Shown piece after piece: positions 1 through 36,519 of a DNA stretch of 36,519 bases. A program made the position numbers and the translations under genes. The notes beneath the pieces are model-generated. The model saw only the letters and a program-made list of their open reading frames with translations, ran no database searches and was not told the DNA's origin. The DNA is taken from NCBI GenBank assembly GCA_014859945.1, contig JACZKR010000199.1, positions 1 to 36,519 on the forward strand, written 5' to 3'. This stretch comes from Paracoccaceae bacterium. GTDB lineage: Bacteria > Pseudomonadota > Alphaproteobacteria > Rhodobacterales > Rhodobacteraceae. The number at the start of each line of letters is the position of its first letter. Positions within the stretch are counted from its first letter, which is position 1.

Positions 1-681
1 GGGGATGACAGCGGCGCCTTGGCGCGGGTGGGATGGGCGGCCCGGCGGCTGACGGGCGGGCCGGGACCGCAGGCCGATCTTGCTGCCTTTCTCGACCGCC
101 GCGATCCCGAAGCGGTCGCTGCGGATGCCGAGCCTTTCGCCGACCGTGTCGGTGCGTGGCTGAATCTGATGGCCGCCGCACAGGGCCTGCACCCGGTCAC
201 CCGCGCCTGCATGGGGTTCCACCTGTGGAGCCTTGCCGGAATGGGTCAGCAGGGCGACCGGATGGAAGCGGCGGTCACAGCCGCCCGGATCGCCGCCACC
301 GAAGCGAAGGGGCTGGTCTTCGCGCCTTTGGCCATGGGCGGCGCATCCGCGCTGCGGGCCGGCGGCAAGCCGGATGAGCGTCTGCTGCGCTGGCTGGACG
401 GTATGGAAACGGCCTGCCAGACGGCGATGCGCCAACTTGATGATGTCGAGGCGTGGGGCGCGCGGGCTGCGGCCGCCATGGCCGGCCTGTCCGGGCGCAC
501 CCCGCCGGCGCTGCGCAAGGCGCTGGCGGACTGGCCGCTAATCTCTGCCCCCATGGCCGAGGCGCTGAGCGGTGCCAGCCGTGCCGCCGTTCAGCGCAAT
601 CTGGCGTGGATGGAGGAACGGGGCCTGATCCGAGAGGTGACCGGGCAGGGACGCTTCCGCATGTGGCGCATCGCGATCTGA
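1..681 (+). CDS. HTH-domain protein, 5' end cut by window
   Basis: The frame is open from the first base of the window and ends at a TGA at 679-681, so the visible 226 codons are the C-terminal part of a longer protein. A TTG at 19 is in frame but has no ribosome binding site, so the true start probably lies upstream. The visible part is Ala-rich and helical. Its last ~50 residues (WPLISAPMAEALSGASRAAV, then a short recognition-like helix and an RFRMWRIAI wing) look like a winged helix-turn-helix. This resembles the C-terminal HTH of plasmid-associated rhizobial/Rhodobacterales proteins with DUF1612/HTH_13 architecture. The family assignment is from memory and tentative. It converges on the GntR gene and is probably not part of the catabolic island. 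Coding status is confident, function is not. Confidence 0.7.
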   Translation, partial: GDDSGALARVGWAARRLTGGPGPQADLAAFLDRRDPEAVAADAEPFADRVGAWLNLMAAAQGLHPVTRACMGFHLWSLAGMGQQGDRMEAAVTAARIAATEAKGLVFAPLAMGGASALRAGGKPDERLLRWLDGMETACQTAMRQLDDVEAWGARAAAAMAGLSGRTPPALRKALADWPLISAPMAEALSGASRAAVQRNLAWMEERGLIREVTGQGRFRMWRIAI

Positions 682-684
682 TCC

Positions 685-704
685 GCCGGCAGCCTGTGGC
701 CGGC
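685..704. terminator. possible terminator hairpin between convergent genes
   Basis: A 6-bp perfect stem GCCGGC (685-690) and GCCGGC (699-704) with an 8-base loop fills the 28-bp gap between the two converging stop codons. There is no clear T-run on either side, so termination strength is uncertain. Confidence 0.35.
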
Positions 705-709
705 GCCGC

Positions 710-1354
710 TCAGGCCGGGGCCATGCCAGAACGGATGGCCTCGGCTGTGCGCAGGTAGTGGTCACGCAGCAAGGCTTCGGCCCGGGGCGTATCGCGGGCA
801 AGGACGGCATCGGCAATCGCGCCATGTTCGGCGTCGATGTCGCGCTTCTGCGGCCCGGCAGACAGCAGGGCGGGAATGCGGTATCGCTCTGTCGCCGCAT
901 AAAGCCGCTCAAAGAAATCCAGCAGCCAGTCCGATCCGCAGGCCGCCAGCAACGCGCGGTGGAAGGTGTGGTGACGCAGCTTCAGTTCATCCACATCGCC
1001 GCCCTGCCGCCGGGTCTGCAGCCGCAGCGCATAAAGCGCGGCAACCACCGAAGCCTCCCAGGCGTCATCGCCCTTCGCCATCGACTGGCGCAGCGCCTCG
1101 GTCTCGATCAGAAGGCGGGCCTGCAGCGCATCCTCGAACTCGGCCAGAGATTGGGCGGACACACGAAAGCCGCGCAGGGACTCGGCAGTGACAAGGCGCT
1201 CGGCCTGCAGCCGGTTCAGCGCCTCGCGCAGGGGCGAAAAACCCATGCCGTAGCGTTCGCTCAGGTCGGCAAGCCGCAGCGGGCTTTCCGGTGCAAAGCA
1301 GCCTTCGACGATGTCTTTCCGCAGGGAAACATAGGCTTTTTCGGCCAGGGTCAT
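710..1354 (-). CDS. GntR-family transcriptional regulator (FCD/FadR-type)
   Basis: A 214-residue regulator with an N-terminal winged helix (LAEKAYVSLRKDIVEGCF, then SERYGMGFSPLREALNRLQ, the typical GntR recognition helix, then ESLRGFRV) and an all-helical C-terminal FCD domain from about residue 75. FCD domains bind small carboxylic acids, often with a metal. The open frame extends to a TTG at 1405, but that codon sits inside the promoter. The ATG at 1354 has an upstream AAGGA and starts just before the HTH, so I prefer it. The gene is divergent from the cupin/FAA-hydrolase operon with operator-like palindromes between them, which suggests it autoregulates and represses the neighbouring catabolic operons. 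The inducer is unknown. Confidence 0.9.
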   Translation of the reverse strand: MTLAEKAYVSLRKDIVEGCFAPESPLRLADLSERYGMGFSPLREALNRLQAERLVTAESLRGFRVSAQSLAEFEDALQARLLIETEALRQSMAKGDDAWEASVVAALYALRLQTRRQGGDVDELKLRHHTFHRALLAACGSDWLLDFFERLYAATERYRIPALLSAGPQKRDIDAEHGAIADAVLARDTPRAEALLRDHYLRTAEAIRSGMAPA

Positions 1355-1406
1355 GATCGCGTCCTTGTCTGGCCGCAGCTTATCCAGCGCCGCTTCAACC
1401 TGCAAT

Positions 1407-1436
1407 TCTATAATTTTCGAAGATTATTATTGTCAT
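1407..1436 (-). promoter_or_regulatory. candidate promoter of the GntR gene
   Basis: Reading the minus strand, ATGACA (complement of 1431-1436) and TATAGA (complement of 1407-1412) are 18 bp apart and resemble sigma-70 -35 and -10 elements. They overlap the ATTTTCGA palindrome, which fits autoregulation. Prediction by eye only. Confidence 0.4.
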
Positions 1437-1443
1437 CGAAAAT
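1413..1443. promoter_or_regulatory. candidate GntR operator (ATTTTCGA dyad)
   Basis: ATTTTCGA (1413-1420) and its exact reverse complement TCGAAAAT (1436-1443) form an 8-bp inverted repeat with a 15-bp spacer. The left half is itself part of the near-palindrome ATTTTCGAAGAT. It sits between the divergent GntR and cupin genes and overlaps both predicted promoters. The same core (ATTTTCGAAAAT) recurs in front of the second catabolic operon at 5226-5237. The sequence is directly seen; binding by the adjacent regulator is inferred. Confidence 0.6.
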
Positions 1444-1458
1444 ACTGACTGGCATAGT
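1430..1458 (+). promoter_or_regulatory. candidate promoter of the cupin/FAA-hydrolase operon
   Basis: TTGTCA (1430-1435) and CATAGT (1453-1458) are separated by 17 bp and match the sigma-70 consensus at 5/6 and 4/6 positions. The -35 element lies back to back with that of the divergent regulator and inside the operator dyad. The first gene follows at 1495 with AAGGAG at 1482-1487. Confidence 0.4.
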
Positions 1459-1494
1459 CCCCCCATCACCCCCGTCGAAAGAAGGAGTCGCCCC

Positions 1495-2616
1495 ATGGCC
1501 AATGGACGCGAGAACCACCGCGAAGACGTCATCGGCCGCGCCAATGTCGAAGATACGCCCGAGCTTCTGGCCTATTATGACCAGCTAGAAGGCTTTCACG
1601 CCGGCGCGCTCTGGACCGTTGCCAACAAGATCGAACCCTGGGCGCCCAAAAGCCAGTCGGTTCCCGTGGTCTGGCGCTATAAGGATCTGCGCGATCATGT
1701 GATCCGCTCGGTCGATCTGGTCACGCCGGAAAAGGCGGGGCGGCGGGTGATCTACCTGAACAACCCCGGGCGGCAGGATGTGGCGGCGGCGGTCGGCTGG
1801 GTTTACGCGGGGCTTCAGGTGATGAACCCGGGCGAGGTCGCGGGCGCGCACCGCCATTCAGCCAGCGCGATCCGCTTCATCATGGAAGGCCGCGGCGCCT
1901 ATACCGTGGTCGATGGCCACAAGATGACGCTGGGCGCGAACGATTTCGTGCTGACCCCCAACGGCACCTGGCATGAACATGGCGTCGCCGAAGACGGCGC
2001 GCTTTGCCTCTGGCAGGACGGGCTGGATATTCCCTTCGTCAACGCGATGGAGGCGAATTTCTATGAGGTTCACCCCGACCTCAATCAGGCCGTGGGCTAT
2101 GCCGTGGACGACATGACCAAGACCTGGGGCAATCCGGGCCTGACGCCCTATGGCGAAAGCTGGAAAAAGGGCTACAGCCCGATGTTCAAATACGAATGGG
2201 CGCCGACCTATGAGTCGCTGGGCAAATACGCCGGTTGCACGGCGGGCAGCCCGTTCGACGGCGTGCTGATGGAATACGTCAATCCGGTTACCAACGGCCC
2301 GGTGATGCAGACGCTGGGCGCTTCGATGCAGATGCTGCGCCCGGGCGAGGCGACGAAGGCCCATCGCCATACCGGCAGCTATCTTTACCACGTCGCCAAG
2401 GGGCGCGGCCATTCCATCATCAACGGCAAGCGGTTCGACTGGCAGGAACGCGACATCTTCTGCGTGCCCTCCTGGGCCTGGCATGAACATGTCAACGCCT
2501 CGGATCGTGAGGATGCGTGCCTCTTCTGCCTCAGCGATCTGCCGGTGATGCGCGCCCTTGGCCTCTATCGTGAAGAGGCATTCGGCGAAAACGGCGGCCA
2601 TCAGCCCCTGCTTTAA
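1495..2616 (+). CDS. gentisate 1,2-dioxygenase-like bicupin ring-cleavage enzyme
   Basis: The 373 residues are the normal size for gentisate 1,2-dioxygenases. Two cupin domains are visible. The first (about 95-190) carries HRHSASAIRFIMEG...TWHEH and the second (about 270-350) HRHTGSYLYHVAKG...AWHEH, so both keep a His-x-His plus distal His metal set. Gentisate dioxygenases are cytosolic Fe(II) enzymes that open 2,5-dihydroxybenzoate to maleylpyruvate, and relatives act on salicylate or hydroxynaphthoate. The next gene is an FAA-family hydrolase, the usual downstream partner. No maleylpyruvate isomerase is nearby, and the rest of the island points to pyridine chemistry, so the real substrate may be a different diol. 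AAGGAG precedes the start. Confidence 0.82.
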   Translation: MANGRENHREDVIGRANVEDTPELLAYYDQLEGFHAGALWTVANKIEPWAPKSQSVPVVWRYKDLRDHVIRSVDLVTPEKAGRRVIYLNNPGRQDVAAAVGWVYAGLQVMNPGEVAGAHRHSASAIRFIMEGRGAYTVVDGHKMTLGANDFVLTPNGTWHEHGVAEDGALCLWQDGLDIPFVNAMEANFYEVHPDLNQAVGYAVDDMTKTWGNPGLTPYGESWKKGYSPMFKYEWAPTYESLGKYAGCTAGSPFDGVLMEYVNPVTNGPVMQTLGASMQMLRPGEATKAHRHTGSYLYHVAKGRGHSIINGKRFDWQERDIFCVPSWAWHEHVNASDREDACLFCLSDLPVMRALGLYREEAFGENGGHQPLL

Positions 2617-2625
2617 GGACGGATT

Positions 2626-3549
2626 ATGAAACTTGTGACCTATCGCGCCTCGGTCGAGGCAGCGGCCCGGCTGGGCGTGCTTCATCAGGAACTTGTCGTC
2701 GATGTCGCCCGCCTGGGGGCTGATCATGGCGAAACCCTGCCCGATTCCATGCTGGGCCTGATCGACACGGGCCGCCCCGGCCTTGAAACCCTCCAGGCCT
2801 GCCTTGATCAGTCGAAGGGCCGCTTCCGGCCCGGCACGGCGACGGCACTGGCCAATGTGAAGCTTCTTGCGCCCATCCCGCGCCCGCGCAAGAACATCTT
2901 CGGCATCGGCCTGAACTATGTCGAACACGTCGCCGAAAGTGCGGCCTCGCTCGACACGTCCAAAGACCTGCCGAAACAGCCGGTGGTGTTTTCCAAGCCG
3001 CCGACCACTGTGATCGGCCCCGACGATGCGATTGAGCATGACAGCAGCATCACCCGGCAACTGGACTGGGAGGTCGAGCTTGCCGTGATCATCGGCACCA
3101 CCGCCCGCCGCATCCGCCGGGATCAGGCACTGGCCCATGTCTTCGGCTATTCGGTGATGATCGACGTTTCAGCCCGCGACAACCGCCGCGCCGGGCAATG
3201 GATCTTCTCCAAGGGGATGGACAGCTATGCTCCCTTCGGTCCGGTGATCGTCACCGCCGATGAAATCCCCGATCCGCAGTGCCTTGACCTCTGGCTGACC
3301 GTCAACGGCGTCGAAAAGCAGCGTTCCAACACCCGCCACATGCTCTTCAAGGTCGATCACCTGATCGCCGACATTTCGTCGGGCATCACGCTGGAACCCG
3401 GTGACATCATCGCTTCGGGCACACCAGAAGGCGTCGGCGCGGGCCGGACGCCGCAGGAATGGCTGCATCCGGGCGATGTGGTAGTGGGCCACGTCGAAGG
3501 CATCGGCACGCTGAGGAACCCGGTGGTAAACTCCACCCCCGAAGCCTGA
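2626..3549 (+). CDS. fumarylacetoacetate hydrolase family protein
   Basis: A 307-residue FAH-family enzyme. The fold's signature runs from about residue 90: IFGIGLNYVEHVAES, VVFSKPPTTVIGPDD, the metal-binding DWEVELAVIIG (Glu-x-Glu), FGYSVMIDVSARD, and ISSGITLEPGDIIASGTPEG near the C-terminus. Family members hydrolyse C-C bonds in acylpyruvates (fumarylpyruvate, fumarylacetoacetate) or act as hydratases or decarboxylases on 2-oxo acids, using Mg or Mn. It starts 9 bp after the cupin dioxygenase, which supports it as hydrolase of the ring-opening product, giving a 2-oxo acid plus a C4 acid. The exact substrate cannot be read from sequence. Confidence 0.85.
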   Translation: MKLVTYRASVEAAARLGVLHQELVVDVARLGADHGETLPDSMLGLIDTGRPGLETLQACLDQSKGRFRPGTATALANVKLLAPIPRPRKNIFGIGLNYVEHVAESAASLDTSKDLPKQPVVFSKPPTTVIGPDDAIEHDSSITRQLDWEVELAVIIGTTARRIRRDQALAHVFGYSVMIDVSARDNRRAGQWIFSKGMDSYAPFGPVIVTADEIPDPQCLDLWLTVNGVEKQRSNTRHMLFKVDHLIADISSGITLEPGDIIASGTPEGVGAGRTPQEWLHPGDVVVGHVEGIGTLRNPVVNSTPEA

Positions 3550-3586
3550 GCCCCCATCCTCTCTCTGAAAAATTTCCCACGGGGGT

Positions 3587-3607
3587 CCGGGGGTGTGAAA
3601 CCCCCGG
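3587..3607. repeat. REP-like GC-rich hairpin inside the operon
   Basis: CCGGGGGT (3587-3594), loop GTGAA, ACCCCCGG (3600-3607) form a perfect 8-bp stem in the 85-bp gap between the FAA hydrolase and nitrilase genes. The flanks (an upstream GGGGGT and, before it, an A/T-rich AAAAATTT stretch) resemble a dispersed intergenic palindrome I recall from Rhodobacterales genomes. On the minus strand the stem is followed by an A/T-rich stretch, but the flanking genes are both on the plus strand. A second copy was not seen in this window. Confidence 0.55.
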
Positions 3608-3634
3608 CGCTTTCAACCGAAAGGACCGCCTGCC

Positions 3635-4564
3635 ATGTCCACCCCCTTCACCGCCGCTGTCGTGCAGATGGCCTCGCTTCCCGACGATCCGCTGGCCACC
3701 GCCGAAAAGGCTGCCGCCCGCCTGCGTGAGGCAGCGGCCCGCGGCGCAAAGCTCGCGGTTTTCCCCGAAGCGCTGATCGGCGGCTACCCCAAGGGCGCCA
3801 GTTTCGGCGCCCCGATCGGGATGCGCAAACCCGAAGGCCGCGCGGCCTTCGCGCGTTATCACGCCGCCGCTATCGACCTTGACGGACCCGAAGTTGCCCT
3901 GCTGGCCGAAGCGACGGCCGAGACCGGCATCTTCGCCGTTGTGGGCGTGATCGAACGCGATGGCGCCACGCTTTATTGCACGGTGCTTTACTTCGACGGC
4001 GAGAAGGGCCTTGTCGGCAAGCACCGCAAGCTGATGCCCACGGCGGGCGAACGGCTGATCTGGGGTTTCGGCGACGGCTCTACCATGCCCGCTTTCAAGA
4101 CTGCTCTCGGCACCATCGGCGCGGTGATCTGCTGGGAAAACTACATGCCGGCGCTGCGGATGCACATGTATCATCAGGGCGTCAGCCTCTATTGCGCCCC
4201 CACCGCCGATGACCGCGACACCTGGCTGCCTACCATGCAGCACATAGCACTGGAGGGCCGCACCTTCGTTCTGACCGCCTGCCAGCACATCACCCGCGCC
4301 GCCTACGGCCCCGACCATGAAAGCGCGCTGGGCGATGAACCTGACCGCGTGATGATGCGCGGCGGGTCGGCGATCATCTCGCCCTTGGGCCGGGTTCTGG
4401 CCGGGCCGGATTTCAGCGGCGAAACAATCCTTTATGCTGAGATCGACCCCGATGAGGTCATGCGCGCCAAGTTCGATTTCGACGTGACCGGCCATTACGC
4501 CCGGCCCGATGTCTTTGAGATCCGTGTGGACACGCGCCCCAAATCCGCGGTGCGAGAGGTCTGA
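3635..4564 (+). CDS. nitrilase (branch-1 carbon-nitrogen hydrolase)
   Basis: A 309-residue nitrilase-superfamily protein with the full catalytic triad: Glu45 in AVFPEALIGGYPKG, Lys132 in GKHRKLMPT, and Cys166 in GAVICWENYMP. The CWEN(Y)MP context is that of true nitrilases and cyanide-converting enzymes rather than of omega-amidases or N-carbamoylases. The expected reaction is R-CN plus water to R-COOH plus ammonia, with a thioimidate intermediate. It is coupled by an ATGA overlap to the next gene. In this island it could hydrolyse a nitrile substrate before ring attack, or an amide released after ring opening. Which one is not decidable here. Confidence 0.85.
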   Translation: MSTPFTAAVVQMASLPDDPLATAEKAAARLREAAARGAKLAVFPEALIGGYPKGASFGAPIGMRKPEGRAAFARYHAAAIDLDGPEVALLAEATAETGIFAVVGVIERDGATLYCTVLYFDGEKGLVGKHRKLMPTAGERLIWGFGDGSTMPAFKTALGTIGAVICWENYMPALRMHMYHQGVSLYCAPTADDRDTWLPTMQHIALEGRTFVLTACQHITRAAYGPDHESALGDEPDRVMMRGGSAIISPLGRVLAGPDFSGETILYAEIDPDEVMRAKFDFDVTGHYARPDVFEIRVDTRPKSAVREV

Positions 4565-5196
4565 TGCGCTACGATCTGGATCAGGTTCCCCAGCCCATCG
4601 CCTACAAGCTTCTGGCCGCAACGGTCATTCCAAGGCCCATCGCCTGGGTGGTGACGCAGGGGAAGGATGGCCTCAACGCCGCGCCCTATTCCTTCTTCAA
4701 CGTCATGGGCTCGGCGCCGCCCACCATCGCGCTGGGTCTGATGGCGGCCCCGGACCGGGGCTTCAAGGACACCGCGCTGAACATCCTGGAAACCGGCGAG
4801 TTCGTGGTGAATCTGGTGCCCGAACGGCTGGTGCAGGCGATGAACCTGACCGCCGCCGATGCGCCGCGCGGGGTGGATGAGCTGCAGCTGGCCGGATTGG
4901 CCACGCTGCCCTCAACCCACGTTACCCCGCCGCGCATTGCCGAAAGTCCGGTCGCCTTCGAATGCCGCGTGCTGTCCTCGGTGGTGACCGGGCCTTGTCA
5001 GACGGTGGTGATCGGGCGGGTGCTGTCGGTCCATATCGAGGACCGCTATCTGCTGAATGCCGACCGCGCCCATATCGACACCGACGCGCTGGACCTTGTC
5101 GCGCGCAGCTTCGGCTCGGAATACATTCGCAGCCATGACCGGTTCGAGCTTGCCCGCCCCACCTGGGCCGGGCTGAACGCCGCAGGAAAGCCCTGA
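4564..5196 (+). CDS. flavin reductase-like flavoprotein (DIM6/NTAB type)
   Basis: A 210-residue protein with the split-barrel flavin-binding fold: TVIPRPIAWVVTQGKDGLN near residue 20, YSFFNVMGSAPPTIALGL, and NILETGEFVVNLV. This subgroup binds FMN and is found in flavin reductases or flavin-dependent oxygenases of aromatic degradation clusters. The ATG overlaps the nitrilase stop, so the two are probably translationally coupled. It could supply reduced flavin to the acyl-CoA-dehydrogenase-like oxygenase encoded downstream, although a second and more canonical flavin reductase lies at 11022. It is the last gene of the first operon. Confidence 0.75.
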   Translation: MRYDLDQVPQPIAYKLLAATVIPRPIAWVVTQGKDGLNAAPYSFFNVMGSAPPTIALGLMAAPDRGFKDTALNILETGEFVVNLVPERLVQAMNLTAADAPRGVDELQLAGLATLPSTHVTPPRIAESPVAFECRVLSSVVTGPCQTVVIGRVLSVHIEDRYLLNADRAHIDTDALDLVARSFGSEYIRSHDRFELARPTWAGLNAAGKP

Positions 5197-5211
5197 TTTC
5201 CCGATAGATAA

Positions 5212-5247
5212 TCGAAAGTCGTACGATTTTCGAAAATTATGTTGACA
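5212..5247. promoter_or_regulatory. candidate GntR operator and promoter of the nicX-like operon
   Basis: ATTTTCGAAAAT (5226-5237) is a perfect 12-bp palindrome sharing its core with the site at 1413-1420. It overlaps a larger dyad at 5212-5233, centred on GTAC, in which 10 of 11 base pairs match (TCGAAA on the left, TTTCGA on the right). TTGACA (5242-5247), a consensus -35, follows directly, but no convincing -10 is seen 16-18 bp further on. This 130-bp gap is the only plausible promoter region for the genes from 5327 to 11531. Confidence 0.6.
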
Positions 5248-5318
5248 GGGTTAAGTGCCGCGCTGAAACTTAACTCACAAGTAAAGAAATTCGCGAAACT
5301 GCGAATCGTCAACATGGG

Positions 5319-5328
5319 ATTTCGAAAT
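5319..5328. promoter_or_regulatory. short palindrome overlapping the nicX-like start codon
   Basis: ATTTCGAAAT at 5319-5328 is a 10-bp perfect palindrome with the same TTTCGAAA core as the upstream operator, and its right end runs into the ATG at 5327. It could be a secondary regulator site, or chance. The gene has no obvious Shine-Dalgarno sequence in this stretch. Confidence 0.3.
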
Positions 5329-6379
5329 GCTTCAGGAGCGGGTCGAAGGAAAATGGCTAGCCGCGTTCCGGCGGGTGCTGGCCTTGAACGGGATCGGCAA
5401 GGGCACGCCCATCGCCATCCTGTCGGAAACGCAATCCCGGCCGGTGCTGGTGCATCTGTGTGAACTGGCAGCCTATGACCTTGGCGCCGACTTCTGCATG
5501 ATCCAGATGCCGACGCCGGCCCAGACGGCGCCGGTTCCGGTGAAATCCACCGGCACAAGCTGGGCCATCCAGGGCAACCGCGCGGTGATCGAGGCGCTGA
5601 AGCGCGTCGATGTGATCGTGGACTGCACCGTGGAAGGCCTGATCCACGCCCCCGAATGGCCCGAGATCGAAGAGGCCGGGCGCACGCGCCTTCTGGTCAT
5701 CACCAACGAACACCCCGAGATTCTGGAACGGACCGAGCCCAAGGCCGAACACGGGCCGAAGGTGCAGCTGGGCATCCAGATGCTGCGCGAAGCCTCGGAA
5801 ATGCGGGTCACCTCGGCCCTTGGCACCGACCTGACGGTCAACCTGCGCGGCGCCCCTTGCGGCGGCACGGCCGGCTTTGGCACCACGCCCGGCTCGGTCG
5901 CGCATTGGCCGGGTGGATTGTGCCTGGCCTTCCCGGGTCAGAACGCGGTCAACGGCCGCATCGTGATGGGGGTCGGTGACATGAACCTGACCTTCAAGAC
6001 CTATCTGACCAGCCAGATCGACTTCACCATCGAGAACGACTTCGTCACCGCCATCAAGGGCGACGGCATCGATGCGCTCCACTTCCGCGAATACATGGAA
6101 GCCTGGGACGACCGGAACGCCTACGGCTTCAGCCATGTCGGTTGGGGCATGCACCCCGGCGCCCGCTGGGTTTCGGCTGCCATGTACGACAAGCGCGACA
6201 TGCAGGCGGTCGAGTTCCGGGCGCTTGCCGGTTCGTTCCTGTGGTCGACCGGCGCCAACCAGTATGCCGGGCGCTACACGCTCGGCCATTTCGACCTTCC
6301 CATGCGCAACTGCACCATCGCCCTCGACGGGCGCGTCGTCGTGCGTGACGGCGTCCTGCAAGGAGACCTCGCCCTATGA
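5327..6379 (+). CDS. 2,5-dihydroxypyridine 5,6-dioxygenase-like protein (NicX family)
   Basis: The 350 residues match the length of Pseudomonas putida NicX, an M29-aminopeptidase-like extradiol dioxygenase that opens 2,5-dihydroxypyridine to N-formylmaleamate with Fe(II) and O2. The C-terminal half is clearly related: MGVGDMNLTFKTYLT, YGFSHVGWGMHP and LGHFDLPMRNC correspond to conserved NicX stretches. His270, His321 and Asp323 fall where I recall the NicX iron ligands (His265, His318, Asp320). Start at ATG 5327 gives full-length alignment. It is the first gene of a tightly overlapping operon whose third gene encodes a NicD-like hydrolase, which strengthens the pyridine ring-cleavage reading. 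A ring-substituted analogue remains possible as substrate. Confidence 0.82.
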   Translation: MLQERVEGKWLAAFRRVLALNGIGKGTPIAILSETQSRPVLVHLCELAAYDLGADFCMIQMPTPAQTAPVPVKSTGTSWAIQGNRAVIEALKRVDVIVDCTVEGLIHAPEWPEIEEAGRTRLLVITNEHPEILERTEPKAEHGPKVQLGIQMLREASEMRVTSALGTDLTVNLRGAPCGGTAGFGTTPGSVAHWPGGLCLAFPGQNAVNGRIVMGVGDMNLTFKTYLTSQIDFTIENDFVTAIKGDGIDALHFREYMEAWDDRNAYGFSHVGWGMHPGARWVSAAMYDKRDMQAVEFRALAGSFLWSTGANQYAGRYTLGHFDLPMRNCTIALDGRVVVRDGVLQGDLAL

Positions 6380-7719
6380 ACGTCCAGACCCCCTCTGCCA
6401 CCGTCATGCCGATGAGCAGCCCGGCCGACTATTACGACATGACCCGCGTCCGCCCCGAGGTCGCCGCCGCCATGGCGAAGATCAACGAATTGGGTCCGCT
6501 TTTCGCCGCGCGCGCCAAGGCGGTGGATGACGAGGCGTCCTTCCCGACGGCGAACTACAAGGATCTGGCCGATGCGGGCTTCCTCGGCCTGTCGATCCCG
6601 CAGGAATTCGGCGGCTGGGGCTTTTCGATGGGCGAATACGCCATGGTCGGGGCCGAGATCGCCAAGTACTGCGGCGCGACCGCGCTGACCTTCAACATGC
6701 ACAATTCGTCCATGGCCTGGTCGCGCTTCATGTTCGACATGCCGAACCTGACCGCCGAGGAGAAGGCCGAGTTCGCCCCCCTGCGCGCGCGCCAGTTCAC
6801 CCGGGCGATGAAGGAACGCGCGATCTACTCGCAGCCGATTTCGGAAGGCGGGCAGAACTGGACCTCGAAACCGAACCAGACCCAGTGCCGCGCCACCGAA
6901 GGCGGCTGGAAGATCAACGGGTTCAAGAAGTTCGCCAGCCTTGCGGGCTATTGCGACTATTACACCATCGTCTGCACCGAGGTCTTCGAAGGTATCGAGC
7001 CGCGGCATGAGGACACCATGCTGTTCGTCGTCCACAAGGACGCGCCGGGCCTGACCGTCAAGGGCGACTGGGACCCTCTGGGCATGCGGGGCACCAACAG
7101 CCGCGACCTGATCCTGAAGGATGTCTTCGTCACGGCCGATGACCTGCTGATGCCGCGCGGCATCTTCGGCAAGACGCTGCCCAACTGGCCGCACATGATG
7201 GCCACCCTGTCGCCCACCTACATGGGGGTTGCCCAGGGCGCCTATGATTTCACCATTGCCTATCTGAAGGGCAAGGTTCCGGGCCAGCCGCCGATCGACC
7301 GGCGCATGTATGCGACCAAGCGCGTGGCGATTTCAAAGATGTATGCCCGCCTTGCCAACATGCGGGCGCTGTGGTGGCAGGCTTTCTCGGAAGCCAAGGG
7401 CATGCCGTCCAAGGCCGAAGTGATGCGGATGTATGCCGCGCAGTACAACGTGATGGAGGGCGTGCAGGAAATCACCGCGCTGGCCATCCGCACCTGTGGC
7501 GGCCAGTCGATGCTGAAATCCCTGCCGCTGGAGCGGATGTACCGCGACAGCCGCTGCGGTGCGCTGATGCTGCCCTACACCTCTGAAATCATGGAGGACT
7601 ATATCGGCCTTCTCTCGCTTTATGAGATGGACGAACTGGACAGCGCGCCGGGCGACGAAGGCGGGGCGCGCAGCTCGCTCTGGCGCGGCGATGCCGGCAG
7701 CCTGCGGGGCCTGCGCTGA
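6376..7719 (+). CDS. acyl-CoA dehydrogenase-like flavoprotein, probably a flavin-dependent monooxygenase
   Basis: A 447-residue protein of the acyl-CoA dehydrogenase fold: N-terminal helices (ADAGFLGLSIPQEFGGWGF), a middle beta domain (GWKINGFKKFASLAGYCDYY, DPLGMRGTNSRDL) and a C-terminal helical domain (RTCGGQSM...RMYRDSRCG). Where many acyl-CoA dehydrogenases have the catalytic Glu in an IYEGT motif after the RDxR, this protein reads GALMLPYTSEI, so that Glu is missing. That is seen in relatives that work as two-component flavin monooxygenases (group D, DszC/IacA-like). A flavin reductase in the same operon supports this. The start overlaps the nicX-like stop by ATGA. Fold assignment is firm; monooxygenase activity is inferred. 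Confidence 0.78.
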   Translation: MNVQTPSATVMPMSSPADYYDMTRVRPEVAAAMAKINELGPLFAARAKAVDDEASFPTANYKDLADAGFLGLSIPQEFGGWGFSMGEYAMVGAEIAKYCGATALTFNMHNSSMAWSRFMFDMPNLTAEEKAEFAPLRARQFTRAMKERAIYSQPISEGGQNWTSKPNQTQCRATEGGWKINGFKKFASLAGYCDYYTIVCTEVFEGIEPRHEDTMLFVVHKDAPGLTVKGDWDPLGMRGTNSRDLILKDVFVTADDLLMPRGIFGKTLPNWPHMMATLSPTYMGVAQGAYDFTIAYLKGKVPGQPPIDRRMYATKRVAISKMYARLANMRALWWQAFSEAKGMPSKAEVMRMYAAQYNVMEGVQEITALAIRTCGGQSMLKSLPLERMYRDSRCGALMLPYTSEIMEDYIGLLSLYEMDELDSAPGDEGGARSSLWRGDAGSLRGLR

Positions 7720-9005
7720 TGGGCCGCGACGTCGTTCAGGTTCAGGGCCATCTGCCCCATGCGCCGGACGACGTCTGGCAGACCTTGCGCGATTTCTGCG
7801 GTGTCTGGCATCCGTGGATCGCGACCATGCGGGAAGAACGCGGCCCGGGCGGCGCCCGCATCCGCGCCTTCACCGTGACGGGAGAGGACACGCTTTACCG
7901 CGAGCAGCAGACCTATCTTTCCGACAGCGACCGGGTGCTGGGATACACCCATCTTCAGGGGATCAGGGAATGTGAGGCCTATGACGCCCGCGTCACCGTG
8001 ACCCCTGCCGAAACCGGCGGTTGCCACGTCGGCTGGACGGCCCGGGTCAAGGCGCCTGCCGGCAGGCTGCGTCAGATCTGCGACGGCACGCGCGCGGTGT
8101 TCGAGGCGGGCATCGCAGCCCTGGCACAGCTTCCGGCGCGGGCGCCGGAGCCGAGGGCGGCCCTGCCGGCGCCTGTGGCGGTCGAGACGCTGATCTTTGA
8201 CGACCTTCCGCGTCTGGCGCTGAGCGTGACACCAGAGCGCGGCGACGACCGGCTGTGCCTGTTCCTGCACGGCATCGGCGGCGCGCGGACGAACTGGCTG
8301 GATCAGTTGCAGGCCGTGGGCGGCACGATCCGCGCCGCCGCGCTGGACCTGCGCGGCTATGGCGACAGCAGCCTGGGCGCCCGGCAATCAACGGTCGATG
8401 ACTATTGCGCGGACATCCTGCGGGTGGCCGCGCGGCTGGGCGCGCGGCGGCTGGTGCTGGTGGGCCTGTCCTACGGGTCGTGGATCGCCACGTCCTTTGC
8501 CATGCATCACCCCGAGATGCTGGATGCCCTTGTCCTGTCGGGCGGCTGCACCGGCATGTCCGAAGCCGGCCCCGATGAACGCGAGGCCTTCCGTCTTAGC
8601 CGCGAGGTGCCGCTGAACGCCGGTCAGGTGCCGGCCGATTTCGCTCCCGCAGTGGTCAAGGTGCTGGCCAGCCCCGGCGCTGGCGAAGCGGTCCGCCAAC
8701 GGCTTTATGACAGCATGGCGGCAATTCCCGCCGCGACCTACCGCGATGCGCTGAACTGCTTCACCAATCCGCTTGAGCGCTTTGACTTTTCCCGCCTGAC
8801 CATGCCGGTCCTGCTGATGACGGGTGAGCATGACCGGCTGGCCCCGCCGGCCGAAATCCGTGGCGTTGCCGGGCGCATCTGGGACGCCGCGCCGCGCCCC
8901 GATGTCCGGTTTGAGGTGATCGCGGGCGCGGGCCATGTCTGCAACATCGAAGCGCCCGAAACCTTCTCACGCCACCTTCTGGACCTGATCGGCCGCCTGC
9001 CATGA
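7719..9005 (+). CDS. SRPBCC domain fused to alpha/beta hydrolase (NicD-like)
   Basis: The 428 residues hold two domains. Residues 1-145 look like a START/SRPBCC ligand-binding barrel (polyketide cyclase 2 family; VQGHLPHAPDDVWQTLRDF, ending in a long helix near 130). Residues 155-428 are an alpha/beta hydrolase with oxyanion motif HGIGG (184-188), nucleophile Ser251 in GLSYGS, Asp372 in GEHDRLAPP and His406 in GAGHVCNIEAP. In nicotinate and picolinate degradation an alpha/beta hydrolase (NicD/PicE) removes formate from N-formylmaleamate, the product of NicX. The position two genes after the nicX-like gene suggests the same role here. The fusion to SRPBCC is unusual. It overlaps both neighbours by ATGA. 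Confidence 0.82.
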   Translation: MGRDVVQVQGHLPHAPDDVWQTLRDFCGVWHPWIATMREERGPGGARIRAFTVTGEDTLYREQQTYLSDSDRVLGYTHLQGIRECEAYDARVTVTPAETGGCHVGWTARVKAPAGRLRQICDGTRAVFEAGIAALAQLPARAPEPRAALPAPVAVETLIFDDLPRLALSVTPERGDDRLCLFLHGIGGARTNWLDQLQAVGGTIRAAALDLRGYGDSSLGARQSTVDDYCADILRVAARLGARRLVLVGLSYGSWIATSFAMHHPEMLDALVLSGGCTGMSEAGPDEREAFRLSREVPLNAGQVPADFAPAVVKVLASPGAGEAVRQRLYDSMAAIPAATYRDALNCFTNPLERFDFSRLTMPVLLMTGEHDRLAPPAEIRGVAGRIWDAAPRPDVRFEVIAGAGHVCNIEAPETFSRHLLDLIGRLP

Positions 9006-9688
9006 CCAAACTGCCCCGCCGCGAACAGAACCGCCTGAACCGTGAGCGCCAGATTCTGGACGCCGCGCTGAAGATCTTCGGTGCGACCGGCTATACCGGC
9101 GCCACGATGGATGCCGTCGCGGCCGAGGCCGGGGTGACGAAGCCCACGCTTTATTCCTACTTCCCGTCGAAAGAGTCGCTTTTCCAGGCGATGATGCTGG
9201 GCAAGCGCGACCTGATGCTGGATGTGTTCGAACATCCTTCCAAGGCGGGCATGGTCGCGGATCTTCTGGTTTTCGCCTGGGCCTATGCCGATACGGTCAT
9301 GCGGCCAGAAATGCTGTCGCTGGCCCGTCTGATCATCGGCGAGGTGCAGCGTTTCCCGGAGATCGGCCGGGCCTATCAGGCCAGCGGTCCCGATCACCTT
9401 CTGCGGGGGATCATGCGCTATCTGGAAGGGCAGCGCCGTGCCGGGCGGCTGGCATTCGACGATGCCGAACTGGCCGCGCAGGACCTGTGGGGCCTGATCC
9501 TGTCGGCGCCGCGGACCCAGGCGCTTTACATGCCCGATGCCCTTCCCGACCGGGCCACGCTTGAACGCTATATCCTGAATGGTCTGCGGGTCTTTCTGAA
9601 GGCCTACTCGACCACGCCAGCGCCCGATCTTGAACAACTTGAAGCGCTTAAAGGCGCCCCTTCCCAACAGGTGAACCATGACGCTTGA
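9002..9688 (+). CDS. TetR/AcrR-family transcriptional regulator
   Basis: A 228-residue regulator with a canonical TetR DNA-binding domain at about 10-60 (ILDAALKIFGATGYTGATMD, AGVTKPTLYSYFPSKESLFQ) and a helical ligand-binding C-terminus of the AcrR-C type. It lies inside the operon, overlapping the hydrolase stop by ATGA and the next gene by 11 bp, so its level follows operon transcription. It may provide a second, substrate-responsive layer of control beside the GntR protein. No operator could be assigned to it. Confidence 0.9.
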   Translation: MTKLPRREQNRLNRERQILDAALKIFGATGYTGATMDAVAAEAGVTKPTLYSYFPSKESLFQAMMLGKRDLMLDVFEHPSKAGMVADLLVFAWAYADTVMRPEMLSLARLIIGEVQRFPEIGRAYQASGPDHLLRGIMRYLEGQRRAGRLAFDDAELAAQDLWGLILSAPRTQALYMPDALPDRATLERYILNGLRVFLKAYSTTPAPDLEQLEALKGAPSQQVNHDA

Positions 9689-11018
9689 CGACTTCCTCGC
9701 CGACCCCGGCAGCCGATTTGCCACGGTCGCGATGACGGATACCAACGGCCTTCTGCGCGGTCAGATGGTTTCGGCCCGCAGCCTGAAGGGCGTGGCCAAG
9801 GCCGGCATGGGCATGGCCCCGGCGCAGCTGGCGCTGGACCCGACCGACGTGCATCTGAACCTGCCGGGCGTGAATGACGACTCGGGCGACTTCCACGACG
9901 ATCCGCTGGTCCTTGATCCGGCCAGCGTCCGCCGCCTGCCGTGGTCGAAGCCGGGTCATGACCTTCTGGTGCTGTCGAACTTTACCGGCCAGTCCGGGGA
10001 GCTTTGCCCGCGCTCGATCCTGTCAAAGGTTCTGGCCCGGGCGGCCGAGGCCGGGTTCTTCCCGAAATACGGGATGGAGCTGGAATACACCCTGTTCGAT
10101 GAAACGCCGGAAAGCGCCAAGGCCAAGGGTTATCGCCATCTCAAGCCCGCGACGCTGCATGCCAGCCATGACCTGATCATCTATCAGGCGGTTCAGACCG
10201 AATGGTATGAGGCGCTGGCCGCGATCTGCGAGCCGCTGAAGATCGACCTTGCTAAGATGCACGAGGAAATCGGCGCGGGCTTCATGGAATGCTGCATCGG
10301 CGCGGGTGAGGGGCTGGAACCCGCTGACCAGCTGGTGCTGCTGAAGAACTTCCTGCGGGCGCTGGCCCTGCGACAGGGCAAATCGGTCACCTTCATGCCG
10401 CGCTGGAACGAAGAGGCCGACAGCCAATCGATCCACCTGCACATGAGCCTGAAGGACAAGGCCGGAACCCCGCTGTTCTGGGACGCCAGCCAGAAGAACG
10501 GGGTCAGCCAGCTGTTCCGCTGGTTCTTGGGCGGGCTGCAGGCCTACATCGGCGACATGACCCTGGTCTTCCAGCCCACGGTCAACAGCTATCGCCGCTT
10601 TGCGCCGGGCACCTTCGCGCCGCCCGGGCTGACCTGGGGGTATGAGAACCGCACCACCTGCTTCCGGCTTGTGGGCCATGATCCGGGGTCGCTGCGGGTG
10701 GAAAACCGCCTGCCGGGCGCCGATACCAACCCCTACCTGACCGCCGCTGCCACCCTTGCGGCCGGGATCGCCGGCATCCTTGGCAAGGTCGAACCCGAGC
10801 CCGAGGTCATCGGTTCGGGCTATGCGCAGGCCCCGTCGCGGGACTTTGCCCGCTCGATGCCCGAGGCGATCAGCCGGTTGCGCGGGTCGGCTTTCGCCCG
10901 CGACTGGCTGGGCGACCGCTTCGTCGACGGCTTCACCGCCACCCGCGAAAGCCAGCATGACGAATTCCGCCGCCGGGTTCCCGATGTGGAACTGCAGCGC
11001 TTCTTCGATCTGGGTTAG
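9678..11018 (+). CDS. glutamine synthetase-like ligase
   Basis: A 446-residue protein of the glutamine synthetase fold. The beta-grasp N-terminus (FATVAMTDTNGLLRGQMV) and catalytic motifs are present: MELEYTLF (Glu-x-Glu), SIHLHMSLKD (ATP/metal His), NRTTCFRL and RVENRLPGADTNPYL (Arg-x-Glu-x-Arg). The usual ExGPGQxE loop reads EEIGAGFMECC, unlike housekeeping GlnA. Family members outside GlnA ligate glutamate to amines (putrescine PuuA, methylamide GMAS, isopropylamine IpuC, anilines TdnQ/AtdA1). By context it may gamma-glutamylate an amine substrate or detoxify an amine or ammonia released by the pathway. The substrate is unknown. The start overlaps the TetR gene, which supports co-translation. 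Confidence 0.82.
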   Translation: MTLDDFLADPGSRFATVAMTDTNGLLRGQMVSARSLKGVAKAGMGMAPAQLALDPTDVHLNLPGVNDDSGDFHDDPLVLDPASVRRLPWSKPGHDLLVLSNFTGQSGELCPRSILSKVLARAAEAGFFPKYGMELEYTLFDETPESAKAKGYRHLKPATLHASHDLIIYQAVQTEWYEALAAICEPLKIDLAKMHEEIGAGFMECCIGAGEGLEPADQLVLLKNFLRALALRQGKSVTFMPRWNEEADSQSIHLHMSLKDKAGTPLFWDASQKNGVSQLFRWFLGGLQAYIGDMTLVFQPTVNSYRRFAPGTFAPPGLTWGYENRTTCFRLVGHDPGSLRVENRLPGADTNPYLTAAATLAAGIAGILGKVEPEPEVIGSGYAQAPSRDFARSMPEAISRLRGSAFARDWLGDRFVDGFTATRESQHDEFRRRVPDVELQRFFDLG

Positions 11019-11021
11019 GCC

Positions 11022-11531
11022 ATGGATCTGCGCGCCGCATTCCTTGAAGGCATGAGCCGGGCCGCAACCTTCGTCGCGGTCGCCACGACCGACGGTGAGG
11101 GCGGGCGTTTCGGTGTCACCGTCTCGTCGCTGACCTCGGTTTCGGCCGACGGCGATCACCCCTCGCTTCTGCTGTGTATCCACCATCTGTCGCCGGTGGG
11201 GGCCGCGATCCTGAAGAACCGGTATTTCTGTGCCAATCTTCTGGCCGAACCTCAGCAGGATGTGGCGAACCTCTTCGCGGGGCGCGGCGGTTCGGGCGAC
11301 CACGCCGACCGTTTCACCCGCGCCGCATGGCAGCCGGGCGAACATGGTCAGCCCCTTCTGGCCGGCGCCACCGCCACTTTCGAATGCCGTCTGGCGACGG
11401 CGCTTCTGTGGGAGACCCATCACATCATTGTCGGCCGCGCCACCTCGGTGCGGCTGTCGGACAATTCCTCGGCGCTGCTCTACGGGCAGCGCGCCTACCG
11501 CAAGGCCATCCACCTGACGACTGACACCTGA
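11022..11531 (+). CDS. NAD(P)H:flavin oxidoreductase component
   Basis: The 169 residues form a compact flavin reductase domain of the two-component monooxygenase type: GRFGVTVSSLTSVSADGDHP near residue 30, NRYFCANLLAEPQQDVANLF, and a C-terminal HHIIVGRATSVRL strand. These enzymes reduce FMN or FAD with NAD(P)H and pass it to a partner oxygenase. The best local partner is the acyl-CoA-dehydrogenase-like protein at 6376 in the same operon. The start is 3 bp after the ligase stop. Confidence 0.85.
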   Translation: MDLRAAFLEGMSRAATFVAVATTDGEGGRFGVTVSSLTSVSADGDHPSLLLCIHHLSPVGAAILKNRYFCANLLAEPQQDVANLFAGRGGSGDHADRFTRAAWQPGEHGQPLLAGATATFECRLATALLWETHHIIVGRATSVRLSDNSSALLYGQRAYRKAIHLTTDT

Positions 11532-11611
11532 AAGCTGACCCCGCGGCCACTCCGGCCGCGACAACCGCATTCCGGCACCAAGACCGGACTCTGCGCAACA
11601 CGGAGGGACGC

Positions 11612-13060
11612 ATGTCTGACACTACCGGAATCGGAACCAACAGGCTTCGACGCAATTCGCTGGGGCTTGTCGCCGTCACCTTCATGGTGATCTCGGCCGC
11701 CGCTCCGCTGACGGGGGTCGCTGGCGCCATGCCGCTGGCCTTCCTCCTGGGCAACGGCACGGGCGTGCCGCTGACCTTCATCCTTCTGACGCTGGTCATG
11801 CTGGCCTTCGCCGCCGGCTATGTCGCGATGAGCCGCCATGTGATCAATGCCGGCGCCTTCTACGCCTATGCCGCGCGCGGCCTTGGCGGCAACGCGGGCG
11901 GGGCCGTCGCCCTGATCGCGCTGGTGGCCTACAACGCCATGCAGTTCGGCCTGATCGGACTTCTGGGCGGGATATCCGCCGGGGTCTTCAGCCAGTTCGG
12001 TCTGACGCTGGACTGGTGGGTTTACAGCCTGATCGCCGTCGTTCTGGTCGGGATTCTGGGCTATCGTCAGGTCGATCTGTCGGCCAAGGTGATGGTGGTT
12101 CTGGTCGGCCTTGAATACCTGATCGTGCTGATCGTCGACTTCGCCATCCTCGGGTCGGGCGGGGCCGAAGGTTCGGGGCTTGCCGTCAACATCTTCGACG
12201 TCTCGGCCCTGACATCGGGTTCGCTGACGGCCGCGGTGCTGTTCTGCCTTGGCTCGTTCATCGGCATCGAGGCGACGACGATCTACGGTGAAGAGGCCCG
12301 TGACCCCGAGCGTACGATCCCGCGCGCGACTTATCTGTCGATCCTGATGATCGGCGTCTTCTTCGTCTTCACCACCTGGCTGATGATCGCCGGCACCGGT
12401 GCCGACAAGCTGATTGAAACCATCGGCGGCCTGCCCGACCCGACGATCCACTTCTTCGTTCTGGCCGAAACCTACACCAATCCGACCGTTTCGATGATTG
12501 CCGGTCTCTTGCTGGTCTCCAGCCTTTTCGCCGCACTTTCGGCCTTCCACAACTACATCGCCCGCTATTCCTATGTCGCGGGCCGCGACGGACTGCTGCC
12601 GGCGGCTTTCGGCCGGACCCATGACGCGCACCAAAGCCCGCATATCGGCTCGGTCGTGCAGACCATCGGCGCGCTGATCGTTCTGGCCGTCTTTGCCGGG
12701 CTGGGTCTGGACCCGATCCTGAACATGTTCACCTGGGTCAGCCAGGTCGGCACGCTGGGCGTGATCGGGATGATGGCCATCACCTCGCTGTCGGTGATCG
12801 TGTTCTTCACGAAGAAGGGCGGGGGTTCGGCGCTGTCAACCCTGATCCTGCCCACCATCGCAGGGCTGATCATGCTGGCGCTGTTCGTCTATATCTTCGT
12901 GAACTACGGCGATCTGACCGGCACCACCGGCGGCGGGCTGAGCGTGATCCTGCCTTCGCTGATCCCGGCGGGCGGTGTTCTTGGCCTTCTGCTGGCCCGG
13001 CGGCTGAATGCGGTGGACCCGGCGCGCTTTACCCGGATGGGAACCACGCTGCCCGACTGA
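11612..13060 (+). CDS. APC-superfamily amino acid/amine permease
   Basis: A 482-residue integral membrane transporter with about 12 hydrophobic segments. The first reads LGLVAVTFMVISAAAPLTGV, the APC family signature region, and GIEATTIYGEEARDPERTIP follows TM6. APC permeases import amino acids, amines and related cations by proton or sodium coupling across the inner membrane. It lies 80 bp after the flavin reductase with a GGAGGGA ribosome site (11602-11608) and may be read through from the same operon. It is the likely uptake system for the island's nitrogenous substrate. It ends at a strong hairpin facing the molybdenum hydroxylase operon. Confidence 0.88.
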   Translation: MSDTTGIGTNRLRRNSLGLVAVTFMVISAAAPLTGVAGAMPLAFLLGNGTGVPLTFILLTLVMLAFAAGYVAMSRHVINAGAFYAYAARGLGGNAGGAVALIALVAYNAMQFGLIGLLGGISAGVFSQFGLTLDWWVYSLIAVVLVGILGYRQVDLSAKVMVVLVGLEYLIVLIVDFAILGSGGAEGSGLAVNIFDVSALTSGSLTAAVLFCLGSFIGIEATTIYGEEARDPERTIPRATYLSILMIGVFFVFTTWLMIAGTGADKLIETIGGLPDPTIHFFVLAETYTNPTVSMIAGLLLVSSLFAALSAFHNYIARYSYVAGRDGLLPAAFGRTHDAHQSPHIGSVVQTIGALIVLAVFAGLGLDPILNMFTWVSQVGTLGVIGMMAITSLSVIVFFTKKGGGSALSTLILPTIAGLIMLALFVYIFVNYGDLTGTTGGGLSVILPSLIPAGGVLGLLLARRLNAVDPARFTRMGTTLPD

Positions 13061-13075
13061 CCCTGGGGGAAACGA

Positions 13076-13109
13076 CAAGGCCGGCCGGACGCAAGTCCGG
13101 CCGGCCTTG
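13076..13109. terminator. bidirectional terminator-like hairpin
   Basis: A perfect 15-bp stem (13076-13090 pairing with 13095-13109, core CCGGCCGGAC) closed by a GCAA tetraloop of the GNRA type lies between the converging permease and moaD-like genes. It is very GC-rich. Both flanks have only weak T content, but its place between two convergent stops fits transcription termination in both directions. Confidence 0.75.
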
Positions 13110-13129
13110 CCTTGTTCAGGCAAACCGCT

Positions 13130-13372
13130 TTAGCCGCCCTTCAGCGCCTGCAGCAGGAAGATCTCGGCATCCGGCGCGATGGTGGCGTGACGGTTCGGCA
13201 TGACTTCACCGTTCACCACCACCGAAACGCCGCCCTTCAGAATCGGCTCCAGCCCCGGATGCAGGGCGACAAGCGCCTGCAAGGCTTCGGCGATGGTTGC
13301 AGCCTGCACCTCGACCACGCGGGCACCATCGGTGAACCGCGCAAGGCTGGACCACAGGTTGACCGCAACCAT
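13130..13372 (-). CDS. MoaD/ThiS-family sulfur carrier protein
   Basis: An 80-residue ubiquitin-like protein (MVAVNLWSSLARFTDG, then LEPILKGGVSVVVNGE) ending in LKGG. The terminal Gly-Gly is the adenylation and thiocarboxylation site in MoaD and ThiS. MoaD proteins donate sulfur for molybdopterin formation. It sits 6 bp after the molybdenum subunit gene, so it is probably a pathway-dedicated sulfur carrier that boosts cofactor supply for that hydroxylase. It is the last gene of the minus-strand operon. Confidence 0.82.
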   Translation of the reverse strand: MVAVNLWSSLARFTDGARVVEVQAATIAEALQALVALHPGLEPILKGGVSVVVNGEVMPNRHATIAPDAEIFLLQALKGG

Positions 13373-13378
13373 CCTGCC

Positions 13379-15622
13379 TCAGCCCTTCGTCTTCATCGCC
13401 GCAAGGATCTTGGGAGGCGTCATCGGCAGATGGCGCAGCCGGACGCCTGTTGCCGCGTGGATTGCATTGGCAATCGCCGGCAGGGGCGGGGTGATGCCGG
13501 TTTCGCCCACGCCGCGCACGCCATAGGGATGGCCGGGGTTCGGCACCTCGACAATCACCGTATCAATCGGCGGCAGGTCCGAGGCGACGGGAATCCGGTA
13601 GTCCAGGAAGACCGTGTTCTGCAACCGGCCGTCCTTGCCGTAGATGTATTCCTCGTTCAGCGCCCAGCCGATGCCCTGCGCCGCGCCGCCCTGATACTGG
13701 CCTTCCACATAAGCGGGGTGAATGGCCCGACCGGCATCCTGCACCACCAGATAGCGCAGAACCGTCGTGCGCCCCGTTTCGGGGTCCACCTCGACATCGA
13801 CGACATGGGCACCGAAGCTGGCGCCAAAGCCATCCGGCACCGATTCATGGTGGCCCGAGATCGGGCCGCCGGTGCCGCCCATCTTGGAGGCGATCTCGGC
13901 GATGCTCATGGGCGGGAACTTGCCGGCGTTGGGCCCGGCCGGCTGCGCCGCGCCCTGCACCCATTCGACAGCCTCGGGTTCGATCCCCCATTCGGCGGCA
14001 GCGCGGTTGCACATCTCGCGGATGGCGGCCTCGGCGGCGATCACGGCGGCCTTGCCGCTGGCAAAAGTGGCGCGGCTGCCATGCGTCGGTTCGTTCACGC
14101 CAAGCGCGCCGGTTTCGACGATGTTCACCCGCACATCCTCATAGCGGATGCCCAGCGTCTCGGCCGTCATCAGCGCGATGGACGCGCGGCTGCCGCCGAT
14201 GTCCGGCGTGCCGACCGAAACCGTCGCCGTGCCATCCTCGCCGATGGCCAGCGTGACCGAGGTTTCGCCGGCATGGTTGAACCAGAAGCCCGATGCGATG
14301 CCGCGCCCCTGATTAGGCCCCAGCGGCACCGCCAGATTGGGATGCGCGGCGGTGGCTTCCAGCGTCTCGATCAGCCCGATCGAGCCGAAGGTGGCGCCGT
14401 AGCTGGCGGTGTCCCCCTCACGCACGGCGTTCTTCAGCCGCACCGCCATGGGGTCCAGCCCCAGTTCACGGCACATCTCGTCAATCAGGCTTTCCACCGC
14501 AAAGGCGCCCATGGGCGAGCCGGGGGCACGGTAGGCCGCGCATTTCGGCCGGTTGGCCAGCACGTCATAGCCGATGTGCTGAAGCGCCGGGATGGCATAG
14601 GGCGCGAAGGCGCAGTACAGCCCCTCGGCCACCGGCGAGCCGGGGAAGGCGCCGCCCTGCATGCGGAACTCGGCCCGGCCGGCGGTGATCGTGCCGTCCT
14701 TCTTCATGCCGATCTTCACATCCATCGAGGCCGAGGCTGTCGGCCCCGTCGCCCGCAGCACCTCGGACCGGCTCATGACAATCTTGACCGGCCGGCCGCC
14801 TGCCTTGCGCGACAGCGCCAGCGACAGGGGCTCCATGAAGATCGTGGTCTTGCCGCCGAAGCCGCCGCCGATCTCGGAGGGGGTCACGCGCAGCTGTGCG
14901 GCCTCAAGCCCCAGAACGGCGCTGCACATCTTGCGGATATACCACTGACCCTGGGTGCAGACCCACATCTCGCCCTTGCCGTCCGCGCCAAGCTGGCCGA
15001 CGCAGGCATGCGGCTCGATATAGCCCTGATGGGTGGCTTCGGTCTTGTAGGTCTGTTCGCGCACCAGATCGGCCGCGGCAAAGCCTGCGTCGATATCGCC
15101 GCGCCCGAAGTCCAGATAGCGCACCACATTCGGCGGCATCCCCGGGGGGACCGAGGCATCGGCCGCACCTTCGCGGATTACCGGGGCGTCGGGACGGATC
15201 GCGTCATCGACGTCGATCACATGGGGCAGCACCTCATAGGTCACCTCGACCAGCCGCGCCGCCTCTTCCGCCAGAAGGCGTGAGGTGGCAGCCACGGCGG
15301 CCACCGCATGACCGTCATACAGCGCCTTTTCCCCGGCAAGGGTGTTTTCCTGAAGGTTCCAGTCTTCGCCCGTCAGGCCGGTGGGCAGGTCGGCGCGCGT
15401 GACCACGGCCTTCACCCCGTCCAGCGCCAGCGCCTTCGACGCGTCGATCTTCACGATCTTCGCATGGGCATGCGGCGAACGCACCACGGCGCCCCACAGC
15501 ATCCCCGGCAGGGTGGCATCGGCGCCATAGCGGGCGCGGCCCGTCACCTTGTCCAGCCCGTCGGGCCGGTTGGGGCGGGTGCCGACAAGACGGAATTCGG
15601 CCTTCAACTCATCCTTCGGCAT
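13379..15622 (-). CDS. molybdenum hydroxylase large subunit (xanthine dehydrogenase family)
   Basis: The 747-residue molybdopterin-binding subunit of a three-component xanthine oxidase family enzyme. The N-terminal domain (RPDGLDKVTGRARYGADATL) leads to molybdopterin-binding segments (GGGFGGKTTIFMEPLS, AYRAPGSPMGAFAVES). The C-terminal GVRGVGETG motif contains the active-site Glu (about residue 707). These enzymes use water to hydroxylate carbon next to a ring nitrogen or an aldehyde. In nicotinate, picolinate and quinoline pathways they perform the first ring hydroxylation. The ATG overlaps the stop of the iron-sulfur gene. Hydroxylation of the island's heterocycle is the likely role; the exact position is unknown. 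Confidence 0.88.
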   Translation of the reverse strand: MPKDELKAEFRLVGTRPNRPDGLDKVTGRARYGADATLPGMLWGAVVRSPHAHAKIVKIDASKALALDGVKAVVTRADLPTGLTGEDWNLQENTLAGEKALYDGHAVAAVAATSRLLAEEAARLVEVTYEVLPHVIDVDDAIRPDAPVIREGAADASVPPGMPPNVVRYLDFGRGDIDAGFAAADLVREQTYKTEATHQGYIEPHACVGQLGADGKGEMWVCTQGQWYIRKMCSAVLGLEAAQLRVTPSEIGGGFGGKTTIFMEPLSLALSRKAGGRPVKIVMSRSEVLRATGPTASASMDVKIGMKKDGTITAGRAEFRMQGGAFPGSPVAEGLYCAFAPYAIPALQHIGYDVLANRPKCAAYRAPGSPMGAFAVESLIDEMCRELGLDPMAVRLKNAVREGDTASYGATFGSIGLIETLEATAAHPNLAVPLGPNQGRGIASGFWFNHAGETSVTLAIGEDGTATVSVGTPDIGGSRASIALMTAETLGIRYEDVRVNIVETGALGVNEPTHGSRATFASGKAAVIAAEAAIREMCNRAAAEWGIEPEAVEWVQGAAQPAGPNAGKFPPMSIAEIASKMGGTGGPISGHHESVPDGFGASFGAHVVDVEVDPETGRTTVLRYLVVQDAGRAIHPAYVEGQYQGGAAQGIGWALNEEYIYGKDGRLQNTVFLDYRIPVASDLPPIDTVIVEVPNPGHPYGVRGVGETGITPPLPAIANAIHAATGVRLRHLPMTPPKILAAMKTKG

Positions 15623-16101
15623 CAGGCGGCTCCTCTCATTTCGGCGGCGGCATCCTGCACCGCGCGGATGATCTTGTCATAACCCGTGCAGCGGCAGAGG
15701 TTCCCGGCCAGCCAGTAGCGGATTTCGGTATCGGTCGGGTTGGCGTTCTTTTCCAGAAGCGCCTTCGCCGCCACCAGAATGCCCGGCGTGCAGAAGCCGC
15801 ATTGCAGGGCGGCATGTTCGATGAACTTGCGCTGCAGCGGGTGCAGTTCGCCCCCTGTCGCCATTCCTTCGATGGTTTCGACCGTGCGGCCCTGCGCTTC
15901 AACCCCCAGCACAAGGCAGGAACAGACCAGCGTGCCGTCCAGCCGCACCGAACAGGCGCCGCAATCGCCGGTGCCGCAGCCTTCCTTGGAACCGGTCAGC
16001 CCGACATGGTCGCGCAGGCAGTCCAGCAGCGTCTCGCGCGGGTCGGCAAGAAACTCGACCGTATCGCCGTTGACGGTGGTGGTGACGTGTATCCTGCTCA
16101 T
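15622..16101 (-). CDS. molybdenum hydroxylase [2Fe-2S] small subunit
   Basis: A 159-residue protein with the standard two-cluster layout. A plant-type ferredoxin domain has Cys42, Cys47, Cys50 and Cys62 (EGCGTGDCGAC...CSC). A four-helix domain has Cys101, Cys104, Cys136 and Cys138 (QCGFCTPG and LCRCTGY). It passes electrons from the molybdenum centre to FAD. It overlaps the FAD subunit gene by 4 bp and the large subunit gene by ATGA, so all three are co-translated. Length and motifs are normal for CoxS/NdhS-type subunits. Confidence 0.92.
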   Translation of the reverse strand: MSRIHVTTTVNGDTVEFLADPRETLLDCLRDHVGLTGSKEGCGTGDCGACSVRLDGTLVCSCLVLGVEAQGRTVETIEGMATGGELHPLQRKFIEHAALQCGFCTPGILVAAKALLEKNANPTDTEIRYWLAGNLCRCTGYDKIIRAVQDAAAEMRGAA

Positions 16102-16964
16102 TGCTTGCCTCCCCGGGCGCGGTCATAGGCGATCCTGGCGGCGCGTCTTGCCAGAACGCCGGCCACTTCGGTGCGGAACGCGATGGTGCCGCGCTTGTCG
16201 TCGATCGGGCTGCAGGCGGCTTCGGCGGCCTTGGTCAGGGCTGCCAGCGCCGCATCGTCCAGCGCCGTGCCGATGATGGCCTTCGCCGCATCCGGCACAA
16301 GGCGCACGGTCGGCGCCACCGCCCCCAGCACCACGCGGGCGGCGGTGATCGTGGCGCCTTCGACCGTCAGGCTGACAGCGCAGCCCACCACGGCAATATC
16401 CATCTCGGTGCGCGGGATGAAACGCAGATAGGCGTCGCCCCCATGGGCACCCCGCGGCGGCAGCAGCAGGGCCGAGATCACTTCCCCCTTGGTCAACGAG
16501 GTGCGGCCCGGCCCGGTGGGAATATCCTCAACCGCGACGGTCCGCTTGCCCGTCGGACCGGTGATTTCCGCCACGGCGCCGGCCGCGACCAGACCCGGCA
16601 CCGAATCTGCTGCCGGCGAGCCGTTGCACAGGTTGCCGGTCAGCGTCGCGCGTCCCTGCACCTGGGTCGAGCCCACCAGCTCCATCCCCTCGACCACGCC
16701 CGGCCAGTCGGCCTTCAGCCCGGCATGGGCGCCCAGCTGCGCGCCGGCAACCGCCACGCCGATCCGCCAGCCCTCGTCGGCAGTGCGGGAAATCTCGGCG
16801 GTGCCGGGAATTTTCTTGATGTCGATCAGGTCGTCGGGCCGGACCATGGCGGCGCGCAGCTGCACCAGAACATCGGTCCCTCCGGCCAGAAATCGGGTCA
16901 CCCCCGGCGCCTGCGCGGCAAGCTGCGCGGCCTCCTCGAAGGTTTGTGGGGCGTGATAGCGCAT
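16098..16964 (-). CDS. molybdenum hydroxylase FAD-binding subunit
   Basis: A 288-residue medium subunit of the CoxM type. It has the two FAD-binding motifs RFLAGGTDVLVQL (near residue 25-37) and TLTGNLCNGSPAADSVPGL (near 105-123), plus the C-terminal CO dehydrogenase flavoprotein domain. It is the first gene of the operon FAD-FeS-Mo-moaD. Upstream, the 126 bp to the sitD stop contain no clear copy of the ATTTTCGAAAAT box, so regulation with the facing operons is not evident from sequence. GGGAGA precedes the start. Confidence 0.9.
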   Translation of the reverse strand: MRYHAPQTFEEAAQLAAQAPGVTRFLAGGTDVLVQLRAAMVRPDDLIDIKKIPGTAEISRTADEGWRIGVAVAGAQLGAHAGLKADWPGVVEGMELVGSTQVQGRATLTGNLCNGSPAADSVPGLVAAGAVAEITGPTGKRTVAVEDIPTGPGRTSLTKGEVISALLLPPRGAHGGDAYLRFIPRTEMDIAVVGCAVSLTVEGATITAARVVLGAVAPTVRLVPDAAKAIIGTALDDAALAALTKAAEAACSPIDDKRGTIAFRTEVAGVLARRAARIAYDRARGGKQ

Positions 16965-17090
16965 GTGTTCTCCCTCGCTCGGGCGGCTGGCCGACGGGCC
17001 GCCGCATCTTGCTCGGCACCGAAGCTAGCCTGAGGGCACGGCGCTGTCACACCCGAAAACGGCATCGGGCGGGCCTGTTCGGCCGGTCGC

Positions 17091-17927
17091 CTATCCGTGA
17101 TGGGCCGAAGCGCGGCTCTGCTGCAGCATACGCTGTGCAAGCGCTGCAATGAAGACCGCCGTCAGGATCAGAACGATGGTCGGCGCCGGCGCGCTGTCAA
17201 GATGGAAGCTGGCATAGACCCCCGCCAGCATCGAGGCCACGCAGACCACCACCGCCACCGCCAACATTCGCCCGAAGCTGCGCACCATCAGAAACGCGAT
17301 GGCCCCCGGCGCGATCAGCAGACCCACCGCGAGAATCAGCCCCGTTGCCGTCATGGTGGCGACGATGGTCAGCGACAGGATGGTCAGCAGCCCGTAATGC
17401 AGCAGCCCCACCGGCAACCCCGCCGCCCGCGCCTGCGCCGGATCAAAGGCATGCAGCATCAGATCCTTCCATTTCACCAGCAGCGCGGCCGAGACGGGAA
17501 CGGCGATCCACAGCGCGGTGGAAATATCCTCGGGCCCCACGCCCAGCATGTTGCCAAACAGGATATGGTCCAGATGCACGTCCGAGGTGATGGCGGTGTA
17601 GATCACGATGCCCAGCCCGAACATGCCGGAAAAGACCACGCCCATCACCGTGTCCTGCTTGACCCGGCTGTTGTCCGACAGATAGCCGGTGGCCAGCGCC
17701 GTCAGCATTCCGGCGGCAAAGGCCCCCAGGATCAGCGGGAAGCCCAGGATATAGGCCAGCACCACCCCCGGCAGCACCGCGTGGCTGACCGCATCGCCCA
17801 TCAGCGCCCAGCCTTTCAGCACCAGAAAGCACGACAGAAGCGCCGTGGGGACGGACACGATCACCGCAATCAGGAAGGCATCGCGCATGAAGCCGAACTG
17901 GAAGGGCAACAGCAGCGCCTCGGTCAT
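17091..17927 (-). CDS. sitD: metal ABC transporter permease (SitD-like)
   Basis: A 278-residue ABC-3 family permease with 8-9 hydrophobic helices and the EAA-like region KGWALMGDAVSHAVLPGVVLA near residue 40. It overlaps the upstream permease by ATGA. Two adjacent but different permeases plus one ATPase and one binding protein make the SitABCD arrangement for Mn/Fe, in contrast to ZnuABC which has a single permease. The name is assigned by arrangement and by the absence of a His-rich loop in the binding protein. Confidence 0.8.
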   Translation of the reverse strand: MTEALLLPFQFGFMRDAFLIAVIVSVPTALLSCFLVLKGWALMGDAVSHAVLPGVVLAYILGFPLILGAFAAGMLTALATGYLSDNSRVKQDTVMGVVFSGMFGLGIVIYTAITSDVHLDHILFGNMLGVGPEDISTALWIAVPVSAALLVKWKDLMLHAFDPAQARAAGLPVGLLHYGLLTILSLTIVATMTATGLILAVGLLIAPGAIAFLMVRSFGRMLAVAVVVCVASMLAGVYASFHLDSAPAPTIVLILTAVFIAALAQRMLQQSRASAHHG

Positions 17928-18787
17928 GGCCGCACCTCATCGGCCAGTGCCGCCCGCGCCTTGGCCCGGGCCGCCAGAAGCCCGTGCTTCGGCGCCCAGA
18001 CAAAGGCCGCCAGAAACAGCAGCGTCTGCAGGACCACGATGATCCCGCCCGTCGCACCGTCCAGAAAATAGCTCAGATAGGCGCCGCTAAAGCTGGTCAG
18101 CGTGCCGATCGCCACCGACAGCGCGATCAGTCGCGGAAAGCGGTCGCACAGCAGATAGGCCGTGGCGCCGGGCGTCACCACCATGGCGATCACCAGAAAG
18201 GCCCCCACCGTCTGCATCGCCGCCACCACGCAGGCCGCCAGCAACGCAAAGAAGATGCCTTTCAGAAGACCCGGCCGCAGCCCGATCGACCTTGCATGGC
18301 TTTCGTCGAAGAAGACCACCATCAGGTCTTTCCATTTGGCCAGCAGCACGACCAGCGAGACAAGGCCGATGATGGCCAGTTGCACCGTGTCTTCGGGCGT
18401 GATGGCAAGGATGTTGCCCATGGTGATGGTCTGGACCGAAACCGACATCGGGCTGAGCGAGACCATGAACAGCCCCAGCCCGAAGAACGCGGTAAAGATC
18501 AGCCCGATCACCACATCAACCTTCAGCCCCGACCGGTCCGACAGGAACAGCATGGCCGCCGCCGCCAGCCCGCCCGACAGGAAGGCCCCCAGCGCGAAGG
18601 GCAGGCCCAGCATGTAGGCCCCCGCCACCCCGGGCACCACCGAATGCGAAAGAGCATCGCCGATCAGCGACCAGCCCTTCAGCATCAGATAGGATGACAG
18701 GAACCCGCAGACCGCGCCGACAAGGGCCGAGACCCACATCGCATTGGTCATGTAGCCATAGCTGAAGGGTTCCAGCAGCACGCTCAT
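17924..18787 (-). CDS. sitC: metal ABC transporter permease (SitC-like)
   Basis: A 287-residue ABC-3 family permease, with [20 protein letters not shown] as first helix and [20 protein letters not shown] as the conserved cytoplasmic/ATPase-contact region. It overlaps the ATPase gene upstream by ATGA and the second permease downstream. The two permeases share the same domain and presumably form a heterodimeric channel in the inner membrane. Confidence 0.82.
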
Positions 18788-19665
18788 CGCGGCGCCTCGC
18801 CGGCCTTGGTGTGGGTGCGGTCGCCGTATTGCACCAGCGGGCGTTCGTCATCGGTCAGAATGGTCACCCGCCGCGCGTCGGCATCATCGTGCAGCGCGTC
18901 GCCGCCCAGCGTGAAGTGCCGCAGCACGCCGCCGAAGGCCGCCTCAAGGTTTTCGCGCGTGAAGGTGGTTTCGGTCGGGCCAAAGCCCAGCACCGTGCCC
19001 TTCACCAGAATGACCCGGTCGCAGAACTCGGGCACCGAGCCGAGGTTGTGGGTGGAAACCAGCATCACCCGGCCTTCGTCGCGCAATTCGCGCAGCAGCG
19101 TCACGATCTGGTCTTCGGTCTTCACATCCACCCCGGTGAAGGGTTCGTCCAACAGGATCACCCTGCCGTCCTGCGCCAGGGCACGGGCCAGGAAGACGCG
19201 CTTCTTCTGCCCGCCCGACAATTCTCCGATCTGGCGGTGGCGCAGGTCCTGCAGGTTCACCCGGCGCAGGGCGGCATCAACCGCATCACGGTCGGCCTTG
19301 GCGGGGCGGCGCAGGAAACCCATGTGGCCGTAGCGGCCCATCATCACCACATCCTCGACCAGCACCGGAAAGGACCAGTCCACCTCTTCCGACTGGGGAA
19401 CGTAAGAGACGAGGTTTTTCTTCAGCGCCTCGGCCACGGTCATGCCCAGAAGCCGTATTTCGCCCTTCGCCACGGGCACAAAGCCCATGATCGCCTTGAA
19501 CAGGGTCGATTTCCCCGCACCGTTCACCCCCACCAGCGCGGTGATCGTGCCGGTCGGAATTTCGAAACTGGCGTTGCGCACGGCGGTATGGCCATTGCGG
19601 TAGGTCACCGTGACATCGCGCGCCAGAATGCCGCTGCCCGTGGTGTCCGAGGTGTCGTCGCGCAT
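18784..19665 (-). CDS. sitB: metal ABC transporter ATP-binding protein (SitB-like)
   Basis: A 293-residue ATPase with Walker [10 protein letters not shown] (near 47-55), Q-loop VPQSEEVDW, signature [15 protein letters not shown], Walker [13 protein letters not shown] and the switch His in VSTHN. The C-terminus extends about 40 residues beyond the ATPase core ([20 protein letters not shown]). It lies 22 bp after the binding protein gene and belongs to the manganese/zinc/iron importer family. It powers import through the two permeases. Confidence 0.88.
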
Positions 19666-19687
19666 GTTCGCTCTTCTCTGCCGCCGC

Positions 19688-20590
19688 TCAGTTCGCGCCG
19701 GCGGTCAGGCCTTTGACCACGGTTTCGGTCGTGACCCGCAACAGGTCAAGATAGGTCGGCACCGGGCCATCAGGTTCCGACAGGCTGTCCACATAAAGCA
19801 CACCGCCGAAGGCCGCGCCAGTTTCCCGCGCCACCTGTTCGGCCGGGGCGCTGTTGACGGTGCTTTCGCAGAAAACCACGCCGATGCCGTTGTCGCGCAC
19901 CCCGTCGATCACCGCGCGCACCTGTTGCGGCGTGCCCATCTGGTCGGCGTTGATCGGCCAGAGGTACAGCTCTTTCAGCCCCAGATCGCGCGCCAGATAG
20001 CTGAAGGCGCCCTCACAGGTGACAAGCCAGCGCTGCGCCTCGGGGATGGCGGCGATCTCGGCCTTCAGCGGGTCAAGCGCCGCCCGCAGTTCCGCCTTGT
20101 AGGCGGCGGCGTTGCTTTCATAGGTCGTGGCATTCGCGGGGTCATGGGCGGCAAAGGCGGCCGCGATGTTGTCGACATAGATCAGCGCATTCTCCAGCCC
20201 CATCCAGGCATGGGGATTGGGCTTGCCCTCATAGGCGCCGCCGGCAATCGCGATGGGGGCGATGCCCTCGCTGACGGTGACGGCGGGCACATCGCCCAGA
20301 TTGGCCAGGAACTGTTCAAACCAGCGTTCCAGGTTCATCCCGTTCCACAGGATCAGATCGGCCCCCTGCGCGCGGACGATGTCTTGCGGCGTCGGTTCAT
20401 AGCCGTGAATCTCGGCCCCCGGTTTGGTGATCGAGACCACGTCCGCCGCATCGCCCGCCACCCGCCCGGCCATGTCGGCGATCACCGTGAAGGTGGTGAC
20501 CACCTTCATCCGCCCTTCGGCCGCAGCGGTCCCCGCCAGCAGCAGTGCCGCTGCCATCACGCCCAGCAGCCGCGTCAGGTTCAAAGCCAT
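19688..20590 (-). CDS. sitA: periplasmic metal-binding protein (SitA-like)
   Basis: A 300-residue cluster 9 substrate-binding protein. Start at 20590 (GGAAAGGA upstream) gives a clean signal peptide, with hydrophobic [17 protein letters not shown] and cleavage near AAA-EG. Metal-ligand positions typical of the family appear as His in [11 protein letters not shown], His in [11 protein letters not shown], Glu in [13 protein letters not shown] and Asp in [11 protein letters not shown]. There is no His-rich loop, which argues for Mn/Fe rather than Zn. An open frame continues upstream, but its residues are not signal-like. It is the first gene of the sitABCD operon, behind a Mur-like palindrome. 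Confidence 0.85.
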
Positions 20591-20691
20591 CGGTTGTCCT
20601 TTCCTGCATCGGGCACCCGGGGCCGCAGCCATGGTGCCGGACTTGCGAACGAGTCGCATACAGAAATAGCGGGCGCCCGGCGCAATGCAAG

Positions 20692-20706
20692 TGCAAATCA
20701 TTTGCA
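20692..20706. promoter_or_regulatory. Mur-like manganese box upstream of sitA
   Basis: TGCAAAT (20692-20698), a single C, and ATTTGCA (20700-20706) form a perfect 15-bp palindrome about 100 bp upstream of the sitA start. From memory, alphaproteobacterial Mur (Fur-family, Mn-responsive) boxes use TGCAAAT-type half-sites at sit promoters, whereas Zur boxes do not. This supports a manganese-repressed SitABCD. Confidence 0.6.
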
Positions 20707-20722
20707 AGATGATCGCGAACGG

Positions 20723-20756
20723 AAAACAGCCGACCCTTCGCCACGGGCCGGCTGTT
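20723..20756 (-). terminator. intrinsic terminator of the bhc operon
   Basis: On the minus strand, AACAGCCG pairs with CGGCTGTT (20749-20756 with 20725-20732), with an inner CCC/GGG extension, followed by TTTT (complement of 20723-20726) and then CC. It lies 12 bp after the bhcD stop. This is a standard stem plus short U-tract layout separating bhc transcription from the sit operon. Confidence 0.7.
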
Positions 20757-20768
20757 CGAGGTACCCCG

Positions 20769-21734
20769 TCAGACGCTGACTTCGATGGCGGTTCCGCGAC
20801 GTTCGGCAAGGGTTACCACCGCGGCGGCGACGGCCAGATCCTGCAGGCCAACGCCGGTGCCGTCGAACAGGGTGATCTGGTCGGCCGAGGTGCGGCCGGG
20901 GTGGCTGCCGTTGATCACGGCACCCAGCTGCGTGATGTCGGTTTCCGCAATCAGCCCGGCGGCCACCGCGTGCTGCGCTTCGCCGATGGTCACCGATTGC
21001 GCGACCTCATCGGCAAAGACCGTCGCCCGCGCCAGCAGGGCGGGGTCAAGCTCCTGCTTGCCCTTCGTGTCGGTGCCCATGCAGGCGATATGGGTGCCGG
21101 GGCTGACATGCCCCGCCATCAGCACTGGCGCGAAGGACGACATGATGGTGATGATCACATCCGCCGCGCGCATGCCGTCCAGTTCCACCGGTTCAAACGG
21201 CAGGCCGGCCTCGGCCGCCACTTCGGCCAGCCCCGGCAGCATCTCGGGGTGCAGGTTCCAGCCGATCACCTTGTCAAAGTTGCCGTGCTTCAAGGCCGCC
21301 CGCAGCTGGAACTTCGCCTGATGGCCGGCGCCCACCATGCCCAGCACCCGCGCATCCTTGCGCGCCAGATGCCGGATCGACACGGATGAGGCCGCGGCCG
21401 TGCGCAGCGCGGTCAGAAGGTTGCCCCCCACCATTGCCCGGACCATGCCGGAATCGGCATCGAACAGGAAGATGGTGGACTGATGGTTGATCAGCCCGCG
21501 CTTCGCCAGATTGTCGGGCCAGTAGCCGCCCGCCTTCAGGCCCAGCGTCAGGCCCGACCGGTCAAACCCGCCCTTGAAGCCGTAAAGCGCGTTTTCATGG
21601 CCAATGGCCTCACGCACCACGGGAAAATTGTAGGCCGCGCCCGAGGCCATGGCCGCAAAAACGCTTTCCACCGCCTCGAAGGCGGCTTCGGGGGTCATCA
21701 GATCGGCAATGTCGCGTTCGGGAACGATCAGCAT
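20769..21734 (-). CDS. bhcD: iminosuccinate reductase BhcD (ornithine cyclodeaminase family)
   Basis: A 321-residue member of the ornithine cyclodeaminase/mu-crystallin family: TALRTAAASSVSIRHLARK, then the dinucleotide-binding GMVGAGHQAKFQLRAAL near residue 135. In the beta-hydroxyaspartate cycle BhcD reduces iminosuccinate with NAD(P)H to L-aspartate, regenerating the amino donor for BhcA. The assignment rests on its place behind bhcA, bhcB and bhcC; the family alone would allow alanine dehydrogenase or similar. GAGGAAG precedes the ATG. It is separated from bhcC by 67 bp containing a strong hairpin. Confidence 0.88.
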   Translation of the reverse strand: MLIVPERDIADLMTPEAAFEAVESVFAAMASGAAYNFPVVREAIGHENALYGFKGGFDRSGLTLGLKAGGYWPDNLAKRGLINHQSTIFLFDADSGMVRAMVGGNLLTALRTAAASSVSIRHLARKDARVLGMVGAGHQAKFQLRAALKHGNFDKVIGWNLHPEMLPGLAEVAAEAGLPFEPVELDGMRAADVIITIMSSFAPVLMAGHVSPGTHIACMGTDTKGKQELDPALLARATVFADEVAQSVTIGEAQHAVAAGLIAETDITQLGAVINGSHPGRTSADQITLFDGTGVGLQDLAVAAAVVTLAERRGTAIEVSV

Positions 21735-21761
21735 GGCTTCCTCGTGTCAGCAGGTCGGTGT

Positions 21762-21785
21762 GGTGCCGGCGGGCTGGCCGGCACC
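21762..21785. other. intercistronic hairpin between bhcC and bhcD
   Basis: GGTGCCGGC (21762-21770) and GCCGGCACC (21777-21785) form a perfect 9-bp stem with a 6-base loop. There is no T-run, so it is more likely an mRNA stabiliser or partial attenuator setting bhcD expression than a full terminator. Confidence 0.55.
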
Positions 21786-21801
21786 AAAGAGTGGCGGTGC
21801 C

Positions 21802-22965
21802 TCAGTAGGCCTTGCCGCGGGCCGACACCGGCCAGACGACCTCAACCTTGCCGCCCCGCACGCCGACATACCAGTCATGCACGTTGCAGGTCGGGTCGCA
21901 GTGGCCGGGCACAAGGCGCAGCTTGTCGTTGACCTTCAGCACGCCATCGGGGTCTTCGACCACGCCATGTTCGTCGCTGCACTTGACGTATTTCACGTCC
22001 GTCCGCCCAAAGACCACCGGCAGGCCGCTGTCCACCGACTGCGCCTTGAGGCCGGCATCCACAATCGCCTTGTCGGCCTTGGCGTGGCTCATGACGCTGG
22101 TCAGGATGAACAGCGCATTCTCCCACTCGCCCCGGTCGATGCGGTTGCCGTCCTTGTCCAGGATGCGGCCATAGTCGGCATCCATGAAGGCATAGCTGCC
22201 GCACTGAAGTTCGTTGTAAACACCCGAGGCGCTTTCGAAATAATAGCTGCCGGTGCCGCCGCCCGAGACGAGTTCAGGCTTCAGGCCCACCGCCTCCAGC
22301 CCTGCGACACAGTCCTTCACCTGCGCGATGGCGGCATCCAGCTTGGCCTTGCGGTCTTCGTAGCGGTCCATGTGCTGCATGGCACCCTGATAGGCCTGAA
22401 TGCCTGTGAACTTCAGGCCCGGCGCGGCGGCGACGGCCTGGGCGATGGCCACCACCTCGTCGGGCGTCTTCACGCCGCAGCGGCCCGCGCCGCAGTCGAT
22501 CTCGACGAAAACCTCGATCTGCGTCCCGTGCTTCACCGCCGCCGCCGACAGATCGGCGACGTTCGCCACATCATCCACACAGACGATCGTCCGCGCTCCC
22601 AGCTTGGGCAGCCGCGCCAGCCGGTCGATCTTGGCCGGGTCGCGCACCTGATTGCTGACCAGCACATCCCTGATCCCGCCGCGGGCAAAGACTTCGGCCT
22701 CGCTGACCTTCTGGCAGCAGACGCCCACGGCGCCGCCCAGCCGTTCCTGCAGCTTGGCCACATCCACCGACTTGTGCATCTTGCCATGCACCCGGTGGCG
22801 CATGCCGTGGGCGCGGGCATAGTCGCCCATCTTGACGATGTTGCGTTCAAGCGCGTCCAGATCAAGGATCAGGCAGGGCGTCTGGATGTCGGCCTCGGCC
22901 ATGCCCGGCAGGGCGGGAATGTCATAGCCGACTTCCATGTTCTCGAAGGTGGCGGATGCGTTCAT
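21802..22965 (-). CDS. bhcC: beta-hydroxyaspartate aldolase BhcC
   Basis: A 387-residue PLP enzyme of the alanine racemase-like (fold III) D-threonine aldolase/DSD1 family. The PLP lysine is in RVHGKMHKS (Lys62), and PGHCDPTCNVHDWYVGVRGG near 353-372 carries the His/Cys metal-binding region. BhcC condenses glycine with glyoxylate to (2R,3S)-beta-hydroxyaspartate, the carbon-joining step of the cycle. It starts 3 bp after bhcB. Family membership is clear, and specificity follows from the full bhcABCD context. Confidence 0.92.
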   Translation of the reverse strand: MNASATFENMEVGYDIPALPGMAEADIQTPCLILDLDALERNIVKMGDYARAHGMRHRVHGKMHKSVDVAKLQERLGGAVGVCCQKVSEAEVFARGGIRDVLVSNQVRDPAKIDRLARLPKLGARTIVCVDDVANVADLSAAAVKHGTQIEVFVEIDCGAGRCGVKTPDEVVAIAQAVAAAPGLKFTGIQAYQGAMQHMDRYEDRKAKLDAAIAQVKDCVAGLEAVGLKPELVSGGGTGSYYFESASGVYNELQCGSYAFMDADYGRILDKDGNRIDRGEWENALFILTSVMSHAKADKAIVDAGLKAQSVDSGLPVVFGRTDVKYVKCSDEHGVVEDPDGVLKVNDKLRLVPGHCDPTCNVHDWYVGVRGGKVEVVWPVSARGKAY

Positions 22966-22968
22966 GGC

Positions 22969-23925
22969 TCAGACTCCTTGAATCCAGGGCAGCTTGTCCA
23001 GATCGACATTGCCGCCGGTAATGATGATGCCCACCCGCTTGCCGCGGAAGGCGCCGGGGTTTTTCAGCACGGTGGCCAGCGGAACCGCGCTGGACGGTTC
23101 CATCACCACGCGCAGATGCTTCCAGATCAGCTTCATCGCCGTGACGATTTCCGCGTCCGAGGCCGTGTAGATCTCGCTGACATGGGTCTTCACGAAATGC
23201 CAGGTCAGGTCTTTCAGCGGCACCAGAAGCCCGTCGGCAATGGTCTTTGGCGCGTCGTCGGCAATGATATGGCCGGCCTTGAAGCTGCGATAGGCGTCGT
23301 CGGCCTGCTCGGGCTCGGCCGCGATGACCTGCGTTTCGGGCGCCAGCCGCGACAGCGTCAGGCAGGTACCCGAGATCATGCCGCCCCCGCCGATCGGCGC
23401 CACCACCATGTCCAGCCCGCCGGTCTGTTCCATGAACTCACGCGCGCAGGTGCCCTGACCGGCAATCACCCGGGGATCGTTGTAGGGATGCACGAAGTCG
23501 CCCCCCGTCGCCTCCTGCACCTTGGCAAAGGTCGCCTCGCGGCTGGAGGTCGAAGGCTCGCATTCGGTGATCACCCCGCCATAGCGGCGGACGGTGTCTT
23601 TCTTGGCCTGCGGCGCGGTGCGCGGCATCACCACGTTGCAGGGAATGCCGCGCAGCATGGCGGCATAGGACAGGCAAGAGGCATGGTTGCCCGAGGAATG
23701 GGTGGCCACGCCGCGCCGCGCCTGTTCGTCGCTCAGCCCGAAGACGGCATTCGCCGCGCCGCGCACCTTGAAGGCGCCGGGTTCCTGAAAGTTCTCGCAT
23801 TTGAAGAACAGCTGCGCCCCGGTCAGCTCGTTCAGAAAGTCCGAGCTGCGGACCGGCGTCTGCCGGATATGCGGCCGGACGCGGTCATGGGCCGCCAGCA
23901 TGTCCTCATAGGTCGGAATATACAT
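22969..23925 (-). CDS. bhcB: beta-hydroxyaspartate dehydratase BhcB
   Basis: A 318-residue fold-II PLP enzyme of the threonine/serine dehydratase family. PLP Lys53 is in EPGAFKVRGAANA, substrate-binding SSGNHASCLSYAA follows, and the phosphate-binding loop is PIGGGGMISG. BhcB removes water from beta-hydroxyaspartate to give iminosuccinate. It lies 9 bp after bhcA. Standing alone it would be called threonine dehydratase or serine racemase; the four-gene set decides the call. Confidence 0.92.
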   Translation of the reverse strand: MYIPTYEDMLAAHDRVRPHIRQTPVRSSDFLNELTGAQLFFKCENFQEPGAFKVRGAANAVFGLSDEQARRGVATHSSGNHASCLSYAAMLRGIPCNVVMPRTAPQAKKDTVRRYGGVITECEPSTSSREATFAKVQEATGGDFVHPYNDPRVIAGQGTCAREFMEQTGGLDMVVAPIGGGGMISGTCLTLSRLAPETQVIAAEPEQADDAYRSFKAGHIIADDAPKTIADGLLVPLKDLTWHFVKTHVSEIYTASDAEIVTAMKLIWKHLRVVMEPSSAVPLATVLKNPGAFRGKRVGIIITGGNVDLDKLPWIQGV

Positions 23926-23934
23926 GGGTCCCCC

Positions 23935-25104
23935 TCAGGCAGCGGTGCTGCGGTAATGGTCCTGCGCCGCGGCCACGCCCGAGCCCAGCCGGATGCTCAG
24001 GCCCAGGTCGGCCATGCACATCTCGGCCGTGGCGATGCCGGACAGCGCCATCACATCGGTCAGCATGCCCAGATGGCCGATGCGGAACACCTTGCCCGCC
24101 ACTTCACCCAGACCCACACCGAAGGCCACGCCGTATTTCGTGGCGGCATGGGTCACGATTCTGGTGGCGTTGAAGCCTTCGGGCGTGCGGATGGCGCTGA
24201 CCGTATCGGAATAAACCTCGGGCCCCGCCGCGCACAGTTGCAGCCCCCAGGCTGCAACAGCGCGGCGCACGCCCTCGGCAATGCGGTGGTGACGGGCGAA
24301 GACATTCTCCAGCCCCTCATCCAGCAGCATCTGCGAGGTCAGCTTCAGCCCGTTCAGCAGACCCACCGGCGGCGTATAGGGAAAGGCATTGGCGGCATAG
24401 CTGCGCGTCATGTCGGCAATGTCAAAGAAGGTGCGCGGCAGCCGCGCGGTCTTCGACGCCTCAACCGCCCGGTCGGAAAAGCCCAGGATCGCCAGCCCGG
24501 CCGGCAGCATGAAGCCCTTCTGGCTGCCCGTCACCGCCACATCGACGCCCCAGTCGTCAAAGCGGAAATCCATCGAGGCGATCGAGGACACGCCATCGAC
24601 AAACAGCAGCGCCGGATGGCCCGCCGCATCCAGCGCGCGACGCACCGCGGCGATGTCCGACTTCACGCCGGTCGCGGTTTCGTTATGGGTGGCCAGCACC
24701 GCCTTGATCCGGTGCCCCTTGTCGGCCGCCAGCGCCTCGGCATAGCGGTCGGCCGGCAGGCCCTGACCCCAGGGGGTTTCGACGATCTGCACATCCAGCC
24801 CGTGACGCTGGCACAGGTCGATCCAGCGGTGGCTGAACATGCCGTTGCGCGCCGCCAGCACGGTGTCACCCGGCGAAAGGGTATTGCTGATCGCGGTCTC
24901 CCAGCCCCCGGTTCCGGTGGACGGGTAAACGAAGATATGCGCGCTGTCAGACTTCAGGACCTTGCGGACATTCTCAAGGCAGGGGTTCAGGATACCTGCA
25001 AAGGCCGGTGAGCGGTGGTCGATCGTCGGCACATAGCAGGCGTTGCGCACCTCTTCGGGAATGTTCGTCGGGCCGGGAATGAACACGGGGTTCTGAAGGC
25101 TCAT
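23935..25104 (-). CDS. bhcA: L-aspartate:glyoxylate aminotransferase BhcA
   Basis: A 389-residue class-V aminotransferase (serine-glyoxylate aminotransferase-like): FIPGPTNIPEEVR at the start, YPSTGTGGWETA phosphate-binding loop, FVDGVSSIASM, and the PLP lysine Lys196 in VTGSQKGFMLP. BhcA transfers the amino group of aspartate to glyoxylate, giving glycine and oxaloacetate, the net output of the cycle. The start at 25104 has GAGGAG upstream; the frame runs on to 25296, but that extension overlaps the regulatory region and the regulator gene. It is the first gene of the operon and divergent from bhcR. Confidence 0.93.
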   Translation of the reverse strand: MSLQNPVFIPGPTNIPEEVRNACYVPTIDHRSPAFAGILNPCLENVRKVLKSDSAHIFVYPSTGTGGWETAISNTLSPGDTVLAARNGMFSHRWIDLCQRHGLDVQIVETPWGQGLPADRYAEALAADKGHRIKAVLATHNETATGVKSDIAAVRRALDAAGHPALLFVDGVSSIASMDFRFDDWGVDVAVTGSQKGFMLPAGLAILGFSDRAVEASKTARLPRTFFDIADMTRSYAANAFPYTPPVGLLNGLKLTSQMLLDEGLENVFARHHRIAEGVRRAVAAWGLQLCAAGPEVYSDTVSAIRTPEGFNATRIVTHAATKYGVAFGVGLGEVAGKVFRIGHLGMLTDVMALSGIATAEMCMADLGLSIRLGSGVAAAQDHYRSTAA

Positions 25105-25226
25105 GGCGGTCTCCTCGCATCGTTTTCCGCAGGCTAGCGGGTGTTCCGCGCCGATGAAATAATTTCGAAACCGCGCCACGGACTGTCTGGAATCTGAATA
25201 ATGTAGTGTTGCCAGTGGCTTATATT

Positions 25227-25241
25227 TTTCATATCGTGAAA
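25227..25241. promoter_or_regulatory. candidate BhcR operator between bhcA and bhcR
   Basis: TTTCA (25227-25231), TATCG, TGAAA (25237-25241) form a perfect 5-bp inverted repeat with a 5-bp spacer. This is the size of IclR-family sites, and it lies 30 bp before the bhcR start in the 167-bp divergent gap. An unrelated-looking TTTCGAAA palindrome lies closer to bhcA at 25163-25170. Binding is inferred, not shown. Confidence 0.5.
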
Positions 25242-25271
25242 TCGTTTTTCTTACGTATCCGGAGGCATCAT

Positions 25272-26120
25272 ATGGAAAGCGCTGACAATGCCGCACTTGC
25301 CCCCCGCAGGGCGCGCGGCAGGCCCCGCAGCTGGGCCGATACGACCGATCAGACCCTGATCAAGTCGCTGGACCGCGCGATGGTCGTGCTGGATCATGTC
25401 AGCCAGGGCCGCGGCCAGACCCTGACCGCGATTTCGGACGATCTGGGGCAGTCGCCCGCCACCGTCTACCGCATCCTCGTCACGCTGGAAGGCCGGGGTC
25501 TGGTTGAGTTCGAGGCCCCCGAACAGCTTTGGCACATTGGCGCCCGCGCCTTTGAAATCGGCGCGCGCTTCCTGCGACGCACCAGCCTTGTGGAACGGGC
25601 GCGGCCGATCATGCGCCGGCTGATGGAGGAAACCGGCGAAACTGCCAATCTGGGGATCGAGCGGGACGGCTCGGTGCTGTTCGTCAGCCAGGTTGAAACC
25701 CACGAAAGCATTCGCGCCTTCTTCCCGCCCGGTACGCTTTCGCCGCTGCATGCCTCGGGCATCGGCAAGGCGCTTCTGGCGCATATGGACGGCGACCGGC
25801 GGCGGCGGCATCTGGCCTCGGCCCCGCGTCAGGCCTTCACCGACCGCACCCTGACCGACCGCGCCGCGATAGAGGCCGAGATGGCGCTGATCCGCGGCCG
25901 GGGCTATGCCGTGGATGATGAAGAACGCACGCGCGGCATGCGCTGCATCGCCGCCCCGGTCTTTGACCTGAACGGCGAGGTGGTGGCCGGAATCTCGGTC
26001 TCGGGGCCGACAACGCGGGTCAGCGGCCCGGCGGCCACCGCCCTGTCGCGCCCGGTGATTGTGGCTGCGGCCGAACTGACCGCGGCCATCGGCGGCAGGG
26101 GGCCGGCCCCGCCCGGCTGA
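25272..26120 (+). CDS. bhcR: IclR-family regulator of the beta-hydroxyaspartate cycle
   Basis: A 282-residue regulator with an N-terminal winged helix (SLDRAMVVLDHVSQGRGQTL, TAISDDLGQSPATVYRILVT) and the IclR effector domain (TGETANLGIERDGSVLFVSQ, LHASGIGKALLAHM, RTRGMRCIAAPVFDLNGEVV). The ATG at 25272 has a GGAGG at 25261-25265; an upstream in-frame GTG at 25206 would extend into the operator. In Paracoccus the homologous BhcR senses glyoxylate and controls bhcABCD, and the same divergent layout is seen here. Its N-terminal arm is rich in Arg and Pro (RRARGRPRSW). Confidence 0.92.
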   Translation: MESADNAALAPRRARGRPRSWADTTDQTLIKSLDRAMVVLDHVSQGRGQTLTAISDDLGQSPATVYRILVTLEGRGLVEFEAPEQLWHIGARAFEIGARFLRRTSLVERARPIMRRLMEETGETANLGIERDGSVLFVSQVETHESIRAFFPPGTLSPLHASGIGKALLAHMDGDRRRRHLASAPRQAFTDRTLTDRAAIEAEMALIRGRGYAVDDEERTRGMRCIAAPVFDLNGEVVAGISVSGPTTRVSGPAATALSRPVIVAAAELTAAIGGRGPAPPG

Positions 26121-26248
26121 ACGCCCCGTGGTCATCGGAATAAGGGATTCCCGCCCCACGCCGCGCTTGATCGGCCGGGGCCTTTCGCACATGATCCGCG
26201 CATTCCAGGCGCCGTCAGGCATCACATTTCTGTTGAAGGAGGCGGACC

Positions 26249-27226
26249 ATGGCCGGTCCCGTCATTACTGAAGACTACCAGCGCAAGCTTGAGAATTTCA
26301 TCACCGCGGTGCCGCTTTATTACGGCGACAAACCTGGTGAGACGGGTGAGGTGCGGTCGATGGGCAAGGGGTCAAAGACCCTGAACACCCAGAACGGCAA
26401 GTTCACCGCCGACGATGTCGATGCGATCAAGGCCGACATCAAGACCAACGCCGACTTTCAGCGGATGACGGGCTACACCCATTACGACCTGCTGAAGAAA
26501 TGGGTGAACGACCGCACCACCACCTGCAACGAGTTCTGCTCGAAATGCGCGGTGGCGATGGGCTACACGTCGAAGGACGGCGTCGGCAAGTTCGACATCG
26601 CCGACTGGCTGACGCGCTATGGCCTTGGCCACTGCTGGGTGCCCGCCTCGACCGGGGCCGAGCCGAAATATGGTGATGTGTTCCGCATGTTCGCCAAGTC
26701 GCTGGACCGCAACGGCGTGAACCTGAACCACATGGGCGTCTCGCTCTATATCGACGGCAAGAACTGGTACACGGTGGAATCGGGGCAGGGCGGCCCCACC
26801 ACCGGCTATGACGTGATCAAGCGCAAGCGCCATGACTGGAAGCCGGATTCGCTGCAGGGCTGGGTGAACATGAAGGCCCTGATCGACGCCGAAAAGCCCA
26901 TCCCGCACTGGCTGGGCGGCTGGTGGGAGGTTGAGGAAGGCGCCTACGAAGTCTGGTATTATTACTTCGGCGCGCCCAACAAGGTCTATTACAGCCAGGA
27001 GGCGCCGACCAGCCTTTACGCCCCGCCGAACCGCCCCGGAACCATCGGGTCGTTCTCGATGAAGGGGATGTTCGGCGTCCAGATCAGCTGGAACAGCGCC
27101 GATGTGGACGAAGAACTGACCGCCGGCATCCAGGACCCGAAGAAGCGCCGCTTCACCATGGCCGGCAAAAGCGCCAACGGCGTGCCGATCAAGGCCGAAC
27201 GGATGATGATTCAGGGTCTGCTCTGA
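26249..27226 (+). CDS. unrecognised protein with CHAP/NlpC-like Cys-His layout
   Basis: A 325-residue protein of no family I recognise with certainty, with an AAGGAGG ribosome site. There is no signal peptide. Residues 90-180 look like a papain-fold amidase: TTTCNEFCSKCAVAMGY (Cys93, Cys97, Cys100), KYGDVFRMF (compare the PGDVVVF strand of CHAP domains), then LNHMGVSLYIDG (His161) and WYTVESGQGG. The C-terminal 100 residues include Trp/Tyr-rich stretches (HWLGGWWEVEEGAYEVWYYYFG) like a beta-rich binding domain. The N-terminal 85 residues are helical with a short EF-hand-like helical stretch TADDVDAIKADI. Possibly a peptidoglycan or effector-type amidase or an inactive relative. It stands alone between bhcR and rnd. 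Confidence 0.75.
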   Translation: MAGPVITEDYQRKLENFITAVPLYYGDKPGETGEVRSMGKGSKTLNTQNGKFTADDVDAIKADIKTNADFQRMTGYTHYDLLKKWVNDRTTTCNEFCSKCAVAMGYTSKDGVGKFDIADWLTRYGLGHCWVPASTGAEPKYGDVFRMFAKSLDRNGVNLNHMGVSLYIDGKNWYTVESGQGGPTTGYDVIKRKRHDWKPDSLQGWVNMKALIDAEKPIPHWLGGWWEVEEGAYEVWYYYFGAPNKVYYSQEAPTSLYAPPNRPGTIGSFSMKGMFGVQISWNSADVDEELTAGIQDPKKRRFTMAGKSANGVPIKAERMMIQGLL

Positions 27227-27270
27227 CGCGGCGGAATGGTCGGGCTTTCGCCGGTCGGCGCGGGCGGCGG

Positions 27271-27300
27271 TTGACCCCCGCCCCCCGCCGGGTCTATCGA
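27271..27300 (+). promoter_or_regulatory. candidate promoter of the rnd-kdsD-lptCAB operon
   Basis: TTGACC (27271-27276) and TATCGA (27295-27300) are 18 bp apart, matching sigma-70 -35 well and -10 only partly. They lie 30 bp upstream of the rnd start in a 103-bp gap. Prediction by eye. Confidence 0.4.
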
Positions 27301-27329
27301 GACACGACCCTTTCAGACGGACGCCCGCC

Positions 27330-27944
27330 TTGGCCATCTTCCTCCACCAGAACGACCTTCCCGACGGGCTGACCCTTGGTCCCGTCGTCGCCATCGACAC
27401 CGAGACGATGGGCCTTGACCCGCGCCGCGACCGGCTTTGCGTGGTGCAACTGTCTGCAGGCGACGGAAACGCCCATCTGGTGCAGATCGCCCGGGGCCAG
27501 ACGGCGGCGCCCAACCTGTGCCGCATGCTGGCCGATCCTTCGGTGCTGAAGCTGTTCCATTTCGGCCGTTTTGACGTGGCCGCCCTTCAGCGCGCCTTCG
27601 GGGTGCGCACCGCGCCGGTCTGGTGCACCAAGATCGCCTCGAAGCTGATCCGCACCTACACCGACCGTCACGGGCTGAAATACCTGCTGGCCGAATATGC
27701 CGGCGTCGACGTCTCAAAGGCGCAGCAGACCAGCGACTGGGGTTCGCCCGTGCTGACCGACGCGCAGAAGGAATATGCGGCGTCAGACGTGCTGTACCTG
27801 CACAAGCTGAAAGACGCGCTTGAAGCCATCCTGATCCGTGAGGGGCGGCTGGACCTTGCGCAAAGCTGTTTTGATTTCCTGCCGGCCCGGGCCGAACTGG
27901 ACCTTCTGGGATGGGAAGAGCCGAATGACATCTTCCACCACTGA
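27330..27944 (+). CDS. rnd: ribonuclease D
   Basis: A 204-residue 3'-5' exonuclease domain with the DEDDy residues visible: VVAIDTETMGL (Asp, Glu), LFHFGRFDVAAL (Asp) and YAASDVLYLHKL (Tyr-x3-Asp). It lacks the C-terminal HRDC domains of E. coli RNase D, so it is the short form common in alphaproteobacteria. It trims 3' ends of tRNA and other RNAs. The start is a TTG at 27330 with no good ribosome site; no better in-frame start exists before the catalytic domain. It overlaps kdsD by 20 bp. Confidence 0.88.
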   Translation: MAIFLHQNDLPDGLTLGPVVAIDTETMGLDPRRDRLCVVQLSAGDGNAHLVQIARGQTAAPNLCRMLADPSVLKLFHFGRFDVAALQRAFGVRTAPVWCTKIASKLIRTYTDRHGLKYLLAEYAGVDVSKAQQTSDWGSPVLTDAQKEYAASDVLYLHKLKDALEAILIREGRLDLAQSCFDFLPARAELDLLGWEEPNDIFHH

Positions 27945-28890
27945 TTTCCTGGCCACCGCCCGCCGCGTCATCGCGCGTGAGGCCGAGGCGCTGGGCGCCC
28001 TGGGCGCGGGGCTGGGTGAAGGCTTTGCCGATGCCGTCCGGCTGATCCTGGGCACCGAGGGGCGGGTGATCGTTTCCGGCATGGGCAAGTCGGGCCATAT
28101 CGCCCGCAAGATTGCTGCAACGCTGGCCTCAACCGGCACACCCGCGCATTTCGTGCATCCGGCCGAGGCCAGCCATGGCGATCTGGGCATGGTGACCAAG
28201 GGCGACGTGGCGCTGGTCATCTCGAACTCGGGCGAGACGCCGGAACTCTCGGACATCATCGCCCATACCCGCCGCTTCGGCATTCCGATGATCGGCATCA
28301 CCGCCCGGGCGGACTCGACGCTGGGCCGGCAGGCCGACGTGGTGTTGGTGCTGCCCCCGGTGCCCGAAGCCTGCGAGACGGGGATCGTGCCCACCACCTC
28401 GACCACCATGACGCTGGCCCTGGGCGATGCCCTTGCCATCGCGCTGATGGAGCACCGGCAGTTCACGCCCGAACATTTCCGCATGTTCCACCCCGGCGGC
28501 AAGCTGGGGGCGAAGCTTCTGAAGGTGCGCGACCTGATGCACACCGACATGCCGCTGATCGCCGAAACCGCGCCCATGAGCGAGGCCCTGCTGGAAATCA
28601 GCCGCAAGGGTTTTGGCATGGTGGGGGTGACCGATGCCGATGGCCGGCTGGCCGGCATCATCACCGACGGCGACCTGCGCCGCCACATGCAGGGCCTGCT
28701 GGACCAGACGGCCGGCGCCGTGATGACGCGCAATCCCCGCACCATCGCGCCCGATGCCTTCTCGGAAACCGCCGTGGCAGTGATGAACGACCGCAAGATC
28801 ACCTGCCTTTTCGTCGTCTCGCCCGACGATCCGGGCCGGGCGCAGGGCATCCTGCACATCCACGATTTTCTGCGCGCCGGGGTGGTCTAG
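27925..28890 (+). CDS. kdsD: D-arabinose-5-phosphate isomerase (KdsD/KpsF family)
   Basis: A 321-residue protein: SIS sugar-isomerase domain (VSGMGKSGHIARKIAATLAS, HPAEASHGDLGM, ISNSGETPEL) and a tandem CBS pair from about residue 200 (LMHTDMPLI... and VMTRNPRTIAPD). It converts ribulose-5-phosphate to arabinose-5-phosphate, the first step to Kdo. The ATG at 27925 lies inside the end of rnd with GGGAAGAG upstream; longer in-frame starts would overlap rnd further. Location directly before lptC-lptA-lptB supports KdsD over the capsule paralogue KpsF. Confidence 0.92.
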   Translation: MTSSTTDFLATARRVIAREAEALGALGAGLGEGFADAVRLILGTEGRVIVSGMGKSGHIARKIAATLASTGTPAHFVHPAEASHGDLGMVTKGDVALVISNSGETPELSDIIAHTRRFGIPMIGITARADSTLGRQADVVLVLPPVPEACETGIVPTTSTTMTLALGDALAIALMEHRQFTPEHFRMFHPGGKLGAKLLKVRDLMHTDMPLIAETAPMSEALLEISRKGFGMVGVTDADGRLAGIITDGDLRRHMQGLLDQTAGAVMTRNPRTIAPDAFSETAVAVMNDRKITCLFVVSPDDPGRAQGILHIHDFLRAGVV

Positions 28891-28891
28891 G

Positions 28892-29494
28892 ATGGCGGGG
28901 GCCGCGCGCGACAACCTGCATTCGCGTGTCGTGGCGCTGTTGAAAGTGGTGATGCCGCTGGCGGCGCTGGCCATCCTGTCGTCGCTGTTCCTGTTTTCCC
29001 GCACCATCGACCCGCAGGACGCCATTCCTTACGCCGATGTCGATGTCGAAGACCGTCTGCGCCAGCCCCGGCTGACCGATGCCGGCTATTCCGGCATGAC
29101 CGAGGATGGCGCCGCGCTGACCCTGACCGCGGCCGAGGCGCGGCCGGATGAAACCGGCGGCACGGCGACGGGGCTTTCCGGGGTTCTCAGCACCGCCGAC
29201 GGTGCCACGACCCGCATCATCGCGCCGCAGGCCGTGATCGACAGCAAGGCCCGCCGGATCGAGCTTTCGGGCGGGGTGCAGCTTGTCTCGTCCTCGGGCT
29301 ATCAGATCGACAGCACCGGCTTCGGGCTGGCGCTGGACCGGACCTGGATGGAAAGCCGCGGGCCTGTCACCGCCCTTGGCCCGATGGGCGATATTCGCGC
29401 CGACAGCCTGCGGCTTGACCGCAACGCTGACGGCGCGAGCTATCTTCTGGTTTTCAACGGCGCTGTGCGGCTGGTATATCAACCGGCGAAATGA
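28892..29494 (+). CDS. lptC: LPS export protein LptC
   Basis: A 200-residue inner membrane-anchored periplasmic protein. One N-terminal helix ([20 protein letters not shown], residues about 12-31) is followed by a beta-jellyroll OstA-like domain ([27 protein letters not shown]-type strands, [19 protein letters not shown]). LptC joins the LptB2FG ABC transporter to the periplasmic bridge that moves LPS to the outer membrane. It begins 1 bp after kdsD and overlaps lptA by ATGA. Confidence 0.9.
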
Positions 29495-29997
29495 CGGATT
29501 TTCCCATGACCAAGCCCCTTCTGTTCCTTGCCCTTGCCGCCGCCCTTGCCCTGACCGGCCCCGCCGGCGCGCAGGGCACGGATGTCCGCTTCGGCGGGCT
29601 GAAGGCCGACACCACGCTGCCGGTGGAACTGAAGGCCGACAGCCTGACGGTCGATCAGGCCAGCGGTCAGGCGGTCTTTGCCGGCAATGTCGTGGTCTCG
29701 CAGGGCGAGATGAAGCTTTCGGCCGACACGATCCGCGTCGAATACGCCGAGGGCAGCCAGAAGATCGAACGCCTGCACGCCAGCGGCAACGTGCTGCTGG
29801 TCAATGCCAGCGACGCCGCGCAGGCGTCAGAGGCCGTCTATACCATCGACAGCGGCGAAGTGGTGATGACGGGCGACGTTCTTCTCACGCAGGGCCAGGC
29901 CGCCATCCGCGGCGGGCGTCTGGTGATCGACCTCAAATCCGGCGCCGGCCGGATGGAGGGCGGGGTGACCACCACCTTCGTCCCGGGGGGCAACTGA
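29491..29997 (+). CDS. lptA: LPS transport periplasmic protein LptA
   Basis: A 168-residue OstA-domain protein. An N-terminal signal peptide ([20 protein letters not shown], cleavage near AGA-QG) is followed by the repeating jellyroll strands [39 protein letters not shown] and [20 protein letters not shown]. LptA forms the periplasmic bridge between LptC and LptD. ATG 29491 overlaps the lptC stop; an alternative ATG at 29506 starts right at the signal peptide and is also plausible. Confidence 0.92.
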
Positions 29998-30755
29998 TGG
30001 CTTCCCCCGAACTGACCGTGACGCCCGGTGGCGGCGGGCTTGCCATCCGCAACCTGCGCAAAAGCTACAAGCGCCGCCCGGTGATCCGCGATGTCACGCT
30101 GCAGCTGAACCGGGGCGAGGTGGTGGCGCTGCTGGGCCCCAACGGCTGCGGCAAGACCACGACCTTCTACGCCATCGCCGGGCTGATCACCCCCGAAGGC
30201 GGGCAGGTGCTGATTGACGGACGCGACGTGACGGCGCTGCCGATGTATCGCCGCGCGCGCCTTGGCATCGGCTATCTGCCGCAAGAGGTTTCGATCTTCC
30301 GGGGCCTTTCGGTCGAAGACAACATCCTTGCCGTGCTGGAGATTCGCGAACCCGACCGTCACAAGCGGCGCGAGCGGCTGGAAGAACTGCTGGGCGAATT
30401 CTCGATCACCCACATCCGCCGCGCACCTGCGCTGGCGCTGTCGGGCGGCGAACGCCGCCGGGTTGAGATTGCGCGCTGCCTGGCGGCTGATCCGAAATAC
30501 CTGTTGCTGGACGAACCCTTCGCCGGGGTCGATCCCATCGCCGTGGGCGAAATCCGCCATCTGGTGCATGATCTGAAAAGCCGCGGAATCGGCGTTCTGA
30601 TTACCGACCACAACGTGCGCGAGACGCTCGACATCGTGGACCGCGCCTACATCCTGCATGACGGCGGGGTGCTGAAGACCGGCACCGCGGATGAGATCGT
30701 GAAGGACGAAATGGTGCGCCGGGTCTATCTGGGCGAGAATTTCCGCATCATTTGA
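29997..30755 (+). CDS. lptB: LPS export ABC transporter ATPase LptB
   Basis: A 252-residue ATPase: Walker [15 protein letters not shown]-loop [18 protein letters not shown], signature [15 protein letters not shown], Walker [16 protein letters not shown] and switch His in [11 protein letters not shown]. These are typical LptB motifs. The ATG overlaps the lptA stop and a GGGGGG run provides a ribosome site. It drives LPS extraction with LptFG, which are not in this window. Confidence 0.95.
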
Positions 30756-30774
30756 AACCGGCCGCAGACCGCGG

Positions 30775-30803
30775 TTGACAACCGGGCGGCGCCGTTCCCA
30801 AAT
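30775..30803 (+). promoter_or_regulatory. candidate hpf promoter in the lptB-hpf gap
   Basis: This 203-bp gap holds TTGACA (30775-30780) set inside the inverted repeat CGGTTGACAACCG (30772-30784), and a poor -10 (CCAAAT, 30798-30803) after 17 bp. No short gene or rpoN remnant was seen in the gap. A GAAGGAGG-type ribosome site follows before hpf. Confidence 0.35.
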
Positions 30804-30958
30804 GAAAGGGATGAGAGCGACAACCGCCCCCCTCCATCCTGCATCTGCGGCCGAAACCCGGCCCCGCCACGATGGAGACTGCTGCTTTTCCTGCCATGGA
30901 AAGAAGGGCCCGGCGCGTCCCGCGTCCGGGTTGGAATGACGACCGAGAAGGAGGCATC

Positions 30959-31534
30959 ATGCGCTATCAGATCAGCGGCAAACAGATCGACATCGGCGAG
31001 GCGCTGCAGACCCATGTGAAGGCCGAACTGGGCGAGGTGGTTGAAAAATACGCCCAACGCCCGACCGAGGCGGTCGTGGTCTTTTCGCGCTCGGCGCATG
31101 AGTATGTCTGCGAGGCGGTCATCCATCTGGCGACCGGCCTGACCGCGCAGGCCAAGGGCCATGCCACTGAAATCTATGCTGCTTTTGAAAGCTGCCGCGA
31201 GAAAATGGACAAGCAGCTGCGCCGCTACAAACGGCGTTTGCGCAACCATCACGCAGATCGTTCACAACCTGTTGAATTCGGCGAAGGCGCCGCCTATATC
31301 CTCGCGCCATCCGACGAGCCCGAGGATAATGACGCCGACACGCTGCAGCCGGTCGTCATTGCCGAGATGGAGACGAAGATTCCTTCGATCACCGTGGGCG
31401 AGGCGGTCATGCAGCTTGATCTGGCGGGCCAGCGTCTTCTGGTCTTCCGGAATGAGGGGCATGGCGGGGTGAATGTGGTGTATCGCCGGGATGACGGCAA
31501 CATCGGCTGGATCGACCCGCGCAACAGCAAGTAA
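30959..31534 (+). CDS. hpf: ribosome hibernation promoting factor, long form
   Basis: A 191-residue protein with an N-terminal S30AE domain (MRYQISGKQIDIGEALQTHV, about 1-105) and the C-terminal dimerisation domain (IPSITVGEAVMQLDLAGQRL... RRDDGNIGWIDP). Long HPF dimerises 70S ribosomes into 100S particles in stationary phase. ATG 30959 has AAGGAGG at 30948-30954; an upstream ATG at 30872 is in frame, but its residues are not domain-like. A small CCCC-GAGA-GGGG hairpin follows the stop at 31535-31546 before ptsN. Confidence 0.93.
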   Translation: MRYQISGKQIDIGEALQTHVKAELGEVVEKYAQRPTEAVVVFSRSAHEYVCEAVIHLATGLTAQAKGHATEIYAAFESCREKMDKQLRRYKRRLRNHHADRSQPVEFGEGAAYILAPSDEPEDNDADTLQPVVIAEMETKIPSITVGEAVMQLDLAGQRLLVFRNEGHGGVNVVYRRDDGNIGWIDPRNSK

Positions 31535-31564
31535 CCCCGAGAGGGGAAGGAAACGGGCAGGGCG

Positions 31565-32029
31565 ATGGACCTATCGAAGCTTCTGATCCCCGGAGCGGTG
31601 CGCGTGCTTGGTCAGATGACCAGCAAGAAGCGGCTGTTTCAGGAACTTGGCGAGATCGCGGCGCAGGCCTACGGGCTGAACGGCGCGCAGGCTTTCGACG
31701 GGCTGCAAGAGCGCGAAAGCCTTGGTCCGACCGGGGTCGGCAATGGCATCGCCCTGCCACATGCGCGGCTTGAGGGGCTGGAAAAGATTGTCGGTCTTTT
31801 CGTGCGCCTCGAAAAGCCGCTGGAATATGACAGTGTCGATCGCCAGCCGATCGACCTGGTCTTCTGCCTGCTGGCGCCGAAGGATTCGGGGGTGGACCAC
31901 CTCAAGGCGCTGGCGCTGGTCAGCCGCACCATGCGCGACGCCGCGGTCTGCGCCAAGCTGCGCGCCAACAACGACCCGGCCAAGCTTTACGCCATCCTGA
32001 CCGAAGCCCGCACCACGCAAGCCGCCTGA
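31565..32029 (+). CDS. ptsN: PTS IIA-like nitrogen regulatory protein PtsN
   Basis: A 154-residue EIIA-Ntr domain. The phosphorylated His is His66 in VGNGIALPHARL. SKKRLFQELGEIAAQAYG and LVFCLLAPKDSGVDHLKALA are the other conserved parts. It receives phosphate from the PTS-Ntr chain (PtsP, NPr) and adjusts potassium transport, carbon and nitrogen responses. The hpf-ptsN pairing is widespread; the usual upstream rpoN is missing here. Its TGA abuts the stop of the facing sulfotransferase gene. Confidence 0.93.
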   Translation: MDLSKLLIPGAVRVLGQMTSKKRLFQELGEIAAQAYGLNGAQAFDGLQERESLGPTGVGNGIALPHARLEGLEKIVGLFVRLEKPLEYDSVDRQPIDLVFCLLAPKDSGVDHLKALALVSRTMRDAAVCAKLRANNDPAKLYAILTEARTTQAA

Positions 32030-32038
32030 TCAGGCGGC
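32021..32038. repeat. 18-bp perfect palindrome joining two stop codons
   Basis: GCCGCCTGATCAGGCGGC is centred exactly on the junction of the ptsN stop (TGA, 32027-32029) and the sulfotransferase stop (complement of TCA, 32030-32032). Both proteins therefore end in Ala-Ala within it. It can fold as a 6-bp GC stem with a TGATCA loop and may terminate transcription from both sides. Confidence 0.7.
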
Positions 32039-33439
32039 CGGCGCCCAGTTGGCAAAGCCGTAGCCCGCATAGTCGCGCCAGTAGGCGGCGCGCGCGGCCT
32101 CTTCCAGATCGGGGCCGTAAAGGGCCGCCAGCGGGAAGGGGCCGGCATCCTCTTCGGGGGGCAAGGGCGGCAGGTCCTGGCCGGTTTCGGCGGCAAGCCA
32201 TTGGCGCCCCTGCTCCAGCCGGTCTTCGCGCAGCACCACGTCAGGCCCTTGCACCCCGGCAAAGCCCTGCAGGATGGCGCCCTGCGTGGCGAACTGCGGC
32301 GGTATCCGCAGCTCGGTTCGGCCGTTCAGGATGTGCTTGATCAGCTCCAGAAACACCACCAGCCCCTCACGGAACTCGGCCGCGGTGTCAAAGCCCTTGC
32401 CCTTAGGGGGCAGCTGGAACTTGTGGACCCGTTTCAGATAGGGCCGCAGCTCGGGCATCCATTCCTTGCGCAGGAAGTCGGCATAGGCGGCATGGGCGCG
32501 CGCCAGCGGGTGGCGGATCACGGTAAAGCTGCGGTGGCCCGGATGGGCCTCACGCCAGCGGCGCAGCGTCTGGCGGTCCATCCCGGTCTGCACCGGACCC
32601 ATGCCGTTCAGCCATTTGCGCAGCCGCGCCTCGGGCGCAGATTTCACCGGCAGGAACAAAAGCGGCGCGGCGTTTGACGCGATGTACTGCGGCACCGATC
32701 CGGCGCGGCGCGGCTCAAAATTCGGGGTCTGCGACAGGCCGAAGAAGTCGATGCTGGCCAGACCGGCCCGCATCTCTTCAGGGTTGGCCACCTTGTCTTC
32801 GATCGCTTCGGGGTTCTGCTTCTTGAAGCGGAAGTTCAGCTCTTTCAGCCGCCCCTCAACCCCCAGAAACCCCGCCAGCCCGTTCAGCACATCCAGATCC
32901 AGGATGTCGTCATAGTCAATGTAGAAGGCCGTCTGACCGGTGGCCTGCAGCCGGTGCAGAAGCCGGCGCTGGAACTGCTGCAACACCTCAAGCCGATGCT
33001 CGAACTCTGCCAGATCGAAGGGGGGGCGGACGGTCTTCAGATGCTTGGTGTTGGCCAGCCACCACTGGTCGCTTTCCATCGCGATCTTCCAGCTGATGTA
33101 GCTGTCCAGATGGTTCCGCGTCAGGATGATCTTGGCCACCGAGGGGTCATCGGCCACGATGTCGAACACCCGCGGGTCGTGATCGTGGAAATAGCGGAAA
33201 CCCGGCATCCCTTCGGTCTGGCTGCGCATCGCGGCCAGAAGAACGCGGGGGTCGGCATTGCGGGCGGCAATCGGCACACCCAGCATTTCCTCCTTGCCCT
33301 CGCCGCCCATGAAGAAGGGGTTGAACGCCTCACCGTGGCACCTGACCCCGGCAATCGCGTTCAGGTTCGCCTCAAGAAAGTTCGACCCGGTGCGCATTTC
33401 TGCGAACACGACAAAGCTCGTGAACGGCGTCTTCGTCAT
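32030..33439 (-). CDS. protein with two sulfotransferase-like halves
   Basis: A 469-residue protein. The N-terminal half has the PAPS phosphosulfate-binding loop FAEMRTGSNFLEANLNAI (near 12-29) and a 3'-phosphate motif IILTRNHLDSYIS (near 103-115), as in Stf0/NodH-type sulfotransferases. The C-terminal half has a second 3'-phosphate-like motif SFTVIRHPLARAHAAYADFL (near 306-325), but no clear second PAPS loop. It would transfer sulfate to a carbohydrate or glycolipid in the cytosol. It is the last gene after GT4, GT2 and GT14 genes, so a sulfated surface polysaccharide is likely. Whether the second half is active is uncertain. Confidence 0.8.
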   Translation of the reverse strand: MTKTPFTSFVVFAEMRTGSNFLEANLNAIAGVRCHGEAFNPFFMGGEGKEEMLGVPIAARNADPRVLLAAMRSQTEGMPGFRYFHDHDPRVFDIVADDPSVAKIILTRNHLDSYISWKIAMESDQWWLANTKHLKTVRPPFDLAEFEHRLEVLQQFQRRLLHRLQATGQTAFYIDYDDILDLDVLNGLAGFLGVEGRLKELNFRFKKQNPEAIEDKVANPEEMRAGLASIDFFGLSQTPNFEPRRAGSVPQYIASNAAPLLFLPVKSAPEARLRKWLNGMGPVQTGMDRQTLRRWREAHPGHRSFTVIRHPLARAHAAYADFLRKEWMPELRPYLKRVHKFQLPPKGKGFDTAAEFREGLVVFLELIKHILNGRTELRIPPQFATQGAILQGFAGVQGPDVVLREDRLEQGRQWLAAETGQDLPPLPPEEDAGPFPLAALYGPDLEEAARAAYWRDYAGYGFANWAPAA

Positions 33440-33442
33440 GGG

Positions 33443-35146
33443 TCACTTCACCAGATAGGGGCGGCCGCGCCGCGTGGTTGGCGGGCGCAGGTCACCCGAG
33501 GCCGGGAAATCGCCCATCAGCACCGGCTGCATGCCCTGATTGCGCAGATTCTGCAGGAACTGGCCAAAGCCGGTCAGGTCGTTCAGCCGCGGCACTTCGG
33601 TCAGTCGCCGCATCGACCGCGGGCTGATCTCATCCACGATGGTCTGCAGGGGCTCCATCGGGTTTTCGACGAACTCGGCCAAGGTCCAGGTCCGCACCCG
33701 CGCCTTCACCCAGGGGCTGCGCAGCACCGACAGGAAATCGGCCTCGATCTTCTGCAACTGCGCCGCCTCGCGCCGGATGTCGCCGAAATTGCGGTTCGAC
33801 TGGAACAGCGGAATGGCCCAGGCGCCCGAGACGACAGAGATCTGCGCGTTCGGATCGCCCGCCATGAACCAGTTCAGCGTCTGATTGTCGCCGGGGCCGA
33901 ACTGAAAGCACTGCCTCTCGCCCCTGGTGTTCCACAACAGGCTGGTCAGGAAGCTTTTCGGGTTGTAGTCGCGCAGCTTGGCGCTGGCCGACAGCGCGCC
34001 GTTGTAGATCGCCTCTCCCCCGGCAAAATCCACGCGGTCAGGGGCGAACAGATGGCCATGCACCCGCGTTCCGGTGGTCTTGCCCAGCCAGATCTCAAAA
34101 TTCTCGAAGACATCCGAGAAACCCTCGAACACCGAATAGGGTGCGGCGGTGCGGCCGTTCTCCCAGTTCTCATTCGGATGGCGGGACTGCATGTAAAGGC
34201 CGGCGCGGCCCTTGGTCCGCCGTTCCACCGCCTTGGCAAACAGCCGGTCGATCTTGCCGGGGTTCGGTTCGGTCGCCTGACTGGCGGGGGTGTCGGTCAG
34301 GAAGCTGCGGTAAAGCTTGTCGGCATGCGGCCAGATCTTGCGCGCCACGAAACAGTCCGACCGCCGCAGGATCTGCAGGTGGTCGTCATAGAAGATATGC
34401 GGCTTGCCCTGAAAGTCGAACTTCGACAGCGTCAGCGACCGGCTTTCGACCTGCCCCGAGACCAGCCGCACCAGCGTCTGGAAATAGCTTTCGTCGGGAA
34501 TCCACACGCGGCGGAAATAGCCGTCGATCTCATCCCGGTCGGGATTGTCGAGGATGGCCGACAGCGTCTGCCGGGTCAGGCACCACCACTGGCTGCCCAG
34601 ATGCGGCACCAGCCCCGCCGGAATGCGCCGGCGAAAGCCGATGCGGCGCTGCACCCGCACATACCAGTCGAACAGCCGCCGCTGCTTGCGCCAGCTGAAG
34701 GGGAAGCGCAGGGTGAAGCGTTCGACATCCAGCCCGCCGATGGTCCAGCCGACATCTTCGGTCGTGACGCTTTCGATGAAATCGGTCTTGGGCCGCTCGT
34801 CCAGATAGCGCACCAGCTCTTCCACGGGCCGCAGGGGCAGGCAGGACCCCGAGGCCAGATAGACATGCCGCACCCCCGGAAAGCTGTGCAGCATCACCGT
34901 CGCCGCTTCCTGCGTGGCGGCCACCAGCCCCCAGGTGCCCCATTCGCAGGCGTGCCGGCCGGAAAAGCGGATGTTCTTCAGATCGGCCAGTGCCTTGACC
35001 AACCCGTTATAGGCCCGCCGACGCACCCGCCGGTCCACATGGATGACCACAGGGCAATCCCGTTCCGCCCAGTGACGCGCCACCTGCGCCGCGCGGTCCA
35101 GCGCGGTGTGGCACAGCATCACGAAGCCGACGGTGCCGCTTGTCAT
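33443..35146 (-). CDS. GT14-like (core-2/I-branching) glycosyltransferase with C-terminal extension
   Basis: A 567-residue protein. Residues 1-280 match the GT14 family (VGFVMLCHTALDRAAQVARH, VIHVDRRV, FSGRHACEWGTWGLVAATQE, HVYLASGSCLPLRP, GSQWWCLTRQTLSAI, WIPDESYFQTLV), whose members include branching N-acetylglucosaminyl- and peptide xylosyltransferases. The C-terminal 280 residues form a separate domain of unknown role (DUF5927/5928-like by memory). No signal peptide is seen. The start overlaps the upstream GT2 gene by ATGA and it lies 3 bp from the sulfotransferase gene. The acceptor is unknown. Confidence 0.82.
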   Translation of the reverse strand: MTSGTVGFVMLCHTALDRAAQVARHWAERDCPVVIHVDRRVRRRAYNGLVKALADLKNIRFSGRHACEWGTWGLVAATQEAATVMLHSFPGVRHVYLASGSCLPLRPVEELVRYLDERPKTDFIESVTTEDVGWTIGGLDVERFTLRFPFSWRKQRRLFDWYVRVQRRIGFRRRIPAGLVPHLGSQWWCLTRQTLSAILDNPDRDEIDGYFRRVWIPDESYFQTLVRLVSGQVESRSLTLSKFDFQGKPHIFYDDHLQILRRSDCFVARKIWPHADKLYRSFLTDTPASQATEPNPGKIDRLFAKAVERRTKGRAGLYMQSRHPNENWENGRTAAPYSVFEGFSDVFENFEIWLGKTTGTRVHGHLFAPDRVDFAGGEAIYNGALSASAKLRDYNPKSFLTSLLWNTRGERQCFQFGPGDNQTLNWFMAGDPNAQISVVSGAWAIPLFQSNRNFGDIRREAAQLQKIEADFLSVLRSPWVKARVRTWTLAEFVENPMEPLQTIVDEISPRSMRRLTEVPRLNDLTGFGQFLQNLRNQGMQPVLMGDFPASGDLRPPTTRRGRPYLVK

Positions 35147-36159
35147 GCCCAGTTCCCCTTGGACATGAGGCCGAGGATCTCAAGCTGGCGCCAGTTGATG
35201 TATTTCTCGCTCCACTTGCACCACAGGTCGGGCTCTTTCGAGACGGCCAGCCGGTAGGCGCGGTATTCGTGGCTGTTGGCGTAGTGCTGCTTGCGCTCCA
35301 TCTCTTCTTCCGCCTTGCGCGCGAAAGTGTCGAGGAACTTGGCATGCAACAGCACGCCCGAGGCCTTTTCGCCCCCCCATTCGTCATAGACCTGATTCAG
35401 CCCGCGCGGCAGCAGCATATGGGTCGAGCTGACATAGGCATAATCGCGGTGCCACTTCACCAGCGGGATCTTGTTCAGCGCCGGCGCCCGTTCCGGCGCA
35501 TCGGCAAAGAACATCCGCATCCGCGGCCCGCCCTGAATCCACAGGTTGCCGTATTTGTGGTTGCGGCTGATCACATAGTTGCCGCTGTCGAACCAGGGCG
35601 CGATTTCAAACGGGTCCTGCCCCTCACGGTAAGGCGTCACGTCGAAGGGGCCCTTGGGATACATGTCCAGAAGCATCGCCGAGAAGGACTTGATCGACGA
35701 AGCATCCAGCCAGTCGGTCAGCGCGCGCAGGGGCCGGGTATCGCAGAACGGATAGACAAAGAATTCATCCGGATCGACCACAAGGCACCAGTGGCCGTGG
35801 CCGTGGCGCATCTGCAGCCAGTTCAGCCAATCGACGCCGAAGCGCGACCGCTTGTAGCTGGCGGGCGTGGTCCACAGCGACACGTCGGGCTGTTCGGCCA
35901 GATATTCGGCCCCGCCATCGTCGCTGTCATTGTCGACCATCAGGAAGTGGTTCACCCCAAGGTCGCGGTAGTATTTCAGGAAGAACGGCAGGCGGACCCG
36001 TTCGTTGCGGAAGGTGGTGAAGACAAGGATATGGTCGCCCTTGATCAGGTCTGTCCTGTCGATCACCGGCCGCAGCTCACGCCGTTTGCGGAACGCGCGG
36101 ATGCGCCACCGCTTGCGGGCCAGTCGCAGCATGTATCTGGACAGAAAGCTCAACCCCAA
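35143..36159 (-). CDS. GT2-like glycosyltransferase
   Basis: A 338-residue protein of the Glyco_tranf_2_4/GT92-like type: DHILVFTTFRNERVRLPFFL, HFLMVDNDSDDGGAEYL, and the metal-binding WCLVVDPDEFFVYP (DxD equivalent). The Arg/Lys-rich N-terminus has no membrane segment. The start is a TTG at 36159 with GGAAAGG 6 bp upstream; an internal ATG at 36132 has no ribosome site. It is co-translated with the GT14 gene. It adds a sugar to a surface glycan of unknown structure. Confidence 0.85.
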   Translation of the reverse strand: MGLSFLSRYMLRLARKRWRIRAFRKRRELRPVIDRTDLIKGDHILVFTTFRNERVRLPFFLKYYRDLGVNHFLMVDNDSDDGGAEYLAEQPDVSLWTTPASYKRSRFGVDWLNWLQMRHGHGHWCLVVDPDEFFVYPFCDTRPLRALTDWLDASSIKSFSAMLLDMYPKGPFDVTPYREGQDPFEIAPWFDSGNYVISRNHKYGNLWIQGGPRMRMFFADAPERAPALNKIPLVKWHRDYAYVSSTHMLLPRGLNQVYDEWGGEKASGVLLHAKFLDTFARKAEEEMERKQHYANSHEYRAYRLAVSKEPDLWCKWSEKYINWRQLEILGLMSKGNWA

Positions 36160-36198
36160 CCTTTCCTTGTCGCCGGAAACGTCCTGCGGGCTGGCGTA

Positions 36199-36519
36199 TC
36201 ATTCAAGGCTTAAGACCCGGTTGAAGTGGTCTTCCCAAGCGGGAAGCGCCCGTCCCATGCCTTGCCCACGCAACCTGCCCGGGTTTTCCGTGCGTTCTTC
36301 TATCTTGTGCTGCCAAGGATACCGGTCCTCAAGGGGCAGGTAAACCGCATAGTCGCCCAAAAGTTCTTTGGTCACAGCCAGATCGCCGGCAATCACCGGC
36401 GTGCCAAGCGCAGCGGCTTCCAGCGGGGGCAGACCGAAGCCTTCGGCCATGCTGGGGAACAAAAGCGCCTCGGCGCCGGCCAAAAGGGCGGCCACCGCGC
36501 CATCGCCCAGTCCCTGCAG
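36199..36519 (-). CDS. GT4 glycosyltransferase, 3' part only
   Basis: The frame is open to the end of the window, so the visible 106 codons are the C-terminal end of a group 1 (GT4, GT-B fold) glycosyltransferase. The nucleotide-sugar binding motif FPSMAEGFGLPPLEAAALGTPVI (an E-x7-E segment) is intact. The N-terminal acceptor domain lies outside. It stands 39 bp upstream of the GT2 gene in the same direction. Confidence 0.85.
   Translation of the reverse strand: MQGLGDGAVAALLAGAEALLFPSMAEGFGLPPLEAAALGTPVIAGDLAVTKELLGDYAVYLPLEDRYPWQHKIEERTENPGRLRGQGMGRALPAWEDHFNRVLSLE

Follow-up and report, generated by a model that had tools for sequence, protein, structure and literature searches.

The window, by which we mean the whole stretch of 36,519 nucleotides analysed here, carries on its forward strand a cassette encoding a NicX-type ring-cleaving dioxygenase, an acyl-CoA-dehydrogenase-fold protein and a two-domain protein in which an SRPBCC barrel precedes an alpha/beta hydrolase (Table 1). 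The three genes keep this order in every related locus with enough sequence, and a TetR gene follows the fusion in nearly all loci that carry it. The nicX-like neighbour mentioned in the earlier note is real and its linkage lasting. The possibility, raised in the same note, that the fusion might be common and unrelated to such neighbours can be set aside, because a NicX gene lies upstream in all of the 34 fused loci in which the sequence suffices. The cupin, FAH hydrolase and nitrilase genes were rejected as members of the cassette core since they are present in only a minority of fused loci.

Table 1. Coordinates of the cassette, its candidate control sites and the parts of the fusion gene within the window.
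Feature	Position	Strand	Remarks
Gentisate/5-aminosalicylate-dioxygenase-like cupin	1495-2616	+	Optional upstream gene
FAH hydrolase	2626-3549	+	Optional upstream gene
NIT4-like nitrilase	3635-4564	+	Optional upstream gene; near plant NIT4, E=5e-106
Upstream flavin reductase	4564-5196	+	Optional upstream gene
-35-like box (TTGACA) of cassette promoter	5242-5247	+	Kept in most fused loci
Candidate TetR operator, palindrome CTTAACTCACAAGTAAAG	5269-5286	+	Upstream of NicX gene; conserved in relatives
NicX-type ring-cleaving dioxygenase	5327-6379	+	7cn3 match, E=1e-55; H107, H270, H321, D323 invariant where covered
Acyl-CoA-dehydrogenase-fold protein, probable class D flavin monooxygenase	6376-7719	+	Closest to 5gj7/5z8t
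SRPBCC (PF10604; XoxI/PYL-like) domain, residues 1-137	7719-8129	+	Pfam; AF2; Foldseek; profile matches
Variable linker, residues 138-172	8130-8234	+	Least conserved part of alignment
Alpha/beta hydrolase domain, residues 173-428, including stop codon	8235-9005	+	Pfam; Foldseek
S251 codon, nucleophile (GLSYG elbow)	8469-8471	+	Invariant in 33 fused sequences
D372 codon, triad	8832-8834	+	Invariant in 33 fused sequences
H406 codon, triad	8934-8936	+	Invariant in 33 fused sequences
TetR regulator (TetR_N + TetR_C_7)	9002-9688	+	Pfam; its ATG overlaps hydrolase stop codon
Glutamine-synthetase-like (GlnA-like) ligase	9678-11018	+	Frequent, not universal member
RutF/HpaC-type flavin reductase	11022-11531	+	Likely monooxygenase partner; frequent in fused loci
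APC-family permease	11612-13060	+	Frequent in fused loci

An ORF check of the window identified the fusion gene (7719-9005, forward strand) as a single, unbroken reading frame of 428 amino acids. Pfam scored Polyketide_cyc2 (PF10604, SRPBCC; residues 7-137) with 44.9 bits against a cut-off of 27.4 and Abhydrolase_1 (PF00561; residues 181-413) with 74.5 bits against one of 25.8, and the S251-D372-H406 triad was invariant in the alignment of 33 fused sequences and retained in 19 stand-alone relatives. These results support the architecture proposed in the earlier note, an SRPBCC domain ahead of an intact hydrolase. An assembly error or frameshift joining two genes can be excluded because 34 loci share the fusion, some of them on complete plasmids; the same reading frame is intact in 32 loci besides the window, and dN/dS is well below 1 in both halves. 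The full-length AF2 model reached a pLDDT of 92.8 and a pTM of 0.91, the latter suggesting that the domains pack against each other in a defined way. Two relatives (L045 and L046; L numbers designate loci) carry approximately 50 extra residues between the domains, where the DNA has GC-rich inverted repeats; the insert is possibly a palindromic repeat element inside the coding sequence. At L018:10001-11255 the reading frame of the fusion changes near position 10891 and the ORF is split, which reflects either a sequencing error or a pseudogene.

The dioxygenase aligned with 7cn3, the solved structure of a 2,5-dihydroxypyridine 5,6-dioxygenase. The four residues listed for it in Table 1, which we take to be the metal-ligand His, His and Asp of NicX plus its active-site His, are conserved in both the fused and the stand-alone clades described below. 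The dioxygenase belongs to a distinct clade, with at most 39% identity to NicX proteins annotated on plasmids. The acyl-CoA-dehydrogenase-fold protein aligned best with 5gj7 and 5z8t, followed by dehydrogenases and nitrososynthases, and does not retain the catalytic Glu (GEGTSEI segment) of classical acyl-CoA dehydrogenases. Given these fold matches, the missing Glu and the flavin reductases encoded nearby, the protein is probably a flavin monooxygenase. The CTTAACTCACAAGTAAAG palindrome, with an expected 0.01 matches in the window, has no other site in the 3.4-Mb genome of the organism. When the pair of promoter and palindrome is defined strictly, it precedes NicX in 18 of 26 fused loci versus none of 17 stand-alone ones. 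Eight fused loci are without it: L008 and L052 also lack TetR, and the other six carry forms that appear degenerate by eye.

Counting the window, 33 of the 34 fused loci have the fusion as one uninterrupted reading frame. Whole-protein searches retrieved 18 fused relatives among genome contigs and six plasmid records; the finished plasmids include Aminobacter pAA02, Ensifer p1, Sinorhizobium pBSY16_1 and one from Shinella. The fusion occurs in Rhodobacterales and Rhizobiales and in a single MAG with the label Chromatiales; within the organism's own order, 11 of 296 genomes have it, its own included. Rhizobiales sequences are interspersed among those of Rhodobacterales in the tree, which, together with the plasmid copies, points to horizontal spread. 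The literature searched contained no named NicX-monooxygenase-CoA-ligase or SRPBCC-hydrolase-TetR system. The cassette is an apparently undescribed, horizontally spread one for NicX-type ring cleavage whose hydrolase has acquired a ligand-binding barrel.

Searches with the monooxygenase identified a widespread sister cassette (L053, L098-L115) that combines NicX, a stand-alone hydrolase and the monooxygenase, mostly followed by an AMP/CoA ligase (identities of 45-58% for NicX, 24-36% for the hydrolase and 39-54% for the monooxygenase). The stand-alone hydrolases share the catalytic triad and the NicX and monooxygenase partners with the window hydrolase, but their cassettes lack the SRPBCC domain, have another gene order and encode a CoA ligase in place of the GlnA-like ligase and TetR. 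They are nearer kin to the window hydrolase than NicD is, yet stand cleanly apart from the fused clade. The monooxygenase tree splits 19 stand-alone sequences from 32 that accompany double or triple fusions, with 100% SH-aLRT. Five residues (W255, C277, E282, R288 and C408) are fixed in the fused-clade hydrolases and mostly different in the stand-alone relatives and, therefore, hydrolase specificity probably shifted together with the fusion. Across the sequences compared, a gained barrel goes with rearranged genes, a lost CoA ligase and an altered active-site surround, and we infer that the barrel-free form is ancestral. On a Dolichospermum plasmid, neither a NicX nor a hydrolase gene is annotated close to the monooxygenase.

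The barrel modelled by itself had a pLDDT of 95.5 and a pTM of 0.88, and AF2 and Foldseek together predict a helix-grip fold (E ~2e-9 to PYL and XoxI). The best Foldseek matches were PYL abscisic-acid receptors, XoxI and YPO0625, and profile matches included 2le1, XoxI and PYL3. Invariant in all 33 sequences are W20, F26, W30-H31-P32, R49, E62, Y76, Y88, R116 and T124, of which R49, E62, Y76 and Y88 coincide in part with the R/E/Y/Y positions of XoxI or PYL3. In PYL3, the residues aligned with E62 and Y88 are a Glu and a Tyr that line the abscisic-acid pocket (E94 and Y120 of PYR1). The window barrel has in common with XoxI and PYL-type SRPBCC proteins (PF10604) the fold and much of the W/F/R/E/Y/Y pattern; unlike them, it is joined to a hydrolase, and the PYL gate loop is not recognisable in the profile alignment. 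Informative pairs, which exclude L045/L046 for having too few synonymous changes, gave a dN/dS of ~0.12-0.31 for the barrel and 0.06-0.17 for the hydrolase, ratios indicative of purifying selection on both domains. Mean consensus is 59% in the SRPBCC domain and 76% in the hydrolase, which makes the barrel the faster-evolving half. A search of the organism's own genome for a second copy of the barrel returned the window site alone, and barrel relatives elsewhere occur singly, in pairs and joined to other enzymes. Cousins of the barrel in L133-L136 and L139 are fused to MDR-type oxidoreductases (~490 aa) and to a PaaZ-like protein (837 aa), partners that we named by reading their sequence. The cassette offers a tractable system for studying the role of SRPBCC domains joined to metabolic enzymes.

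We tentatively propose, with a probability of about 0.4, that the two-domain SRPBCC-hydrolase hydrolyses a product of N-heteroaromatic ring cleavage and that the barrel holds or tautomerises the substrate. The permease would import the compound and the acyl-CoA-dehydrogenase-fold monooxygenase would hydroxylate its ring with reduced flavin supplied by the adjacent reductase. Judging from its family and conserved ligands, the NicX-type Fe(II) dioxygenase would then open the ring. The SRPBCC barrel could take up the product in its polar pocket and either present it or set its tautomer for the Ser251-Asp372-His406 hydrolase, whose most likely point of cleavage would be an N-acyl (formamide-type) bond. 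L008 and L052 keep the SRPBCC-hydrolase in the absence of TetR and operator, so the core role of the barrel is probably enzymatic; these loci tip the balance towards an enzymatic role and away from a purely regulatory one, and they weaken the proposal that the barrel is required for TetR function. The attachment of barrel cousins to metabolic enzymes (MDR-type oxidoreductase, PaaZ-like protein) also supports an enzymatic reading. Counting against substrate holding are the faster evolution of the SRPBCC domain, the tolerance of ~50 residues in the linker of L045 and L046, and the NicX-hydrolase-monooxygenase cassettes without SRPBCC, which indicate that hydrolysis of the ring product does not in itself need a barrel.

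The main alternative, though a less likely one, makes the barrel a sensor that binds a pathway metabolite and thereby controls either the hydrolase or the TetR repressor, a trigger-enzyme arrangement that would report flux to transcription. The nearest folds of the barrel are the ligand-sensing PYL receptors. Further, seven relatives (L015, L020, L047, L048, L049, L050 and L051), from mostly marine Rhodobacteraceae and the Chromatiales MAG, encode SRPBCC, hydrolase and TetR as one in-frame ORF of 650-668 aa. Pfam detected all three parts in the two that we scanned, L048 and L015, with TetR_N and TetR_C_7 intact. The hydrolase-TetR junction of L048 contains no ATG, GTG or TTG codon and TetR can, therefore, hardly be made there except within the fusion. 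All five triple-fusion loci with upstream sequence also carry another palindrome, of the TTACTAAACCGTATAGTAA type, after the promoter region; we infer that this palindrome and CTTAACTCACAAGTAAAG could be TetR sites. Like PutA-type trigger enzymes, the seven relatives unite a catabolic enzyme with a DNA-binding domain in one chain, but theirs is a TetR domain whereas PutA uses a ribbon-helix-helix domain. Against a sensor, the window protein ends before TetR, which 27 loci, the window among them, either encode separately or lack, and the two TetR-less loci have kept the SRPBCC-hydrolase. Moreover, TetR_C_7 is already a ligand-binding domain, and the barrel cousins are attached to enzymes and not to regulators. 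In the monooxygenase tree, which left out L015 and L020 because their monooxygenase sequence was too short, the five remaining triple-fusion loci cluster with the TetR-less L052. The triple fusion is, in any case, a candidate natural TetR-type enzyme-repressor fusion, in which the hydrolase of one lineage acquired its own repressor. It is conceivable, if doubtful, that it works as a one-protein metabolic switch, the ring-cleavage product being bound and hydrolysed by the operator-bound chain so that repression tracks turnover. The window protein would then represent the unfused form, its gene still overlapping the repressor gene at the stop and start codons.

We also consider it improbable that the SRPBCC domain serves chiefly as a module for structure or stability and has no role tied to a particular ligand. 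The faster evolution of the domain and the stand-alone hydrolases of the sister cassettes, which work without a barrel, are consistent with such a module; the invariance of polar residues at the ligand-pocket positions of the family and the dN/dS below 1 count against it.

The hydrolase domain matched the Thermogutta esterase 4uhe, the enol-lactonase 2xua and DxnB2 in Foldseek. Its top NCBIfam match, the 3-oxoadipate enol-lactonase PcaD (TIGR02427), fell below the curated cut-off (93.7 versus 255.85 bits). The NicX-type dioxygenase of the operon speaks for the NicD-like label of the earlier note, and NicD, the N-formylmaleamate deformylase, is likewise a Ser-Asp-His alpha/beta hydrolase encoded beside such an enzyme. 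However, NicD is a single-domain protein with GHSMG in place of GLSYG at the nucleophile elbow. Three hydrolases from nicX clusters with an Asp/Glu racemase and an isochorismatase-type amidase share 56-61% mutual identity, whereas the window hydrolase has 24-26% identity to two of them and no match to the third at 1e-3, values on which NicD orthology was rejected. The NicD partners nicE (maleate isomerase) and nicF (maleamate amidase) had no match in the 34 fused loci, and the nicotinate pathway was rejected on this absence; a NicC-like match occurred in just one of them. The organism's own genome (86% complete) yielded no nicE and only a weak 77-residue match to nicF. Thus, the protein is very unlikely to be a NicD that carries an accessory domain and serves a nicotinate-type 2,5-dihydroxypyridine pathway. 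Its substrate is probably something other than N-formylmaleamate, and the name NicD-like is valid by gene context only. These results also caution against reading nicotinate degradation into the mere pairing of NicX with a hydrolase.

A cassette for N-methylpicolinate (homarine), whose catabolism is the subject of a 2026 paper cited in PMC13390433, is the least likely reading of all. After C5-C6 cleavage, deformylation would, on chemical reasoning, remove a ring carbon as formate and lead towards N-methylglutamate. Such a cassette would suit the marine Roseobacteraceae among the carriers, but many carriers live in soil or freshwater and the fusion is rare in the order. Facing the cassette on the reverse strand (13379-16964) is a three-subunit molybdenum hydroxylase of the xanthine dehydrogenase type, a neighbour not conserved in the related loci checked. 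In L021 and L050, a tripartite tricarboxylate transporter, named from its sequence, takes the place of the APC permease.
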